A stretch of DNA of 64,000 nt from Caldilineaceae bacterium (lineage in GTDB: Bacteria; Chloroflexota; Anaerolineae; Caldilineales; Caldilineaceae), in assembly GCA_022823185.1 (NCBI GenBank), contig JAJDXQ010000046.1, forward strand, positions 186,001 to 250,000, given 5' to 3'. The notes beneath the pieces were generated by a model that was given only the letters and a program-made list of their open reading frames with translations, did not search any database and was not told where the DNA came from. The position numbers and the translations under genes were made by a program. This document shows, piece by piece, positions 1 through 64,000 of this stretch. Numbering within the stretch: position 1 is the stretch's first letter; every line of letters begins with the position of its first letter.

Positions 1-1938
1 GACCACGTCACGGAGTGGCTCAAAAGCACGACTTCAGGGGATGTGGATGACCTGCCCTTTGTCTTGAAGAACGATTTGCGGCCTCGAATCGTCAGTTTTC
101 CCGACGACTGCATCGGCAGAGATTGCGTCCATTTCTCAGACAACTGTTTTGTCAACCAGATGCGGGATCGGGCTCGACAGGCGCAGGTCATCATAACCAA
201 TCACCATCTTCTTCTCAACGCCCTGGAGCTGGGCGAGATGGGCCAGGCGATTCTGCCGGAAGCGGCGGTGTACGTAGTCGATGAGGCGCACCAGCTGGAA
301 AACACGGCAACAGCGGTGTTCGAAGTAGAAACCTCTGACTTTTCGTTGGAGCAACTCCTCAGTCGTGAAGTCTTCAAGGCACATGTGGATGCAGAGTCGC
401 TTGACGAACTTCGATGGCGCAACCGGCTGGCTTTTTCTGAAGTGGAAAACCTGTCGGAGGATCGAGTGTTCCGCGTAGAGAGCGAACTGGAAGAGATCAA
501 AAAGGTTGCGGGAAGTCTGAAGAGGCTTCAAGACGAAATGCGCCAGGCACATCCCTTTCAGAAAGCTGAGGATCAGGGAGGCCCGCCGCTCACCGTCGAA
601 GAGTCCGAGGAGGCAGCCAACTATGACCTGGCGGTGAAGGGCCTCGGTTCGCTGGCGGGAAAGCTGCAGGCGGTGGCGAGCAGCTCCGGTGACGACATCT
701 CAATTCGTTACGCCGAAAAGGTCAGTGGCTCCCGCCAGATAAAACTTCGTCTACATGCCGCGCCCATCGATCCTGCCAGGGAGCTTTCTCGCCATCTCTT
801 CGAGGAGGAGGGGCGCACGGTGGTCTGTACCAGCGCCACCCTGTCAACGGACGGTAGCTTTGAGCACTTCAGGAGCCGGTGCGGTGTCGTCGGAAATCCG
901 CTGGAACTGATCGCGGACGCAGTTTTCCACTATGCTGAACAGGCTCTCCTATACCAGCCGCAGCTGCCCGCCTTTAACTGGCGGGACAGAGATCCCTTCT
1001 ATGACGCGGTCGCAGCTGAGATTGAACGGCTGCTCAATGTGAGCCGCGGGAGGGCCCTTTGCCTCTTCACCAGCTGGAGCGGGCTGCAGCTGACCCATGA
1101 GCGGCTGCGGGGATCTGTCTGGCCTCTGCAGGCCCAAGGGGACCTGCCGCGCAACGCACTCCTGGATTGGTTTCGCGAGACCCCACACAGCGTGCTGCTG
1201 GCCACGAAATCCTTCTGGGAAGGCGTCGACCTGCCGGGTGACGACCTGAGTCTGGTGGTATTGGACAAGTTGCCATTCCCGACTCCAAGCGATCCCCTGC
1301 ATGAAGCCCGAATGAAGTCGCTTGACGAGGCGGAAGCGGGCAGCAGCTTCAGGAGGTATATGCTGCCGCTGATGACGCTGGCGTTGAAGCAGGGCTTTGG
1401 CCGGCTGATCCGCCGGACCGCGGATCGAGGCGTAGTGGCGATTCTGGACGAGCGTCTGTCCAGCAAAGCATATGGCAGGCGAGCGCGGCAGGATCTGCCC
1501 CCGGCGCAGTTCAGCCGCGACTTCACCAACGTAAATCAGTTCTTCCGGGAGGCGCTCGCAAGCCAGGCGGACTTCTCTCTGAACGTGTTTTGCGAAACGG
1601 CTGGGGATCCAGGGGCAGTGCGCTGGCGATGGCAGCTTGCACGAATGCGGGACGGAGTGGCCGACCAGGCAGAGGGGGCCCTGGGTGAAGGCGATAGCAC
1701 AGACGGCGAAATCCATGCCGCGACCGCGGGACTCGAAAATTTGTCCGCTCGCGTGACCAACGCCGGCCGCGATCCCCGCAATTTCGGCGTGGAACTGCGC
1801 TGCAGTGAAGAAGCGGCTCTCCGTCTGGCTGCTGCCGGCGACGAATCGAAGAATGCAGCGCTGGCACAGTGGGCCACTGAACGAGAGGCCTGGAATTCGG
1901 TTGACGTGATCGGCCTGCAAACAAGGCGGCCCGCATAG
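1..1938 (+). CDS. dinG: DinG/XPD-family ATP-dependent helicase, C-terminal part (5' end outside window)
   Basis: The reading frame is open from base 1, so the gene starts upstream; the Walker A region is not in the window. What remains shows the hallmarks of superfamily 2 DinG/XPD helicases. There is a cysteine cluster typical of the 4Fe-4S domain (CIGRDC near base 110, then a further Cys) followed by IITNHHLLL. Next come the DEAH box (VVDEAHQLE, near base 275), a SATLS motif, TKSFWEGVDLPG and the motif VI-like QGFGRLIRR. Family members unwind forked DNA, R-loops or G-quadruplexes 5'-3' during repair. The last roughly 100 residues, after the helicase core, have no motif I recognise. It is followed after 40 bp by the convergent alcohol dehydrogenase gene. 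The family call is secure; the exact substrate is not. Confidence 0.9.
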   Translation, partial: DHVTEWLKSTTSGDVDDLPFVLKNDLRPRIVSFPDDCIGRDCVHFSDNCFVNQMRDRARQAQVIITNHHLLLNALELGEMGQAILPEAAVYVVDEAHQLENTATAVFEVETSDFSLEQLLSREVFKAHVDAESLDELRWRNRLAFSEVENLSEDRVFRVESELEEIKKVAGSLKRLQDEMRQAHPFQKAEDQGGPPLTVEESEEAANYDLAVKGLGSLAGKLQAVASSSGDDISIRYAEKVSGSRQIKLRLHAAPIDPARELSRHLFEEEGRTVVCTSATLSTDGSFEHFRSRCGVVGNPLELIADAVFHYAEQALLYQPQLPAFNWRDRDPFYDAVAAEIERLLNVSRGRALCLFTSWSGLQLTHERLRGSVWPLQAQGDLPRNALLDWFRETPHSVLLATKSFWEGVDLPGDDLSLVVLDKLPFPTPSDPLHEARMKSLDEAEAGSSFRRYMLPLMTLALKQGFGRLIRRTADRGVVAILDERLSSKAYGRRARQDLPPAQFSRDFTNVNQFFREALASQADFSLNVFCETAGDPGAVRWRWQLARMRDGVADQAEGALGEGDSTDGEIHAATAGLENLSARVTNAGRDPRNFGVELRCSEEAALRLAAAGDESKNAALAQWATEREAWNSVDVIGLQTRRPA

Positions 1939-1978
1939 GTTTCGCGGACCGCCGGCAGCAGGCTGCAACTGCTGTACT

Positions 1979-3085
1979 CTACATGTCGAGCGCCAAAATA
2001 CCTCGCGCGTTCTTCCCGGCCCCCATGTCAGCAAATGCCTCGTTGATCTGGTCCAACCCGTAGGTCTTGGTGATCAGTTCATCGAGCATCAGCTTGCCCT
2101 CATCGTACAACCGAAGATACTCCGGCATGTCAACGCGAGGACGCGAGGAACCGTAGTATGAGCCGATCAGCTTCTTTTCGCTCCAAATCAGTTCCTGGGG
2201 CGGAATGGGAACAAGGTCTTCGCGGCGCGCCAGTCCGATGGCGACAGCAGTGCCGGCCGAGCGCACCATGTCAAAGGCCTGCCGGATCGTAACTGAACTG
2301 CCAATGGCTTCAAATGCATAGTCCACACCAAGGCCGCCTGTCAACTCCTTGACGGCCTCGACCGGGTCGACTTCCGACGCGTTGACGGTATCGGTGGCGC
2401 CGAACTGACGGGCAAAGTTCAGCTTTCTTTCAACCAGGTCGACCGCAATGATGCGCTCGGCGTCTGCGAGCTTCGCGCCTTGCACTGCGTTCAGCCCTAC
2501 GCCGCCGGCGCCGATAACGGCGACCGTGCTTCCCGGCTCGACCTGCGCCGTTCGCAGCACCGCGCCAACCCCCGTCGTCACGCCGCACCCGACAAGAGCG
2601 GCCCTGTCCAAGGGGTACTCAGGTTCGATCTTGATCAGAGCCTGCTCCGGCACAACCGCAAGGTCGGACATCGTCGCGATGCGAGACATCTGGGGAATGT
2701 CATGGCCCGCCTTGTTGTGCAAACGGCAGGTGTCGTCAAGAAGATAGCCCTTGCGGGCGTCGATTCCCTGGCAAAGGCATACCCGTCCCATCTCACACAT
2801 CACGCATTCTTCGCAGTAGGTTACGAATGACAGAATGACGTGATCGCCCGGCTTGACATAGGAAACCTTGCCGCCAACCCGCTCCACCACGCCCGCCCCT
2901 TCGTGCCCGAGGGCCACCGGCGGAGGATAGTAGATGGTGCCGTTAACGACCGACAGGTCCGAGTGGCACACGCCGCTGGCGCCCATGCGCAGAAGGACCT
3001 CGTGGTCCTTGGGATCGTCCAGCGTCAGCGTGTCAACGACGACCGGTGCGTCGTGCTCATAGACTACGGCAGCTCTTGTTTTCAT
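1979..3085 (-). CDS. Zinc-dependent alcohol dehydrogenase (MDR superfamily, class III-like)
   Basis: A 368-residue medium-chain dehydrogenase. It has the catalytic-zinc Cys and proton-relay pattern GVCHSD near residue 40, GHEGAG near residue 61, a structural-zinc loop CEECVMCEMGRVC near residue 91 and the Rossmann motif GAGGVGLNAVQGA near residue 193. The ATG start has AAGGAG about 7 nt upstream. These enzymes oxidise alcohols or S-hydroxymethyl thiols with NAD. The long structural-zinc loop and the sequence around it resemble NDMA- or glutathione/mycothiol-type class III enzymes, but the substrate cannot be read from sequence. It lies 88 bp downstream of the GH42-like gene on the same strand, so it may be the last gene of the sugar operon. 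Confidence 0.88.
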   Translation of the reverse strand: MKTRAAVVYEHDAPVVVDTLTLDDPKDHEVLLRMGASGVCHSDLSVVNGTIYYPPPVALGHEGAGVVERVGGKVSYVKPGDHVILSFVTYCEECVMCEMGRVCLCQGIDARKGYLLDDTCRLHNKAGHDIPQMSRIATMSDLAVVPEQALIKIEPEYPLDRAALVGCGVTTGVGAVLRTAQVEPGSTVAVIGAGGVGLNAVQGAKLADAERIIAVDLVERKLNFARQFGATDTVNASEVDPVEAVKELTGGLGVDYAFEAIGSSVTIRQAFDMVRSAGTAVAIGLARREDLVPIPPQELIWSEKKLIGSYYGSSRPRVDMPEYLRLYDEGKLMLDELITKTYGLDQINEAFADMGAGKNARGILALDM

Positions 3086-3173
3086 GCTCTGCTCCTTCTC
3101 GTTGATTCAATCATAGGCCTCCTCGGCGCCTTCACGGTTTTTCATCAGGCCGGTTGCGCACACCATGTCGTTC

Positions 3174-5162
3174 TTAACTGCTGATTCTGCGAACGAGTCT
3201 GTGCGCGGCGCCGTGTGTGGGCATGCGCAACTTTTCGGCCTGATACCCCCGCGGCTGAACCACAATCTCCCAATCATAACCGGACCGGTTGATGACAAAG
3301 AGCAGGTTGCCGCGGCCGCTCTCCACCAGGCGCGCCTCCACCAGCGAACGGTATTCGTCGGGCACGCCCTGAATTGTAACATCGGGATCCAGAGATTCGG
3401 GAAGCCATCGTTGGATAAGTCGTCTAAGTCCGCGGTGGAGCGAAGAAAAGTAGGAGCGCCCAAGCGCGAACGTCGGGACGAGGATGCGGCCTTCGGGTTC
3501 TAAACCTATCAGAGCCGGTTCACCGCTGTCCCGGTACGTTGCGACCGGCTCTCCACTGTAACTATCCAACAATACCTGATCGTGAAATGCAAAGCCGCCG
3601 AACCTGCCATCGGGATCATTCAAGCTCCAACCCGCGATGAAGTAGATGGGGCGGATCCACTCACGGCATTTCAAGCCCAAAGCGCTGCCCACTTTCTGGC
3701 AGTCCTCCAAACTGGTCATGGGCAGTTCGGCGATGACGTTGCCGCCCCGTTCAACGTAGCTGCGCAGGGCCTGCCTCTCCGATTCGGAGACACCCAAGGT
3801 GAATGGGATCGCGACCACTTTCAAGTTGCAGTCGGCGCTGAACGCGTTGGGCACAAATGTGACTTCGTATCCCAAATCCATGAAAAGCGCATAGAGTCCG
3901 ACAACGGTCTCGCTGATCGGCGCGTTGCGAGCGTTGGCCGCCCAGATCATCTCCCGTGTCAGGTAGATGCCGATTCGAGCTGGAACTGTATCCCCGGCTG
4001 CGATCAGGTCTTCGTAGCGGCGCAGGTCGGCGATGACTCTCTTGGTTGCCAGCCGCCTCTCGGTATCGTAGTCGTCGGCATCAACCATGTGGTTGATCCA
4101 CGGTTCCGGTCCCGACATGAGAGGGTCCCAGCGGTAGAAATAGTGGGCGTGGCTGGCGTAGCTGAAGACCTGGTTGACCTCGGCCTCTATGTTTATCCCG
4201 CGCCAGAGGATATCCTCCCGAAACGGCCCTCCCTGGCACTCGGTAAGCCAGGTCTGCGAATCGGGCGCCAGCGCCTTCAGCAGGGCGATGCGCGAACCGG
4301 CTTCTGCCCCTGTGCGCGGCCCGGATCCCCAATAGTGGCTTGATGACGCGTAGTCCAGCTCTGGCAGGATCCACCAATCCTGGCCGGAACCCTGGATGCC
4401 GTAAGGGTTTGTATAGTTGAAGCTCGCACGTACGCCCGGCGCATTCTCTTTGATGATGCGGATACCGTCAAGCAGGAACTCATTCAGGTTGCGAGCGATA
4501 AACTCTCGCCAATCGCGCCAGAAGCTTTCCGGGCCCTCTTCGACCTCGGTAGGCGGCTCGACTTCCCCAAAATCCTTGAAGGCGGTTCCCCAACGGCTGT
4601 TCAACAGTGAGACCGAGCTAAAGCGCGCGGCCAGGTCCTCGCGGTATTTGGCTACGGTGTGCGGATTGTAACAGGCGTGGTCTCCTGGTCCGATACTGGG
4701 CTCATTGTGAACGTCCCAATCAAATACGGCCGGATGGGAAGCGAAGCTGGTCGCGCAGTCGGCCAGTAGCTTGTCCCTCTGTCTGCGGTATTCGGGGTGA
4801 TTGATGCAGGCCCTTTGCCAGCGAAAGTCGTTCTCATGGACCGGGTAGGCCGTGCCTTGCCTGTCAACTACCTTCGCATCGGGAAACTCTTCAATGAAAC
4901 GGTTGTGTACGTAAAAGGTTGCAAAGCCGAAAAGAACGCCCAGTTCCTGCTCTTGGCAGAGATCAAGCAGACGACCCACCTCGTCGAGGCTGCTATCAAG
5001 TCCAATGCGAATGCGAATGGAATCGAAGCCGGTATCCTTTATCATTGCCAGATCGCGGCGCCAGTCATCCTCTCCTTGGGGCAGCCACTCCGGCCGAGCC
5101 GCCATGCCGCCGAAGGGATATTCGTAATGCGTTCCAATCAGAATTCCGTCCTGTTTCGTCAA
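3174..5162 (-). CDS. GH42-like beta-galactosidase/glycoside hydrolase
   Basis: A 662-residue cytoplasmic glycosidase with a (beta/alpha)8 barrel of the GH42 (clan A) type. The acid/base Glu is E154 in WDVHNEPS and the likely nucleophile is E308 in WLTECQGG. A trimerisation/glutaminase-like domain with the segment ERGGNVIAELP follows. I chose the TTG at 5162 because GGAGG lies 6 nt before it. The frame stays open 62 codons further, but that would run into the upstream permease gene. No signal peptide is seen. It sits downstream of the sugar ABC permeases and probably hydrolyses the imported oligosaccharide. The substrate (beta-galactoside or another beta-glycoside) is inferred from family only. 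Confidence 0.85.
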   Translation of the reverse strand: MTKQDGILIGTHYEYPFGGMAARPEWLPQGEDDWRRDLAMIKDTGFDSIRIRIGLDSSLDEVGRLLDLCQEQELGVLFGFATFYVHNRFIEEFPDAKVVDRQGTAYPVHENDFRWQRACINHPEYRRQRDKLLADCATSFASHPAVFDWDVHNEPSIGPGDHACYNPHTVAKYREDLAARFSSVSLLNSRWGTAFKDFGEVEPPTEVEEGPESFWRDWREFIARNLNEFLLDGIRIIKENAPGVRASFNYTNPYGIQGSGQDWWILPELDYASSSHYWGSGPRTGAEAGSRIALLKALAPDSQTWLTECQGGPFREDILWRGINIEAEVNQVFSYASHAHYFYRWDPLMSGPEPWINHMVDADDYDTERRLATKRVIADLRRYEDLIAAGDTVPARIGIYLTREMIWAANARNAPISETVVGLYALFMDLGYEVTFVPNAFSADCNLKVVAIPFTLGVSESERQALRSYVERGGNVIAELPMTSLEDCQKVGSALGLKCREWIRPIYFIAGWSLNDPDGRFGGFAFHDQVLLDSYSGEPVATYRDSGEPALIGLEPEGRILVPTFALGRSYFSSLHRGLRRLIQRWLPESLDPDVTIQGVPDEYRSLVEARLVESGRGNLLFVINRSGYDWEIVVQPRGYQAEKLRMPTHGAAHRLVRRISS

Positions 5163-5233
5163 AGATGACCTCCAATTGAATAGCCGGGTTTGGAATGTTC
5201 TTTGGACGGGATGGGTTGCATCTGAAGGCCCTC

Positions 5234-6133
5234 TTACCCCTTGATACCGGTAAGAGCGATTCCCTGAATAAATGTTCTCTGGGTAAAGAAGAAGAGCACG
5301 ATTACCGGGACCGTCAGTACTGTCGTAACTGCCATCATCCAACCCCACTGGACGCCTACCGTGCTAACAAACACCTGGATTCCGAGCGAAAGCGTATACT
5401 TGCTGGGATCGTTGAGGTAAATGAGCGGCCCGATAAAATCATTCCAGCTTCCCAGGAACTGAAACAGGGCCACAGTTGCCAGGGCCGGCTTTGATAGGGG
5501 AAGAATGATCCGCCAGAGGACGCCGAATTCAGAACAACCGTCGATAATGGCGGCGTCGTCCAGATCTCTGGGAAGGCTAAGAAAGAACTGACGCAGAAGG
5601 AAAATAAAAAAGGGAACGCCAAAGGCATGCGGCACAATCAGAGGTAGAAGCGTGTTGACCCAACCAAGCGTGCGGAAGATGATGAAGAGCGGGACCATTG
5701 TTACTTGATAGGGCAACATCATTGTCGAGAGCATGGCAAAGAAGAGAATGTCGCGGCCATGCCAGCGGAGGCGGGAGAAACTGTAGGCAACCAGGGAGCT
5801 TGAGACCAGAGTGAGAAAGACGGCAGAGATTGCTATGGTCAGGGTGTTGCGCAACTGCTGAAAGAAGGGGAAGTAACTCAATGATTCCGGATAATTCTGC
5901 CATCTGAACGGGTCGGGAATCCAAACTGGCGGAAGCGTGAAGATCTGGTCCAGGTCCTTCAGAGAGGTGGAGATAAGCCAGAAAAAAGGCAGGAAAAACA
6001 GAAGGCCGGCCAAGAAGAGTCCGACATGACTGGCGCCATGGCTCAACGTCTCGCGCTGCGACCTGGTGAGGCTGCTCTCGCCCTTGGCCCCGACCGGCTG
6101 CTGCCGCTTCAGGGTGGTCACTGTCCTGCCCAT
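5234..6133 (-). CDS. Carbohydrate ABC transporter permease, MalG type (CUT1)
   Basis: A 299-residue inner-membrane protein with six hydrophobic segments. The cytoplasmic EAA loop that contacts the ATPase reads DLDDAAIIDGCSEFGVLWRI near residue 195, the MalG-type signature. The C-terminus ends in FTQRTFIQGIALTGIKG, typical of CUT1 permeases. The ATG start is 4 nt after the stop of the partner permease, so the two are probably translated together. No ATP-binding subunit is encoded nearby; as in many CUT1 systems a shared MsiK/MalK-like ATPase elsewhere probably energises it. Confidence 0.93.
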   Translation of the reverse strand: MGRTVTTLKRQQPVGAKGESSLTRSQRETLSHGASHVGLFLAGLLFFLPFFWLISTSLKDLDQIFTLPPVWIPDPFRWQNYPESLSYFPFFQQLRNTLTIAISAVFLTLVSSSLVAYSFSRLRWHGRDILFFAMLSTMMLPYQVTMVPLFIIFRTLGWVNTLLPLIVPHAFGVPFFIFLLRQFFLSLPRDLDDAAIIDGCSEFGVLWRIILPLSKPALATVALFQFLGSWNDFIGPLIYLNDPSKYTLSLGIQVFVSTVGVQWGWMMAVTTVLTVPVIVLFFFTQRTFIQGIALTGIKG

Positions 6134-6137
6134 GCCC

Positions 6138-7040
6138 CTAACGCTCCTCTCCTTCGTAGTAAACGAACCGGGCCGAACTTCGGAAGATCACCAGGGTTGT
6201 TCCCATTACAACCAGAAAGAGTATCCAGGCCATGGCCGACGCGTAGGGCATCTGGAAGAACTCAAAAGCGTTCTGGTAGAGGTAGTAGGCATAGAAGAGG
6301 GTCGTATCCAGCGGCCCGCCACTGGTCATGATGAAGGCCTGGGCGAAGATCTGGAACCCGCTGATGACGCCCATGATCACGTTAAAAAATATCACGGGAG
6401 AGAGCATTGGCAGTGTAACATTCATGATCCGCTGCAGGGCGCCCGCGCCATCGATCATCGCCGCGTCAAAGAGGTGCTGGGGAATGTCCTGCAACCCGGC
6501 CAGGAAGATGACCAGGGTTCCTCCAATTGTCCACACACCCATCAGAATCAGGGAGGGCTTGGATAGAACGGGATCCGTTAACCATCCCGGACCGTGAATA
6601 TCCAGAACGCTCAGCGCTGAGTTTATCAACCCAAACTCCGGGTTGAATACCCACATCCAGAGCACCGACGTGGCAACAATCGGGACGATGGTCGGCACAT
6701 AGTAAACCGTCCTGTAGAGGGAAACACCGCGCAGATTCTGGTTGAGCAGGAGCCCGAGGACGATGGCCAGGAGGATGTGAAAAGAGACCCCAAATACGAC
6801 CATGTAGAGTGTATTGTATAGGGAAATCCAGAAGAGGTCGTCCTGCATGAGCTTCTCATAGTTGCTCAGTCCGACCCAGTGCAAAGGCTGTCCAAAGGTC
6901 GTAAAGACGTTGAGGCTGTAGTAAAAGGAGGCAACGACCGGGATGATGGTAAAGCTTGCGAAGCCAATGATCCAGGGGAGCGCAAACAATAGCCCAATGC
7001 GCAGGCGCCTGAATTCCTGTCGTGTCAGACCGAATGTCAT
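6138..7040 (-). CDS. Carbohydrate ABC transporter permease, MalF type (CUT1)
   Basis: About 300 residues with six transmembrane segments and the EAA loop DIPQHLFDAAMIDGAGALQR near residue 200. I chose ATG at 7040 because GGAG lies about 9 nt upstream. A TTG at 7100 in the same frame would add 20 residues without a ribosome-binding site. It lies between the substrate-binding protein and the MalG-type permease, giving the standard binding protein-MalF-MalG order. It forms the membrane channel heterodimer with the next gene. Confidence 0.92.
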   Translation of the reverse strand: MTFGLTRQEFRRLRIGLLFALPWIIGFASFTIIPVVASFYYSLNVFTTFGQPLHWVGLSNYEKLMQDDLFWISLYNTLYMVVFGVSFHILLAIVLGLLLNQNLRGVSLYRTVYYVPTIVPIVATSVLWMWVFNPEFGLINSALSVLDIHGPGWLTDPVLSKPSLILMGVWTIGGTLVIFLAGLQDIPQHLFDAAMIDGAGALQRIMNVTLPMLSPVIFFNVIMGVISGFQIFAQAFIMTSGGPLDTTLFYAYYLYQNAFEFFQMPYASAMAWILFLVVMGTTLVIFRSSARFVYYEGEER

Positions 7041-7113
7041 GCCAACCATCTCCAGTTTCCCGGCGGGCCGATTTGCCGGCCCGCCGGGATGTTCAGTCAA
7101 GGGAAAATCCGAA

Positions 7114-8487
7114 TCAGCTAACCTGCTGTCGGAAGTCCTGCAATTCCTGCTGCAGCTTGGCGGTCATATCGTCCAAGCCCTGTTGCGGATCGATCTGACC
7201 GTGAATGACCTCGTCCTGGAGGCGACGGATTTCGGTCTTGTACTGCTCCAGGACCGGGATGCGCGGCCAGGCGCGGCCGCCTTCCGACTCTGTCAACTCT
7301 ACATACAGTTCGTTATAGGGAAGCGAATTGAGGAACTCCGGATCTCTTGCCGCTTCGTTCAAGGGCGGGACGTCTCCGACGAGATTGCCGAACTCAATCT
7401 GCTGCTGCTTGCCGGCCATGAACAGCGCCAGTTGCCAGCCGCCCTCCGGATTCTTGGCGCCATTGGGAACGTTGAACATCGCGCCGATTTCGACCAGGCT
7501 TGTCGGCTCACTGTATCCCGGTCCATACGGAGACTTGTAAACGCTGTAGTCGAGGTCGGGGGCGTAACGGGGAATCCAGCTTCTCTTCCAACTGCCATCG
7601 ATCTGCATGACGATCTTATCGACATACCACGGGTCTTCCGTCAGAGAACTGCGGTTGCCGAATCCGGAAACGTAGCGGTCGATCTTCTCAATATCGTATT
7701 TGTCGGCGTAGGACTTGAACCACTCGAGGGTGTAGAGCAACGCCTCTTCTGAGCCGGCCGTGATGGTGTCGGTCTCCTCGTCGTAGAACTGAGCGCCGTT
7801 TGCCCAGCCCCAGTGCCAGAGGCTGCCCGAGCGGAGCCAGGGAAGAAAACCCAACCGGGTGATGTTGCCGTCGTCATCCCATGTCGTCATCGCTTCAGCC
7901 ATCACATCCAGATCGGCGAAGGATTCAGGAGGGCTGTCACTGCTGAACCCTGCCTCTTCGTATAGCGTGTTGTTGCTGTGCAAGGCAAAGACGTTGAGCG
8001 TATGGCCGGTGCCCCAAAGGTGCCCTTCCGACCAGAGAGCTTCCCAGGCCGGCTTGGACCACCCCGCACCGTCAAATCCGTCTCGCTCCGCATAGTCTTC
8101 CAGCGGGAGTAAGAGACCGCGGGGGCCCCAAGTATAGGCCTGTGACCAGAGTGAGACCATGTCGGGAGGGTTGCCGCCCTGAATTGCGACCTGTGCTTTC
8201 TGGGTGACATTCCCCCAGCCAATCGACATGAAAATCGCACTTTCGCCTGTTTGTTCGTTGAATCGCTCGACCTGGTTCTGTGCCTGTGCGGCCTCCTGCA
8301 GGCCAAACATCGACCAATAGATAATCGGCAGGTTTTCCTGAACCGGTGAGGCAGCCTCTTCTGCGGCGGGCATGGCCCCCTCAGGCATCACACATGCGGC
8401 CAGCGCGGCGCCGCCAGCGCCCATGGCCATGGCGCGCAAAAAGCCGCGTCGACTCAACTGATTGCGGGAATTTCGAGGATCAGACAT
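7114..8487 (-). CDS. Sugar ABC transporter substrate-binding lipoprotein (family 1), Tat-exported
   Basis: A 457-residue extracellular solute-binding protein. The N-terminus carries a twin-arginine motif (SRRGFL, residues 12-17) and then a hydrophobic stretch ending in a lipobox LAAC, Cys32. The mature protein should therefore be exported folded and lipid-anchored outside the membrane. The rest matches family 1 (MalE/UgpB-like) binding proteins in length and in its Trp/Tyr-rich ligand-cleft segments. The ATG has GAGGGGG 5-6 nt upstream. It is the first gene of the minus-strand sugar operon that runs through two permeases to the GH42-like glycosidase. The bound sugar is unknown. Confidence 0.92.
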   Translation of the reverse strand: MSDPRNSRNQLSRRGFLRAMAMGAGGAALAACVMPEGAMPAAEEAASPVQENLPIIYWSMFGLQEAAQAQNQVERFNEQTGESAIFMSIGWGNVTQKAQVAIQGGNPPDMVSLWSQAYTWGPRGLLLPLEDYAERDGFDGAGWSKPAWEALWSEGHLWGTGHTLNVFALHSNNTLYEEAGFSSDSPPESFADLDVMAEAMTTWDDDGNITRLGFLPWLRSGSLWHWGWANGAQFYDEETDTITAGSEEALLYTLEWFKSYADKYDIEKIDRYVSGFGNRSSLTEDPWYVDKIVMQIDGSWKRSWIPRYAPDLDYSVYKSPYGPGYSEPTSLVEIGAMFNVPNGAKNPEGGWQLALFMAGKQQQIEFGNLVGDVPPLNEAARDPEFLNSLPYNELYVELTESEGGRAWPRIPVLEQYKTEIRRLQDEVIHGQIDPQQGLDDMTAKLQQELQDFRQQVS

Positions 8488-8768
8488 TTTTTCCCCCTCT
8501 TAGTTTGGGATGGGCCGCGGCCAAGACCGGTCACGGCCAGGCTTTACGCGAACGCGAACAAGCCTATGTCGTCTTCAGCTCCAGCGAAACACGGTCATAT
8601 GGATTTTCTTTTGGGTAAGAGCGCACCTCCCTTTCTGGTTTAGCCGTCAATCGGCGGCGGTTCCATTCTGGACACAGTGTCTCTCAAGGCATAAGGACCC
8701 TTACGCCCCTCTGCCATGTACAACCAATGGAGCAGAGGCGTCCCGCCGCCGTGAGTAAACCCCAATGA
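8488..8768. other. Intergenic leader of the sugar operon
   Basis: No credible gene. On the minus strand it carries the 5' leader of the binding-protein gene. An inverted repeat AGGCTT-N15-AAGCCT lies around 8541-8567 and could be an operator, but it is short and unsupported. I could not identify a convincing -35/-10 pair. Confidence 0.4.
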
Positions 8769-9554
8769 CTACCACTCCCAGTGAGATACTTCGTCGTCCA
8801 GGTTGATCACGAAGATATAGGGCTTCATCGTCCCATTGTGCCGGTCCAGGTACGATGTGTTCACGTGGAGAACCTGTTCAGCGGAAAGAAAGCTGACGAC
8901 AACAGGCGCGCCCGAAATTGAATTCACTCCGTCGTACAGGACGACGTTGCCCGAGTCAGGCTGGTGTTCTTCCGCCAACTCCCGCACTGGAGGAAGTACC
9001 GGCCCTGAAGCGACACCATCGTCGCCGATAAAGTGGAAATTGAAGGCCCCGTCTCCGCCTATCGTAATGTTGACGGGCGTGCCGGCGTGTCTGATGAGAC
9101 AGGTCGCGCAATCAAGCACGGCATAGACGGAAATGAATACTGAAGCGTGTAGCGTCCTCCCGCTGTTGTCGGAGACCATATAGTAAAAACTGTCTTGGCC
9201 AACAAAATCGGCATTGGGCCTGTACGTGAAGGCCAGCGTCTTTTGAAACGCGTTGCTGGAAAATGTTGTAATCCTTCCGTTTTCCGGTCCAGTGAAATCG
9301 AAGCTTTGAAATTCAGGCAGCGTGTCATTGCCCAAAACTTCCACTTCAACGCTGCCGTTCTTGGGGACAGATACATAGTCGTCGACCAGAATGTTTGGGG
9401 AAGGAGGAGACTGCGCGAAAGAAGGCGTGAATGCGAAAGCCAGCATTGCCAGAGAAAGTAGTAGCGCAAACGCAAAAATACGAATTAGACGCGAGCTGCA
9501 ATGGATTCGTTCAAACCGGTATTGGGCAAAGACGCCAAGGCACTGAGTGATCAT
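8769..9554 (-). CDS. Secreted protein with an Ig/cadherin-like (VCBS-type) domain
   Basis: 261 residues from ATG 9554, which is preceded by an AGAAAGAG stretch. Residues about 22-48 form a signal peptide ending FTPSFAQS. The mature N-terminus (VDDYVSVPKNGSVEVEVLGND and TFTYRPNADFVGQDSFYYMVSD-like pattern) is the repeat found in bacterial cadherin-like/VCBS adhesins: a D-N(D)-P-type linker followed by a GxDSFxYxVSD strand. Only one such unit is present. The C-terminal 120 residues contain two Cys (CATC) and no domain I know. It is a stand-alone gene, AT-richer by eye than its neighbours. Function is unknown; a surface or matrix role is inferred. Confidence 0.65.
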   Translation of the reverse strand: MITQCLGVFAQYRFERIHCSSRLIRIFAFALLLSLAMLAFAFTPSFAQSPPSPNILVDDYVSVPKNGSVEVEVLGNDTLPEFQSFDFTGPENGRITTFSSNAFQKTLAFTYRPNADFVGQDSFYYMVSDNSGRTLHASVFISVYAVLDCATCLIRHAGTPVNITIGGDGAFNFHFIGDDGVASGPVLPPVRELAEEHQPDSGNVVLYDGVNSISGAPVVVSFLSAEQVLHVNTSYLDRHNGTMKPYIFVINLDDEVSHWEW

Positions 9555-10441
9555 GAAAGTCTCTTTCTCTTGGTGTATTGAATTCTGAAATTCAGATTGA
9601 TACATTTTGGCGGAAGGCCATGTGGGCCTTACGCCTCCGAAAGAACGGGTCCGCAAAGCGGCGAGGGATGCCAAGTCAATCTTACATCTGAAATCGGTGG
9701 AGTGCCAGCACCGTTCACGTTCATGCTGCAGAGGCAAATACGCTTGATGAAAGCAACGGAAAGTGTAGATTGGTAGGAGTTAGGAGTCGAAGACCTGCTC
9801 GCGCTCTGTTCAGGGCAGCCGCAAGTGTCGCGACTGACCAATACGCCCAGTTTGTGGGCATATTCAGCTTGAATCGTTGCCTGGTAACAGTGCAAACACG
9901 GACATGAGCTTGAGATCGGCATCTTTGCCTCACGTCCCTATTCTCTGCGGCCAACCTGAAGGTAGAGCTATGGTAGCGCACGGTAACAGCCTCGTCAAGG
10001 AGCAAGATAAGGCGTATGTAGAACAGATTTGGTGTAGCCAGGAGAAGCGAACGGCAGGCCTCAGCGTGAATTCCCGGAGAAAGCCCCAAACTTGCGCCGA
10101 TTCTGCCCTGCCCCTCGCTCACAATTCAAAAACAACCTACAAAAACCCGAAAATCCCCCATTCAGACAACAACCCGTACGCCCCTCTACCCACTGACCAC
10201 TGCCGTTCGGGCGAAACAGCTGGGCGCAGGACAATCTCTTATCCTTCACGCTCGGCGGCGAGGCAACCCAAAGCAAACGTTGTGGCGGGAGTGAGCCCTG
10301 AATGGGGAATCGTCTTAGACCCACTGCCCGGAACCTGAACTCTTTTCTGACAGTTTTCCGGAACGGGTAGCGTGCGCTTAATTGGTGAACCTTCCAGTGG
10401 GGCAGAGGGCGGAGAACGCACGACCGCAAATCCGTAAGGTT
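9555..10441. other. Long intergenic region without a supported gene
   Basis: About 890 bp in which no frame shows coding character or a recognisable domain. It contains one copy of the G-rich dispersed repeat (10054-10170, minus orientation). It ends at the operator and promoter of the SufR-like gene. Confidence 0.55.
10054..10170 (-). repeat. G-rich dispersed intergenic repeat, copy 1
   Basis: Read on the minus strand it starts with a TTGTCTGAATGGGGGATTTT-like head (10141-10170) and ends with GGAATTCACGCTGAGGCCTGC (10054-10074). That 21-bp tail is identical to 35038-35058, where it also follows a TTGTCTGAACGGGG head. Between them is a G-rich segment with GAGCGAGGGGCAGGG. The same head, G-rich body and tail order makes it one family with the copies near 24.1, 31.2 and 34.7 kb. 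Confidence 0.65.
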
Positions 10442-10465
10442 TTTTTATGAATTTATTCATAAAAA
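10442..10465. promoter_or_regulatory. Perfect 11-2-11 palindromic operator
   Basis: Two perfectly complementary 11-bp arms (TTTTTATGAAT and ATTCATAAAAA) around a TT centre. It lies 3 bp upstream of the -35 hexamer of the regulator gene. The position suits binding of a dimeric winged-helix protein, most simply the SufR-like regulator encoded just downstream. The T/A runs could also act as an UP element. Confidence 0.7.
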
Positions 10466-10468
10466 TGT

Positions 10469-10497
10469 TTGACACGGGGACCGATTCTTGCTACTAT
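10469..10497 (+). promoter_or_regulatory. Sigma70-type promoter of the SufR-like gene
   Basis: Consensus -35 TTGACA (10469-10474), 17-bp spacer and -10 TACTAT (10492-10497). Predicted transcription start is about 30 nt before the GTG start codon. Confidence 0.8.
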
Positions 10498-10536
10498 AGG
10501 AGTATACGTGCCAGCATTTAGCGAGGGAACGTTAAG

Positions 10537-11196
10537 GTGCAGACTGTTCGCAGCCGGATTCTGGATATCTTGAAGCAAAGTGGCCAGGCCTCGGTCGGCG
10601 CGCTGGCTGAACGTCTTGACCTGGCGCCGATCTCGGTAAGGTATCATCTGGACATCCTGCTCTCAGACAATCTCATCACAGTTTCCCAGGCCGAGGGACG
10701 GCGGCGAGTCGGACGGCCGCAGAAACTCTATTCGCTGACAGAGAACGCGGAGTCCCATTTTCCCGACAATTTCGCTCTTCTTACCGCTGGCGTCGTTCGC
10801 CAGATGAAACAGATGCTCCCGCCAGAGAAGATAGAAGGCTGCTTTCGCACACTTGCGGAAGAAATGGCGCAGCCGGTCACGCTGCAAAGTTCGTCGGATG
10901 AGGAGTTGGATGAGCGTATGGGGAAGGTGGTCGCATTCCTCAATGAAAGGGGATATCTGGCGCAGTGGGAACCGGCAAGCGGCACCCTGCGCACGCACAA
11001 CTGCCCCTATACCGGTGTGGCCGCCGAGCACAAAGAGATCTGTTGCATGGACCTCGCGCTGGTGGAATCGTTGAGCGGACAGAGTTGTGAATGTGTGCAG
11101 GCCATTGCCGACGGCGCCACCTGCTGCAGCTTTCGCGTGCAGACAGATGTAGACGGGCACGTAGCAGGCACACAGAGGGTTGAACTTTCAGTCTAG
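10537..11196 (+). CDS. SufR-like winged-helix transcriptional regulator with Cys-rich C-terminus
   Basis: 219 residues. Residues 1-70 form a DeoR/ArsR-type winged helix-turn-helix (SVGALAERLDLAPISVRYHLDIL). The C-terminal part carries cysteines spaced C-x12-C and then x13-C before a final CC pair (HNCPYTG, EICC, SCEC, ATCC). This is close to the cluster-binding pattern of the SufR family, which represses Fe-S assembly genes when holding a cluster. The GTG start has GAGGG about 14 nt upstream. It is followed at once by moaA and then an A-type Fe-S carrier, in line with Fe-S-responsive control of the run. The exact cysteine spacing differs from cyanobacterial SufR, so the cofactor is inferred. 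Confidence 0.8.
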   Translation: MQTVRSRILDILKQSGQASVGALAERLDLAPISVRYHLDILLSDNLITVSQAEGRRRVGRPQKLYSLTENAESHFPDNFALLTAGVVRQMKQMLPPEKIEGCFRTLAEEMAQPVTLQSSSDEELDERMGKVVAFLNERGYLAQWEPASGTLRTHNCPYTGVAAEHKEICCMDLALVESLSGQSCECVQAIADGATCCSFRVQTDVDGHVAGTQRVELSV

Positions 11197-11230
11197 AAGC
11201 ATCAGCGTTCCTTCATTGGAATTGGAAGAT

Positions 11231-12361
11231 ATGCCAACGACAACGCGTAACCTGAATCTGCCGGAACTGCCGCTCGTCGAAGAGGCCGCGGCCAAGCAGA
11301 ATGGGCAGAGCCACCGGACGAAATATGGCAGTGTAACCTTGTCGCCCATGCCTGGCGCCGATGCCTTGGCCGCAATGACCGAACCGACCCATGACAGCTA
11401 TGGCCGCCGTGTCCGCTACCTGCGAATCAGCCTCACCGACGCCTGCAATCTGCGTTGCGTTTACTGTATGCCGGAACATATGCAGTTCCGACCGCGTCAT
11501 GAACTGATGTCAGATGAGGAAATCATCTATCTTGTCAAAGTCGCGGCCAGTTTGGGGGTAGACAAGATTCGCCTTACCGGCGGCGAACCGACCATCCGCC
11601 CCGGTGTCGTGGACCTTGTGCGCCGGATAAACACTGTTCCCGGTATCAAAGATGTCGCAATGACGACAAACGCATTGCTCTTGGATAAACTCGCCCAGCC
11701 GCTGGCCCATGCAGGTCTGAACCGGGTCAACATCAGCATCGATACGGTTGACCCAGAGCGATTTCGCCGTATCACGCGCTGGGGCGACGTTGACGACGTT
11801 TGGCGAGGCATCCAGGCAGCCGAGCGAGCCGGACTGCGGCCCGTCAAGCTAAACTGTGTCGTCACTCGCGGCTTCAACGAGGAGGATGTGATCGACCTGG
11901 CGCGCCTGACCTTGGAGAATGAATGGGAAGTTCGCTTCATCGAGATGATGCCTTTTGGCGAGGTCAGCGACTTTCAGTTGAGCAACGTCGTCTCATTCCG
12001 CGAGATTCGGGAGAAGGTCGAGTCGGTCTTTGGCCCGCTGGAGGAAGCCAGCTACGACTTTATTGATCCCAGCCGCCCCTTCCGGATCCCCGGTGCGACG
12101 GGCACCTTGGGCTTTATCAGCAGTGTGACCGAGCCTTTCTGCCAGGGCTGCGGCCGCGTGCGGTTGACGGCGGACGGCAAACTGCGTCTATGTCTGTTGC
12201 GGGATGACGAGGTCGACCTGCTGACGCCTTTGCGCGCGGGGGCCGGTTTCGATAAGATACGTGCGCTGATGCAGGAGGGCGCCTTCCACAAGCCGTGGGG
12301 ACACGGGCTGGCGTCAGGGGTCTTCGCCGACGATCGGGCGATGAACCAGATCGGCGGCTAA
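11231..12361 (+). CDS. moaA: GTP 3',8-cyclase MoaA
   Basis: 376 residues. The radical SAM cluster motif is C72-x3-C76-x2-C79 in DACNLRCVYCMP. A second 4Fe-4S site typical of MoaA follows near the C-terminus (FCQGCGRVRLTADG ... LCLL), and the GGEPTIRPG SAM motif is present. It converts GTP to 3',8-cH2GTP, the first step of molybdenum cofactor synthesis. I chose ATG 11231 (GGAAG upstream); a TTG at 11180 in frame would overlap the regulator gene. About 50 residues precede the conserved core, more than usual. The C-terminus lacks a visible GG tail just at the end but has QIGG. No other Moco genes are adjacent. Confidence 0.93.
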   Translation: MPTTTRNLNLPELPLVEEAAAKQNGQSHRTKYGSVTLSPMPGADALAAMTEPTHDSYGRRVRYLRISLTDACNLRCVYCMPEHMQFRPRHELMSDEEIIYLVKVAASLGVDKIRLTGGEPTIRPGVVDLVRRINTVPGIKDVAMTTNALLLDKLAQPLAHAGLNRVNISIDTVDPERFRRITRWGDVDDVWRGIQAAERAGLRPVKLNCVVTRGFNEEDVIDLARLTLENEWEVRFIEMMPFGEVSDFQLSNVVSFREIREKVESVFGPLEEASYDFIDPSRPFRIPGATGTLGFISSVTEPFCQGCGRVRLTADGKLRLCLLRDDEVDLLTPLRAGAGFDKIRALMQEGAFHKPWGHGLASGVFADDRAMNQIGG

Positions 12362-12576
12362 GGCTTCGGCGGCGAAGGAAGCGGTGGCGGCCGCCCGTCG
12401 GAGCGATAGACGGCGCAGTTGGCGGATCCGGGGCATCAGCGAGGGGGCGTCGCGCTTAACCATGTGCAATTTTGGAATCATCCTGTGATAGGTTAGAGAA
12501 GGAAGAACGCCAACTGGCGTCGCTAAATTGACAAACAAGCCAGGTCGGAAACATTTTTTCACTCAAGGAGAGTTCG
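12362..12576. other. Intergenic leader before the A-type carrier
   Basis: 215 bp with no gene. A TTGACA (12528-12533) is present, but its 17-bp partner ACATTT is a poor -10. A separate promoter here is possible, not established. Confidence 0.35.
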
Positions 12577-12993
12577 ATGGACATTACCCTCACCGACACA
12601 AGCACGAAGGTCGTAACACTGACTGAGATGGCTGCCGATAAGCTGGGCGGCATTCTGGATCAGAAGGGCCTGCGCGAGTCACACGCGTTGCGCGTTTTTG
12701 TGAAGGGCGGCGGCTGTGGAGGGATGCAGTACGGCATGACCTTTGACGACGACATCCAGGAGTCGGACCAGGTCTTCGAGCAGTTTGGGCTGCGCGTCGT
12801 GATTGATCCGACCAGCTTCCTCTACGTTGGCGGTTCCAGCATTGACTATATCGATAACCTGATGGGCGGGGGATTCCATATTGAGAATCCGAACGCTGTC
12901 AGCTCGTGCGGCTGCGGGAGCAGCTTCCGGACCAATGGCGCGCCGGCAGGCGCCGCCGCGGGCGCCGGTTGCGGCAGCGGCTGCGGACACTAG
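12577..12993 (+). CDS. A-type iron-sulfur carrier protein (IscA/SufA/ErpA family)
   Basis: 138 residues. It has the three cluster-ligand cysteines of HesB/IscA proteins: C47 in GGGCGGMQY and C111/C113 in SSCGCGSSF. It carries 4Fe-4S or 2Fe-2S clusters to apoproteins. ATG has AAGGAGAG upstream. The C-terminus is extended by about 20 residues, Ala/Gly-rich and with two further cysteines (GCGSGCGH), which is unusual for the family. Its place after a SufR-like regulator and MoaA, and before a radical SAM protein, suggests it matures cluster enzymes encoded beside it. Confidence 0.92.
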   Translation: MDITLTDTSTKVVTLTEMAADKLGGILDQKGLRESHALRVFVKGGGCGGMQYGMTFDDDIQESDQVFEQFGLRVVIDPTSFLYVGGSSIDYIDNLMGGGFHIENPNAVSSCGCGSSFRTNGAPAGAAAGAGCGSGCGH

Positions 12994-13112
12994 TCGCTGG
13001 CTGAAGAATTCGAACGCATAGCGGTAAGGGTTGGGTTTACAGCTCTCCAGTCGCCCGTCGTATGCGCGGGCGGCTGGTTTGCAGACCCTTGACTTGCCTG
13101 GAGCGGAGTGCC

Positions 13113-13505
13113 ATGCAGGCACGTTACTACACCTTACGGGAGGCGAAGGCCGCGCTCCCCATTGTAAAAGCGCTGATGTCCCAGGTGCAGGAGGCGCGCA
13201 GCGAAATCCTGCGCTTACGGCCTGAAATCTGGCCTGTATTGCAGAAGGCGGCCCAAAATGGGGGCAACGCCGCAGCCGGCGAAGTCTATACCCAATTCGA
13301 TAAACTGGAGTCCGGCGTCAAGGGAATTCTGGAAATGGGGATCCTGGTGAAGGACATTGATCAGGGCCTGATTGATTTTCTGGCGATTCGCAACGGGCGG
13401 GAAGTATATCTTTGCTGGAAACATGGTGAAGAGGAGCTTTCTTTTTGGCACGATGTTCACGCCGGGTTCGGAGGCCGCCAACCAATTGATCCCGCCGACT
13501 TTTGA
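13113..13505 (+). CDS. DUF2203 family protein
   Basis: 130 residues starting at ATG 13113. The opening ARYYTLREAKAALPIVKALM is the conserved N-terminus of DUF2203 (COG4911) and the C-terminus has the family's LCWKHGEEELSFWHD...GGRQP pattern. The middle is amphipathic and probably helical. The family has no known function. Same strand and close spacing to the A-type carrier upstream and the rhodanese downstream suggest co-expression. Confidence 0.85.
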   Translation: MQARYYTLREAKAALPIVKALMSQVQEARSEILRLRPEIWPVLQKAAQNGGNAAAGEVYTQFDKLESGVKGILEMGILVKDIDQGLIDFLAIRNGREVYLCWKHGEEELSFWHDVHAGFGGRQPIDPADF

Positions 13506-13590
13506 TTGCCGCCAGATTATAACCGCTCCTCAGGATCACGGTTCCCCATCTTCAATCGAAATCCGTAACAAGAAACTGTGAGTAGAGACG

Positions 13591-13962
13591 ATGCCCAATC
13601 CCTATGGCGCGCCTGAAGTTAGTGTACATGATGTCGCAGAAAAGCAGCGGGAAGGCGAGGATTTTCTGCTGGTGGATGTGCGCGAACCCAATGAGTTGGA
13701 GCTGGCCAGCCTGTCGGACGGCGCGTACATCAGCCTGCCCTTGAGTGAATTGCGCGAGCGCCGGCTGGAGGCCCTGCCGGAGGCGCTAAGCAAGGATAAG
13801 CAGGCCGAGGTTGTCCTGTTCTGCCATAAAGGACTGCGCAGCGCGCAGGTTACTGTGTTCTTGCGCCAGCAGGGCTGGTCCAACGCCGTCAGCATGGCCG
13901 GAGGCATCGATGCCTGGGCCGAAGAGATCGACGAATCGGTCGGCCAGTACGCAAGCATGTAG
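13591..13962 (+). CDS. Single-domain rhodanese-like sulfurtransferase
   Basis: 123 residues, one rhodanese domain of the GlpE/PspE size. The persulfide-forming active-site loop is CHKGLRS with C78, and LLVDVREPNE is the CH2A-type motif near residue 27. The protein would carry sulfane sulfur to a thiol acceptor or another enzyme. It lies 41 bp upstream of the B12-binding radical SAM gene, which suggests sulfur donation to that pathway or to Fe-S assembly. The acceptor is not evident. Confidence 0.92.
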   Translation: MPNPYGAPEVSVHDVAEKQREGEDFLLVDVREPNELELASLSDGAYISLPLSELRERRLEALPEALSKDKQAEVVLFCHKGLRSAQVTVFLRQQGWSNAVSMAGGIDAWAEEIDESVGQYASM

Positions 13963-14003
13963 AGTGTTGACCGCGCGTTCTGAGGAGGAATGAGGAGAAA
14001 CAG

Positions 14004-15461
14004 TTGAAATCGATCTGGCCCCCGAGCAAAGAACAGAAGAATGACATTGTCTGGATCGATCTGGGCGATTTGGGTGACCTGGTCTATCCACAGGGGCCCC
14101 ACGAGCAGTGGCAGGATCACGGGCTTGGGCTTCTGCGGACGATCATGCACAACAACGGCATCGAAACCGACATCGTGTCCACGCGGGCGGTGACCAGCTG
14201 GGAACAACTGGCGCCAAAGCTGCGGGGTTACAAGATGGCGTTGATGAATGTACGCAGCTACACATTCCCGGTCGCGTTGAAGGCTGCCCAGATTTTCAAG
14301 GAGATCAATCCGGATGGACTGGTTCTGACCGGCGGAATGCATGCAACGGTTGCGCCGGACGAGATGGCCGAAGTTGAAGCATTTGACAAGATCTGCCAGG
14401 GAGCCGGAGAGGAAGTGATCCTCGACCTGGTGCGAGATCCCGACAGTTTTTCAAGAGTATTCATGGGGCAGGGCTCCCGCTCGATGGCCGATTGGCCGCA
14501 GATCAACCGCGAACTTTGGCCCAAACCGGCCAGTTGGAAGGAAGCGCTGGCGATTGGGCGACCGCGGCGGGCAGTTCGGGTGAGCAGGCTGGAGCGGAAT
14601 TTCAACTGGCCGATGGAACCGGAGTGCGGATGGGGCCCCCCGCCTGTTGCTACGATTATCACGAGCCGCGTCTGCCCGTGGCAATGCGTGTTCTGCAACG
14701 AGGCCTCCTACATTCCCAACATGGGCCGTCGTCCGGTGGGCATGATCATCGACGAGTTGAACGCGCTCGATGAGAAGTACGGTGTGGGCTCCGTTGTAAT
14801 CCATGACTCAATGTTTTTCCAGAACCCGAAATGGCTGCAGGAATGGATACAGGAGTATCCTCGCCGGGCCAACCAGGTGTGGCCCTACTGGGCGGCCGCC
14901 CGCGCAGACACGGTTCGCCAGTGGCCCGAGCTGTTCACCGCGCTCGTGCGGGAGACCAACTGGAACCTCATTTCCATCGGCTTCGAGTCTGGCAGCGACC
15001 GCATCTTGAAGCTGCTCAACAAGGAATGCACCGAAGAGGACAACGACTACGCTATCGATCTCGTCAACCGCCTTGGCGACGAGATGGAAGCGGAAGGAAA
15101 GGAGCCTCCTGTCTTCTGGTCCAACATTATGCTGGGCATCCCAGGGGAAACGGATGAAGACGCCTTCAAGACGATGCGCATGCTCAAGCGGATGAAGCGG
15201 GTCTTCCCCTCCATCTCCTACTACGCGCCGTATCCGGGCTCAGCCCTGGGCTTTCAACTGATCGCCGAAGGCAAAAGCCTGATGAGCCGGGACAACTATC
15301 ACCGCTTCCCCGATGACGAGAAAGTGAAGGGTGTCGACTACGGATTCTACCGGGAGCTGCTTGCAGGCAAATATGACGCTGAAGTGAATCGCGGCCTGAC
15401 AGAAGCTGAACAGCGGCGCGGCTATGAAGGCATGTACCAGCAGGCCCTGGTAAAGGCATAG
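14004..15461 (+). CDS. B12-binding domain radical SAM protein of unknown function
   Basis: 485 residues. The N-terminal half resembles a cobalamin-binding Rossmann domain (VLTGGMHATVAPDE near residue 107, CQGAGEE near 131) but lacks the classic DxHxxG. The radical SAM motif C224-x3-C228-x2-C231 (RVCPWQCVFCNE) and a GFESGSD motif near residue 325 follow. TTG at 14004 is the start, with GAGGAG about 6 nt upstream. Homologous architectures do methylations, ring contractions and thiolations; the product here cannot be told. It is followed 4 nt later by a 68-residue and then an overlapping 126-residue unknown gene, which are likely partners. Confidence 0.85.
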   Translation: MKSIWPPSKEQKNDIVWIDLGDLGDLVYPQGPHEQWQDHGLGLLRTIMHNNGIETDIVSTRAVTSWEQLAPKLRGYKMALMNVRSYTFPVALKAAQIFKEINPDGLVLTGGMHATVAPDEMAEVEAFDKICQGAGEEVILDLVRDPDSFSRVFMGQGSRSMADWPQINRELWPKPASWKEALAIGRPRRAVRVSRLERNFNWPMEPECGWGPPPVATIITSRVCPWQCVFCNEASYIPNMGRRPVGMIIDELNALDEKYGVGSVVIHDSMFFQNPKWLQEWIQEYPRRANQVWPYWAAARADTVRQWPELFTALVRETNWNLISIGFESGSDRILKLLNKECTEEDNDYAIDLVNRLGDEMEAEGKEPPVFWSNIMLGIPGETDEDAFKTMRMLKRMKRVFPSISYYAPYPGSALGFQLIAEGKSLMSRDNYHRFPDDEKVKGVDYGFYRELLAGKYDAEVNRGLTEAEQRRGYEGMYQQALVKA

Positions 15462-15465
15462 GCGG

Positions 15466-15672
15466 ATGAGCAGCTTTTCCAATCCCCACTACATGTACCT
15501 GTTTGACATGAAGAACGGCAAGAAAAAGCTTGCCTACGGACAGAGCCCGGAGGACGCGCTGGAGATTCTGCGTATTCGCCTTTCAGACGAGGAGATGGGC
15601 CAGATAGAAGCCGACCAATACGTGCGCATCAGCCAGCGAAAGCTCCAAGAGCACGTTGACGATCTGGGATGA
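15466..15672 (+). CDS. Small conserved-looking hypothetical protein (68 aa)
   Basis: Starts 4 nt after the radical SAM gene and overlaps the next gene by 4 nt (ATGA), so it is likely translated as part of an operon. The sequence (MYLFDMKNGKKKLAYGQSPEDALEILR) is soluble and charged, with no cysteine or signal. I do not recognise a family. The tight coupling suggests a partner or regulatory subunit for the radical SAM protein. Confidence 0.6.
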   Translation: MSSFSNPHYMYLFDMKNGKKKLAYGQSPEDALEILRIRLSDEEMGQIEADQYVRISQRKLQEHVDDLG

Positions 15673-16049
15673 TGCTGCGCGCAGCGGCCGCGAGATTGGG
15701 CGCGCGCCTGCGCGCCGCGTTTGGCCGCTCTGCGAACATACCCCCGCACTCTACCCTGACCCCCTCCCAGCAGCGACTCCTTGGAGAGCTGCTGCAGGGT
15801 GATACCCTCAAATCCCATCGTTACCTCGACGGCAACAAGGAATACCGTCTGCATCCACTTGGCGGCGACTCCCGTTCTGTTGCGGCGCAAGACGTGAAGC
15901 GATTGGAAGTTTATGGGCTTCTGCTCAGCAACCACAAATTTCCCGCGGCCACGCTATTCCTGTCACCGAGCGGGCGAGAGGCCGCCGCTGCGGCTGTAAA
16001 GGCAGTCAGAGAGGCCCGGGAGGACTCTGCCTTCAAGAAGTCTCGGTAG
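15669..16049 (+). CDS. Hypothetical protein (126 aa)
   Basis: Overlaps the 68-residue gene by 4 nt, a coupling signature. The first 20 residues are Arg/Ala-rich (MMLRAAAARLGARLRAAFG), amphipathic rather than a clear membrane segment. The rest contains YLDGNKEYRLHPLGGD and a helical Ala-rich end, and could form a small winged-helix-like fold (LEVYGLLLSN). No family recognised. Convergent with the DUF309 gene after 64 bp. Confidence 0.55.
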   Translation: MMLRAAAARLGARLRAAFGRSANIPPHSTLTPSQQRLLGELLQGDTLKSHRYLDGNKEYRLHPLGGDSRSVAAQDVKRLEVYGLLLSNHKFPAATLFLSPSGREAAAAAVKAVREAREDSAFKKSR

Positions 16050-16113
16050 GGGAGCGCCGGAATGAACGGAACGCGAAACCTGGTCGCCTCCCTCTTCAAG
16101 CCTGCGAAACCTC

Positions 16114-16944
16114 CTAATGTTCCTCTGGCAACTGAACGCCCAGGTCCTCGGGTGTTTCGCCACCGTAGGGATTGCTGAAATCCAACCTGGGAAAGTTCAT
16201 ATCACTGGCGTCAACGGGAAGGTCGGGGTCCATCTCGGAAATCTGGCGATGGATCTTCTCGGAGGCCGCACGGAAGGGTCCCACTCCGATCCCCTGACAC
16301 TGGTCAGCCAATCCCCGAAGTTTTGGCAGGCCGCGGCGAAACATCTTCAGCGCGCCTCGCCGGTTTCCCCTTTCAATCTGAAGAAACGCGACGCCGACCT
16401 GCAGGATGCCCTGGTAAATATCGCGTACCGGCCGCGATTCTTCGTTCCAGGCCAGTTCCAGGTATTCGTGCTGGTCGAAGAACCGCCCTTGATTGAAAGC
16501 AAGCAGCCCGGCCACGGCCGCGCGGCTGGGCGGGTCCGCGCAACCATCAAGGACCCGGTGCGGTGGATGAATGTGTCGTTCGACCACGGCCACAAGCTCT
16601 TCCATAATGCGGCTGCGCGCCCAGGAATGGTCGGCGCCCGCCTTTCGCGCCTTCTGAAGCGTCTCCACGTCGACGTGGCTGCCAAAGGCGTAAATGGGTG
16701 TGAGGCGTGTGTGCGGTTTCAGCTTGCACTGTCTGATGGCAGACTCCCAGTCCCCGGGCGATTTCAGGTCGAGCAAGGCCAGAACGGGAAATGTGCTCGC
16801 CACCGCGCCCATAAACAACTCTGACCGGTCGATCGTGACCGGTTCGCCGCCCGCAGCCCGCACAACGTCTTCCAGTCTAACTGAGAAAAAGAGGTCCGGC
16901 TCAAGAATCACGACGACCGGTCGGTACTGTTCAGTGTCTGCCAC
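16114..16944 (-). CDS. DUF309 protein with N-terminal receiver-like domain
   Basis: 276 residues from a GTG at 16944, placed 5 nt after GGAGG; a TTG four codons earlier would sit on the Shine-Dalgarno. Residues about 8-120 look like a response-regulator receiver: VVVILEPDLFF with acidic residues after strand 1, and LALLDLKS with a possible phosphoacceptor Asp. The C-terminal half is DUF309 (FNQGRFFDQHEYLELAW, then DIYQGILQVGVAFLQIERGN), a helical family of unknown function. No histidine kinase is encoded nearby, and the switch Lys is not clear, so signalling by phosphorylation is uncertain. Confidence 0.8.
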   Translation of the reverse strand: MADTEQYRPVVVILEPDLFFSVRLEDVVRAAGGEPVTIDRSELFMGAVASTFPVLALLDLKSPGDWESAIRQCKLKPHTRLTPIYAFGSHVDVETLQKARKAGADHSWARSRIMEELVAVVERHIHPPHRVLDGCADPPSRAAVAGLLAFNQGRFFDQHEYLELAWNEESRPVRDIYQGILQVGVAFLQIERGNRRGALKMFRRGLPKLRGLADQCQGIGVGPFRAASEKIHRQISEMDPDLPVDASDMNFPRLDFSNPYGGETPEDLGVQLPEEH

Positions 16945-17128
16945 GTTGCCCTCCAATCAAGTGAAGTGCAGCTTCGCCCGCCTACCCTTAGCAAGCTGCT
17001 GCGCTTGAAAATCGCGTCGAATCTGACGGCTTATCTCCTGGTCATAAGGGTGGCTGGATGTCCCGTTGAACGGCCCCGCGAATTCATGCCGGCCCCTACC
17101 TTTCCATTGCTGAATCCACTGTCCCCTC

Positions 17129-17137
17129 TGTTATACT
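17129..17137 (+). promoter_or_regulatory. Extended -10 promoter of xseB
   Basis: TG-T-TATACT (TG at 17129, hexamer 17132-17137), about 33 nt before the xseB start. No good -35 at 17 bp, as expected for an extended -10 element. Confidence 0.5.
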
Positions 17138-17170
17138 AAAGCCAAACCGGCTGGAGCAGAAAGGAACGCA

Positions 17171-17422
17171 ATGGAGAGTCAGGAAAAGGCGGCCGAACAG
17201 TTTGAAGAACTGTCCTACGAGGAGAGCTATGCCCAGCTTCAGGAGGTTCTGGAACGTCTTGAGGCAGCCGAACTGCCTCTGGCGGATTCGCTGGATCTCT
17301 ACGAGAAAGGCGTGAAGCTGGCCTCGCGCTGCGGCGTGTTGCTCGAAGAGGCTGAGCTCAGAGTCCGGATGTGGCAGCCGGACGGAAACCTTGCGCAATT
17401 GGGCGACGCCCAGGAACTGTAA
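17171..17422 (+). CDS. xseB: Exodeoxyribonuclease VII small subunit
   Basis: 83 residues with the family core SYEESYAQLQEVLERLEAAELPLADSL then LYEKGVKLASRC. It forms a helical hairpin that binds the large subunit XseA in the single-strand nuclease. ATG has AAGGA 6-7 nt upstream. The xseA gene is not next to it, and a DUF212 membrane protein gene follows directly. Length is normal. Confidence 0.93.
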   Translation: MESQEKAAEQFEELSYEESYAQLQEVLERLEAAELPLADSLDLYEKGVKLASRCGVLLEEAELRVRMWQPDGNLAQLGDAQEL

Positions 17423-17426
17423 CCTT

Positions 17427-17873
17427 ATGCAGTTGCTTGGAAGCGGATCCATCATCTGGCTGCCGCTGAGTGTCGGCCTGATCGTACAGCTATACAAGTT
17501 TCTCTTCGAATGGATCCGGAATCGTGACTTTGATCTGCGCGTGCTCGCCCGCGCGGGGGGCATGCCAAGCAGCCACGCTGCAATGGTCTGCAGCCTTGTC
17601 TCCGCCATCGGCTACCGTTCCGGTCCGCGCAGCGACATTTTTGCCATGGCCGCAATCTTCGCCCTGGTTGTCATGTACGACGCAACCGGTGTACGGCAAG
17701 CCGCGGGCAAGCAGGCGAAAGTCCTGAATCAGATCCTGCGAGAACTCTTCACGGGGCAGCCGGTCAGTGAAGAAGAGCTGAAGGAGCTGATCGGCCATAC
17801 TCCGACCGAGGTATATATCGGCGCGCTCGTCGGTGTCCTCTATACCGTTCTGTGGTTTCAGTTTGCCGCATGA
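17427..17873 (+). CDS. Divergent PAP2 family (DUF212/COG1963) membrane protein
   Basis: 148 residues from ATG 17427, 4 nt after xseB. It has the family signatures GGMPSSHAAMVCSL near residue 45 and DATGVRQAAGKQAKVLN near residue 83, plus three to four hydrophobic segments including the C-terminal one. PSSH is the shared motif with type 2 phosphatidic acid phosphatases, but the other PAP2 catalytic residues are not evident, so enzymatic activity is uncertain. Confidence 0.9.
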   Translation: MQLLGSGSIIWLPLSVGLIVQLYKFLFEWIRNRDFDLRVLARAGGMPSSHAAMVCSLVSAIGYRSGPRSDIFAMAAIFALVVMYDATGVRQAAGKQAKVLNQILRELFTGQPVSEEELKELIGHTPTEVYIGALVGVLYTVLWFQFAA

Positions 17874-17896
17874 GCGACTCGCAAGCGGCCTGCCCT

Positions 17897-19285
17897 TCAA
17901 CCCCAATTCGGCGGGGCTGACTCCCCAAGTTTCTCAAGTAGATTGCAATAGGCGACCTGACTTCTGCGGAAGCTGGCCAGCCGGAAGAATTCGTCCGGCG
18001 CGTGGATGTTCTCGTCTTCGAGCCCGAATCCAAAACTGATGGTATCAACTCCAAGCTGCTCTTGAAAGACGCCGGTAATGGGAATGCTGCCCCCGCTTCG
18101 AGTTTGGTAAGGTTCGCGTCCGTACAACTCTTTGAGTACGGCTGCCGCGGCTCGATTTCCCCAGTGGTCTGCCGATATACTGTAAGGTCTGCCCTGAATT
18201 GAAAGGGGCGCTACCTCCACGCGCACGCCGGGCGGGGCATGCTGCTTCACATGTGCCCGCAAGAGCTCTACGATCCGTTCTGGATTCTGGTCGGCCACCA
18301 GGCGGCATGTTATTTTCGCATGAGCAGAGTTGGGCAGGACCGTCTTGATCCCTTCTTCCTGGAATCCTCCCCAAATGCCGTTCATCTCCAAAGTCGGACG
18401 GATCCACCCTCGCTCTCGGTTTGTGTAGCCCGGTTCGCCGAACTCCTCCTCCAGGCCCAGCTCTTGCAGGTATCCGGCTCCATCAAACGGTACCCTGGCG
18501 ATGGCATCGCGTTCCGCCTGGCTGAGTTCAACGACGCTGTCGTAGAATCCCTCCACCGTCACCGTGCCGTCGGCCCGCCGCAAGGAGGCAAGGATCTGCG
18601 TAAGCGCATGGATTGGGTTCTGGATGCGGCCGCCGTGCAGGCCGGAGTGGAGATCGGTCGCCGCGCCATGGACATTGATTTGCATGCCGCAGATGCCCCG
18701 CAGGGACAGAAGCAGGATCGGCTCCGTTTCACTGAACTGCCCGCCGTCCGCGCTGACGGCAAGGTCACAGGCGAACCGTTCCCTGTGCTGCGGCATGAAC
18801 TCCGGGATCTGGGGGCTGCCGATCTCCTCCTGGCCTTCGAAGCAGAATTTCAGATTGACAGGTGCGGCCCCCTCGCTTTGCAGAAGCGCTTCAACGGCAA
18901 GAATGGGCCCCAGCATGTTGCCCTTGTCGTCGGACGCGCCGCGGGCGTAAACGCGGTCGTCAACAATAGTGGGCTCAAAAGGTGGGTTCGTCCACAGCTC
19001 CACTGGGTCGACGGGCTGCACGTCGAAATGGCCATAGATCAGGATGGTGGGCTTGCCAGGCGCGTGCATCCAGTCGCCGTAGACGACCGGATGACCACCG
19101 GTTGGCAGCAGTTCGACACTTTCAACGCCGGCGGCAGCCAAACGCTTTGCGACCCAATCTCCGGCGCGGGCTACGTCTCCGGCGCGCTCCGGCAGCGCTG
19201 AAATGCTGGGAATACGGAGGAAGTCAAGCAGTTCCGCGAGAAACCGTTGCTCGTTGGATTTGAGAAAGGACTGGTAGGCTGGCAT
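17897..19285 (-). CDS. M20 family dipeptidase (zinc peptidase)
   Basis: 462 residues from ATG 19285, preceded by AAGGAG. Metal ligands expected for M20A/M20F are present: YGHFDVQP (His, Asp), GASDDKGN (bridging Asp) and FEGQEEIGSP (catalytic Glu-Glu). A dimerisation domain interrupts the catalytic domain. The sequence resembles CNDP/DapE-like broad-specificity dipeptidases. It hydrolyses dipeptides or N-acyl amino acids in the cytoplasm. It stands alone between DUF212 and the mobile-element region. Confidence 0.92.
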   Translation of the reverse strand: MPAYQSFLKSNEQRFLAELLDFLRIPSISALPERAGDVARAGDWVAKRLAAAGVESVELLPTGGHPVVYGDWMHAPGKPTILIYGHFDVQPVDPVELWTNPPFEPTIVDDRVYARGASDDKGNMLGPILAVEALLQSEGAAPVNLKFCFEGQEEIGSPQIPEFMPQHRERFACDLAVSADGGQFSETEPILLLSLRGICGMQINVHGAATDLHSGLHGGRIQNPIHALTQILASLRRADGTVTVEGFYDSVVELSQAERDAIARVPFDGAGYLQELGLEEEFGEPGYTNRERGWIRPTLEMNGIWGGFQEEGIKTVLPNSAHAKITCRLVADQNPERIVELLRAHVKQHAPPGVRVEVAPLSIQGRPYSISADHWGNRAAAAVLKELYGREPYQTRSGGSIPITGVFQEQLGVDTISFGFGLEDENIHAPDEFFRLASFRRSQVAYCNLLEKLGESAPPNWG

Positions 19286-19693
19286 GGGCAGCGCTCCTTC
19301 GACGTGTTCCGGATCTGGCCATGCGGCGCATTCTACTGCAGTGCCAGCGGGCAGGTCAAGAGGGCCCCGGCTTTGACAGCAAGAACCGAGGTCGTGCGAT
19401 GTTGGGCCGCTTGATGGCGAGTGCGACGACCGGGTGATGGAAGATTGCGGTAATGACAAGGTCATGCAAGACGCCCCCACCCTCAGGGCAATGGCATCTG
19501 AATTGGGTCAACGTAAAAGAGCTGGTTGGAAAACTGGCTATCGGCTGAAAGTTCTCTCCCAACAAGATGCGATTGCCCTCAAATTGCCCCTTGAAATCGT
19601 GCAGCCAATCAAGTACACTTGTTCGACGTTGGTCATACATTCCCTTGCGTTTGTATGATGTCCCCGACCTCAACCAAACGCCCCGCCCGCGCC
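19286..19693. other. Gene-poor stretch bordering the insertion sequence
   Basis: About 410 bp without a supported gene. It holds a segment (19543-19575) that matches 24163-24195 in most positions (GTTCTCTCCCAA...GATGCG), so part of it is dispersed repeat. A minus frame of about 105 codons is open here, but I see no domain or ribosome-binding site. Confidence 0.45.
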
Positions 19694-19722
19694 TGACCTG
19701 GCCCCGAAGTTTGTACCTCCCG

Positions 19723-20595
19723 TTATGTTAGTCCGTCACGCACGGGGACAGAGTCGGCAGTCAAGAGGGCCTCAGGCGCCGGCGGCCGATAGCCCAGTGA
19801 GCTGTGCGGTCTGACCCGGTTGTAAGTCCGCCTATACCGCTCCTTCAGCACACGCGCCTCCAGAAATGTATAGAAGACCTCCCTGTCCGGCAGCTCGTCC
19901 CTCAACTTGCCGTTGAAACTTTCGATGTAATCGTTCTCTCACGGCGACCCAGGCTCGATATAGAGCGTCCTGGCCCCCACCCGCCCAAGCCACTCACGCA
20001 CAGCCCGGGCCGTAAACTCCGGCCCGTTGTCCGACCGAATGTGGTCGGGCACGCCTCTGGACACCATCAATTCGGCCAGCGCCTCTATCACATCGGCAGA
20101 CCGTATGCTGCGAGCAGCCTGGATCGCCAGACACGCCCTGCTGTATTCGTCGATGACGGTCAGCAACCGCACTCCTGTGCCGTGATGGAGCCTCAGGTGC
20201 ACGAAGTCGGAGGCCCACACATGGTCCTTCCACGCAGGCCGCAGACGCACGCACGAGCCGTCATTGAACCACAGACGCCCTCTCTTCGGCTGCTTCACAG
20301 GCGCCTTCAGACCTTCTCGTCGCCATATCCGCTCCACACGAATGTGGTTCACTCGCCAGCCGCGATGCCTCAGAAGGGCGGTGATCCTGCGATAACCGTA
20401 CCTGCCGAACTGACTGGCCAACTCCACGATCTCCTCAGTCAACGCCTTCTCATCGTCCGCAGGGCTTGGCTTGTATCGCTGTGTGGAGCGAGGATGACCC
20501 AGCACCCTGCAGGCGCGTCGCTCCGAGACGCCAAAGAGCGCCTTCACGTGGTCGACACACTGGCGACAACGTGAAGGACTCAGAAGTTTCCCCAG
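19723..20595 (-). pseudogene. IS3-family transposase orfB, interrupted by in-frame TGA
   Basis: The frame reads from GKLLSPSRCRQCVDHVKALF at about 20595 through an HTH_21 segment (GVSERRACRVLG) and the rve integrase core. The first two catalytic Asp residues lie in WASDFVHLR and IRSDNGPEF. It hits TGA at 19939-19941 exactly where IS3 proteins read EPGSPWENGYIES, so the Trp codon TGG has become TGA. The frame then resumes with ENDYIESFNGKLRDELPDREVFYT to the normal end at 19723. The third catalytic residue (E in YIES) lies after the stop. Its 5' part overlaps orfA in another frame, as usual for this family. Confidence 0.88.
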
Positions 20596-20857
20596 ACGCC
20601 TCTCTCAGTATCTGGTTGTCCAGCGTCAGGTCCGCCACCGCTCTCTTCAGGCGGCTGTTCTCCGACTCCAGACGCTTCAGACGCCTGGCCTGGTCGATCC
20701 TGAGACCCCCGTACTCGCTGCGCCAGCGGTAGAAAGTCTGCTCGGTCACGCCGATCCGGCGGGCGGCCTCGGCCACTGTACTGCCCTCGGCTATCGCCCC
20801 CTCAGCTTCTCTTATTTTGTTGATCACCTGCTCCGGCGTATGTCTCTTCTTCGCCAT
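20450..20857 (-). CDS. IS3-family transposase orfA
   Basis: 135 codons; the family part is about the first 90 residues: KKRHTPEQVINKIREAEGAI, an HTH_8 helix-turn-helix (VAEAARRIGVTEQTFYRWRSEYGG) and a leucine-zipper-like stretch (LKRLESENSRLKRAVADL). After LREASG near 20595 the frame runs on out of register with orfB. The transition GGGGAAAC is where a frameshift would join the two to make the OrfAB transposase. It binds the IS ends. Translation of the tail after that point is probably not meaningful. Confidence 0.85.
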   Translation of the reverse strand: MAKKRHTPEQVINKIREAEGAIAEGSTVAEAARRIGVTEQTFYRWRSEYGGLRIDQARRLKRLESENSRLKRAVADLTLDNQILREASGETSESFTLSPVCRPREGALWRLGATRLQGAGSSSLHTAIQAKPCGR

Positions 20858-20922
20858 CTTTCCCCCTTTCTACGGCCCAAATACTAACACCATAACTGGA
20901 CCAGTTTCTGGGGGACGGGTCA

Positions 20923-21231
20923 CTACACCCAAAGTGCCTCCGAGACCATAGAAGAGTGCCGTGGGTCTTTTGGACAATTGCTTCCTCATGTTTTTCCTCT
21001 TCGGTCACTGTCCACAGCAGATTAGTTTACCCCCGCTTGTGCGGGGAATCTTCGTGTGTGAGGATGGGGAAGGGACGAGTCATGACAGAAGTTGCAGGAT
21101 TCCGATCACCACGATAGCGGCGACCTGGATATTCAGGACGATGACCGCCAAGTACAGTGAGATCACAAAAGAATTCCAGAGCCAAATCGGTAAAGGGAAT
21201 GGCCGTGTGAGAAATTCCCTGATAAGGCTTT
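20923..21231. other. Degenerate intergenic DNA next to the IS
   Basis: No intact gene. The minus strand at about 21080-21235 encodes a roughly 50-residue hydrophobic peptide (PIWLWNSFVISLYLAVIVLNIQ...) ending in TGA. It is likely the remnant of a membrane protein gene. A solitary CRISPR-like repeat lies at 21025-21050. Confidence 0.45.
21025..21050. repeat. Solitary type I-E-like CRISPR repeat (no array)
   Basis: GTTTACCCCCGCTTGTGCGGGGAATC-type sequence with a perfect CCCCGC-TTGT-GCGGGG hairpin. It matches the well-known type I-E repeat form (GTTTATCCCCGC...GCGGGGAAC) at about 21 of 27 positions. No second copy occurs about 60 bp to either side and no cas gene is in the window, so it is at most a relic. 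A simple hairpin is the alternative. Confidence 0.35.
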
Positions 21232-21234
21232 CCT

Positions 21235-21330
21235 GTATGGCATCGACGCACTTTCACTCACTTTGAAAGGCTCGCGCGACGTTTCCTGGCCTTCTTACAC
21301 TTTGTTCCTACATTGTTCTGGCTCGAACAA
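21235..21330 (+). pseudogene. IS5-family transposase C-terminal remnant A
   Basis: One frame reads WHRRTFTHFERLARRFL then AFLHFVPTLFWLE. This is the conserved C-terminal end of IS5-type transposases (RYEKLARNFLA...HLA pattern). The rest of the gene is gone. It is about 80% identical in DNA to remnant B at 22331-22423, in the same orientation. Confidence 0.7.
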
Positions 21331-21342
21331 AATGTCAACGCG

Positions 21343-22224
21343 CTAGTCACTAAGCCCGAAGAGGAACCGACTCCCGAAAGCTAAGAATAGAACAACGAGA
21401 ACCCAGGTCAGGCAGACAAATGTTGTGGCGCCTATAACAACGCTCGGTCTCATTATCTTGCTGAAATCCTCTCCTCTACGCAGGTCGAAGAACAGTAGTA
21501 ACGGTAACAGCGCGATAAGCGTTTTCGACAGAAGGGGAACGGAAAATCCCATGTGATAGGACGGTATCCCGAACACCTCCCAGCCGACGGAATTAAAAAA
21601 TAGCACTCTTGGCAACTCAGAGTAAAGGCCATACCACAAGACCGCTGCCAGAAAGAGCCACACATTCAACCGGCGCACGCTAAACATGACGAGAAGACAC
21701 GTGCCTACATTGAAAGCCGTTTCGACCACCCCCCTATCCAACGCAATATACAACGCCTCAAACCAAGAAATCCCTTGGTTCAAGAGCGCCATCGTTTCGA
21801 CAAATGAATACTGGAACAGTTCTATTTCTTCCCAGGATATGGAAACAAACTCGCCAAAGTGCTGCAGGGCCACCAGGCAGCTGTAGCCGAGTCCAAACAG
21901 CACGCCTTCCTGCCATGTACGCACACTCGTTGCGGGGAAGAAGAGTATCAGCCAGCGAATTCCCTCGCGGAACAGTCCGCCAATTAACGCCCAAATGATC
22001 CAGGAAGTAGGATAATTCACAAAAATATTAGGAAAGGGGGCTAAGAGTTCCCCGAATAATGGATGCGCAAATACCTGGCCCAGAGGTATCCGCACCAGGC
22101 CATTGACAGCAAACGCGCCGAAGCCGAAGAACAGACTGCCCCACAGCGCACGGCTGTGTCTTTGCCAGACGATAACCGCAGCAGCTGGGAGGACGATCAT
22201 TAGTGACAGTATTGCAACGGACAT
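21343..22224 (-). CDS. YhfC-like putative intramembrane metalloprotease homologue
   Basis: 293 residues with about eight hydrophobic segments, resembling the YhfC/PrsW branch of CAAX-protease-like membrane proteins. Motif 1 is present (E87 and R90 in GLFREGIRW). At the positions where YhfC proteins have the histidines of GLGHGG and of the later E-R...H helix, this one has Y114 (GLGYSCLVAL) and N172 (ETAFNVG). Protease activity is therefore doubtful. ATG 22224 follows GAGGAA by 8 nt. It is AT-richer than its surroundings and sits between two remnants of the same transposase, so it was probably acquired horizontally. The family call is by pattern and moderately sure. Confidence 0.65.
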   Translation of the reverse strand: MSVAILSLMIVLPAAAVIVWQRHSRALWGSLFFGFGAFAVNGLVRIPLGQVFAHPLFGELLAPFPNIFVNYPTSWIIWALIGGLFREGIRWLILFFPATSVRTWQEGVLFGLGYSCLVALQHFGEFVSISWEEIELFQYSFVETMALLNQGISWFEALYIALDRGVVETAFNVGTCLLVMFSVRRLNVWLFLAAVLWYGLYSELPRVLFFNSVGWEVFGIPSYHMGFSVPLLSKTLIALLPLLLFFDLRRGEDFSKIMRPSVVIGATTFVCLTWVLVVLFLAFGSRFLFGLSD

Positions 22225-22240
22225 TTGAATTCCTCTTCCT

Positions 22241-22423
22241 GCCAGCCGCTATCGCAGGCAGCCACGGGACTATGACCGAATTCGTTACCGAGAACGCAGC
22301 ATCGTCGTACGTTTCACCAACAAAGTCAAGTGGTACCGACGCATTTTCACTCGCTATGAAAAGCTCGTGCGACGTTTCCTGGCCTTCTTACACTTTGCTC
22401 CTACATTGATCTGCCCCGAGTGA
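22241..22423 (+). pseudogene. IS5-family transposase C-terminal remnant B
   Basis: A 60-codon open stretch ending in TGA. It reads PRDYDRIRYRERSIVVRF, then TNKVKWYRRIFTRYEKL, then VRRFLAFLHFAPTLICPE. This matches the C-terminal YREL/RNase H-fold region of IS5 transposases, including the YDR...YRER (Y-R-E) motif. It starts 16 bp from the YhfC-like start codon. No N-terminal transposase sequence is present. Confidence 0.75.
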
Positions 22424-22560
22424 AATGTCAACGAGCCCTAATCTTCACCCCTTTGGCTGCAAGCTGCAATCAGTCCTGTGTGTCTCGAGAGCTCTTTTGC
22501 AGATGGCGATTATGGTAATGAAGTCTATGCAACGCATTCGCTGCTTCAAAGGACATGCCG

Positions 22561-22627
22561 TGACCTGCCCCCAATGTTTGTACCACTTGTTATGTTAGTC
22601 CGACAAGCGCGGGGACAGGGTTGGCAG
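22561..22627. mobile_element. Solo IS3-type end remnant
   Basis: 67 bp starting TGACCTGCCCCCAATGTTTG that align with the end of the IS at 19694-19760, about three quarters identical. They include the terminal repeat and the last codons of an orfB (LPTLSPRLSD then stop on the minus strand). It differs enough from the IS above to come from another, older element. It abuts the truncated gene that follows. Confidence 0.75.
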
Positions 22628-23231
22628 GCATGGCGACCTCAACATCCTCAACACCTCCGCCGCCATCTCCGAAGAGGAGAACCGGTACAGCCTCGAATCA
22701 TTCGCTGCCCAGGGCCTCGCAGAGCTCGAAGAGCCGTCCGACCCCGACGAGCCCGCGACAGCCGTGCTCACCGAAGAGGGCAGACAACGCTTCGGCATCC
22801 GCCCCCAGTCCGCCTACACACAGGAAGACCTCGACAACCTCAGAAACGACGCGCTGCAATACCGCTTCCGCAAGGAAGACCTGCCATACCTGATCGAAAT
22901 GGCGAAAGAGATGCGTGACGAGTTGGAAGCAGCCCGGACTGCGCTCACCAGCGGCGCCGAAGACGCCCCCGAGCCCCTGCGCGACCCCCTGACCGGACAG
23001 CCCATGGACAGGCTGCCCGCCCGCGCCAGGACCGGCGTCGGCCCCGAAACCGGCGAAGTCGAAACCGACCCCGAAGTCCTGGCCGACCAGGCGCGCCAGG
23101 CCGGGAACCTGATTCGCCTCCTCGAGAACCTCTATCGGGATGACGACTACGAAAGAACGCAGGACGAACTTAACGACCCGGACGCCCCCAACGGCCCCGT
23201 AATCAACCACCAGCCCGTTCCAACCTCCTGA
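22628..23231 (+). pseudogene. 5'-truncated gene of unknown function
   Basis: An open frame enters directly from the IS remnant and runs about 200 codons to a TGA at 23229-23231. It begins HGDLNILNTSAAISEEEN and has no proper start; the first candidate (GTG 22764) has no ribosome-binding site. The protein is acidic and hydrophilic (SFAAQGLAELEEPSDPDEPATAV, PLTGQPMDRLPARARTG) without cysteine or membrane segments. Codon pattern looks genuine. Most likely it is the C-terminal part of a gene cut by the mobile element. No family recognised. Confidence 0.6.
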
Positions 23232-23479
23232 CCTGGGAAGGTTGAAAAACAAATAGAATATAATTCACCCCTGCCGCCCCTCCGCGCGGCAGCGTAACCC
23301 CCTACCCACCATCCTGCCACCCCACCCGCCGCAACGCCCGATAGACCGCCCACCCCCCCCTCAACACCTCGTCAGACCCTCGCAAACGCCCATCCATCGC
23401 CCATCCATCGCCCATTCATCACTCGCCCTGGCCCGATTCGCGCCCCTTCGCGGATCCCCGCCCTTTTCCATCCCCAATC

Positions 23480-23862
23480 TCTCACGAACACTCGTAAACG
23501 CTCGTGAACGCTCGTGAACGCTCGTAAACACTCGTAAACGCTCACAAACACTCGTAAACGCTCACAAACACTCGTAAACGCTCATGCAACGCTCACAAAC
23601 ACTCACAAACACTCGTAAACACTCGTAAACGCTCGTGAACGCTCGTGAACGCTCGTGAACGCTCGTAAACACTCGTAAACGCTCACAAACACTCGTAAAC
23701 GCTCATGCAACGCTCACAAACACTCGTAAACACTCGTGAACGCTCGTGAACGCTCGTGAACGCTCGTAAACACTCGTAAACGCTCATGCAACGCTCACAA
23801 ACACTCGCAAACGCTCACGAACACTCGCGAACGCTCACGAACACTCGCGAACGCTCACAAAC
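23480..23862. repeat. Minisatellite, 38 units of 10 bp
   Basis: Near-continuous tandem array of a 10-bp unit of the form RCTCRYRAAC (for example ACTCGTAAAC, GCTCGTGAAC, GCTCACAAAC). Three units are 11 bp (GCTCATGCAAC). The length, 383 bp, equals 35 x 10 + 3 x 11. Blocks of about 12 units recur as higher-order repeats. The period is not a multiple of 3 and no frame stays meaningful, so it is not coding. Confidence 0.92.
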
Positions 23863-24046
23863 ACGCCCCTCTCCCTCACACCATCCCCTTCGCGCACCAC
23901 AAAGGCGCTGCCGTCCTCCGTGTCCCTCCGTAGATCAAAAGATGTTGAAGTTCGCCGTTGCCCTTCTTCGCGCCCCTTCGTGTCCCTTCGCGGATCAATC
24001 TGCCGTTGCCGTCTGCCGTTCGCCGTTGCCGTTCGCCGTTGCCGTT

Positions 24047-24163
24047 TCCCCCTAATCCCAAAAATCCCCCCAAATCCCCGTTCAGACAAAATCCGTGTCC
24101 CAAATCCCCGTTCAGACGAAATCCCCGTCCAGACAAAGTCCCCGTCCCCCCGCAGTTCCCCTG
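24047..24163 (-). repeat. G-rich dispersed intergenic repeat, copy 2, with tandem heads
   Basis: On the minus strand: CAGGGGAACTGCGGGGG (24147-24163), identical to 34821-34837, then three TCTG(A/G)ACGGGGATTT heads (24119-24133, 24102-24116, 24072-24086). It ends with a G-quadruplex motif, G4-ATTT-G6-ATTTTT-G3-ATTA-G5, at 24048-24079. Confidence 0.75.
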
Positions 24164-24314
24164 CTGATAGTTCTCTCCCAATATGATGCGTATTCCCTGG
24201 AGTGCATGTGGAGATTGGTGGGGCAACTGTTACAATGGGCAAAGGCTGGGGTTGTCCAAATGCCCTGAGAGCAGGCGCTGTTCGCCGGTACAAAGCCAGA
24301 CGGGGGGAAGAATC

Positions 24315-25532
24315 GTGCGAGAGTGGATACGAAGCGAAGCCGAAGATCTGTTGCCCAAGCTGGTGGAATGGCGGCGGGATTTTCACCGACACCCTGAGTT
24401 GGGATTCCAGGAGGCGCGGACGGCCGGAGTCGTGGCGGCGCATCTGCAGGAGCTTGGGTTGGAGGTGAGCAGCGGCGTCGGCAAGACAGGTGTGATCGCG
24501 ATGGTGGAGCCGGACCAGGTACCGGCGGACAGCGAGACGGTCCTGTTGCGATTCGACATGGACGCCCTGCCGATACACGAGGAGACAGGACTGCCCTATG
24601 CGTCGGAGACTGCCGGTGTGATGCATGCCTGCGGCCATGATGGTCACACGGCGATCGGGATGGGTGTGGCGCAGCTGCTCTCGGAGCACCGCAATGAGCT
24701 GCCGGGACGCGTCAAGCTGGTTTTTCAGCCGGCGGAGGAAGGGCTGGGCGGCGCGCTGGCGATGATCAGAGACGGCGCGCTCGACGAGCCGCAGCCTGCA
24801 GCCGCCTACGGTCTGCATCTCTGGAGCCGGCTGCCTTACAACCAGGTTGTGGTCCAGCCCGGGCCGCTGTGGGCGGCGGCCGACATGTTTGCAGTTACAG
24901 TGCATGGCAAAGGAGGGCACGGCGCGACGCCGCATGACACGATTGACGCCACGCTTGCGGCCAGCCAGCTGGTGGTGGCGCTGCAGAGCATTGTCGCGCG
25001 CAACACAAATCCGACCGATACGGCGGTCGTGACGGTGGGCTCGTTCAACAGCGGGACCGCGGCCAATGTGATTTCCGAGCGGGCGGAGCTGCAGGGGACG
25101 ATACGCAGCTTCGATACGGAGGTGCGCGACCTGCTGCTCCGGCGCATAGACGAGATTTGCCAGGGCGTCTGCCAGGCTTTCGGCGCCAGCTATGAATTTG
25201 AGCTGCGGAATTGCGTGCCGCCGACGGTCAACTCTGAAGCCGGGGCGCGGTTGATGGAGGGTGTGGCGAGAGAGGTGGTGGGCGCTCAAAACGTGGCGCA
25301 AATACCGCCGATGATGGTGGGCGAGGACATGGCGGAGTTTCTGGACCGGGCGCCGGGCTGTTTTGTTCTGGTCGGCGCGGCCCATCCCGAAAAGGGTTTC
25401 TACAGCCCCCATCACAGCCCGACGTTTGACTTTGAAGAGAGCGTCATGCCGACCGGGGTGGCACTGCTGGCGGAGGTCGCGTTCAGTCACCTTTCAGAGG
25501 GCGGGCAGGCTGAGACCGAGGCGGGAATTTAG
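24315..25532 (+). CDS. M20D family amidohydrolase (hippurate hydrolase-like)
   Basis: 405 residues from GTG 24315 (GGGGGAAG a few nt upstream). Metal-binding residues lie in HACGHDGHTA near residue 106 and the catalytic Glu pair in VFQPAEEGLGG near residue 138. GGHGATPHDTIDA is in the dimerisation domain. These enzymes remove acyl groups from N-acyl amino acids (hippurate, N-acetyl-diaminopimelate, indole-acetyl conjugates). It precedes the FCD regulator and 2-oxoacid oxidoreductase genes by 193 bp on the same strand, so it may feed amino-acid-derived 2-oxoacids, but that link is inference. Confidence 0.92.
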   Translation: MREWIRSEAEDLLPKLVEWRRDFHRHPELGFQEARTAGVVAAHLQELGLEVSSGVGKTGVIAMVEPDQVPADSETVLLRFDMDALPIHEETGLPYASETAGVMHACGHDGHTAIGMGVAQLLSEHRNELPGRVKLVFQPAEEGLGGALAMIRDGALDEPQPAAAYGLHLWSRLPYNQVVVQPGPLWAAADMFAVTVHGKGGHGATPHDTIDATLAASQLVVALQSIVARNTNPTDTAVVTVGSFNSGTAANVISERAELQGTIRSFDTEVRDLLLRRIDEICQGVCQAFGASYEFELRNCVPPTVNSEAGARLMEGVAREVVGAQNVAQIPPMMVGEDMAEFLDRAPGCFVLVGAAHPEKGFYSPHHSPTFDFEESVMPTGVALLAEVAFSHLSEGGQAETEAGI

Positions 25533-25615
25533 GGGCAGCGCGCGCGTGAGCGCGGCCCGGCTCTTCGACAGAGTAAAGCCGCGGGGCAGGAACGTTAGGC
25601 CGCCCAAATTGGAAA

Positions 25616-25644
25616 TTGACATATCCGACGTGATCAAGTAGGAT
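25616..25644 (+). promoter_or_regulatory. Promoter of the GntR-korAB operon
   Basis: -35 TTGACA (25616-25621), 17-bp spacer, -10 TAGGAT (25639-25644). It lies about 80 bp before the regulator start. Confidence 0.72.
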
Positions 25645-25655
25645 CAACCTGTTTG

Positions 25656-25671
25656 ATTGTATTGATACGAT
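25656..25671. promoter_or_regulatory. Candidate FCD-regulator operator
   Basis: ATTGTAT-TG-ATACGAT, a palindrome with 6 of 7 arm positions complementary, placed just after the predicted transcription start. GTAT...ATAC cores are common for FadR-subfamily GntR proteins. The likely ligand protein is the regulator encoded 55 bp downstream, giving autoregulation. Confidence 0.55.
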
Positions 25672-25725
25672 TAATCGGATGATTCAGCGTAAGTCGGCAG
25701 AGATCGCGGCGCCATCGGTGAAAAG

Positions 25726-26457
25726 ATGATCAAGCAACTTCACAGCGACTCCGAACTGCTGGACTACATCGTAAACAACGGGTTTGCGCCGGGAGCGAGG
25801 CTGCCTTCGTTGAACGACCTGAGCGCGGAGCTGGGGGTCAGCATTGGCAAGCTGCGCGAGCAGCTGGAGGCTGCGCGAGTTCTTGGCCTGGTGGCGGCGC
25901 GTCCGCGGCGGGGCATCGAGTGCAACCATTACAGTTTTACGCCGGCCGCGCGCGCCAGCTTGATGTTCGGGCTGGCAACCGATGAGCAGCTTTTTCGCGA
26001 GTTCAGCGAGCTGCGCAACGGGATCGAGAGCGCGTTCTGGGGGCAGGCGGTTCTTGCCCTGACCGATGAGGACAAGCGGGAACTCCAGCAGTATGTTGCC
26101 GGGGCATGGCACAAGCTGCAGCAGAGTCGGATTCAGATTCCCCATCAGGAGCATCGCGCCTTCCATTTGACGATTTTCCGAAGGCTCGACAATCTGTTTG
26201 CGACAGGACTGCTGGAAGCCTATTGGGACGCGTACGAGGCGGTCGAACTGAATCTGTACGCGGATTACGATTATCTGACCGAAGTCTGGGGCTATCATGA
26301 AGGGATAGCCGACGCGATTGTACGGGGCGACGTTGACAGGGCCAAGGCGTTGAACGAGGAGCACCTGCTATTGCTGCGGACGCGGGGCGTTTCACGCGGC
26401 AATGCCCGCGGTGACGTTGTCAAGGACGGGAACACGGAGGTAAGGAGCCCAGCATGA
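25726..26457 (+). CDS. GntR-family (FadR/FCD) transcriptional regulator
   Basis: 243 residues. Residues 1-70 form a winged helix (PGARLPSLNDLSAELGVSIGKLREQLEAARVLGLV). Residues about 85-225 are the all-helical FCD ligand-binding domain, with helical histidines (HQEHRAFHLTIFRRL, YHEGIADAI) likely to hold a metal and an organic-acid ligand. It overlaps the korA start by 4 nt (ATGA). Regulator and enzyme are thus co-transcribed and translationally coupled, so it probably controls 2-oxoacid oxidation in response to a carboxylate. Confidence 0.88.
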   Translation: MIKQLHSDSELLDYIVNNGFAPGARLPSLNDLSAELGVSIGKLREQLEAARVLGLVAARPRRGIECNHYSFTPAARASLMFGLATDEQLFREFSELRNGIESAFWGQAVLALTDEDKRELQQYVAGAWHKLQQSRIQIPHQEHRAFHLTIFRRLDNLFATGLLEAYWDAYEAVELNLYADYDYLTEVWGYHEGIADAIVRGDVDRAKALNEEHLLLLRTRGVSRGNARGDVVKDGNTEVRSPA

Positions 26458-28294
26458 GTGTAGCGGTACGGGAGGCGCCAATCGGAAGGCCGGACGCGCC
26501 GGCGGCCATAAATGACTTTGCCATCAATGTGGCGACGGCAAACGGTTCCGGCAGCCAGACGAGCAACGGTGTTTTATTGCGCGCTTTGTTCAAGATGGGG
26601 ATTCCTATCAACGGGAAGAACCTGTTTCCAAGCAACATCCAGGGACTGCCGACCTGGTACATTATTCGCTTGAGCAAGGATGGTTTTCTGGCGCGCCGCG
26701 AAATGACGGACATTCAGGTCTGTATGAACGGCCGCACGGTGGCGGAAGATATGGAGAGGGCGGTTTCCGGCGGGATTGTTCTCTATGACGACTCTTTGCC
26801 GATCGCCAACCACCGCAAGGACGTGACGTATTACCCGATGCCGGTGAAAGAGCTGGTCAAGGAGGCGAGCCTGCCCCATGCGCTGAGAGACTATGTGGCC
26901 AACATGGTCTATGTAGGCGTACTGGCTGAGCTGTTGGGCATTGAGACGGCTGAGATAGAGGCGGCGCTTCTGCACCATTTCGAGGGCAAGGAGAAGGCAG
27001 CCGGGCTCAACATGGAGATGGTCAATCGCGCGATAGATTGGGCCACCGAGCACGTAGGGCAGCATGAGGGCTACCGTGTCGAGAGGATGACCGGATTCAA
27101 CGAGGGCAAGATCCTGGTCGATGGCAACACGGCCGGGGCGCTGGGCGCGCTGGCCGGCGGCCTGTCGCTTGCGTCGTGGTACCCGATCACGCCGTCGTCC
27201 AGCATGGCTGAGTCGGTTGAGAAGTATGCGCCCGCGTTGCGCACTGATGAGGATACGGGGAAGTCGACGGTTGCCGTGATTCAGGCTGAGGACGAGTTGG
27301 CCGCGATGGGGATGGTTGTGGGCGCCGGCTGGACGGGAGCGAGGGCGATGACCTGTACGAGCGGGCCCGGGATCAGCCTGATGGCCGAGTTTGCGGGGCT
27401 GGCTTATTTCGCCGAGATACCGGCGGTGATCTGGGACATTCAGAGGATGGGGCCGAGCACAGGCCTTCCGACGCGCACGTCGCAGGGGGACATTCACGCG
27501 GCATACTATCTCAGCCACGGGGACACCAGGCACGTTGTCCTGTTCCCGGCCAATCCGGTTGAGTGTTTTGAGTTTGGCCGGGTTGCTTTTGACCTGGCTG
27601 AGGAGCTGCAGACGCTTGTCATCGTGCTGAGCGATCTGGACCTGGGTATGAACCAGCATATATCGGAGCCCTTCGAGTATTCGGATGCTCCTTTCAAGCG
27701 GGGCAAGGTGCTGAGCGCGGAGGATTTGGAGGAGCGGCAGGGTTCCTGGGGGCGTTACATGGATGTCGACGGGGACGGCGTGGCCTATCGAACGCTTCCG
27801 GGTACGAAACACAATATGGCCGCCTACTTCACCCGCGGGACAGGCCACAATGAGTACGGCTACTATAGCGAGCGGCCGGAAGACTGGGAACAGAACCTTG
27901 AGCGACTAAAGAGGAAGTTTGAGACCGCCCGGCAGCTGGCTCCCAAACCGATCGTGGACGATGTTGAGGGGGCGGAGGTTGGGATCATCAGCTTGGGCAG
28001 CAACCATGAAGGCGTGGAAGAGGGGCGGGCGCGTCTGGCGAACGCGGGTCTGTCCACGAGCTATCTGCGGTTGCGGGCGCTGCCGATTGACGAGAGTGTC
28101 CGGTCCTTTATCGACAGGTATCGGACCATCTTTGTGATTGAGGCAAATAGTGACGGGCAACTGCATTCGATTCTGACGACTGAGGAGCCGGCGCAGGCGC
28201 TGAAGCTGAATTCGATCGCCAAGTGCGACGGGCTTCCATTGAGCGCACGCTTCATCAGTGAACAGATTCAGCAGGCATTGGAGGAGGAACTGTA

Positions 28295-28295
<1 letters not shown>
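26454..28295 (+). CDS. korA: 2-oxoacid:ferredoxin oxidoreductase, fused gamma-alpha subunit
   Basis: 613 residues. The N-terminal part (about 20-200) is the gamma domain (GSGSQTSNGVLLRALFKMGIPINGKNLFPS). From about 225 it is the PorA-type alpha domain: GNTAGALGALAGGLSLASWYPITPSSSM, then QAEDELAAMGMVVGAGWTGARAMTCTSGPGISLM. With KorB it decarboxylates 2-oxoacids such as 2-oxoglutarate to the acyl-CoA and reduces ferredoxin, using thiamine diphosphate. The gamma-alpha fusion is the two-subunit form found in many aerobic and microaerophilic bacteria. Overlaps the regulator gene by 4 nt and korB by 1 nt. Confidence 0.94.
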
Positions 28296-29365
<1,070 letters not shown>

Positions 29366-29422
29366 GCGGGGAGCTGCCCTTTGGGGCAGGCTGATTTCAA
29401 TTGTTGCGGGAATAGAAGAGGG

Positions 29423-29473
29423 GCGCCTGTCCACCGGCCGGTACTTCAGTTGCGCGGGGCGGGCGCTTTTTTT
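29423..29473 (+). terminator. Rho-independent terminator after korB
   Basis: GCGCCTGTCC (29423-29432) pairs with GGGCGGGCGC (29457-29466) through ten pairs, two of them G-U. The loop holds a small ACCGGCCGGT hairpin. TTTTTTT follows at 29467. Confidence 0.6.
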
Positions 29474-30170
29474 ATTGGTCCTGGACGGCGGTGAGGGGCG
29501 AGGCGCCTTCGGGGGGCGAGGGAGCGATTTCGCGGTACGGACCGCGCAGCTCGGGCGGCATCATGGCCGCGATCGCCAGCATGACTTCGCCGGTGTAGCC
29601 CTGGACATCTTCCATAGTGCCGGGCTGAAACTGCATAGGCTTCCCGAATTGAATGGACAGTCTGGTGCGCCGGAAGGGATTGTACCAGTTTTTGTGCAGG
29701 TGCGGGATGCCGAGGACGGCGACGGGCACGATGGGGACGCCGGCGTCAAGGGCGATGCGGACGGCGCCGCTTTTTCCTCGTCGAAGAGGGTTGCCGCGAT
29801 TGCGCGTTCCTTCCGGAAACATACCCACGATCCGCCCCTGGCGCAGGAGATCAACGCTATATTCAATGGCCGCGGTGTCGCGTGCGCCGCGGTTGATGGG
29901 GAAAGCCCCGATGCGGTAGAGGAAGAATGTCACCACCGGGTGGATGTTGAAGAGCTCCCTCTTGGCCATATAGAAGACCTGGCGCGGGCTGGCGTAGCCA
30001 AGCGCGAAACTGTCCAGGCCGCCTGGGTGATTGCAGGCCAGCACCACGCCTCCCTTGGCAGGTATGTGCTCGAGGCCGGATACATGCCAGGACAGGACAA
30101 GGCGTCGGAAGACGCCGATCAGAAGGTGACAGATTTTCCAGGTGAAGGAGGCGTCTGACGGGAATTTCAT
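29472..30170 (-). CDS. plsC: 1-acyl-sn-glycerol-3-phosphate acyltransferase (PlsC family)
   Basis: 232 residues. The catalytic HX4D is H48/D53 in CNHPGGLD and the substrate-binding FPEGTR is at 118-123. A hydrophobic N-terminal stretch probably docks on the membrane. It acylates lysophosphatidate to phosphatidate; a paralogue acting on another glycerolipid cannot be excluded. It starts 6 nt after the SirB1-like gene, forming a pair. An extra C-terminal Pro/Glu-rich tail is present. Confidence 0.92.
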   Translation of the reverse strand: MKFPSDASFTWKICHLLIGVFRRLVLSWHVSGLEHIPAKGGVVLACNHPGGLDSFALGYASPRQVFYMAKRELFNIHPVVTFFLYRIGAFPINRGARDTAAIEYSVDLLRQGRIVGMFPEGTRNRGNPLRRGKSGAVRIALDAGVPIVPVAVLGIPHLHKNWYNPFRRTRLSIQFGKPMQFQPGTMEDVQGYTGEVMLAIAAMMPPELRGPYREIAPSPPEGASPLTAVQDQ

Positions 30171-30176
30171 GCGGGG

Positions 30177-31082
30177 TCAGTTCAATCTTCTGATGCCTTC
30201 TCGAATCTGCTTCAACGCGACAAGCACGCGTTGTTCCTCCTGGGTGGGGTTCTGTTCGGCATCCGGAATCCAACCACCGGGTGTCACGCTACTATAGGTT
30301 TTCTCAGCTTCGCCGGTAAACAGATGGAGGCGGTTGCGGCGCAGGAAGTAACGGCGCAGATCGCTTTCGGCAGCCAAGAGGTGTTTGAGGCCGTAATGGA
30401 GCATGCCGCGGTCACGCCAGAGATTTGATTCTTCCGGGTCGACGAGGACCATGTAGTTCAGAACGGTGAGGGCGTCTTCGAGGCGGTGTTGGGAGATATA
30501 GACGGTGCGCAGGTTGTTCAGAATACGGAGAACGAGCGCGCGGGAGTCGGTGCGGTACTGGTCCAGGGAAACGGAGATTCGAATCGACTGCTGGAACATC
30601 TGGGAGAGATAGTATGAGAGCTCTTCGGCGGCGACGACTTTGCCATGAAAGGGGTCGAGGATCCACTTTCCGTTGGTGTCCCTGTATTCCAGCATGAAGT
30701 GTCCTGGGAGTCCCAGGCCGGTCAGGTTGATTCCCAAACGGCGGCCTACGGCCATATAGAGGAGGCTGAGGGTGATGGGGAGGCCCAGGCGGGAGTCCAG
30801 GACGCGATGGAGAAAGCTGTTGGAGGGTTCGTAGTAGCTTTCGACGTTTCCCGAGAATTCGAATTCGCCATGAAGGACGGCGATGAGGGATTCGGCCCTG
30901 GCGCGTCCGAGGGCGCCGACGGGCAGGCGTTGTTCGACCTGGTCGGCCAGTTCGTCGAGACGCCTGACATAGCTCTTAACATCCAGGCCGGGATCGGCGA
31001 GTTTACCGACCAGCAGGGCCAGTTGTTCGGGCCGGTCGTTGTCGGCCTGCAGCGCGGTTGAGAATTCTGTCAGAAGGTCCAC
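30177..31082 (-). CDS. SirB1/UPF0162 family protein with transglutaminase-like fold
   Basis: 301 residues. Conserved SirB1 segments are present: NSFLHRVLDSRLGLPITLSLLY near residue 90, LGLPGHFMLEY near residue 122 and DPFHGKVV. Tetratricopeptide-like helices follow (LEDALTVLNYMVLVDPEESNLWRDRGMLHYG). The family has a degenerate transglutaminase-like domain plus TPRs and no agreed function. Coupled to plsC. Confidence 0.88.
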   Translation of the reverse strand: MDLLTEFSTALQADNDRPEQLALLVGKLADPGLDVKSYVRRLDELADQVEQRLPVGALGRARAESLIAVLHGEFEFSGNVESYYEPSNSFLHRVLDSRLGLPITLSLLYMAVGRRLGINLTGLGLPGHFMLEYRDTNGKWILDPFHGKVVAAEELSYYLSQMFQQSIRISVSLDQYRTDSRALVLRILNNLRTVYISQHRLEDALTVLNYMVLVDPEESNLWRDRGMLHYGLKHLLAAESDLRRYFLRRNRLHLFTGEAEKTYSSVTPGGWIPDAEQNPTQEEQRVLVALKQIREGIRRLN

Positions 31083-31367
31083 TGGAACTCCTTTCCCGTC
31101 TCAAGGCCCTGGCCAGTCAGGCGGGCGTCGTTGCCGCAGATTTAGTCTGCGGAACACCGGTCAACATTACCAGAATTCGAAGGACCTGGCAAGCCGGACG
31201 GGGATTTGGGGGGATTCTGGGGATTAGGGGGATGGGTTTTGATTTGTGGCTGAGCGGCGGGGAGAACTGCGGGGAATTGGGGGCCAGGGGTTTGGGGCGG
31301 GGCGATGCGGGGTTGGGGTGGGGTGGCTTGGGCGATGTGGTGGCTGGATCGCTGATGCGGGCGTAGT
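31083..31367. other. G-rich intergenic region
   Basis: No gene. It holds copy 3 of the dispersed repeat with its quadruplex motif, followed by more G-rich sequence of the same style up to the end of the SDR gene. Confidence 0.6.
31195..31280 (+). repeat. G-rich dispersed intergenic repeat, copy 3, with G-quadruplex motif
   Basis: Core 31200-31231 reads G4-ATTT-G6-ATTCT-G4-ATTA-G5, a canonical quadruplex motif with loops of 4, 5 and 4. It is followed by GGGTTTTGATTTGTGG and GAGCGGCGGGGAGAACTGCGGGG, which parallel the body of copy 4. Confidence 0.75.
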
Positions 31368-32123
31368 TTATTGGGGCGGCGATGTTGCGCGCATTGCGAT
31401 GAGTTCGCCGCCGTCGACGCGAACGACCTCGCCCGTCGTGAAGTTGGATTCAAGCAGAAACCTGACGGCCTTGGCAACGTCTTCCGGGGCGCCCCAGCGC
31501 TTCAGCAGCGTGCGATCGCTGTGGCTGCGGGCTCGTTCGTCGGAGAGATTCGGAGGAGGCATGACGGGGCCCGGGGCGACAGCGTTTACGCGTACGGTGG
31601 GAGCCAGCTCCAGGGCCATCTGCCGGGTGAGGGCAAGGAGGCCGGACTTTGCCACGGCGTGGGCGGTGAAATTCGGCCAGGGATGCCAGACAGAGATGTC
31701 AACGATGTTGACGATCGCGGCTTGGGGTTGGCGGAGAAGGAGGGGGGCGAGCTCATTGCTGACGTAGAAGCTCCCGTGCAGGGCAACGTCGAGGACCTGG
31801 CGCCAGGTTTCGTAGCTCCTGGTTGGGAAGGGATGCTGCGCGAACAGGTCGGCGGAATTGACGAGCATGTTCAGGCGGCCGTGGCTGGCGCGCAGTTCAA
31901 CCGCCATCTGTTGCACCGCTGTCAGGTCGGCTATATCACAATGGACCGTCGTAGCGTTGACGCCGAATGCCGATGCCTCCTGCGCGGTCTGCGCCGCGTC
32001 GGCGGCGGCGCGATTGAAAAGGATGATGACATTGGCGCCGGCCCTGGCGAGCTCCAGGGTGATCGCCTTGCCGACGCGATGGGCGCCGCCGGTCACCAGC
32101 GCCGCGCCTCCTCGGATTTCCAT
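31368..32123 (-). CDS. SDR-family oxidoreductase with His in place of the catalytic Tyr
   Basis: 251 residues, classical short-chain dehydrogenase. The cofactor motif is TGGAHRVGK (11-19), similar to pteridine reductase/FolM-type proteins. NSAD replaces NNAG at about 89-92. The catalytic YxxxK appears as H155-A-V-A-K159 with Ser144 in place, so the general acid/base Tyr is missing. The C-terminus is normal (TGEVVRVDGG). NADPH use is suggested by the Arg in the glycine loop. It may be a reductase using another acid/base residue or a non-catalytic homologue. The start at ATG 32123 fits the fold. Confidence 0.85.
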   Translation of the reverse strand: MEIRGGAALVTGGAHRVGKAITLELARAGANVIILFNRAAADAAQTAQEASAFGVNATTVHCDIADLTAVQQMAVELRASHGRLNMLVNSADLFAQHPFPTRSYETWRQVLDVALHGSFYVSNELAPLLLRQPQAAIVNIVDISVWHPWPNFTAHAVAKSGLLALTRQMALELAPTVRVNAVAPGPVMPPPNLSDERARSHSDRTLLKRWGAPEDVAKAVRFLLESNFTTGEVVRVDGGELIAMRATSPPQ

Positions 32124-32222
32124 TGCGCCTGTGTTTCTCCTCGAGTCATACGGGGGATAGGAGCGGTTGCGGGGAGAGAAAACCCGGTCGCAACGGCAAA
32201 GTCATTGCGGGAATCCGCCGAT

Positions 32223-32258
32223 CAAAAAAGGCGACGGAAGTTGAGCGCTTCCGCCGCC
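32223..32258 (-). terminator. Rho-independent terminator of the S1-domain gene
   Basis: On the minus strand an 11-bp stem (GGCGGCGGAAG / CTTCCGTCGCC, one G-U pair) with a 7-nt loop is followed by TTTTTT. It lies about 30 bp after the stop codon. Confidence 0.88.
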
Positions 32259-32286
32259 TGAGTCAGATGCGTTCCGCGTGGTCATT

Positions 32287-33108
32287 CTACTCTCTCATGG
32301 TATCGAGGGTGCGCTGGATGATCTCGGCCTGTTCCGACCGGGCGCGACGGCGTCGGCGGCTTCTGCGCCGGGAGGATTTGGGGAGGGGGACTTCCTGGCC
32401 GTCGGCTTCCATGGCCCGTTTGAAGGCCAGCTCCATGGGCGAAAGGACTTCGATATTTTCAAATTTGTCCACGACTTGCCCGTCGGAGTCTTGCGCCGAT
32501 TCGTCCTCGCCCGGCGCGTCGGCGACTTCCTCTTCGGGCTCTTCGCGCAGGCCTTTGATGCTTACGTCGATGTGACGGCGGCGGCGATTCAGGGTGATGA
32601 TTCGCACTTCCAGATTTTCGTCGATTTCCACGACATCTTCCGGTTTCTCGACGTAGTTGTTGCCCATTTCGCGCACGTGGAGCAGTGCGTCCGTACCCAC
32701 TCCGATATCGATAAAGGCGCCGTAGGGCACCATTCTGGTCACAACGCCTTCGACAATTTCGCCCTCCTTGAGGTCGCGAATTGTCTTGGTGTCGGGGGAG
32801 ATCATGGTCAGGCTGATGCGGTTGCGCTCTCGATTCAAGCGCTTAATCCAAACTGTGACGCTCTGACCTTCCTGGACCACGTCTTTCACATTGGTAACGC
32901 GGCCAACCGACAGTTCGGATATATGGACCAGGCCATCGCGGCCGGCTCCGATATCGACGAATGCGCCGAAGTCGGTAACCTGTTTGACCTTTCCGGCCAC
33001 TTCCTGGCCGATGCTGAGGCGAACGATCTTTTTGCCGGCGTCAGCGTCGGCGTCTTCTGTGTTCGCTTCAACTGCTTCTGTCTCGACGGTACGGGGTTCT
33101 TCTGTCAT
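32287..33108 (-). CDS. Protein with two S1 RNA-binding domains
   Basis: 273 residues from ATG 33108, with GAGGAGCGGAAG directly upstream. Residues about 27-100 and 112-185 are S1 domains, each with the VTDFGAFVDIG / VPYGAFIDIG beta-barrel signature and a HISEL/HVREM segment. An acidic linker and a very basic Arg-rich stretch (KSSRRRSRRRRRARSE) end the protein. It resembles the short S1-like proteins of Chloroflexi rather than six-domain ribosomal protein S1. It binds RNA; whether it acts on the ribosome or in decay is open. It has its own promoter, a 5' leader hairpin and a terminator, so it is a single-gene unit. Confidence 0.9.
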   Translation of the reverse strand: MTEEPRTVETEAVEANTEDADADAGKKIVRLSIGQEVAGKVKQVTDFGAFVDIGAGRDGLVHISELSVGRVTNVKDVVQEGQSVTVWIKRLNRERNRISLTMISPDTKTIRDLKEGEIVEGVVTRMVPYGAFIDIGVGTDALLHVREMGNNYVEKPEDVVEIDENLEVRIITLNRRRRHIDVSIKGLREEPEEEVADAPGEDESAQDSDGQVVDKFENIEVLSPMELAFKRAMEADGQEVPLPKSSRRRSRRRRRARSEQAEIIQRTLDTMRE

Positions 33109-33125
33109 CTTCCGCTCCTCGCTGA

Positions 33126-33155
33126 AAACGGTATTGTCCCTGCGCAACACCGTTT
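33126..33155 (-). promoter_or_regulatory. 5'-terminal leader hairpin/palindrome of the S1-domain gene
   Basis: Arms AAACGGTATTG and CAACACCGTTT (10 of 11 complementary, the other G-U in RNA) around an 8-nt loop. The predicted transcription start falls at the outer edge, so the mRNA would begin with this stem, 17 nt before the start codon. Confidence 0.7.
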
Positions 33156-33158
33156 GAC

Positions 33159-33187
33159 AGTATACCTTTTTCCACGCCCAAAGACAA
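33159..33187 (-). promoter_or_regulatory. Promoter of the S1-domain gene
   Basis: Minus strand: -35 TTGTCT (33187-33182), 17-bp spacer, -10 TATACT (33164-33159). Correct distance to the leader hairpin and gene. Confidence 0.75.
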
Positions 33188-33222
33188 AAGCTGACAAGTG
33201 TAAAATCGTTATCGGATGCCGG

Positions 33223-34296
33223 TCATACATTGAAGCGGATTTGAAGGATATCGCCGTCCTGAACGGGATATTCCTTTCCTTCCAGCCTCAGCAGACCCCG
33301 GCTACGCGCCTCGGCCATGCCGCCCGCGTCCATGAGGCGATCAAAGTGGATGGTTTCGGCGCGAATGAAGCCCTGCTGCATGTCGGTGTGAATGACGCCG
33401 GCGGCTTCGGGCGCCGTGGCGCCGTCGCTGACCGCCCAGGCGCGGACCTCGTGGTCGCCGATGGTGAAAAAGCTGATGAGGCCCAGGAGGCGATAGCAGC
33501 GGCGGATTGCCCGGTTCAGGCCTTGTTCGGCGATACCGAACTCGGCGAGAAAGTCAGCCGCTTCATCGGGCTCCATCTGGGCGATGTCGGCTTCCAGACG
33601 GCCGCGAAGAAAGAATGTCTGGTCATCAAGGAGAGGCGCGTACATGTCCTCCGGGTCGTCGTCGCCTGCGTTGACGACGTGCAGACGCGGTTTCAGGCTC
33701 AGGAAGCCGAAGCCGCCCAGCATTTTCAGCTCATCCGCCGTGAGCGACGCCTCCCGCAGGTGGATGCCTTCTTCCAGAAGCGGGTATAGACGGGTTAGGA
33801 GGGCCTCTTCTTGCGCCAAGCGCTGCCGTACCTCAACGGGACCCCGGGATCGTTGCGCAGCGATGCGTTCCAGCCGCCCCTCGATGGCGACCATGTCGTT
33901 GAGAAGCAGCTCGGTTTCCAGGGCCGCCATGTCTGCGGCCGGATCGATGCGGTCTTGGGGGTGAGGGACATTGGGGTCGATGAAGGCGCGTGCGACGAGG
34001 AGCAGAGCGTCGTTGGCGGCGATGGCGTTGAGAAGAGGGCCGCGAAACGGACTCTCCCGGCCTATATTGCTGGCCAGGCCAGCGATGTCGTTGTAGGTAA
34101 CCTGTGCGTGGACGGGCTTGCGGGGGGCAAACATCCGGGCGAGAGAATCCAAGCGAGAATCCGGCACGTCCACCACAGCTGTGTGGACTTCGAGCTGTCC
34201 GCTGGAATAGGAAGTTGCGGCGGCGGCGCTGCGGGTCAACGCGTTAAAGATGGTCGTCTTGCCGCTGTTTGATCCGCCTACGATTCCGATTTTCAT
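33223..34296 (-). CDS. ychF: YchF/OLA1-like GTPase-fold ATPase
   Basis: 357 residues. P-loop GGSNSGKTT (7-15), switch II DIAG, and the YchF C-terminal TGS domain ending VQDGDILQIRFNV. The nucleotide-specificity loop reads VVNAGDDD instead of the GTP-type NKxD, as expected for YchF proteins that prefer ATP. The coiled-coil segment in the middle (LETELLLNDMVAIEGRLERI) is present. YchF binds the ribosome and is redox-linked. Sequence is divergent from standard YchF, for example GGSNSGKTT instead of GLPNVGKST, so it may be a paralogue. Confidence 0.88.
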   Translation of the reverse strand: MKIGIVGGSNSGKTTIFNALTRSAAAATSYSSGQLEVHTAVVDVPDSRLDSLARMFAPRKPVHAQVTYNDIAGLASNIGRESPFRGPLLNAIAANDALLLVARAFIDPNVPHPQDRIDPAADMAALETELLLNDMVAIEGRLERIAAQRSRGPVEVRQRLAQEEALLTRLYPLLEEGIHLREASLTADELKMLGGFGFLSLKPRLHVVNAGDDDPEDMYAPLLDDQTFFLRGRLEADIAQMEPDEAADFLAEFGIAEQGLNRAIRRCYRLLGLISFFTIGDHEVRAWAVSDGATAPEAAGVIHTDMQQGFIRAETIHFDRLMDAGGMAEARSRGLLRLEGKEYPVQDGDILQIRFNV

Positions 34297-35262
34297 GGAA
34301 GTTGGTTGGCGCTCCCGGCGTAGAGTTTGCAGAAGGAGAAGGGGTCCATGTTCACAGATTCCTGCGATGACGCCGATTCATCCGTTGCAACTGGGAACGG
34401 GCTTTTGGCTCGCTCGCTGTGCGCTGAAACGTTCGAGAATGTTGGAACCGCCCCTTGCGCTGCATTGGGGCTGGCCGTTTCGAAGCGTGCCAGACGCCGG
34501 AGGTTTGCCCCTGCTGGTTCATGGGCGAGATCCGAGGTGTGAGGAACCGGAACCCAGAATGAGATGAACCGGCGTGTTGCCTGCCGCTGAAAGCCGGTGG
34601 GCTGGAATCAGGATTGAGGCTCCGCGGGGCCATCATACCGCAGAATCTTTTCGAATGCACGGTGATAACGGTTGTGAAGTGTGTAGACCGATATGGGCTT
34701 AAATCTTTTGGCTGGTTCCGGTAACGGCAGCGGTCAGTTGTCTGAACGGGGATTTGGGAGATTTGGGGGATGGGTTGCTGTCGTGACCTGGATTTGAGGG
34801 GCGAGCGGCAGGGGGATCGGCAGGGGAACTGCGGGGGAAGGCGCGAGAGACGTGTTGGCGTCTCTGATTGGAGGAGCGTTGCTGTGCGGAGGGTTTGGGC
34901 GCCCACAAGGGACGTCGCTACAGGGGCGTTGCGGTGTAAGGGCGGGGTTGCGGGACCCCGTAAATGCCGCGGGGCAGCGGTATGGGGGGCGGTATGGGGG
35001 GCGAGGCAAATTGGGCCCACGTGTGAGGTTGCCTCTTGGAATTCACGCTGAGGCCTGCAGCCCGTTTCTATAGACTACCCTAAATCTGGACTGCGCCGCG
35101 AGCGAAACTACGCTTGTGGCCTGTTGGGGTAGGGTGTACAATTAGAATTCGACTTGGTGAGCGGCACTGCTGGAACCACCCCAGAGAGATGCCACAGGAG
35201 TCCCATTTCCGGAATTCGGGCCAGAAGGGCGGCCCGGATCTTCATTTTAAGACTGAAAAAAT
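34297..35262. other. Long gene-free intergenic region
   Basis: About 966 bp with short open frames but none that looks coding. It contains dispersed-repeat copy 4 (34738-35058), and a possible promoter (TTGTGG 35114, 17 bp, TACAAT 35137) that would serve the PP2C-like gene. Confidence 0.6.
34738..35058 (+). repeat. G-rich dispersed intergenic repeat, copy 4 (longest)
   Basis: Head TTGTCTGAACGGGGATTTGGG (34738 on) includes a quadruplex motif G4-ATTT-G3-AGATTT-G5-AT-G3 (34748-34774). The body has CAGGGGAACTGCGGGGG (34821-34837, identical to copy 2). The tail GGAATTCACGCTGAGGCCTGC (35038-35058) is identical to copy 1. The stretch between body and tail is G-rich but not obviously shared, so the element may be internally variable or composite. 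Confidence 0.7.
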
Positions 35263-37611
35263 ATGGCAAGTAGAGAAACTCCGACACAGCCCCACGTTCA
35301 TGTTGCCAGGTTGATGGATCACCGCAATCCGCGGGCCGCCCACTTGGAAATTGTCGAGCCGGCGCGGGGAGACGGGCGCGCGGCCAGAGGCAGTCTGTAC
35401 ATACTGATTGAGCTGATCGGCAGCAGCCCGGTCAGCAGTCATGCCGTGCGTGAGATGCAGTCGGCGGTGACGCTGACGTATTACTCTGCCGGCGGTCCTG
35501 TCAGCCAGGTGTTGAGGCAGGCGGTTACGAAGGCGCATGAAGTCTTGCGGAATATGAACCGGAGCAGCCCGGACATTGATTTGCAGGCCGGGATCATCTG
35601 CGCCGCCTTCGTCCAGGGGCACTTGGCGATTGCCTCGGCCGGTCCTCCGGTTGCGTTCGTGGCGACGGAAGAGCGGCTGGACCAGTTTCCGCTTGACGAA
35701 GAGCGCTACGCGGGCAACATCGGCAATGAGCTGGATCCGGGCATCCACACATACAGGCACGTTTTGAGCGAGGGTGACGCGCTCTTTTTGGGTGAGAGCG
35801 AGTGGATTCTGCAGTCTGACGTCCGGACGATAGGCGGCGCGGTGGTCAGCGCTTCTGTGAGCAATATGCAGGATATGGTGGCGCATCTGCGTGAGCAGGG
35901 CGACAACACGCCGTTGCTGGGACTGCTGCTGGTGTATTCGGATGAAGAGCGGGAGGCGGAGGCGGACGCGGGGATGGGTCTCCCGACAGCGGTAGGCGCC
36001 GCGCCGCCGGTTCACGATGTGCCGGCGGAGGGGCGTTTCGCGAGCGGACCTGCCTTCTCTGAAAGAGGGGATGGGCCCGCGCTGAATCTGCCGAGCGCAG
36101 AAACGATGCAACATCAGTTGGCTGTACCTGTCCCCCCGCGTCCGAGCGTGAAGGTTCCGTGGCACAGGGGCGCGCTTCGTATCCTTCGCCGCCCTTCGGG
36201 GTGGGTTTCCAGTTTGCTTCACGGCCTGTTGCCAGAGCGAAAGCCGGGAAGGGGGGACGAGGCGGCCCGGGACGTTGCGGCGCAGCCTGAGGCAGAGCCT
36301 ACGCCGTTGGGGCAGGCCGATGAGATCGCGAGCGACTTCTCTGGTTTGCCTGAGGAGGCGCCCCCGCAGAGCCAGGGTGAGGAGCGCGTCCAATTGCCTG
36401 CGCTGCCAAGCTATGCGCCGCCGGCGCCGTCACAGGGGAACCGGCGCAGGCTGATCATTGCGATCGCGGTTCTGCTTCCGTTGCTCACGTCGGCTGTTGT
36501 GGGGGCCGCTTTCTTACGCGAGGGGAGTATCAATCAGGAAGAGGGTCTGCAGCTGGTTGAGTTGGCGGACAGCAAGTTGCTCGAAGTCCAACAGGCGCTG
36601 TCGGTGGAAGACAGGACGACTGCGCGGGCCTCTTTGAGCGAAGCGCAGCGTTTTCTGGACGAGGCGATCGTGTTGATTGGCGTGACCGACCGGATCCAGG
36701 AGCTTTCGGAGGTTATTTCCACTGAGCTTCAGGAGCTGCTGCAGGTCCGGGCGCTCTATTCGCTGGATGTGCCCTTGTTGGCGTATGGGGCGGACGCCGA
36801 ACCTCAGCGGGTGGTGGTGTCCAACCAGGACATCTATGTGTTTGACGCGGCCAGGCAGGCAATTCTGCACTATCGCACAAATTCGGAACGCACGCTCCTG
36901 GAAGAGGACAGCGGCGTGATATTGCAGGAGGGGGACACTGTATCGGGGATCACAGTGGGCCGACTCGTGGACATTGCCTGGCAGCCGCGCATAGCCGGAT
37001 TTGCCGACAAGGCAAGCCTCCTTGTTTTGGATCGCAACAACAATGTTTTCCGATACAATCGCCTGGATGGGGCGATGCATCTGGCTTTACGGGAGCAGAG
37101 CACGCTTGAAAGCGTAGGGCAGCTGGGCGTCTACAACGGTCGCTTGTATCTTGCCGACGAAGGTTCGGACCAGATTTATCGCTATTCGCCGGCCGGCCTG
37201 GCGTATGATGATCCGCCAACGGCGTGGTTCAGCGAGCAGATACGGGGCGATCTCGCCGGGCTGATCGCGCTGGGAATCGATGGGGATATCTGGCTGCTCA
37301 GCGAAGACGGGACGTTGCTGCGTTTCCGTGAAGGCCAGCAGCTTCCATTCAGCCTGGAGCGGATTCCGGGGCTGGGCGGTCTCATCGTTGACTTTTCGAT
37401 GGCGGAACACTCGGACGGCATGCTCTACCTGGCTGACGCAACGGAAGAGCGCATTCTGGTGTTTGACAAGGAAGGGCGTTATATTCAGCAGTATGTCGAC
37501 GCGGAGGACATGGCGCTGGCCGGGTTGAGGGGCCTGTTTCTGGACGAAGTCACCGGCATCCTCTACATCCTGACGAAGTCGGGTCTTTACGCACATCCGT
37601 TGCCCCGTTGA
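35263..37611 (+). CDS. PP2C-like membrane protein with C-terminal beta-propeller
   Basis: 782 residues. The N-terminal 220 residues resemble a divergent PP2C/SpoIIE-type phosphatase: AGIICAAFVQGHLAIASAGPPVAFV and VLSEGDALFLGESEW. A Pro/Glu-rich linker is followed by one transmembrane helix at about 397-418 (LIIAIAVLLPLLTSAVVGAAFL). The outside part is helical, then an NHL-like propeller (GVYNGRLYLADEGSDQIYRY, GMLYLADATEERILVFDKEG). A cytoplasmic phosphatase linked to an external sensor is a plausible reading, but key PP2C metal Asp residues are not clear. ATG 35263 lacks a ribosome-binding site; ATG 35314 is an alternative. Confidence 0.75.
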   Translation: MASRETPTQPHVHVARLMDHRNPRAAHLEIVEPARGDGRAARGSLYILIELIGSSPVSSHAVREMQSAVTLTYYSAGGPVSQVLRQAVTKAHEVLRNMNRSSPDIDLQAGIICAAFVQGHLAIASAGPPVAFVATEERLDQFPLDEERYAGNIGNELDPGIHTYRHVLSEGDALFLGESEWILQSDVRTIGGAVVSASVSNMQDMVAHLREQGDNTPLLGLLLVYSDEEREAEADAGMGLPTAVGAAPPVHDVPAEGRFASGPAFSERGDGPALNLPSAETMQHQLAVPVPPRPSVKVPWHRGALRILRRPSGWVSSLLHGLLPERKPGRGDEAARDVAAQPEAEPTPLGQADEIASDFSGLPEEAPPQSQGEERVQLPALPSYAPPAPSQGNRRRLIIAIAVLLPLLTSAVVGAAFLREGSINQEEGLQLVELADSKLLEVQQALSVEDRTTARASLSEAQRFLDEAIVLIGVTDRIQELSEVISTELQELLQVRALYSLDVPLLAYGADAEPQRVVVSNQDIYVFDAARQAILHYRTNSERTLLEEDSGVILQEGDTVSGITVGRLVDIAWQPRIAGFADKASLLVLDRNNNVFRYNRLDGAMHLALREQSTLESVGQLGVYNGRLYLADEGSDQIYRYSPAGLAYDDPPTAWFSEQIRGDLAGLIALGIDGDIWLLSEDGTLLRFREGQQLPFSLERIPGLGGLIVDFSMAEHSDGMLYLADATEERILVFDKEGRYIQQYVDAEDMALAGLRGLFLDEVTGILYILTKSGLYAHPLPR

Positions 37612-37750
37612 CACACATGACACATGGACGACAAGGGGCATGGTTGGGGCGCGCGGGCAGTAGGTTCGCGGCGGGCGCGGTTGTCTTCAGTAGGATGCGG
37701 TAGCTGCGGGAACATGTGTTGCCAGAGATTCATTAGGACACCAATAACGG

Positions 37751-37759
37751 TGCTATAAT
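37751..37759 (+). promoter_or_regulatory. Extended -10 promoter, probably leaderless LCP mRNA
   Basis: TG-C-TATAAT; the hexamer is 37754-37759. Only 9 nt separate it from the ATG at 37769, and no Shine-Dalgarno exists, so transcription would start 2-3 nt before or at the start codon. Confidence 0.7.
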
Positions 37760-37768
37760 ACCGGCATT

Positions 37769-39346
37769 ATGTCAGAGTACGGTAATTCATCTGCCCAATC
37801 TGAAATGCCTGACGCAGGGGAACGATTTGGCGTCAGATGGTGGGGCAGAAGTACGGCTATTGCACTGGCGGGGCTGTTCGCTGTCCTTGTTTTGATCGGC
37901 GCGTTTCTGGCAGGAAGCGCGCTTGGCAATCGCGCGCGGGAATATGCCCTGCACAGCAGGATCGGCGACATCGCCGCGGATCTCCCCACTCTACCGAAGC
38001 CGAGCGCCGAAGGTGAAGTCGCGGCGGCCCAGGAGGTTCCTGGTTCGCAAGGCGGCGGATTCGAGCGCGAATCCGCGGATGTCGACCAATCGGACAGCCA
38101 GATCAACATATTGCTGTTGGGTTCTGACGAGCGAATCGACGGCGACGAACCGCCGCGCACCGATACGATGCTGCTCGTCACGCTGGATCTCCGGCGCAAG
38201 ACAGCCGGGATGATATCGCTGCCGCGGGACCTTTGGGTGCCGATCCCCAGCTATAACCTGACTTCGAAGATCAATACTGCCTTCGCCATCGGTGAGCAGC
38301 GCGGTTACGAGTTCGGGGGCGCACAGCTGGCAAAGGATACGGTCAGCAGCTTTATCGGGCAGCCGGTCCAGTACTTTGTGCAGGCCGATTTTAACGGTTT
38401 TGTCCGCTTCATCGACGAGATCGGCGGTGTAACGGTCAATGTGCCGCAGACGATTCATGATTCGGAGTATCCGACGGCTGATTACGGCTTTCAGACGTTT
38501 TATCTGGAGGCTGGACTGCGGACTCTTGACGGCCAGACCGCATTGAAGTACGCGCGGACGCGCAATATGGATAGCGACTATGGGCGGGCAGCCAGGCAGC
38601 AGCAGTTGATCAGCGCAATCGTGGACAAGGTGTTTTCTGCGGACATGGTGCCGACGTTGATTGCCAGGGCGCCGCAGCTTGTGAACTCCACGTGGGGAAG
38701 CGTGCGGACCGACATGCCGCTGGCTACGGCGGCTGAAATCGCATCCTATGTCCGCTCGAACTCGTTCGAGTTGCGTACGCTGGTTCTGGATGACAGATAC
38801 GGGGAGGAGACGTACAGCGAGAACGGCGCATGGATTCTGCTGCCGAACCGTGATTTGATCCGTCCTGAACTTAAGGCCTTCTTCAGTCCGGAGGTTGCGC
38901 CGAACGGCGCGGCGGCCGCGGCGGCTTCGCCGGTAGAGCCGCTGTCACCCGTTCAGCCTGCGCCGCGAGGGGCCAGAGAGGCTGACTCGACAGAGCTTCT
39001 GGCGGCGGAAATTGGCGCCAACGTACGCGTGATGGCGGCGAGAGAGGCTCGGCTGGAAATCCTCAACGGCACGGACCGCCCGGGCGTGGCGGCGCAGGCG
39101 CGGCGGCATCTTGAAGCGAATGGCTGGCGCGTGGTTGCGATAGGGGATGCCGACCGCAGCGACTACCAACGCACTCTTCTGGTCAACTACAATACTGACG
39201 AAACGCTTGTGCGGGAGTTGGGCCGCCAACTCAATCTGACCGCATCCCTCTATTCGATTCCAGGCTTGCTCATCCCGGAATCGACCGATCTGCGCATCGT
39301 GATTGGCGAAGATTTTCTCAGCAGCATTGGCGTCGAAAGCCAGTAG
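37769..39346 (+). CDS. LytR-CpsA-Psr family protein with LytR_C domain
   Basis: 525 residues. One N-terminal membrane helix (about 28-50) is followed by the LCP domain from about 110. It has INILLLGSDER, PPRTDTMLLVTLD, MISLPRDLWVPIP and KYARTRNMDSDYGRAARQQ, whose Arg/Asp residues bind the pyrophosphate of polyprenyl-linked glycans. A LytR_C domain (LEILNGTDRPGVAAQARRHLEANGW) ends it. Family members transfer polymers such as teichoic acids or capsule to peptidoglycan. No ribosome-binding site: see the promoter entry. Confidence 0.93.
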   Translation: MSEYGNSSAQSEMPDAGERFGVRWWGRSTAIALAGLFAVLVLIGAFLAGSALGNRAREYALHSRIGDIAADLPTLPKPSAEGEVAAAQEVPGSQGGGFERESADVDQSDSQINILLLGSDERIDGDEPPRTDTMLLVTLDLRRKTAGMISLPRDLWVPIPSYNLTSKINTAFAIGEQRGYEFGGAQLAKDTVSSFIGQPVQYFVQADFNGFVRFIDEIGGVTVNVPQTIHDSEYPTADYGFQTFYLEAGLRTLDGQTALKYARTRNMDSDYGRAARQQQLISAIVDKVFSADMVPTLIARAPQLVNSTWGSVRTDMPLATAAEIASYVRSNSFELRTLVLDDRYGEETYSENGAWILLPNRDLIRPELKAFFSPEVAPNGAAAAAASPVEPLSPVQPAPRGAREADSTELLAAEIGANVRVMAAREARLEILNGTDRPGVAAQARRHLEANGWRVVAIGDADRSDYQRTLLVNYNTDETLVRELGRQLNLTASLYSIPGLLIPESTDLRIVIGEDFLSSIGVESQ

Positions 39347-39399
39347 CGTTTTCACCTCGCTTAAGGCGGGTTCCTCTTCTACTTGTTGGGCACCCACAG

Positions 39400-40170
39400 A
39401 TGGGCGAAATCTTTTTTGGCGCGCGTCGGTTTGACGCCAAGCTGGTCGCCTTCGACAAAGACGGGACCCTCTTCGATTTTGGCGCCAGTTGGCGTCCCGC
39501 TTTTTTGAAAGCCCTGGACAGTCTGCTTGCGCCGTTCCCCCAGCCCGCGGCGTTGCGTCGCGCGCTCTGCCGCGCGCTGGGCTATGACGCTGGCAGCGGG
39601 GCATTCAGCGAGCACGGTCCATTTGCGACGGCGACCGGCGAAGCCATCATTCAAGCGGCGGCGACGGCGCTCTTTCAAGAGTCGGCGATACGTTTAATGC
39701 GGCATGAATGCGAGCGGATGGTCAGAGACAGGTTTGCGCCGGTTGTGGCGGAGTGGGCTGCGCTGGCTCCGGCGGCGGACCTGGCAAGGCTCTTTGGTGG
39801 GCTACACAAAAGCGGAGTCAGGATCGCGTTGATCACCAGTGATGACAGCGGACCGACGAAAGCTGCTCTGGACAGGCAGGGCCTTGCGCGCCTGGTTGAC
39901 TTTGTCGCCTGCGGAGACGGGCCATTTCGTCACAAGCCGGCGCCGGACGCGCTGCTGGGGGCGTCGAAAGCGCTTGGCGTGCCATTGCGCCAGGCTGCCA
40001 TGGTTGGGGATACGGCGGTGGACCTGCAGATGGCGCGAGCGGCAGGAGCCGGACTGGCGGTGGGCGTGTTGACGGGGGTGGGCAGCAGGGAAACGCTGGC
40101 CCCCCTTGCCGACGTGGTCCTCGCTTCGATCGCTGAAATCCGGGCGGAGCCTATTCGGCGGCGTAGCTGA
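39400..40170 (+). CDS. HAD-superfamily hydrolase (phosphoglycolate phosphatase-like)
   Basis: 256 residues. Motif I is FDKDGTLFDFG (nucleophile Asp near 19), motif II LITSDDSG, motif III Lys in RHKPAPDALL, motif IV GDTAVDLQMA. A helical cap lies between motifs I and II. A phosphatase of small phosphorylated metabolites; substrate unknown. Its last 20 bp overlap the 3' end of the convergent YigZ gene. Start ATG 39400 fits; no strong ribosome-binding site. Confidence 0.88.
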   Translation: MGEIFFGARRFDAKLVAFDKDGTLFDFGASWRPAFLKALDSLLAPFPQPAALRRALCRALGYDAGSGAFSEHGPFATATGEAIIQAAATALFQESAIRLMRHECERMVRDRFAPVVAEWAALAPAADLARLFGGLHKSGVRIALITSDDSGPTKAALDRQGLARLVDFVACGDGPFRHKPAPDALLGASKALGVPLRQAAMVGDTAVDLQMARAAGAGLAVGVLTGVGSRETLAPLADVVLASIAEIRAEPIRRRS

Positions 40171-40771
40171 CCACGTTGCCCTGCCCATTGGTGAGATCGG
40201 CGATTCGGCGTGTGAAGGGCTCCAGGTTCCTGGCCGGCATCTGCAGGCGGTAGGTCACCGTGTCGGTGAACCAGGAGTCCAGGATCTCGGCCGAAAAGTC
40301 GGGCAGCATCCGCAAGAAGAGGGTGACGTCACTGTAGCCGATCAGGGCCTCCACGACGACCATCGGAGTCTTCTCAATCTGCGGCAAGGTCTGCAGCGCC
40401 GTTTTGACGCCCCCGCTGTAGGCTCTCACCAATCCTCCCTTGCCAAGCTTTACGCCCCCAAAATAACGGGTTACGACGGCGACAATATCGCCGATACCGC
40501 AGTGGAGAAGCACTGTGAGCATTGGCCGACCGGCGGTGCCGTGGGGTTCGCCGTCGTCGCTCATTCCGGCCTGCGCGGACGAGCCTGGCGGGCCGACGAC
40601 GTATGCCCAGCAGTTGTGGTTGGCCGTGTCGTGCTCTTCGCGCACTGCCTTGATGAAGGCTCTCGCCTCTTCGACTGTGGCCGCGGCGCCGAGCGTGGTG
40701 ATGAAGTGGCTGCGGCGGATCTTCTCGTCGACCCTGTGCCGGGAGGCGGGAACCGGGTACTCCTGGTCCAT
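40151..40771 (-). CDS. YigZ/IMPACT family protein (UPF0029)
   Basis: 206 residues. Conserved IMPACT domain: KIRRSHFITTLG, NHNCWAYVVG, SDDGEPHGTAGRPML and TRYFGGVKLGKGGLVRAY. A C-terminal DUF1949-like domain follows. Function in bacteria is not settled; links to translation control have been proposed for the eukaryotic relatives. Convergent 20-bp overlap with the HAD gene. Confidence 0.93.
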   Translation of the reverse strand: MDQEYPVPASRHRVDEKIRRSHFITTLGAAATVEEARAFIKAVREEHDTANHNCWAYVVGPPGSSAQAGMSDDGEPHGTAGRPMLTVLLHCGIGDIVAVVTRYFGGVKLGKGGLVRAYSGGVKTALQTLPQIEKTPMVVVEALIGYSDVTLFLRMLPDFSAEILDSWFTDTVTYRLQMPARNLEPFTRRIADLTNGQGNVVSYAAE

Positions 40772-41007
40772 TCTTGTCCCCTGCGATCGTTAACTTGCCG
40801 AGGAATGCCGCTGCCGCCGGCTTAACTCGGAGGCGGCGGTTGAGCGGGCAGTCTACAGATTGGGAAGGTTGGCGCCTTTCGGGCCGCCATGGAAAGGCCC
40901 GGCTTCTCGTGAAAGAGCCTGCGCCTTCGCACGGGTGATGAGCGGCGGTCGAAATGGCCTAAGGATTGCACTGGGCCGATCCGGACAGGATCCACCGCCA
41001 CGTGCCC

Positions 41008-42435
41008 TCAGTTCGAGACGGCCGGTTCTGGCGTTGCCACAGGCTGCGGATGGTTTTCGACCTGGCTGGTCCATTCGGCGACGGCGCGCTTGAAGCGTTT
41101 CCAAAGGATGAAGGCGTTGATCGGCGATGTCAGGAGGAAGACTCCCCAAACGTGAGCGATCTGGCCGTTGAAATAGTTTACGGCCAGCCAGGCGATCGCC
41201 ATGGTGGCCCAGAGGCTGGCTGAATTTACACGCAGCGGGAAGTTGGTGTTTCCCATGCCGCGCAGCGCGCCGGACTGCACGAACAGGACAGCCCAGAACG
41301 GTTGCGCCAGGGCGACGACCTGAATGGCATTGACGCCGTCACGGAGGACGGTTTCATCCTGGCTGAAGAGAGCCATGATGGGCTCGGCGAGCAGGTAGGA
41401 GACGACGCCCATCGCCGCCATCCAGGCGGCAGCCCAACGGGTGGCGATCGCGGCCGCTTCCGCGCCCTCCTCCGGTTTTCTTGCGCCGAAAGACTGACCG
41501 ACGAGGGCCGTCGCTGCGATGGCAAAGCCGAAACCGGGCAGAAAGGACAGGGACAGGATGTTGAACGCGATGCGGTGGGAGGCCAGGGCCGCAGTCCCCA
41601 GCGAGGCAACGATCGCCGTCATTGCGGTGAATGCCGCCGAAATGAGCAGCTGTTCCAGGGCCGCGGGCACTCCAATACGCATGACGGAGGATGCCACGCT
41701 GAATTCGGGCAGCCAGTTGCTTCTGCCCGCAATGGAGACGCCTTGACGGCCGCGCCACATTACGATCAGAAGCAGGATGGCCGCGAGCAGACGGGAGAGG
41801 AAGGTTCCCCAGGCGCTCCCGACTGCGCCGAGACCGGGCAGGCCGGCGACGCCGAAGATGAGGCCGTAGGTCAGGAAGACGTTGACGAAATTGGCGAGCG
41901 CTGTGACGCGCATGGGGGTCTGTGAATCGCCCAGGCCGCGCAGCGCGCCGCCCCCGATCATCAGCACGATGAGAACGACGACGGTTGCCATCGTGACCTG
42001 CAGGTACTCCTTGGCGATTTGGGCCACGTCGGGTTCAACGCCGAAGAGGGCGATCACCTGCCCTGAAAGGAAGAAGCCGGTGAGGGCGAGGGGGAGCGAC
42101 AGAAGGATGCTCCAGATGATGGATTGGCGAGCAAGCCGCGCGGCTTGTTCAAGATTTCCGGCTCCGAATGCCTGGGCTACGAGGACGCTGCTGCCAACGC
42201 TGAGGGCGCCGAGCGCGGCGATGATGAAAAACATGACCTGGGCTGAGGCGCCGACACCGGCGATAGCGGCTGTGCTCAGCTGAGCGACCATCCAGGTGTC
42301 GACGACCATCAACATCGTTTCCAGGAAACTTTCGCCGATGACGGGCCAGGCCAGATTGAAGACCCGCTTTTGGGCCGTGGGGCGCGCTGCCTCCTCTGTG
42401 CCGGCGGTCGCGACGCCGGCGGTCGATTCACTCAT
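41008..42435 (-). CDS. MATE-family efflux transporter
   Basis: 475 residues from ATG 42435, with AAGAGGAA about 9 nt upstream. Twelve hydrophobic segments in two homologous halves. The N-terminal half has NLAWPVIGESFLETMLMVVDTWMV, the C-terminal half GVPAALEQLLISAAFTAM. Probably a Na+ or H+ coupled exporter of the NorM/DinF type. Cargo cannot be told. Single gene between YigZ and GNAT genes. Confidence 0.92.
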   Translation of the reverse strand: MSESTAGVATAGTEEAARPTAQKRVFNLAWPVIGESFLETMLMVVDTWMVAQLSTAAIAGVGASAQVMFFIIAALGALSVGSSVLVAQAFGAGNLEQAARLARQSIIWSILLSLPLALTGFFLSGQVIALFGVEPDVAQIAKEYLQVTMATVVVLIVLMIGGGALRGLGDSQTPMRVTALANFVNVFLTYGLIFGVAGLPGLGAVGSAWGTFLSRLLAAILLLIVMWRGRQGVSIAGRSNWLPEFSVASSVMRIGVPAALEQLLISAAFTAMTAIVASLGTAALASHRIAFNILSLSFLPGFGFAIAATALVGQSFGARKPEEGAEAAAIATRWAAAWMAAMGVVSYLLAEPIMALFSQDETVLRDGVNAIQVVALAQPFWAVLFVQSGALRGMGNTNFPLRVNSASLWATMAIAWLAVNYFNGQIAHVWGVFLLTSPINAFILWKRFKRAVAEWTSQVENHPQPVATPEPAVSN

Positions 42436-42551
42436 CCTCGTGTTCCTCTTAGAACGATCCAATGATCAGATGAAACCGCACTGAAAAACAGTGTAACAGA
42501 CTGTTGGGTGGTCCGCATTTTTCGGGCTCTGCGAATGTGCGTCGGCCCGGC

Positions 42552-43337
42552 TCAGCTTTCGGCAGACCAGAAGAATTCTTCCTCCTGGAAACCTGTTTCG
42601 AAACCCAATTTTCGGTAGAGGTCAGTGGCGTCGCGCGTCTGCAAGCCGGCATGGAAGAAGCCCTCCTGGCGGGCTTGCGCGAGCAGATGGCGAATGAGCG
42701 CGCTGGCATAGCCTCTGCCGCGGTATGCGGGAAGGGTCGAAACGTCGTAGATACCCGCGATGCCGCCGGCGAGCACAAGCGTAGCGGAGGCGACTGTATC
42801 CCGCTCGACCTGGCCGATGAAGTTCCTGACAGAGGCACTCCGGCCAAAGCCGTGGCGGCGGTAGGCGTCGTACCAGGGCTGCGCGGCGCGTTGCGTTGTG
42901 CCAAAGCCCAGTGCCGATGCGGTCCACCAGGCGCGCAGGTCCGGTTTGTTCCGGACGCGCCTCACGCGAAGGCGAGAGGTATGGGAACGTGCGGGAAGAT
43001 GTTGGAGGCGGCAGAACATCCAGTGGTCCCCCGTTCCGGTTTGCAGGCCCCGGCTGGCCAGCCGGCGGCGGAGGTCTGGGGGCCGGTCCTGGGGAAAGAG
43101 CAGCCAGCGCACGCCTCCTGTGTAGCGGGCGATAACTGCCAGCAGGGCGTCAATGTCTTGATCCGTCGCAGTTTGGGATAGATTGGCCCTCAGGATGTGG
43201 TTTCCCGGCGGCCCATTGGCGATGATCCAGGCTGCGTCGCTTTCGACGTGAACACGGATTCCGTGCTGGCCGTGGAACAGATGGAAATACTCGATGTAGT
43301 TTTGTCGCAGCGCTTCAATCAGCCAGGATTGGGTCAT
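42552..43337 (-). CDS. GNAT-family N-acetyltransferase
   Basis: 261 residues. The C-terminal third is a GNAT fold with the acetyl-CoA loop GIYDVSTLPAYRGRGYASALIRHLL (Q/RxxGxG/A form RGRGYA). The N-terminal part looks like a degenerate second GNAT domain, giving a two-domain enzyme. Acceptor unknown. Divergent from the lipoprotein gene. Confidence 0.82.
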   Translation of the reverse strand: MTQSWLIEALRQNYIEYFHLFHGQHGIRVHVESDAAWIIANGPPGNHILRANLSQTATDQDIDALLAVIARYTGGVRWLLFPQDRPPDLRRRLASRGLQTGTGDHWMFCRLQHLPARSHTSRLRVRRVRNKPDLRAWWTASALGFGTTQRAAQPWYDAYRRHGFGRSASVRNFIGQVERDTVASATLVLAGGIAGIYDVSTLPAYRGRGYASALIRHLLAQARQEGFFHAGLQTRDATDLYRKLGFETGFQEEEFFWSAES

Positions 43338-43441
43338 TTGCGGAGGTGGAGGCGTAGCGGGCAGACGGCCGCGGTTGCGCTTGATGACGCCTGTAGGTTT
43401 TGACGACGAGAGAGGAGGGGAGGTTCCCCTGGGTTGGACGC

Positions 43442-43470
43442 TTGAAGACGAGTATATTTCGTGATATAGT
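43442..43470 (+). promoter_or_regulatory. Promoter of the duplicated lipoprotein gene
   Basis: -35 TTGAAG (43442-43447), 17-bp spacer, -10 TATAGT (43465-43470) with TG extension at 43462. The leader to the start codon is about 90 nt. Confidence 0.7.
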
Positions 43471-43564
43471 CAGCCGAAAGCACGGGCTTCGCAAACTGGC
43501 GGGGATGCCCTCGCCGAATTTCCCGAAATCTCGGCATCAGATTGGCTGTGTGAAGGAGTATACA

Positions 43565-45931
43565 ATGCCACCACAGTGTTTGCGGCGGGTATTCTCTTTG
43601 GCAATTGCAATGATGCTTTTCCTTGGGGGTTGCAACCAGTCGGCCATATGGAGTATTCCTGCGTCGCCTACGGCAGTGATGGGGGACGAGGCTGACGTCG
43701 CGGCGTTGGTGGACCAGCTTTCAGATGAATATGGCTTGGCACAGGACGACTACCCACTCGTTTCCGTCCAGCCCGTGTTGGCGGGAGGTGAAGAGACACT
43801 CTTTGTCGCGCATACGCACGGTTTCCCTGCGGACGATCCCTCTTTCAGACAGAAGGTATCGATCCACGCCATGGAAGCGGATGGTTGGAAGACATTGGGC
43901 CGCGTGGATCTTGAATGCGCCGAATATCTGAATGCGTTCTCAGTTGCCCAGGCAAATATCGATCCCGCTGTCCTGTGGTTGACGGTCTTAGGCGGGGTTG
44001 GGGCCCACAGCGGCTGCCTTGAGTTGCTGCGCTGGGACGGCGAAGAGCTGGCCGTCATGATAAGCGGTTTCAGCAGCAGCCCGGACGCCGGCGCGCTCCT
44101 CGATCTGAATGGCGATGGTCGGGAGGAGCTGAGGCTCAACAACAGCGATCCCTATATCTTCTGCTATGCCTGCGGGGTGCGACAGTACTGGGCGCAGCTC
44201 TTCTATTGGGATGGCGAGACGCTGATGGAAGTGACGCCGGCGCGGCTTGGCGAGGACCAGGCCCCCGATTTGCGCGCCTTCAACGATCGGGCGGCGGAGC
44301 TAGCCGCGGCCAACCTGTTTGCCGACGCGCTGGAGGAGATCGAGAAGGCGGAGGCGCTTGAGCCCGAGAATGTCACGGTTTCCTGGAACGCGATTTGGAT
44401 CCGTCACCACCTTGAAGCCAGCCGGAAGGAGGCTTCGACCAGCTCCTATCCTCTGGTGAACCACGTCTTCGCGGGTGACTGGGAGACGGCATTTGATACG
44501 TTGTGGGAGGTGGGGTTGCCAACATTTGCCAGCGACGCGCCGATACCGAGCGAATCGGCGGCTTTTGGGTTCGAGCATGTTGTGGGCTTGTTGCTGGCCC
44601 AGTTTGCCGATACTGCGCTGACGTTGCAGCCTGAACGTGCGGCGGTCCACGCCTTGGGCGCGTGGGGCCGTTTCCTGATCGATCCCAACGACCCGGCCGT
44701 TCAGCCGGGCCTGGAACGAGCCGCGCAGCTCTCTTCGGCGGACAGTCGCTTCCAAGCGATGGCGGATGCATTTGAGGACCGGTCGGTAATTGTAGCGGTG
44801 GATGCCGCCGCTGCCGGGTTACCCAGTGAAGAGGCATTGCGCGACCTTCTGGCAATTGAATTTGGCTCGGCGGAGGATCCGGCGCGCAACGTGGGGGTCA
44901 AGAAACTCAGGACGGAGGACGGTTCTTCGTTGTTTGCGGCGTTTACGCACGGGCTGCCGCCCCTGAGTCCCAGGGAATTGCACATGGTGTCGATCCATGA
45001 GGCCTCGCCCAGCGGTTGGGTGGAACTGGACAGGGTGGAGCTGGAATGCGTCAGTTATTTGGACGAGTATTCATTGGAACAGGAGTTGATTGAACCCACC
45101 AGTATCTGGCTGACGGTGCGAGGCGGGGCGGGCGCGCATGGCGGCTGTCTGGAGCTTCTACGATGGGACGGGCAGGCGCTGTCACTGGTAATCAGCAGCT
45201 TCAACAGCATCCCTGACGCCGGCGCGGTACGGGACCTGAACGGCGACGGACAGTTGGATCTGCTGCTCAACAACAGCGACCCGTACATTTTCTGCTATGC
45301 CTGCGGGCTGCAGCTCTACCTGGCGCGCTTCTTCCATTGGGATGGACAGAAGTTTGCGGAGGCTGCGCCGAGAGACCTGGCCGAGGAACATGCGATTGAA
45401 CTGCGCGCCGCAAACAGTCTTGCGCTGGCGCTGGCCGAGTCGGGTCTCTACGCTGAGGCGGCGGCAGAGATCGAGCAGGCGCGAATGATGGCGCCGTCCA
45501 ACCGGACTGTGCAGTGGAACGCCTTGTGGATTGGTCATCATCTGGAGGTAAGCCGCCAGCTTGCGCTCGCCAGTCCCTTTCCGCTTCTGAGCCACGTATT
45601 TGCCGGGGACTGGGATGCTTCCTTCGACGAGCTCTGGTCGATGGGACCACCCTCGTCATTTGGTGACACACCGATTCCAATTGGTTCGGCCGCCTTTGGG
45701 TTCGAACAGACGGTTGGGCATCTTCTGGTTCAGTACGGAAACTCGGCATTGGGTCTTCAGCCGGGGCGGGCGGACATTCATGCGCTGACCGCGTGGGGCC
45801 GCTTTCTGCTGAACCAGGACGATCCGGCGGTTCTTGCGGCTTTGATGAAGGCGGCAGATCTGGCTCCGGAGGATACGCGCTTTGCCGAGTTGGCCGCCTT
45901 CTTTGCAGACCGTGCCGGGGAAGAGAACTGA
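43565..45931 (+). CDS. Lipoprotein with tandemly duplicated FG-GAP/TPR-like module
   Basis: 788 residues from ATG 43565, which has GAAGGAG 6-7 nt upstream. Signal peptide ends in lipobox LGGC (Cys23). Two homologous halves follow (about 62-420 and 430-788). Each has HTHGFP/FTHGLP, a CLELLRWDG strand, a calcium-site-like DLNGDGREEL/DLNGDGQLDL, and NNSDPYIFCYACG. A two-helix repeat (AALEEIEKAEALEPENVTVSWNA), WETAFDTLW and AAFGFEHVVG end each half. This is an internal gene duplication. Surface-exposed, function unknown; the Cys pair in FCYACG could be a disulfide. Confidence 0.8.
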   Translation: MPPQCLRRVFSLAIAMMLFLGGCNQSAIWSIPASPTAVMGDEADVAALVDQLSDEYGLAQDDYPLVSVQPVLAGGEETLFVAHTHGFPADDPSFRQKVSIHAMEADGWKTLGRVDLECAEYLNAFSVAQANIDPAVLWLTVLGGVGAHSGCLELLRWDGEELAVMISGFSSSPDAGALLDLNGDGREELRLNNSDPYIFCYACGVRQYWAQLFYWDGETLMEVTPARLGEDQAPDLRAFNDRAAELAAANLFADALEEIEKAEALEPENVTVSWNAIWIRHHLEASRKEASTSSYPLVNHVFAGDWETAFDTLWEVGLPTFASDAPIPSESAAFGFEHVVGLLLAQFADTALTLQPERAAVHALGAWGRFLIDPNDPAVQPGLERAAQLSSADSRFQAMADAFEDRSVIVAVDAAAAGLPSEEALRDLLAIEFGSAEDPARNVGVKKLRTEDGSSLFAAFTHGLPPLSPRELHMVSIHEASPSGWVELDRVELECVSYLDEYSLEQELIEPTSIWLTVRGGAGAHGGCLELLRWDGQALSLVISSFNSIPDAGAVRDLNGDGQLDLLLNNSDPYIFCYACGLQLYLARFFHWDGQKFAEAAPRDLAEEHAIELRAANSLALALAESGLYAEAAAEIEQARMMAPSNRTVQWNALWIGHHLEVSRQLALASPFPLLSHVFAGDWDASFDELWSMGPPSSFGDTPIPIGSAAFGFEQTVGHLLVQYGNSALGLQPGRADIHALTAWGRFLLNQDDPAVLAALMKAADLAPEDTRFAELAAFFADRAGEEN

Positions 45932-46012
45932 AAGAGCGTTTACAGATAAAGAGGAAGACAATCGGTCCCGGCACATTCTTTCCAGACACGGCGCCGGGGG
46001 AGGGCAAGGCTC

Positions 46013-46849
46013 TTGCGAACCATTAAAGTAGAGGATGTGAGAAAGGCGGTCGGCGAGCTCTTGCGCCATTCGGCGCACAGTTTGCCGGAGGATTATCTCG
46101 AGGCGATGCGGCGCGCCAGGGTCGAGGAACAGTCACCATCAGGGCAGGAGGTCATTGAGATCCTTCTGGAGAACGCATCCTACGCGGAAGCCGAAACAGT
46201 TCCGACCTGTCAGGATACGGGCATGGCAATTCTGTTCGTAGAGGTGGGGCAGGAGGTGCGTTTCAGTGGGGGCGAGATAGGGGCCGCGCTGCAGGATGCG
46301 ACCCGCGATGCCTATTCGGACCTGCGCAAGTCTGTCGTGAGCGACCCGCTGTTGCGCGTCAACTCCGGTGACAATACGCCTGCCCTGATTCACTGGGAGA
46401 TTGTCGCCGGAGACGGGCTGCGGATCAGCACGCTGCAGAAGGGGTTCGGCGCTGAACTGATGAGCCGGGTTCAGATGTTCCCGCCGGCGATTGGAGAGGA
46501 GGGCGTGCATGACTTTGTGCTGGAAACGATCGAGACGGCCGGCCCGAACGCGTGCCCGCCGCTGATCGTGGGCGTTGGTATTGGCGGTTCGCTTGACACG
46601 GTCGGATTGGCGGCGAAGAAGGCGCTGCTGCGGCCGATAGGCAGCGTCAGCGAGGCGCCGCACGTGGCGAAACTGGAGGGCGAACTGCTGGACGCCATCA
46701 ATGGACTGGGGATCGGGCCGCAGGGGTTGGGTGGGTTCGTTACGGCGCTGGCCGTGCATGTTGAGGTGCTGGCGACGCACATCGCCGCGCTGCCGCTGGC
46801 GGTCAACCTGAACTGTTCGGCGCCGCGGCGGGCGACACTGGAGCTATGA
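46013..46849 (+). CDS. Class I fumarate hydratase/tartrate dehydratase, alpha subunit
   Basis: 278 residues from TTG 46013. The three cluster cysteines are in VPTCQDTG, NACPPLIVGVGIGG and LNCSAPRR. It forms the 4Fe-4S dehydratase with the next gene. The usual KGGGSE motif reads KGFGAELMS, which is unusual. Two-subunit enzymes of this kind interconvert fumarate and malate or dehydrate tartrate; fumarase is more likely but context does not decide. Overlaps the beta gene by 4 nt. Confidence 0.9.
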   Translation: MRTIKVEDVRKAVGELLRHSAHSLPEDYLEAMRRARVEEQSPSGQEVIEILLENASYAEAETVPTCQDTGMAILFVEVGQEVRFSGGEIGAALQDATRDAYSDLRKSVVSDPLLRVNSGDNTPALIHWEIVAGDGLRISTLQKGFGAELMSRVQMFPPAIGEEGVHDFVLETIETAGPNACPPLIVGVGIGGSLDTVGLAAKKALLRPIGSVSEAPHVAKLEGELLDAINGLGIGPQGLGGFVTALAVHVEVLATHIAALPLAVNLNCSAPRRATLEL

Positions 46850-47403
46850 TGTCACGAACGGTTCGTGCGCCGCTAGACGAGGAGACGGTCAGGTCGCTGC
46901 GCGCCGGCGACCAGATCGCGATGACTGGCAGGATATATACGGCGAGGGACGCGGCCCACAAGCGGCTGGTCGAGGCGATGGAGCGGGGCGAGGACCTGCC
47001 TATGCCGCTGGCGGGCCAGGTGATCTACTATGTGGGACCGGCGCCGGCAAAACCGGGCGCAGTGATCGGTCCGGCCGGGCCTACAACCAGCGGGCGGATG
47101 GACCCCTATACGTTGCCATTGCTGGAGCGGGGCGTTGCGGGCCTGATCGGGAAGGGGAACCGCTCGGAGGAGGTGAAGGCGGCGCTTGTCCGCCATGGGG
47201 CGGTATATTTTGGCGCGATCGCGGGCGCTTCCGCCCTGCTTGCCAGGCAGATTCGCAGCAGCCGGGTGATTGCCTACCCGGATCTGCTGAGCGAGGCAGT
47301 TCGCGAGCTGGAGGTTGAGGCGTTTCCGTTGTTTGTGGTCAACGACTGCCACGGCGGGGACGCTTACCAGGCGGCCAGAGAGGCCTATCGACGCGTCGGG
47401 TGA
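46846..47403 (+). CDS. Class I fumarate hydratase/tartrate dehydratase, beta subunit
   Basis: 185 residues, with the C-terminal fumarase domain. Typical segments are GDQIAMTGRIYTARDAAHKRL, YYVGPAPAKPG, GPTTSGRMD and IGKGNRSEEV. The ATGA overlap with the alpha gene shows coupling. It supplies substrate-binding residues to the alpha subunit's cluster. Confidence 0.93.
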   Translation: MMSRTVRAPLDEETVRSLRAGDQIAMTGRIYTARDAAHKRLVEAMERGEDLPMPLAGQVIYYVGPAPAKPGAVIGPAGPTTSGRMDPYTLPLLERGVAGLIGKGNRSEEVKAALVRHGAVYFGAIAGASALLARQIRSSRVIAYPDLLSEAVRELEVEAFPLFVVNDCHGGDAYQAAREAYRRVG

Positions 47404-47411
47404 GGTCTCCG

Positions 47412-48458
47412 TCAGCTCAGATAGTGGCTGTCGCGCTGGCTTCTCAACTGCTGCGCGGCCTGCTCCGCAGTGAGGTCGCGTTGGGGCGTTCCCAGCATTT
47501 CGTAGCCGACCATAAACTTTTTTACGGTTGCCGAGCGCAACAGCGGCGGATAGAAGTGGGCATGCAGCTGCCAGTGGGTGTGGTCACCTGCAGAGGCGGG
47601 TTTGCCGTGCCAGCCCATGGAGTAGGGAAAGCTGGTTTCGAAGAGATTGTCGTAGCGGATCAGAAGGCGCTTCAGAATTTCGGCAAGCGCGTTTCGCTCC
47701 GTTGGATTCAGGTCGGCGAGGCACTGGCAGTGGCGTCGGGGCAGGAGGAGTGTTTCGAAAGGCCAGACTGCCCAGTAGGGAACCAGCGCGACCCAGTGCC
47801 GGTTTTCCACGACCAGCCTCTCCCCCGCCCCCAGCTCAGCCTCCAGATAGTCCACCAACAAAGGCGCCCGTTCGGTCTCGAAGTAGGCCCGTTGCTGACC
47901 GTCTTCCTTTGCCGGTTCCGTGGGCATGCCGCGCGTCGCCCACACCTGCCCATGGGGATGGGGATTTGAACTGCCCATCATTGCCCCTCGATTTTCAAAG
48001 AGCTGAACGTAGTTGATCTGCGGGTCTGCTGCCAGCTCTTCCTCCTGTTCAGCCCATAGATTCACGACGCGGCGGATGGCGTGGATGCTCATGCGCGCGA
48101 GCGTCAGGTCGTGCCGCGGGCTGAAGCAGATGACGCGGCAGATGCCCGTTTCGGCCTGGGACTGGAAGAAGCGGTTGCTTTGCAGCGACCCGGGCGGCGT
48201 ATCGGGGCGCAACGCGGCAAAGTCGTTATCGAAGACAAAGGTGTCCCTGTAGGGGGGGTTGACCAGCCCGCCGGCCCGTTCGTTGCCGGGGCAGAGGTAG
48301 CAGGAGGGGTCATATTGGGGAAGTGGTTGTGTGGTGGCCGTCTCGGTCTGGCCCTGCCAGGGGCGCTTCATGCGGTGGGGGGAGACCAGGATCCATTCGC
48401 CGGTGAGCAGGTTGCGGCGCCTGTGGGTGTGCTCTGTGGGATTGAATATGTCTGTCAT
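47412..48458 (-). CDS. galT: Galactose-1-phosphate uridylyltransferase
   Basis: 348 residues from ATG 48458. The nucleophilic His motif is [11 protein letters not shown] and a second metal-site motif is present ([13 protein letters not shown] near the C-terminus). Start region [12 protein letters not shown] and Zn-site CYLCPGN are typical GalT. It exchanges UMP between UDP-glucose and galactose-1-phosphate in the Leloir pathway. It follows the ROK kinase gene by 47 bp on the same strand, giving a likely kinase-GalT operon. Confidence 0.94.
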
Positions 48459-48505
48459 AGACGGAAGGCGGGTGGGCCTGCCTGGATGGGCTGGCCGCGG
48501 GGCTG

Positions 48506-49405
48506 TCACGAGGCCTGAAGGGCGCGTTGGGCGAGAGCAATTGCGCCAAGCACGCCGGAACGCCCTCCCAGAGCGGGCGGGACGATGTACTGCGCCAGTC
48601 CATCGGTGACAGTTGGGCTTTGAATGTAGTTGTTGAGAAGCGTCTTGACTTCCTGGTGGATCAGAGGAAAGATGTGCTCCCGCTCCATGACGCCGCCTCC
48701 CATGACGATCAGTTGAGGAGACATGACCATCATGATGGTGGTGACGCCGAGGGCAAGGTAGTGGGCTTCCAGTGCCCAGGCTTCATGCGCGGCTGGCAGC
48801 AGCTCGCCCGGTTGACCCCAGCGCGCTTCAAGGGCGGGGCCGTTGGCCAGGCCTTCCCAGCAGTCGCCGTGAAATGGGCATGTTCCGGGGAAGGGATCTC
48901 GTTCCCAGTCGTGTGGTATGGCGAAATGACCCATTTCCGGGTGGATGAGGCCGTGCATCAACTCGCCATTGACCATGCCGCCCCCGCCGATGCCGGTGCC
49001 TATCGTCAGGTAGACGAAGGTATCCACCTCTTTGGCGGCTCCCCATGTGTGCTCGCCCAGAGCGGCGACATTGACATCGGTGTCGAAGCCCACGGGAATG
49101 TCGAACGCATCCCGCAGGGTTGGGGTGACCGGCGTATTGGCCCAGCCCGGTTTGGGCGTGTTGGTGATATGGCCGAAGGCGCTGGAGGAAGGATCAGGGT
49201 CGACGGGGCCGAAAGAGGCCACGCCGATTGCGGCGATATTGTAATACTCCTGCTGGCGCCGAAAAAAGTCAATGACCTTTTCCAGGGTCAGTTCAGGCGA
49301 TTCCGTGGGCAGGCGGATTTCCGCACGGATGTCATCGGGGCCGGAACCCACCGCGCACAGGAACTTTGTGCCGCCAGCTTCGATCCCTCCAAACAGTTTT
49401 TCCAT
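48506..49405 (-). CDS. ROK-family sugar kinase (fructokinase-like)
   Basis: 299 residues. The phosphate loop is GIEAGGTKF, the sugar-binding ASFGPVD and NTPKPGW, the ATP motif TIGTGIGGG, and the ROK zinc site HPEMGHF...[11 protein letters not shown] replaces the usual D in the first loop (GIEAGGT), as in ScrK/YdhR-type fructokinases. With GalT downstream, a hexokinase or galactokinase-like role in sugar uptake is possible, but the sequence fits fructo/mannokinases best. Confidence 0.9.
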
Positions 49406-49442
49406 CGTTTCGTCCTCGGGGCGTAGGGCAGGGCGCGATTGG

Positions 49443-50342
49443 TCAGCTGCGCAGGGCTGTTACGCGACGGGCCTGGCGGGTGAATCCTTCCTGGGACCAG
49501 CTTGCCCGTTCACCTATCCGAGCCCGCAACCAGTCATACAGGGAGGCTGCCGCTTCCTGGGAACGCCAGTCGGGCCAGCCCGATCGGGCATAAAGGTCCG
49601 GAATTCTGGTGCGCGCGGTCCGTTTGCCGTCCCCGCCGTCGCCGTCGACGAAGGTGTCTACGATCACCCAGTCGCTGGCCGCCAGGAGTTGCTGTCCAAA
49701 CGCCTCAACGGTGGAGAATGGCAGGCAAGGACTCACGGTAATTTGTGTTGGGATGCCGCTCTGTCGCGCCTGCCGCGCCACGCGCAGCCGCTGGGGGATC
49801 GAAGGGCAGCGCGGGGTCAGGGCACGGCGAACGTTGTCGTCGTCGGTCTCGATAGTCAGGTTGAGCGTGCATCTGTCTCCCAGCGACGCCATGATGTCGA
49901 AATCCCTTGCCGCCAGCGGCGCGCGCGTCTGGATTACGAGCAGGCCGGGCGGCGTTCTCTTGAGAACGGTGAGACAGCCGCGGGTAAGCAGGCAGGTTTT
50001 TTCGGCGCCCTGATACGGGTCGGTTGAGGACGACATGAAGATCGCGCACTGCTCGAGGGCATCGCGGCGTTGCAGGCGGGCCAGTTCCGATTCCAGCCGC
50101 TCGGCGATGCCGGTCCGGGGATACACATAGGCTCCCCACTCCTGGCCGTCGTTGTAGAAGCGGTGGACGTTGGACTGGCGGACGTAGCAGTAACTGCAGC
50201 CAAACCGGCAACCGATATAGGGTTGGAGCGTGTGGCTGAAGCCGGCCAGGAAGCCCCCTGTTCGGGTCAGGGCGCGGCTGGCAGGGCGCTCTTTCAACAG
50301 CACTTCAGGGTCATTCTTCGCCAAGGTTCGTCGGCCTCCCAT
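49443..50342 (-). CDS. SPL-like radical SAM protein
   Basis: 299 residues from ATG 50342. The cluster motif is C45-x3-C49-x2-C52 ([11 protein letters not shown]). [27 protein letters not shown] and [11 protein letters not shown] are segments typical of the spore photoproduct lyase-like group (Rv2578c type). Members of this group outside spore formers have no proven activity. No Shine-Dalgarno; the -10 at 50351 is 8 nt away, so the mRNA is probably leaderless. Divergent from the Nudix gene. Confidence 0.86.
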
Positions 50343-50350
50343 GGCTGAGA

Positions 50351-50359
50351 AGTATACCA
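50351..50359 (-). promoter_or_regulatory. Extended -10 promoter of the SPL-like gene
   Basis: TG-G-TATACT on the minus strand, 8 nt before the ATG at 50342. Confidence 0.6.
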
Positions 50360-50374
50360 CTTCAACTTACCCGG

Positions 50375-50383
50375 TGCTATACT
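50375..50383 (+). promoter_or_regulatory. Extended -10 promoter facing the Nudix gene
   Basis: TG-C-TATACT (hexamer 50378-50383), 15 bp from the minus-strand element, so the two promoters overlap. Leader to the Nudix ATG is about 175 nt. Confidence 0.5.
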
Positions 50384-50563
50384 GTTGGTGGACAGAAGTC
50401 AGTGGTCAGTGGCCAGTGGTTGTGTGCGAGGGATGCGGCGGGGGTGGACGCTGGGCGCAGGTCGAGCTTGCGCTGTAATGCACGACGCGTTGAGCGGGAG
50501 GCAGTCACTCGCGCCTTGCATTGCTTAGGGCAATTCGCCTGGCTGCAACGTAAGCAGGTGGTG

Positions 50564-51139
50564 ATGAACAGGAACTTCCGTTACTGCCCATACTGCGCGA
50601 GCCCCATGGCGGAAAGGGAGCGTTTCAATGCCATGCGGCCCGTGTGTTCGTCGTGCGAATTCGTCCAGTTTCACGATCCCAAAGTTGCCGTCATTGGACT
50701 GGTCTTGCATGAGGACAGGGCCCTGCTGATTCAGAGGGCGGTTGATCCGGCAAAGGGCAAGTGGTCGTTGCCGGGGGGCTACATGGATGCGGGGGAGATG
50801 CCGGAGGAGGCGCTCAAGCGGGAGCTGATGGAAGAGGTTGGCCTCAAGGCGGCGATCGGCGAGCTGATCGACATCTTTCCGATGGCCGGAGATGAGGGGG
50901 CGCGAGTTGGAATTGTGCTGGCGTTTCGGGCGAGACCGTGCGCCTCGGCCGCGATTCCCTATGCGGCAGACGATGCGCAGGACGCGGGCTGGTTTCGGGC
51001 CGAGGAGATTCCGGTTGAGCTGGCCTTTGAATCGACCAGAACATTGTTGGAAGGCTGGGGAGAATCGTCGACGCGGGCCCCCGATAACGTTGAGGGAGTT
51101 CGCGAGGATGACGCGACAGGACGGGCTGAACACGGTTGA
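50564..51139 (+). CDS. Nudix hydrolase with N-terminal zinc ribbon
   Basis: 191 residues from ATG 50564. A zinc ribbon of four cysteines (YCPYC...CSSC) opens the protein, then the Nudix box GGYMDAGEMPEEALKRELMEEVG (GX5EX7REUXEEXGU). This NudC-like layout hydrolyses nucleoside diphosphates linked to another moiety. The frame is open upstream but without a start signal. Overlaps the following frame at TTGA 51136. Confidence 0.9.
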   Translation: MNRNFRYCPYCASPMAERERFNAMRPVCSSCEFVQFHDPKVAVIGLVLHEDRALLIQRAVDPAKGKWSLPGGYMDAGEMPEEALKRELMEEVGLKAAIGELIDIFPMAGDEGARVGIVLAFRARPCASAAIPYAADDAQDAGWFRAEEIPVELAFESTRTLLEGWGESSTRAPDNVEGVREDDATGRAEHG

Positions 51140-51243
51140 CCATCAAACTGTCCGATCGAGGGGAAGGAAGAGGCGTAGTGGCTGCTGGAATGCATCGAAC
51201 TGAGCGCGAGCAACTTCAGGAAGAAGCTGACGAACGACGTGAA

Positions 51244-52290
51244 GTGAATAGGTGTCTGATTACAGGCGGGGCGGGCTTCCTCGGCATCAACCTGGTCCGG
51301 CATTTGCAAGCGCGCGGCATAGAGGTGGTGTCATTGGACATCGCTCCTTTTGATTATCCCGAGAGGGCATCGGTAAAGGTTTTGGACGGCGACATTCGGG
51401 ATGTGGACGCGGTCCGCGCCGCGATGGAGGGTGTGGATCTGGTTGTTCATGCTGCGGCGGCTTTGCCCCTTTATAGCGCCGAGGAGATCTATTCCACTGA
51501 TGTTGACGGAATCAGGAATGTACTGGAGACGGCGCTTGAATTGGGCGTGAAGCGGCTGATCCATATTTCATCCACAGCGGTCTACGGCATTCCGGATCAC
51601 CATCCTCTGAAAGAGGACGACGAGTTGCACGGGGTTGGGCCCTATGGAGAGGCCAAGATCGAGGCGGAAGAGATCTGCGTGGCTTTCAGGCAAAAAGGGC
51701 TGTGCGTGCCCATCATCCGGCCGAAATCGTTCGTGGGGCCGGAACGGCTTGGCGTGTTCGCTCTGCTCTATGACTGGGCCAAGGACGGAAAGAACTTTCC
51801 CTTGTTGGGCAACGGCAGGAATCGCTATCAACTGCTGGATGTGGAGGACCTGTGCGCGGCGATCTACCTGGCGGCGACACTTCCACGCGCGAGAGTCAAC
51901 GATACTTTTAACATTGGGGCGACCGAGTTTGCGACGATGAAGGAGGACTACCAGGCTGTACTCGACTATGCCGGACATCGCAAACGGATCATACCGCTGC
52001 CGGCTGCGCCGGCAATCTGGACTTTGCGCCTTTTGGAGAAGATGGGGATCTCGCCGCTGTACAAATGGGTCTATGAGACGGCGGCGACAGACTCATACGT
52101 TGACGTTACGAAGGCGCAGCGGCTTCTGGGCTGGGATGCAAAGTACAGCAACCAGGACGCGCTGGTTCGGAACTTCATCTGGTATATGGAAAACCTGGCC
52201 AGTTTCGAAGGCAGCAGCGGCGTTTCCCACCGCGTTCCCTGGAGTCAGGGCATTTTGAAGGTCGCCAAGGTTCTGTTTTCTCTCCCCTGA
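51244..52290 (+). CDS. NAD-dependent epimerase/dehydratase
   Basis: 348 residues if the GTG at 51244 is used, which puts the Rossmann motif CLITGGAGFLGINLVRHL right at the N-terminus as usual. ATG 51190 and TTG 51136 (overlapping the Nudix stop) are in frame and possible. The catalytic Ser/Thr-Tyr-Lys is HISSTAVYG...PYGEAK. Extended SDR family, likely acting on a nucleotide sugar or sterol-like substrate. Placed directly after the Nudix gene, probably one operon. Confidence 0.85.
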   Translation: MNRCLITGGAGFLGINLVRHLQARGIEVVSLDIAPFDYPERASVKVLDGDIRDVDAVRAAMEGVDLVVHAAAALPLYSAEEIYSTDVDGIRNVLETALELGVKRLIHISSTAVYGIPDHHPLKEDDELHGVGPYGEAKIEAEEICVAFRQKGLCVPIIRPKSFVGPERLGVFALLYDWAKDGKNFPLLGNGRNRYQLLDVEDLCAAIYLAATLPRARVNDTFNIGATEFATMKEDYQAVLDYAGHRKRIIPLPAAPAIWTLRLLEKMGISPLYKWVYETAATDSYVDVTKAQRLLGWDAKYSNQDALVRNFIWYMENLASFEGSSGVSHRVPWSQGILKVAKVLFSLP

Positions 52291-52332
52291 TTGCGTCGCG
52301 GGCACTTGCCGGCAACTCTCCGGCGGCCTTCG

Positions 52333-52797
52333 TCAGCTCTCCTCTTTATCATCCTCTCCGGCTTCGGGTCTGATCGGTATGTCCTGCGGGGCGCGGGACT
52401 GGTCCTCATCTTCCTCGAAGCTGTCGGCAAACTTCTGGACCTCCTCTGAGGCCGTTCGCAGCCCGGTGGCCAGGCCTTCTTTCAGTTCGGCGGCGAGGGC
52501 GCTTTCGCGAACTCGATCGGCCACTTTGGCAGCCTGTTCCTGGAATTCCTGGCCCTGCTCACTGCGGTTGAACCGTTCGAGCGCTTCTTCGACGCTGCCG
52601 ACGAGTGACCCAAGGCCGCGGCGCAGATCCTCTTCCAGTTGAAGGCGCTGTTCACTGCTCCAAACTTTGCGCGCGGCATGTGCCATGGCTTCCACAAGGC
52701 GCTGGATTTCCTGCGCGATGTCGTCGTTCTGGTTGAATTCCTGGTTTTCTTCATTGCGCGGTTGCTCAGTCTGCCGCTCTCGGCGTTCCTCTTCCAT
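52333..52797 (-). CDS. Acidic coiled-coil hypothetical protein
   Basis: 154 residues from ATG 52797 with AAGGAGG 5 nt upstream. Glu/Gln-rich, no cysteine, long amphipathic helices (EIQRLVEAMAHAARKVWSSEQRLQLEEDLRRGLGSLV). Both ends are charged and probably disordered. No family recognised. The strong ribosome-binding site argues it is real. It is 50 bp downstream of the amidase homologue, same strand. Confidence 0.7.
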   Translation of the reverse strand: MEEERRERQTEQPRNEENQEFNQNDDIAQEIQRLVEAMAHAARKVWSSEQRLQLEEDLRRGLGSLVGSVEEALERFNRSEQGQEFQEQAAKVADRVRESALAAELKEGLATGLRTASEEVQKFADSFEEDEDQSRAPQDIPIRPEAGEDDKEES

Positions 52798-52847
52798 TCG
52801 AACCTCCTTGGTAACGAAATCGATGTTTACATTACGCTGGCGGGGCG

Positions 52848-54152
52848 CTATGGTTTCGCGGCGCTGTGCAGGTCGCGTTGCCAGTCTTTGAACTCTTCTT
52901 CCAGGACTGCGGCGAGGGCCAGCACGATATCCTCGCGCCAGGGATGGGATACGATCTGCACGGCGACAGGGAGACCGTCGACGTCAGTTGCGACGGGCAG
53001 GACTGCGGCCGGGTAGCCGGTCAGGTTGAAGGGAACGGTGTAGTCGAAGCGCTGACGGTCTCGAGCGCCGATGGCGGGCGCGGTGCGGTGGACCGCCGGG
53101 CAGAGGATGGCGTCGTAGTAACGGATGTACTGGAGCATATTGGACCGGAACTGATCCCAGGCGTGGAGGAGCTCGACCACATCCTGCCCGCGCGTGCCCG
53201 CCATGCGGCGCCAGCCGCGGTCCAGGTCTCGGGCGCCGCCGACCAGATCAAGGGGACGATTCTCGACCACCTGTACGCCGGCGCGGGCGAGGGCCTGGGC
53301 GGACGCGCCCACCGCGTTGGCCACCGCCGAGGTGACAAGAGAGGAAGGATCATAGGGGAAGGATGCGATTGTCAGATCGCGCAGCGGCAGTTGGGCGGGA
53401 TCATAGAGGGGTTTGGCGGTGACGCCGCTGTCCACGTAGTCGGGCCCGGAGATGGTTCTCAGGGCAAGGAGAAGGTCTTCAACGCGGCGGGCCGCGGGCC
53501 CGATTTGCGTCCGCTGGTCGGTGAATCCGCCTGGCTGATTGTAGACGCCAGAGTTGGGGACGCGGCCCTGGGTCGGTTTGATGGCGGTGATGCCGCAGAA
53601 GGCCGCGGGCACGCGCATGCCGCCGCCGGTATCGGTGCCAAGGCCCAGGGGGGAGCCCCCCGCGGCGATCAGGGATGCTTCGCCGCCGCTGCTGCCGCCC
53701 GGAGAGCGACCGGCGATATGGGGATTACGGGTCTGACCGATCACTGCGTTCTCGGTGTCGGCTCCGCTGCCTGACGGCGGGCAGTTGGTCTTGGCGAGGA
53801 GAATTGCGCCGGCCTGCTTCATCCTGGCGACGACCGCGGCGTCGGTCCGGGCAACGGGTTGGTTGCGAATGCGCCGATCCAAGGGGCTCTGCAGCCCGGA
53901 GGTTGCGAAGGTGTCTTTCACAGTGAAGGGCAGGCCGTGCAAATGGCCCAGATCCTCTCCGCGGGCTTGACGCTCGTCGGCGCGTCGGGCCTGCTCGAGC
54001 GCGTCATCGGCGACTGCGGTCACGGCATTGAGTTGGGAATTTATGGATTCGATGCGGGCCAGAAAGGCCGCGACAACCTCCTGCGCGGAGAGTTCGCGAC
54101 TGTGTATCGCTTGTTGCAGCTGGGTGGCCGAGGCGGAACAGATCGTTTCCAT
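52848..54152 (-). CDS. Amidase-signature protein lacking the nucleophilic Ser
   Basis: 434 residues of the amidase signature family (GatA/FAAH type). Catalytic Lys79 is in FTVKDTF and the cis-Ser S154 in PGGSSGGEAS. The nucleophile, normally the Ser of GTDxGGSIR, is replaced: GTDTGGGMR, Gly178, codon GGC at 53619-53621. All other family segments are intact (VPAAFCGITAIKPTQGRV). It is therefore either a non-hydrolytic homologue or a recent loss (one base from AGC). It faces the sulfatase gene across 192 bp. Confidence 0.88.
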   Translation of the reverse strand: METICSASATQLQQAIHSRELSAQEVVAAFLARIESINSQLNAVTAVADDALEQARRADERQARGEDLGHLHGLPFTVKDTFATSGLQSPLDRRIRNQPVARTDAAVVARMKQAGAILLAKTNCPPSGSGADTENAVIGQTRNPHIAGRSPGGSSGGEASLIAAGGSPLGLGTDTGGGMRVPAAFCGITAIKPTQGRVPNSGVYNQPGGFTDQRTQIGPAARRVEDLLLALRTISGPDYVDSGVTAKPLYDPAQLPLRDLTIASFPYDPSSLVTSAVANAVGASAQALARAGVQVVENRPLDLVGGARDLDRGWRRMAGTRGQDVVELLHAWDQFRSNMLQYIRYYDAILCPAVHRTAPAIGARDRQRFDYTVPFNLTGYPAAVLPVATDVDGLPVAVQIVSHPWREDIVLALAAVLEEEFKDWQRDLHSAAKP

Positions 54153-54344
54153 TGGAAGTATCCTACCTCACCAGGGGGCTGGTATCAACCGGAACTGGTC
54201 GCTCAGACTATCGTTTTTGCGGCTGTTTGGCCCTAGAATAGGGAGGGGGCCATCGGGGAGGGGAAAAGTCCACTTGCGCACACGGCTTCATAGTCGTATT
54301 CTGTAGGTGTCCTTGGGCCTGGGATTTCAATAGGGGAATCAACC

Positions 54345-55850
54345 ATGCCGCGACCCAATGTACTTTTCCTCTTTTCCGACGAACACAGCTATCGATGTTT
54401 GAGTTTGCTTGACAGTCAGACCGGGGAACCGGTGCATACGCCTGTGCTGGACGGCCTGGCGGAACAGGGCGCGTATTTCAGCAACGCCTACTGCCAGTCT
54501 CCGCTATGCACGCCTTCCCGCATCTGCCTTCTGACCGGGCGGTCGCCGATGACCAGCGGCGGCTGGGCCAATGGCTCATATCTGAGACCGGAACTTCCCA
54601 CGATCGCCTCGGTGTTCGGCGATGCCGGATATGCGACATGCCTGGTGGGCAAGATGCATTTGGGGGGGACAAATCAGATGGCCGGGTTCGGGCACAGGCC
54701 TTACGGCGATTTGACGGGCGGGGCTGGGCACCAGCGGGACCCCTTGTCCAAGCGGGAGGGGGGCTTTACAATGCGCAGCCGGACGGCGGATGCGGGCGTC
54801 ACCGAGATCCCCGAGGGGGCGCTACAGGAGCAGGTGATCGTTCGGGAAACGGTCGCGTTTCTGCGCGAGCACGCCGCGGCCCAGCCAGACACGCCCTGGC
54901 TTTTGTGCGCGTCCTTCAGCCGGCCGCATTTTCCGCTGACCGCGCCAGGTCGTTTCTTCAACCGTTACTGGCCGCAGGGGGTAACCCGACCGAAGGTAGA
55001 GCGAACCGGCGATACGGCTTTTCACCCGATGACGGTTGGCATGGCCGAGGGATTCCGCACGGAGGAGGTGTCTGAAGCGGAGATGTTGAAGGCCAGGGCA
55101 GCCTACTTTGCCTGCGTCGACTATTTGGACGAGATTCTCGGTGATCTCCTGTCAATGATGGAATCCAGCGGCCTGCTGGAAGACACGATCGTGGTCTATA
55201 CTTCGGACCATGGCGAGATGGCGGGCGAGCACGGCATGTGGTGGAAGAATTCCTGGCACGAAGCCGCGGCCAGAGTTCCGTTGATCATACAGACTCCATC
55301 GCAGCGCAGAGGGGACAGCGCGGGCACGCGTGTTGATACGCCGGTCAGCCTGGCAGACGTGTTTCCGACGCTGTGCGGCCTGGCCGGCATGGCGCCGCCG
55401 GAGGGTTTAGAGGGGCGTGATCTTTCAGATGCGGCGACGCAGGGCGCGTCGTTGGCGCCGGAGCCCGTGTTTGTGGACAATCCGCTCCCGCGCTGGGGGG
55501 AGGGCTGTGAGAATCGGGTTGTGCGGCTGGGTCAGTATAAGTTCGTTCGTTTTCGCGGGGTGGGTCCGCATCTCCTATTTGATCTGAGCGCCGATCCGAT
55601 GGAGCAGCGTAACTTGATGGAGAGCGGCACAGAGGAAGAGATGGCGGTCGGGCGGCAGTTGAAGGCGCTTGTAGACGGGACCTGGGACTTCGACGCGGCG
55701 GAGGCGCAGCGCCGGCTGGATGAGGAGGCGCTGCGGCGCAATTCTCTGGGGGAGGAGGCCCGCGGGCAGGGCAATTGCTATCGGATGCCGGACGGGCGCA
55801 TTGTGGCCGCGGACACGCCGCTATACGAACCGAGGGTCATCGCAGTGTAG
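54345..55850 (+). CDS. Sulfatase (type I, Cys-type)
   Basis: 501 residues. The formylglycine motif C55-T-P-S-R with LLTG is complete. The metal site has SDEH at residues 11-14 and YTSDHGEMAGEHGMWWKNSWHE. No signal peptide, so it acts inside the cell. Such enzymes desulfate glycans or aromatic or alkyl sulfates; substrate unknown. The extra C-terminal 60 residues (RRLDEEALRRNSLGEEARGQGNCYRMPDG) are typical for arylsulfatase/choline-sulfatase-like proteins in catabolic islands. Confidence 0.93.
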   Translation: MPRPNVLFLFSDEHSYRCLSLLDSQTGEPVHTPVLDGLAEQGAYFSNAYCQSPLCTPSRICLLTGRSPMTSGGWANGSYLRPELPTIASVFGDAGYATCLVGKMHLGGTNQMAGFGHRPYGDLTGGAGHQRDPLSKREGGFTMRSRTADAGVTEIPEGALQEQVIVRETVAFLREHAAAQPDTPWLLCASFSRPHFPLTAPGRFFNRYWPQGVTRPKVERTGDTAFHPMTVGMAEGFRTEEVSEAEMLKARAAYFACVDYLDEILGDLLSMMESSGLLEDTIVVYTSDHGEMAGEHGMWWKNSWHEAAARVPLIIQTPSQRRGDSAGTRVDTPVSLADVFPTLCGLAGMAPPEGLEGRDLSDAATQGASLAPEPVFVDNPLPRWGEGCENRVVRLGQYKFVRFRGVGPHLLFDLSADPMEQRNLMESGTEEEMAVGRQLKALVDGTWDFDAAEAQRRLDEEALRRNSLGEEARGQGNCYRMPDGRIVAADTPLYEPRVIAV

Positions 55851-56113
55851 GATTCGGGCCGAGATCGGGCCGGATGCACACTGGGCCGTTGTGGAGGAAG
55901 GAGGCAGAAATCTGACATCAGGACCGGACTGCAGCGTGCTGGCCGGGCGCATGTTCGCAGGACCGAGTTATTCACTTCAGCGCCCAGTTGGGGCGAGGGG
56001 GCTCGCGGCAGTGATGGTATCCTGAGAGTAGCAATTATTTTGATGCATGGGAATGTGACTTGGGACGACTTTGAGGGGCGTGCTTCGGGGTTTTCTGTCT
56101 AAAGGAGGCAAGA
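55851..56113. other. Intergenic region before the kinase-like gene
   Basis: 263 bp. No gene seen. It carries a good Shine-Dalgarno (AAAGGAGG) for the next gene at its end. Confidence 0.4.
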
Positions 56114-56737
56114 ATGACCGTTGTTACAATTTCCCGCGAACTGGGTTCAAGAGGCACGCGCATTGCCGAGGCAGTCGGGCATGAGTTGAACGCCCCATGT
56201 ATCGATAAGGAAGTCCTTGCAGAGATGGCGAGGCAGGCCGGTGTTGAGGTCGAGGTGATCGTTGAGGCGGAGGAGAAGCTGATGTCGCGCGCCGGCGTTG
56301 TCAGCCAGGAGATGCGCTCGTTGTTCTCGGCTGATCCGAATCGCCGGAACAGGCCGATGAATCAGGAAACGTATGTGGAAGGGATGAAGAACGCGATTCG
56401 GGCGCTGGCTGAAAGGGGAAACGTCGTTTTTGTCGGGCGGGGAACGCAGTTGATTCTGGAAGACCATCCGACCGCGCTTCACGTCCATCTGTTCGCGGCG
56501 CCGAAGGTCCGGGCAGGCCGAATTCAGCGGCGTCGGGGCATGGCGGAGATTGGCACAGCAGAGCGAATCATTGGTCTGGCGGACGAGCAAAGGCGCAACT
56601 GGTATCAGAGATTCTTCACCAGCGCGGACTGGAAGAACAGCCGGCACTATCATCTGATGCTGGACACCGGGCGCATTCCCGAGGCAACGGCGGTTGCGCT
56701 GATTGTGCATGCCGCCCGGACTGCAAGGCCCGATTGA
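56114..56737 (+). CDS. Cytidylate kinase-like protein
   Basis: 207 residues. The N-terminal TISRELGSRGTRIAEAVGHEL is the modified P-loop of the cytidylate kinase-like family (Cytidylate_kin_2), followed by NVVFVGRGTQLIL. RIQRRRGMAEIGTAERI contributes lid arginines. Distinct from standard Cmk; the phosphoacceptor is unknown. AAAGGAGG precedes the ATG. The SH3b lipoprotein gene starts 12 bp after. Confidence 0.88.
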   Translation: MTVVTISRELGSRGTRIAEAVGHELNAPCIDKEVLAEMARQAGVEVEVIVEAEEKLMSRAGVVSQEMRSLFSADPNRRNRPMNQETYVEGMKNAIRALAERGNVVFVGRGTQLILEDHPTALHVHLFAAPKVRAGRIQRRRGMAEIGTAERIIGLADEQRRNWYQRFFTSADWKNSRHYHLMLDTGRIPEATAVALIVHAARTARPD

Positions 56738-56748
56738 GGGGTAATTCC

Positions 56749-58185
56749 ATGAGTCAACAGGGACAAAAGATGCGTGTAGCCTCTGGGTCGGAGCTGCCTG
56801 ACAGAGAGGGGAGGGGATTGCGGCGCGTGTCACGGCCGGCTGGGGCGATGCTGGCGGTCCTGATTCTGGCGATTGGCCTGGTTGGCGCATGCAACCGGCA
56901 AGGCAGCGAAGAGAGCCCGCCCGAACAGGCGCCGACGAATACGGCCATACCTCTTGTATCCACGAGTACCAGCACGGCCATGCCACCACCGGCAACGTCG
57001 ACGGCAACTGCGCAGCCGACGGAGACGGTGTCACCGACGCCGACGCCTTTAATACTGGCGACCGCCACGGCCACTGCGACGGGCGCAGCCATGGAAGAGC
57101 CCTCTGGCAGTGAAGCGATCGTTACGGTTCAGGGCGACATGAACGTGCGGAGCGGGCCCGGAATCGATGCTGAGAGAATCGGGGGGGCGACGGCGGGAGA
57201 GGAGTTCGTGATCACAGGCCGGAGCGAGGACGGCGAGTGGTGGCAGATCGACTATAGCGGTGAGACCGGCTGGATATACGCGCCGTTTGTTCTTGCCGCC
57301 AATGCAGAAAATGTACCCATCGCAGGGGGTTCATCGGTCGGAACGGCCCCGCCTGCAGAGACGGGGCAGGAACCGGAGGTTGGGACTGCAACCATTCTCG
57401 AAGACGTGAACGTGCGCCGTGGCCCGAGCACGGAGGAGGAGCGAATCGGCGGCGCATATTCAGGGCAGGAATATGTGATCACAGGCAAGAACGGGGACGG
57501 AGACTGGTGGCAGATCGATTTCGAGGGCCAGGCTGGGTGGGTCTATGGGGAATTCGTGACGGCAACAAACGGGTCGAATGTCCCGGTCGTGGACAGCGCG
57601 CAGGAGGAGGACCCTGCTCCTGAAGCGAGCGCGCCAAACGGTGAAACGGCCGGGCAAGGCGAAGCCACGGTCATTCTGCTCGGGGAAATGAATATACGAA
57701 GCGGGGCAGGCACCGATTACGATGTGATCGGTACCGCCGCGGCCGGACAGGAGTTTGTCATCACGGGGAAGAACAGTACGGAGGACTGGTGGCAGATTGA
57801 ATATGAAGGGCAGAGCGGGTGGCTGTACGCCCCATTTGTGGTGGCATCCAATGCGGAAGCGGTGCCCGTGGCCAACGCGACGCCGGTTCCTTCAGGCCCC
57901 GAATCGTCGCCGACGACGGCAAGTCCTTTGGAGCCGGGAGCGCCCGCGGTAACGTTTGCCGGGGAGATCAACGTGCGGACGGGGCCGGGCACGGTATATC
58001 CGGTGATTGGCGGGTCGTCGACGGGACAACAGTTTGCGATTACCGGCAAGAATCCCGAGGGGGATTGGTGGCGGATTGACTATTACGGCCAAGCCGGCTG
58101 GGTTGACGCGTCGCTTGTAACCGCTACCAATGCCGAGAACGTGGAGGTAGCGAACGTCATCCCGGCCCCGCCTGCCGACAGTTAA
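56749..58185 (+). CDS. Lipoprotein with four SH3b domains
   Basis: 478 residues from ATG 56749 (GAGGGG upstream). After a long basic n-region a hydrophobic stretch ends in a lipobox VGAC, Cys48. A Thr/Pro/Ala-rich linker leads to four bacterial SH3 domains (about 125-190, 215-280, 305-370, 395-475). Each starts N(V/I)R(S/R/T)G(P/A)G and contains ITGKN..GDWWQIDYEGQAGW. Linkers are Pro-rich. SH3b domains bind cell-wall peptides, so this is likely envelope-attached. No enzymatic domain is present. Confidence 0.9.
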   Translation: MSQQGQKMRVASGSELPDREGRGLRRVSRPAGAMLAVLILAIGLVGACNRQGSEESPPEQAPTNTAIPLVSTSTSTAMPPPATSTATAQPTETVSPTPTPLILATATATATGAAMEEPSGSEAIVTVQGDMNVRSGPGIDAERIGGATAGEEFVITGRSEDGEWWQIDYSGETGWIYAPFVLAANAENVPIAGGSSVGTAPPAETGQEPEVGTATILEDVNVRRGPSTEEERIGGAYSGQEYVITGKNGDGDWWQIDFEGQAGWVYGEFVTATNGSNVPVVDSAQEEDPAPEASAPNGETAGQGEATVILLGEMNIRSGAGTDYDVIGTAAAGQEFVITGKNSTEDWWQIEYEGQSGWLYAPFVVASNAEAVPVANATPVPSGPESSPTTASPLEPGAPAVTFAGEINVRTGPGTVYPVIGGSSTGQQFAITGKNPEGDWWRIDYYGQAGWVDASLVTATNAENVEVANVIPAPPADS

Positions 58186-58332
58186 GAGAAGGTTCTGCCA
58201 TGGACGCGCGGGGATGTGCTTGGGGACCTAGAGTTTACTGTTCGCGGCCAAGGGCTGGACGCCGGCGCCTGTGCGCGGCTGAGGCGAAACCGGAGAGGTT
58301 GTACAGTGACGGCCAGAGGATTGTTGAAGCCG

Positions 58333-59898
58333 CTACTGGTTGAAGCGCAGTGACCTGCCCGGAAGGTCGGGTCCGGTGAAATCGACGGGCGCGCCGCTGC
58401 GGATGACGGGTTCTCCGTTCACGATCACGTCGCCGACGCCGTCTGACAGCTGATGCGGCTGCGAGAAGGTAGCGTTGTCCTGGATCGCGTCGGGATCGAA
58501 GATGACCAGGTCGGCGAAGCAGCCTTGACTCACTTTGCCGCGGTCTTTGAGGCCGAAGCGGGCGGCGGGGGCGCCGCTCAGTTTCCAGACGGCGTCTTCG
58601 AGCGAAAACAGTCCCTTGCGCACGCACGACCCCAGTAGGCGCGCCGCGGAACCGTACTGGCGGGGGTGGATGACGCCGCCTTCGTGGTAGACCCCGTCGG
58701 TACCGATCAAGTGGTTTTCGTGGGCGAGAAATGGCTCGACATACCGGTCATCGCCCTGAAAGAAGACGAGCAGCACAGCCAGATTTTCTTCGATCAGGAG
58801 ATCGCAAAGGGCGTCCTGCGGCTCCTTTCCCACTTCCTCAATATACTCAGCCAGGGTTTTGCCCAGGTAGATACTGTTTTCCTTGCCTGGCAGCCAGGCG
58901 ATCCTGATTGCATTCATATCCGGGGCGTAGACCTGCAGGCTGCGGCGAATGTGGGCGCGCATTGCAGGATCGCGGAGCCTGGGCACTGCGGCCAGGGGTC
59001 CGTCATGCCAGATTTCGTAAGGCAGGAGATAGTTGAGCATCGTTGACCCGGGCAGATAGGGATAGACGTCGAAGGAGAAATCAACCTCATGGACCGCGAC
59101 CTGATCGACGTAGGCAAGAATGGCCTCGGTATCGGCGTCGCTGGCGGCCTTGAGATGGGAGATGTGTACGGGTACGCCGGCGCGCCGACCGATCTCGACT
59201 GCCTCCTTGAGGGCGGGCAAAGTCCCTTGCTTGTAGCGCATATGGGTGGCGTACAGGCCCCGGGCGGCGGCCATGGGCAGGCAGGCGGCGACCAGCTCGT
59301 CGGTGGAGGCGAAGCACTGGGCCGCGTAGTCGAGGCCGGTTGAGAGTCCGCAGGCGCCCTCTTGCATTCCTTGCTCCACCTGTAGCTGGATCTGTTGCAT
59401 CTGCGAGTCGTCGGGCGGGGACGGCCCCCAGCCGCAGATCAGTGTGCGCACGTTGGCGTAGGGAATCTGGGCGATCGCGTTTTGCGCGTTGCGCCGGTGG
59501 AGGAGGGCCATGTAGTCGCCAAGTGTTTCCCAGCCAGTGTAGTCCTGCATGCGGAGGGCGTTCAGGCCGCGCATGTAGTAGAGCCAGTCGCGGGCCGTCT
59601 CGCGGCTGACCGGCGCGTAGGAGATGCCGTCTGCCATAATCACTTCTGTCGTGAAGCCCTGGGTGGTTTTGCTGACCAGGTGGGGCTTCCGCAGGAGCCA
59701 GCCGTCGGAATGGTTGTGGGCGTCGACGAAACCGGGCGCGACGACTCTGTTGGCGGCGTGGATGATATGGTCTGCGTCGGCGCCGCTCAGGTCACCGACG
59801 GCGGCGATTCTGTCGCCGCGGATGCCCACGTCCGCGCGCCGGCGTTTCGCGCGGGAGCCGTCTATGACCGTGCCGCCTGCTACAACTGTATCGAACAC
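58333..59898 (-). CDS. N-acyl-D-amino-acid deacylase (D-aminoacylase family)
   Basis: 521 residues; GTG 59898 lies 8 nt after GAGGGAGA. The zinc-site motif is VDAHNHSD (near 64-71), with HISHLKAA and HPRQYGS further on. FDTVVAGGTVIDG opens the protein and VIVNGEPVIRSG closes the small composite domain. It hydrolyses N-acyl-D-amino acids or dihydropyrimidine-type substrates (amidohydrolase superfamily). It shares the strand with the nitrilase and other catabolic genes. Confidence 0.92.
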   Translation of the reverse strand: MFDTVVAGGTVIDGSRAKRRRADVGIRGDRIAAVGDLSGADADHIIHAANRVVAPGFVDAHNHSDGWLLRKPHLVSKTTQGFTTEVIMADGISYAPVSRETARDWLYYMRGLNALRMQDYTGWETLGDYMALLHRRNAQNAIAQIPYANVRTLICGWGPSPPDDSQMQQIQLQVEQGMQEGACGLSTGLDYAAQCFASTDELVAACLPMAAARGLYATHMRYKQGTLPALKEAVEIGRRAGVPVHISHLKAASDADTEAILAYVDQVAVHEVDFSFDVYPYLPGSTMLNYLLPYEIWHDGPLAAVPRLRDPAMRAHIRRSLQVYAPDMNAIRIAWLPGKENSIYLGKTLAEYIEEVGKEPQDALCDLLIEENLAVLLVFFQGDDRYVEPFLAHENHLIGTDGVYHEGGVIHPRQYGSAARLLGSCVRKGLFSLEDAVWKLSGAPAARFGLKDRGKVSQGCFADLVIFDPDAIQDNATFSQPHQLSDGVGDVIVNGEPVIRSGAPVDFTGPDLPGRSLRFNQ

Positions 59899-59946
59899 GT
59901 AGACATTCTCCCTCAAAGCTGGATACGGGGATTGTGCGCAGCTAAA

Positions 59947-60786
59947 CTAAGCGGTTTCCTGCTGGCGAACTCTTTGCAACGTCCGCTGGTAACGCCGATC
60001 CATCTCAGGTTTTTGGGCTGCGAGATAGTTTTGCTCGGCCATGCGCGCTGTTTCGGGGCCCGGCGCCACCGGAATGTCGACGACGCCATAGGTGATCTGA
60101 TCGTTTCCCCATTGGTAGGCGCAGATTTCACCCTTGCTGATGATGAGATTCATGCCCACGTTGGCCTCGACGATAGGAACGCCGTTCTCCCTGGCCCTGG
60201 CCAGCACGGCCTGGTTCTGCTCTTTGGTCTTGCTTCCATAGGAGGGAATGAGGATGATGCGCGCGCCGTCGAGAACGAGGGCGCGAACGATATCCGGGTT
60301 CCAGCGGTCGTTGCAGATAACGAAGCCGGCGCGGCCAATGGGTGTATCGAAGGCGCGAAGGCGGTGGCCGACGCGGTTGAAGTGCCAGGAGGAATGGGTG
60401 CCCTCCGCCAGCTGGACCTTGTGGTAGCGGCCACAAATCTCGCCCTCCTGGTCGAGAAAGAGTGCGCAGTTGTAGGCTTCATCGCCGATCCGTTCGGCGA
60501 ATCCGAAGGCGAGGCAGGTGTTGAGTGTGCGGGCCAGCTTCTGGAAGCGGCGGATAAAGGGGCCGTCGATGGGTTCGGCCACTTCGATCAGGGCCTCGGC
60601 GCTGGCGCGTCCCTCGACGACGTCCATCACAACGTAGCCTTCGAGCGCGCCCTCGGTGATCAGGATCATGCGCGGGTCCTCCCGAGCGGCCTCCACAAAC
60701 AGCTCTTCCATTCTGTGGGCATTGTACTCTTTGTCCCACTTGGCGGGTCGATAGGAGATGGCGGCTACTTTGACGCTTTCATACAT
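59947..60786 (-). CDS. Carbon-nitrogen hydrolase (nitrilase superfamily)
   Basis: 279 residues. Catalytic triad E45 (TEGALEGY), K123 (GRYHKVQL) and C158 (VICNDRWNPD). Typical four-layer alpha-beta sandwich. It hydrolyses an amide, carbamoyl group or nitrile; specificity not predictable. It lies 48 bp upstream of the D-aminoacylase gene and just after the propeller hydrolase-like gene, so an operon is likely. Confidence 0.92.
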   Translation of the reverse strand: MYESVKVAAISYRPAKWDKEYNAHRMEELFVEAAREDPRMILITEGALEGYVVMDVVEGRASAEALIEVAEPIDGPFIRRFQKLARTLNTCLAFGFAERIGDEAYNCALFLDQEGEICGRYHKVQLAEGTHSSWHFNRVGHRLRAFDTPIGRAGFVICNDRWNPDIVRALVLDGARIILIPSYGSKTKEQNQAVLARARENGVPIVEANVGMNLIISKGEICAYQWGNDQITYGVVDIPVAPGPETARMAEQNYLAAQKPEMDRRYQRTLQRVRQQETA

Positions 60787-60837
60787 GGCAATTTCCTTTT
60801 GATAAGTGACCTTCGTTCGCGGGCTGTCGTTCGGGGC

Positions 60838-62301
60838 TCAGTTTCCCGCTCTGGCCAGGTATGCGGCATACAGCCTGATATCTTCCACACGGACACCGGA
60901 AAAGTTGAGACGGAGGCGGACCGGGCCGTGTTCGCATGGCAGGGTTGCACGGTCCTTCCAGGTGACTGGCTGCGCCAAGCCGGATGAGTTCGGCGCGACG
61001 CAGTCCGTTTCCGTGAATCCGGCAATTGGCTCAAGGCGTTCGCTTACGACTTCAGCGGATACTGCGCTGTACTCGCCAATCCCATCGACATTGAGTGTTA
61101 GCTGCGCGTCAGCGCCGTCCAGATCGATTGGCGCTGAAATCACGTGGGCGCCCTGACCAGTCCCCATGCGCGCGGCGGGAAATGGCCGAAAGTAGCCGAG
61201 CCGGTCGCGGGGCCAACTGGCGACGCGAACGCCGTCACTGCTCTGTTCCGGCCAGGGCGCGTACCAGAATAGCGTTTCGTCGCCGACCTGTTCGAAGCCC
61301 TGCCCCTGGATCAGGGCCGGATAGTTGACCAGAGTATGGCCAAAGGGCAACTCCTGCCAGCCGTCCTCTGCCGCGGAAACGATGGGGTAATCGGGAACCG
61401 GCTCGCGGTAGTGCAGGGCATCGTTGCTGACGGCGAGGCCGAGGTCCATGGTGACAAGACGGCGGTCGTTGGACGGGTGGCCGTTCCACATGCCGTAGAA
61501 GCCGACGATCACATTGCCGCGATTCCAGAGGCTGGCGCCGAGGTGAATCTGCTCGCCGGCGCTGCTGCCGGCTACTGGTGAGCGGGGCGTGACGTTCGAA
61601 CGGCGCATCCCCAGGCAGGAGGCTTGCGACCAGTTTTCGAAGTCGTAGGAGATGTGGGACACCAGCTGCCGAACGCCGCCGGCATGTGATCCGCCCTGGC
61701 CGCACACGTAGTAGCAGCCGTTGTGGCGCGTTCCGCCCGCCATCTCCAGCCAGGATCCGACCGGATTGGACGGGGATTCGCGCCAGGTCAATCCGTCGGC
61801 GCTAAAGGCTGAGGCGAACCGGCTCTTGTATTTGCGCGATTGAAAGAGCATTTTGAAACGACGATCGGGGTGGGCATCGTCGGGGTCGTGGTAGACGACG
61901 CAGCTTTGGACGTGGTGGGCGCCCTGGTTGAGATCGACGAGATTATTGTGTCGGTTGCCGTTATACGCAACCAGCCCCAGGTCCGGTTTGCGCCAGTTGT
62001 AGCCGTCGGCGCTGACGGCCAGGCAGACGCGCTCGAACCAGCCGGCGTCCTTGCCCTGGCCGAGATACCACATCCAGAGCTCATCGCCGACGCGGTGGAC
62101 AGTGCCGTAGTAGACGACGCGTTCGCTGTCGGGCGCGCCGTCATTGCCTAGCGCCACTGCGATGCGGGTCTGTCCGCAGGGCGTCATGTGGCCCTCGAGG
62201 TGGAGCTCCACGCCGCATTGGAGCGGCAGGCTGTGGTCGTCGAAGGGGAAGAGAACGATTTCGTTGAGGTGCTGGCACGGTCCGCCGTTCTCAATAAGCA
62301 T
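60838..62301 (-). CDS. Five-bladed propeller glycoside hydrolase-like protein
   Basis: 487 residues with repeated blade motifs of GH32/43/62-type propellers: LWMWYLGQGKDAG, LAVSADGYNWRKPDLG, FSADGLTWRES, GLAVSNDALHYREP. No export signal. It is related to the protein entering at the window's right end, which has SRDTVAWTRW and YGMVYTDG. Catalytic acids cannot be placed with certainty. A C-terminal beta-sandwich (about 390-487) follows. Function beyond a carbohydrate-related role is unknown. Confidence 0.8.
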   Translation of the reverse strand: MLIENGGPCQHLNEIVLFPFDDHSLPLQCGVELHLEGHMTPCGQTRIAVALGNDGAPDSERVVYYGTVHRVGDELWMWYLGQGKDAGWFERVCLAVSADGYNWRKPDLGLVAYNGNRHNNLVDLNQGAHHVQSCVVYHDPDDAHPDRRFKMLFQSRKYKSRFASAFSADGLTWRESPSNPVGSWLEMAGGTRHNGCYYVCGQGGSHAGGVRQLVSHISYDFENWSQASCLGMRRSNVTPRSPVAGSSAGEQIHLGASLWNRGNVIVGFYGMWNGHPSNDRRLVTMDLGLAVSNDALHYREPVPDYPIVSAAEDGWQELPFGHTLVNYPALIQGQGFEQVGDETLFWYAPWPEQSSDGVRVASWPRDRLGYFRPFPAARMGTGQGAHVISAPIDLDGADAQLTLNVDGIGEYSAVSAEVVSERLEPIAGFTETDCVAPNSSGLAQPVTWKDRATLPCEHGPVRLRLNFSGVRVEDIRLYAAYLARAGN

Positions 62302-62431
62302 CAGACATTCCTGGCTATTCCGATTTGCGTTGCTGGCTCAGGATAGGGAAGAGGCAGGCTGCCACTGTAGCCGTGTCGACATGGAGCATGACTCGGTCCG
62401 GGACTAGAGCGCCCTGCTCTCACCATCCCCC

Positions 62432-63220
62432 TCAGACCAGCTCAGGCTGAAGAGCGCGTTCGCCGAATATGACCGAGAACTGTTCGCCGTTTTCGGCCTT
62501 TGTGACGGCGTCCATGTAGCATGCGCTGAATGCACGACGGGGAATGTCGGTGTTGTTGATTTGCGAACTGTGGGGCAGATGGTTGTGGAGCAGGACGCTT
62601 TCGCCGGCTTCCATCTCAAGAAAGACGATTTCGGCGTCGCGCGTCAACTCTTCCGCCTGCTCCTCGGTCAGAAAGCCGGAACCACTGGAGGGGTTGATGA
62701 GCGTGTGGTGGGCTCCGGGAACGATTTGAACGCAGCCATTGGCGACCGTTGCCGGATCCAGGGCCGTCCAGATCGTGATCAGTGGATCGCGGTCCAGGTA
62801 TCTCCAGCGGTCCTGGTGCCAGATCAAGGGCGTCCCTTCACGGGCCGGTTTGTTCATGAACATGGCGCGGTAGCAGGCGATGGTGGTCTCTTCACCGTAG
62901 ACGCGTGCACAGATGTGGCGAAAGAGTGGCTTCTGCATGAATGCGAGGAACAGTGGGTCATATTCCAGGTCCTGGATCTTGCGGTAGCTGAGCGTTGCGC
63001 CTTTGTGACCCTTTGTTTGAGGACCCGGCTTCCCTGTGCCCGGTTCGCGGTCCAGCTGCATTGCCATGCGGTCGTAGTCGAGCGGCGCCGTCCCCAACAT
63101 GATTTCGTCCATGCGTTTTTGAAGTGCGGCCAGTTCGGCTGGGGTCAGCGCCTTTCCCAGCCGCAGGAAGCCCTGGGTCTGGTACTGGCGCCACTGTTCG
63201 TTTGTGAGTGTTTCGGACAT
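62432..63220 (-). CDS. Phytanoyl-CoA dioxygenase (PhyH) family protein
   Basis: 262 residues. The 2-oxoglutarate/Fe(II) site is H135-x-D137 (WHQDRW) with distal H217 (HLPHSSQIN) and R229 (PRRAFS) for the 2-oxoglutarate carboxylate. It is an oxygen-dependent hydroxylase of a small molecule. Such PhyH genes are often multiplied in sponge-symbiont and marine Chloroflexi. Surrounded by the two related propeller genes. Confidence 0.93.
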   Translation of the reverse strand: MSETLTNEQWRQYQTQGFLRLGKALTPAELAALQKRMDEIMLGTAPLDYDRMAMQLDREPGTGKPGPQTKGHKGATLSYRKIQDLEYDPLFLAFMQKPLFRHICARVYGEETTIACYRAMFMNKPAREGTPLIWHQDRWRYLDRDPLITIWTALDPATVANGCVQIVPGAHHTLINPSSGSGFLTEEQAEELTRDAEIVFLEMEAGESVLLHNHLPHSSQINNTDIPRRAFSACYMDAVTKAENGEQFSVIFGERALQPELV

Positions 63221-63354
63221 TCTGGGCTCCTGACAGGGTCGGTCGCTTATGGCGGCATTCCTTCACCGGAACATTCCGGTGAGTCTGTTCTAACGATCAG
63301 GACGTGGCGTCCCGCGGCATTGTCGAAGTCAGGGACTTTCAACAGTTTCGCGTG

Positions 63355-64000
63355 CTAGTCCACGCGGCCTTTCAGCCTGATGAGATACAGCGTTACGTCA
63401 GCCGGGTCGACGGTGAGCGAATAGAGTTTGGTGCCGGGGGAAACATGGAAGCGCAGCTTCACGTAGAACTCGGATTGGTGCAACCGCGGAAAGCGCCCGC
63501 TGCGGTCTTCGCTTACGCCTGGCCAGCCGGGCTTGCCGTTCCAGGAGAGCATGGCGTCAAGTGTGTCTTCGCGGATCGGATCGCAATCCTCGACGGTACG
63601 TCCCGGAATGGGCTGGCCGGTATCTTCCAGCAGCTCGTAGCGCAGCTCGCCGGCGCTTGCGTCGACGTTTACCCTGATCTGGCCGCCCCGCTCCTGGCGG
63701 AATCGATTGGTGGTAAGAATGCCGGGCGCGTAGGATTCAGCTTCGACGCTGACGTAACCGTCGGGGCGCAGGACTGCGAGGCCCTTGCCGCGGCGGTTCG
63801 GTGTCGAGTAGGGTCCTTGCCAGGGCTGCGCGCTGTAACCGTTGTGGGTGAGGTTGCCGGCCATGTAGTAAAACATGAGTTGGTCATTGTGGCGGATGGG
63901 CCCGTCGGTGTAGACCATGCCATAGTCCCATGCGCCTGGCACGCCGCGGCCGATGAACGGTTCGCGCCAGCGGGTCCAGGCGACGGTGTCGCGGCTTACG
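63355..64000 (-). CDS. Propeller glycoside hydrolase-like protein, C-terminal part (5' end outside window)
   Basis: Minus strand, frame open to the right window edge; at least 215 codons. Visible segments are SRDTVAWTRWREPFIGRG, WDYGMVYTDGPIR, and a C-terminal beta-sandwich (VSVEAESYAPGILTTNRF, LRYELLEDTGQPIPG). They resemble the protein at 60838-62301. Ends with VDPADVTLYLIRLKGRVD. Confidence 0.78.
   Translation of the reverse strand, partial: VSRDTVAWTRWREPFIGRGVPGAWDYGMVYTDGPIRHNDQLMFYYMAGNLTHNGYSAQPWQGPYSTPNRRGKGLAVLRPDGYVSVEAESYAPGILTTNRFRQERGGQIRVNVDASAGELRYELLEDTGQPIPGRTVEDCDPIREDTLDAMLSWNGKPGWPGVSEDRSGRFPRLHQSEFYVKLRFHVSPGTKLYSLTVDPADVTLYLIRLKGRVD

Follow-up and report, generated by a model that had tools for sequence, protein, structure and literature searches.

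A radical SAM enzyme and its near-obligate 68-residue partner in Anaerolineae and phages: a possible two-component RNA modification system

Several described radical SAM enzymes come close to the protein studied here. MgmA (TIGR04014, PDB 9ccb), the methyl-coenzyme M reductase glutamine C-methyltransferase, shares with it a B12-binding-like domain and a radical SAM barrel; we know of no partner of MgmA that corresponds to the small protein p68 described below. The same is, to our knowledge, true of the radical SAM diol dehydratase AprD4 (PDB 6fd2), which differs in acting on a small aminoglycoside. BchE (TIGR02026) and HpnJ (TIGR03471) have the same domain order, and the MiaB/RimO methylthiotransferases, whose targets are RNA or the ribosome, have a similar overall architecture. 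That a radical SAM protein can modify tRNA jointly with a partner has a precedent in the archaeosine synthase ArcS-RaSEA, in which RaSEA is the radical SAM partner. Unlike the system reported here, this tRNA-modifying enzyme is archaeal and uses preQ0 chemistry (PMC11298593). On the regulatory side, a suf operon controlled by SufR is known for Mycobacterium Rv1460 (PMC6034842). Our literature search found nothing on an enzyme-p68 system; DUF2203 came up in one paper of no relevance here.

The window is a 64,000-nucleotide stretch of a Caldilineaceae genome (GCA_022823185.1). Between positions 10442 and 16049, the first-pass annotation had listed a run of iron-sulfur, sulfur and radical SAM genes behind a promoter and an operator. 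Sequence inspection and profile matches recovered the complete gene set together with the promoter and the palindrome, and every gene lies on the + strand:

10442..10465, no strand: inverted repeat TTTTTATGAATTTATTCATAAAAA, a perfect palindrome and, by its conservation, candidate operator of the SufR-like regulator
10469..10497, + strand: strong sigma70-type promoter (TTGACA at 10469, 17-bp spacer, TACTAT at 10492)
10537..11196, + strand: SufR-like winged-helix Fe-S regulator (TIGR02702 profile match)
11180..12361, + strand: MoaA, GTP 3',8-cyclase (TIGR02666); lineage-specific neighbour, not core
12577..12993, + strand: ErpA-like A-type Fe-S carrier with Cys-rich tail (NF010147)
13113..13505, + strand: DUF2203 protein (PF09969, E 1.2e-33)
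13591..13962, + strand: single-domain rhodanese (PF00581); lineage-specific neighbour, not core
14004..15461, + strand: radical SAM enzyme of 485 residues with B12-binding-like N-terminal domain and C224-x3-C228-x2-C231
15466..15672, + strand: p68, 68 residues, near-obligate partner of the enzyme (co-occurrence, phage copies)
15669..16049, + strand: p126, 126 residues, probable winged-helix protein (weak HTH_45, YjhX and HxlR Pfam matches)

The enzyme scores 52.0 bits against the radical SAM family PF04055 (gathering score 29.5) and 30.2 bits against the B12-binding family PF02310, just below the cut-off of 32.1; the latter domain is visible in the structure model, which has low confidence in the catalytic loop. 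The three cysteines of the CxxxCxxC motif are invariant in 38 orthologues and retained in the phage copies. Assignment to a known B12-type radical SAM family was rejected, as every score remains far below its cut-off: 66.6 bits for BchE and 52.8 bits for HpnJ, the best NCBIfam matches (equivalog cut-offs 481.35 and 577.6), 33.9 bits for MgmA (equivalog cut-off 360) and 23.7 bits for the MiaB/RimO model TIGR00089 (subfamily cut-off 251). Neither the TRAM domain nor the MiaB N-terminal domain was reported among the matches. Among solved structures, AprD4 is the top match (Z 21.1 over 384 residues, 12% identity), followed by MgmA (VIA-align Z 19.7 over 345 residues, 16% identity); MiaB/RimO reach Z 17-18. 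MgmA is also the only PDB match by sequence profile (E 2.6e-4). In the tree, the enzyme forms its own clade with a support of 100/100 and a long stem, far from the nearest homologues. Anaerolineae homologues of 31% identity were considered as functional equivalents with a diverged p68 and dismissed, since their loci hold no p68 at E values up to 1; at one of them (L127), nucleotide-sugar and polysaccharide genes lie next to the homologue. The enzyme falls under no named family, and the suspicion that it might belong to one of known, unrelated function was not borne out. The enzyme is a new subfamily and p68 a new partner family, while the type of chemistry is already known.

The p68 gene starts 4 bp past the stop codon of the enzyme gene. 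All 68 distinct p68 sequences are exactly 68 residues long and end in LG, and their alignment has 20 invariant columns, among them R38, E43 and M44. The N-terminal tail is invariant in bacteria though predicted to be flexible. No Pfam or NCBIfam family matches p68, a sequence search of solved structures gave nothing significant, and the resemblance of its AF2 model (pLDDT 84.3) to the L18a/LX-like fold of ribosomal protein LX (Z 5.1-5.4) is within background and below what unrelated models reach. The p126 gene overlaps that of p68 by 4 bp. Its product consists of a core of about 80 residues and an N-terminal extension specific to the genus. The window copy matches no Pfam or NCBIfam family; HTH_45 was found in 6 and YjhX in 4 of 18 members, with best E values of 0.007-0.02 for single members and scores below Pfam gathering. 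From these weak matches p126 is probably a winged-helix protein; the first-pass annotation had listed it as an unknown.

Gene order is conserved across Anaerolineae, and the radical SAM gene is indeed tightly coupled to those of p68 and p126, as had been proposed. We searched 397 Anaerolineae genomes of 90% or more completeness and found the enzyme in 117, p68 in 114 and both in 113. In 101 of these 113, the listed positions put p68 on the same strand and no more than ~600 bp downstream; in four genomes the two genes are split by a 2-kb insert and in eight they are on different contigs, so some genomes keep both though unlinked. Comparison with 80 relatives leaves (SufR-like)-ErpA-like-(DUF2203)-radical SAM-p68-p126 as the lasting core. 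No pigment or hopanoid gene was seen beside this core. The enzyme gene also occurs in a record named Litorilinea (L062). An A-type carrier is present in 38 of 81 neighbourhoods compared and DUF2203 in 31, and rhodanese was seen in 13 loci. Fe-S assembly genes stand beside the pair in bacteria and in one phage, with IscX-like, Mrp and nuo genes as Fe-S neighbours at bacterial loci. COX1 occurs in nearly all relatives with the pair (exceptions G003 and G050); a link to aerobic respiration was discarded, as several relatives without the pair also have COX1 and phylogeny confounds the comparison. The pair as a replacement of MiaB was ruled out, because MiaB is present in genomes both with and without the pair, and the window genome has its own MiaB.

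The ErpA-like carrier exceeds the equivalog cut-off of NF010147 (118.9 versus 117 bits). Its extra C-terminal cysteines, already remarked on in the first-pass annotation, recur in a Gly/Ser-rich, Cys-containing tail in the carriers of this cluster across the class. A sequence search of solved structures gave nothing significant for DUF2203. The idea of a set combining cluster sensing, cluster delivery, sulfur transfer and a radical enzyme survives in part: the SufR-like and ErpA-like genes recur class-wide, whereas the sulfur-transfer and MoaA parts find no support. MoaA is by its model a standard GTP 3',8-cyclase (368.1 bits; equivalog cut-off 284.05). It accompanies the core, as does rhodanese, only in some Caldilineaceae; both are missing from distant loci, and a MoaA-dependent or sulfur-transfer pathway was therefore rejected for the core. 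The run is best read as an undescribed modification system, whereas a cofactor pathway, the other option raised, has no specific support.

The regulator matches TIGR02702 with an E value of 3.7e-18 and 66.0 bits, short of the equivalog cut-off of 178.8. Judged by its sequence, it is SufR-like and not a certified SufR, a paralogue of the suf-operon regulator. Its C-terminal part contains Cys-x12-Cys-Cys-x13-Cys. The genome has a separate suf operon with its own SufR copy (G000:C23, L161), and no copy of the palindrome was found there within 3 mismatches. As in the SufR-controlled suf operon, a SufR-type regulator heads an Fe-S operon; unlike there, it is a second SufR-like gene and heads a radical SAM operon. 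SufR-like genes also lie upstream of the core at L099, L104, L110, L116, L117 and L124. The palindrome is found at the same place upstream of the SufR-like gene in most genus-level relatives, is altered in L056, L057 and L058, and was not seen in relatives beyond the genus level. The own genome contains one perfect site and one with a single mismatch. The TTGACA-type promoter is kept more widely than the palindrome, and a pattern search of the window for it gave 2 matches versus 0.5 expected.

The enzyme is also encoded on three phage contigs in IMG/VR (G454, G455, G456), with p68 directly downstream in both contigs that are not cut off; DUF2203 and p126 are absent from the phage pair. On G454, enzyme and p68 lie between tRNA-Trp and tRNA-Leu, and the same tRNA array carries IscU, IscA and ErpA genes between tRNA-Ser and tRNA-Arg. 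On G455, the enzyme gene follows 13 tRNA genes at a distance of 72 bp, and the contig also encodes an RNA ligase and an RF-1-domain protein. By blastn and tblastx, the enzyme gene is the only sequence shared by these two contigs; the two enzymes are 75% identical and sisters in the tree. On G456, a terminase gene and one for a portal/head-tail adaptor lie in the vicinity of the pair, with no tRNA gene within the stretch searched. Phage p68 does not have the invariant bacterial N-terminus. No enzyme was found in annotated phage records. In plasmids, the matches listed for the phage enzyme were just radical SAM relatives of 22-25% identity, and p68 gave no credible match.

Our best explanation, which we put forward tentatively, is that the last genes of the run, at its 3' end, specify a radical SAM modification enzyme of two components whose target is RNA, most likely tRNA. 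Its parts differ in strength. A two-component system with a dedicated Fe-S supply is very probable: the catalytic protein and p68, its almost never missing small partner, would form a complex, the SufR-like regulator would sense the Fe-S status and control the operon, and the ErpA-like carrier with its Cys-rich tail would deliver [4Fe-4S] clusters to the enzyme. DUF2203 may be a bacterial accessory, and p126 is probably a regulatory or nucleic-acid-binding one. Modification of RNA, most likely tRNA, has somewhat less than an even chance; we infer this target because the gene is located in or directly beside tRNA genes in two otherwise dissimilar phage contigs, a setting that suggests the pair to be an RNA modifier. 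Counted against it were the 54 bacterial loci, which have no tRNA genes near the pair save one at a locus edge, the habit of phage tRNA arrays to gather unrelated genes as well, the sister relationship of the G454 and G455 enzymes and the third phage, with no tRNA in the stretch searched. The lack of the invariant bacterial N-terminus in phage p68, the background level of the LX match, the indifference of MiaB to the pair and the poorly modelled catalytic loop were entered on the same side. It is highly improbable that the run simply gathers Fe-S related genes of independent function, with p68 and p126 as unrelated small genes. The B12-type radical SAM arrays of some relatives do come and go, as do MoaA and rhodanese, but of the at most 118 genomes that have the enzyme or p68, 113 have the two together, also when unlinked, phages carry the pair, and the genes are joined by 4-bp overlaps and short gaps.

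A different role for p68 deserves more weight: it might be the protein substrate, in which the enzyme adds a C-methyl or other radical modification to an invariant residue, the modified p68 being the functional product, by analogy to MgmA acting on a glutamine of methyl-coenzyme M reductase. The one-to-one pairing in bacteria and two testable phages, the extreme conservation of p68 including its length, the bacterial tail kept despite its predicted flexibility and the rank of MgmA among the structural matches would all fit. Still, we consider this doubtful. The tail is not an obligatory modification site, because phage p68 does without it; p68 forms a folded domain that lacks a leader-core layout, none of its residues is singled out, and the tRNA arrays are left unexplained. 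A small-molecule or lipid substrate, as for BchE, HpnJ and AprD4, with p68 as an accessory subunit, is unlikely. The best models, though far below cut-off, and the top structural match point in this direction, as does the setting of the enzyme gene in other Caldilineales, where it stands in arrays with additional B12-type radical SAM genes and one for a SPASM protein. But the core is accompanied by no consistent pathway enzyme, distant Anaerolineae and phages carry the pair without such arrays, and two phages hold the gene in or beside tRNA genes.

Within the preferred reading of an RNA-modifying pair, a further step is possible but doubtful: an undescribed two-protein enzyme may place a mark, perhaps a carbon-bound methyl group, on tRNA or another RNA of translation in many Anaerolineae lineages, and tRNA-bearing phages would carry it along with Fe-S assembly genes so as to keep this mark up during infection. 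An identity of ~70% across many lineages of the class, together with a partner that is almost always present and belongs to no known family, makes it unlikely that the enzyme family is dispensable. The phage copies represent a minimal unit for reconstitution and offer a testable RNA clue. If this reading is true, the radical enzymes that modify RNA would gain a two-component member, and there would be a phage that carries such an enzyme alongside genes for Fe-S assembly.

The gene run that the first-pass annotation placed at 10442-16049 was borne out: it comprises genes for a SufR-like regulator, MoaA, an ErpA-like carrier, a DUF2203 protein, a rhodanese, a radical SAM enzyme with a B12-binding-like domain and two products of 68 and 126 residues (p68 and p126), neither of which matches any Pfam or NCBIfam model. 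The features relevant here are as follows.

10442-10465, inverted repeat (palindrome), candidate operator of the SufR-like regulator
10537-11196, + strand, SufR-like regulator
14004-15461, + strand, radical SAM enzyme (485 aa), hereafter the enzyme
15466-15672, p68
15669-16049, p126
16114-16956, - strand, DUF309 protein, convergent to p126

The palindrome and promoter (TTGACA-17-TACTAT) claimed upstream of the SufR-like gene were likewise confirmed. Most genus-level relatives keep the palindrome at an unchanged position (L056, L057 and L058 carry an altered version), and it was not seen in relatives beyond the genus level. The genome itself contains one perfect copy and one copy with a single mismatch, the latter at L157:1501-1518 (G000:C27:94159) with no obvious target gene. 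A sufCBD operon with its own SufR is located elsewhere in this genome, and no palindrome was found there with up to three mismatches allowed. Therefore, the SufR-like gene of the window is a second regulator, paralogous to the SufR of the suf operon. The DUF309 gene also stays beside p126 in the genus, and the N-terminal part of its product gave a weak response-regulator-like match.

We compared the neighborhood at 80 loci in Caldilineales and elsewhere in Anaerolineae, with gene order drawn largely from MAG contigs and the relatives' genes called as ORFs filtered by conservation, without a trained gene finder. The recurring set consists of the ErpA-like carrier, DUF2203, the enzyme, p68 and p126, headed by the SufR-like gene in distant lineages too; MoaA and rhodanese join it in some Caldilineaceae only. 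In other Caldilineales, the enzyme lies inside arrays with at least two further B12-type radical SAM genes and one of the SPASM type (for example L140:498-8090, L100, L106, L115 and L120). Among the divergent neighbors at L114, L116 and L124 are Mrp, complex I genes and a gene resembling IscX.

A census of 397 Anaerolineae genomes (≥90% complete, drawn as a sample; enzyme threshold E up to 1e-150) recovered p68 in 114 and the enzyme in 117. The two lists were compared by hand, unscripted, as in a second list comparison. Both proteins occur in 113 genomes, the enzyme only in four (G483, G498, G525, G547) and p68 only in one (G660); the enzyme match in G498 is truncated, and p68 of G660 begins at base 1 of its contig. 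In 101 of the 113, the listed positions put the two genes on the same strand, no more than about 600 bp apart. Four more have a 2-kb AAA_31 and HEPN cassette in between. This two-gene cassette (AAA_31/ParA-like ATPase and RiboL-PSP-HEPN; L047:10512-12149, also L048 and L058) matches no PADLOC model. The remaining eight carry the genes on separate contigs, five of them from a single genus (g7). In G022, a member of this genus, p68 adjoins p126 and DUF309 apart from the enzyme; both proteins are therefore retained even if unlinked. Beyond Anaerolineae, a sample of 400 Chloroflexota yielded no p68.

The enzyme scores above the cut-off for PF04055 (radical SAM), with C224-x3-C228-x2-C231 invariant, and slightly under it for the B12-binding domain. 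Against the NCBIfam equivalog models, it scores far under cut-off in every case. In a tree of 35 proteins, the enzyme and its phage homologs form a single clade (100/100) on a long stem, separate from the array paralogs and from a second clade of about 31% identity (L127-L139), whose genomes lack p68; the L127 member sits among nucleotide-sugar and polysaccharide genes. The structure model (pLDDT 73.8, catalytic loop poor) resembles AprD4, MgmA, CysS, OxsB, TsrM and MiaB. The length of p68 is identical in 68 distinct sequences, with 20 invariant columns and an LG end in all; in its predicted fold (pLDDT 84.3), two strands are followed by helices, then by one more strand and a last helix. Structural comparison gave no match above background: the top ones, to ribosomal protein LX/L18a and others, reach only Z of about 5 and carry no weight. 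The p126 core of approximately 80 residues (TLKSHRxLDGxKxYxLHPL...SNxKFPAATYxLT) gave weak winged-helix matches only.

When 2.9 million viral contigs were scanned with profiles, three records (L153:3655-5186, L163:178-4865, L164:4807-6753) proved to carry the enzyme, at 55-61% identity to bacterial enzymes. p68 follows in two; the third contig breaks off within the enzyme gene. Phage p68 retains the core and likewise ends in LG, but lacks the MSSFSNPH start. These copies show that the enzyme and p68 are the minimal unit. On contig G456 (49 kb), genes for a portal/head-tail adaptor and a terminase lie close to the pair. On the other two, the enzyme gene lies inside or beside a tRNA array: G454 (15 kb) reads tRNA-Trp, enzyme, p68, tRNA-Leu, more tRNAs, IscU, IscA, ErpA, tRNA-Arg, so that the bacterial association with Fe-S assembly genes recurs in one phage. 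On G455 (13 kb), genes for a gp32-like protein, UvsX-like recombinase, RNA ligase and RF-1-domain protein precede 13 tRNAs, and the enzyme gene, cut off at the contig edge, lies 72 bp past the last of these. The two contigs align in the enzyme gene only, but their tRNA placements are not fully independent, since the enzymes are sisters in the tree. A further record, 'Acinetobacter phage MD-2021a' (L180) in the phage collection, carries an entire isc operon surrounded by housekeeping genes and resembles bacterial chromosome.

What the enzyme acts on is a more tentative matter, and everything mechanistic past gene content is what we infer. That p68 itself is the substrate seems rather unlikely, and a small-molecule or lipid target improbable. 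An RNA target, tRNA first, is the leading choice, given where the enzyme gene sits in the phages and which genes for translation and RNA repair accompany it on G455, although unrelated genes also accumulate in phage tRNA arrays and the bacterial loci have no tRNA link; we regard it as possible. The gene content provides good support for a two-component radical SAM enzyme with its own Fe-S supply, which may act on RNA.
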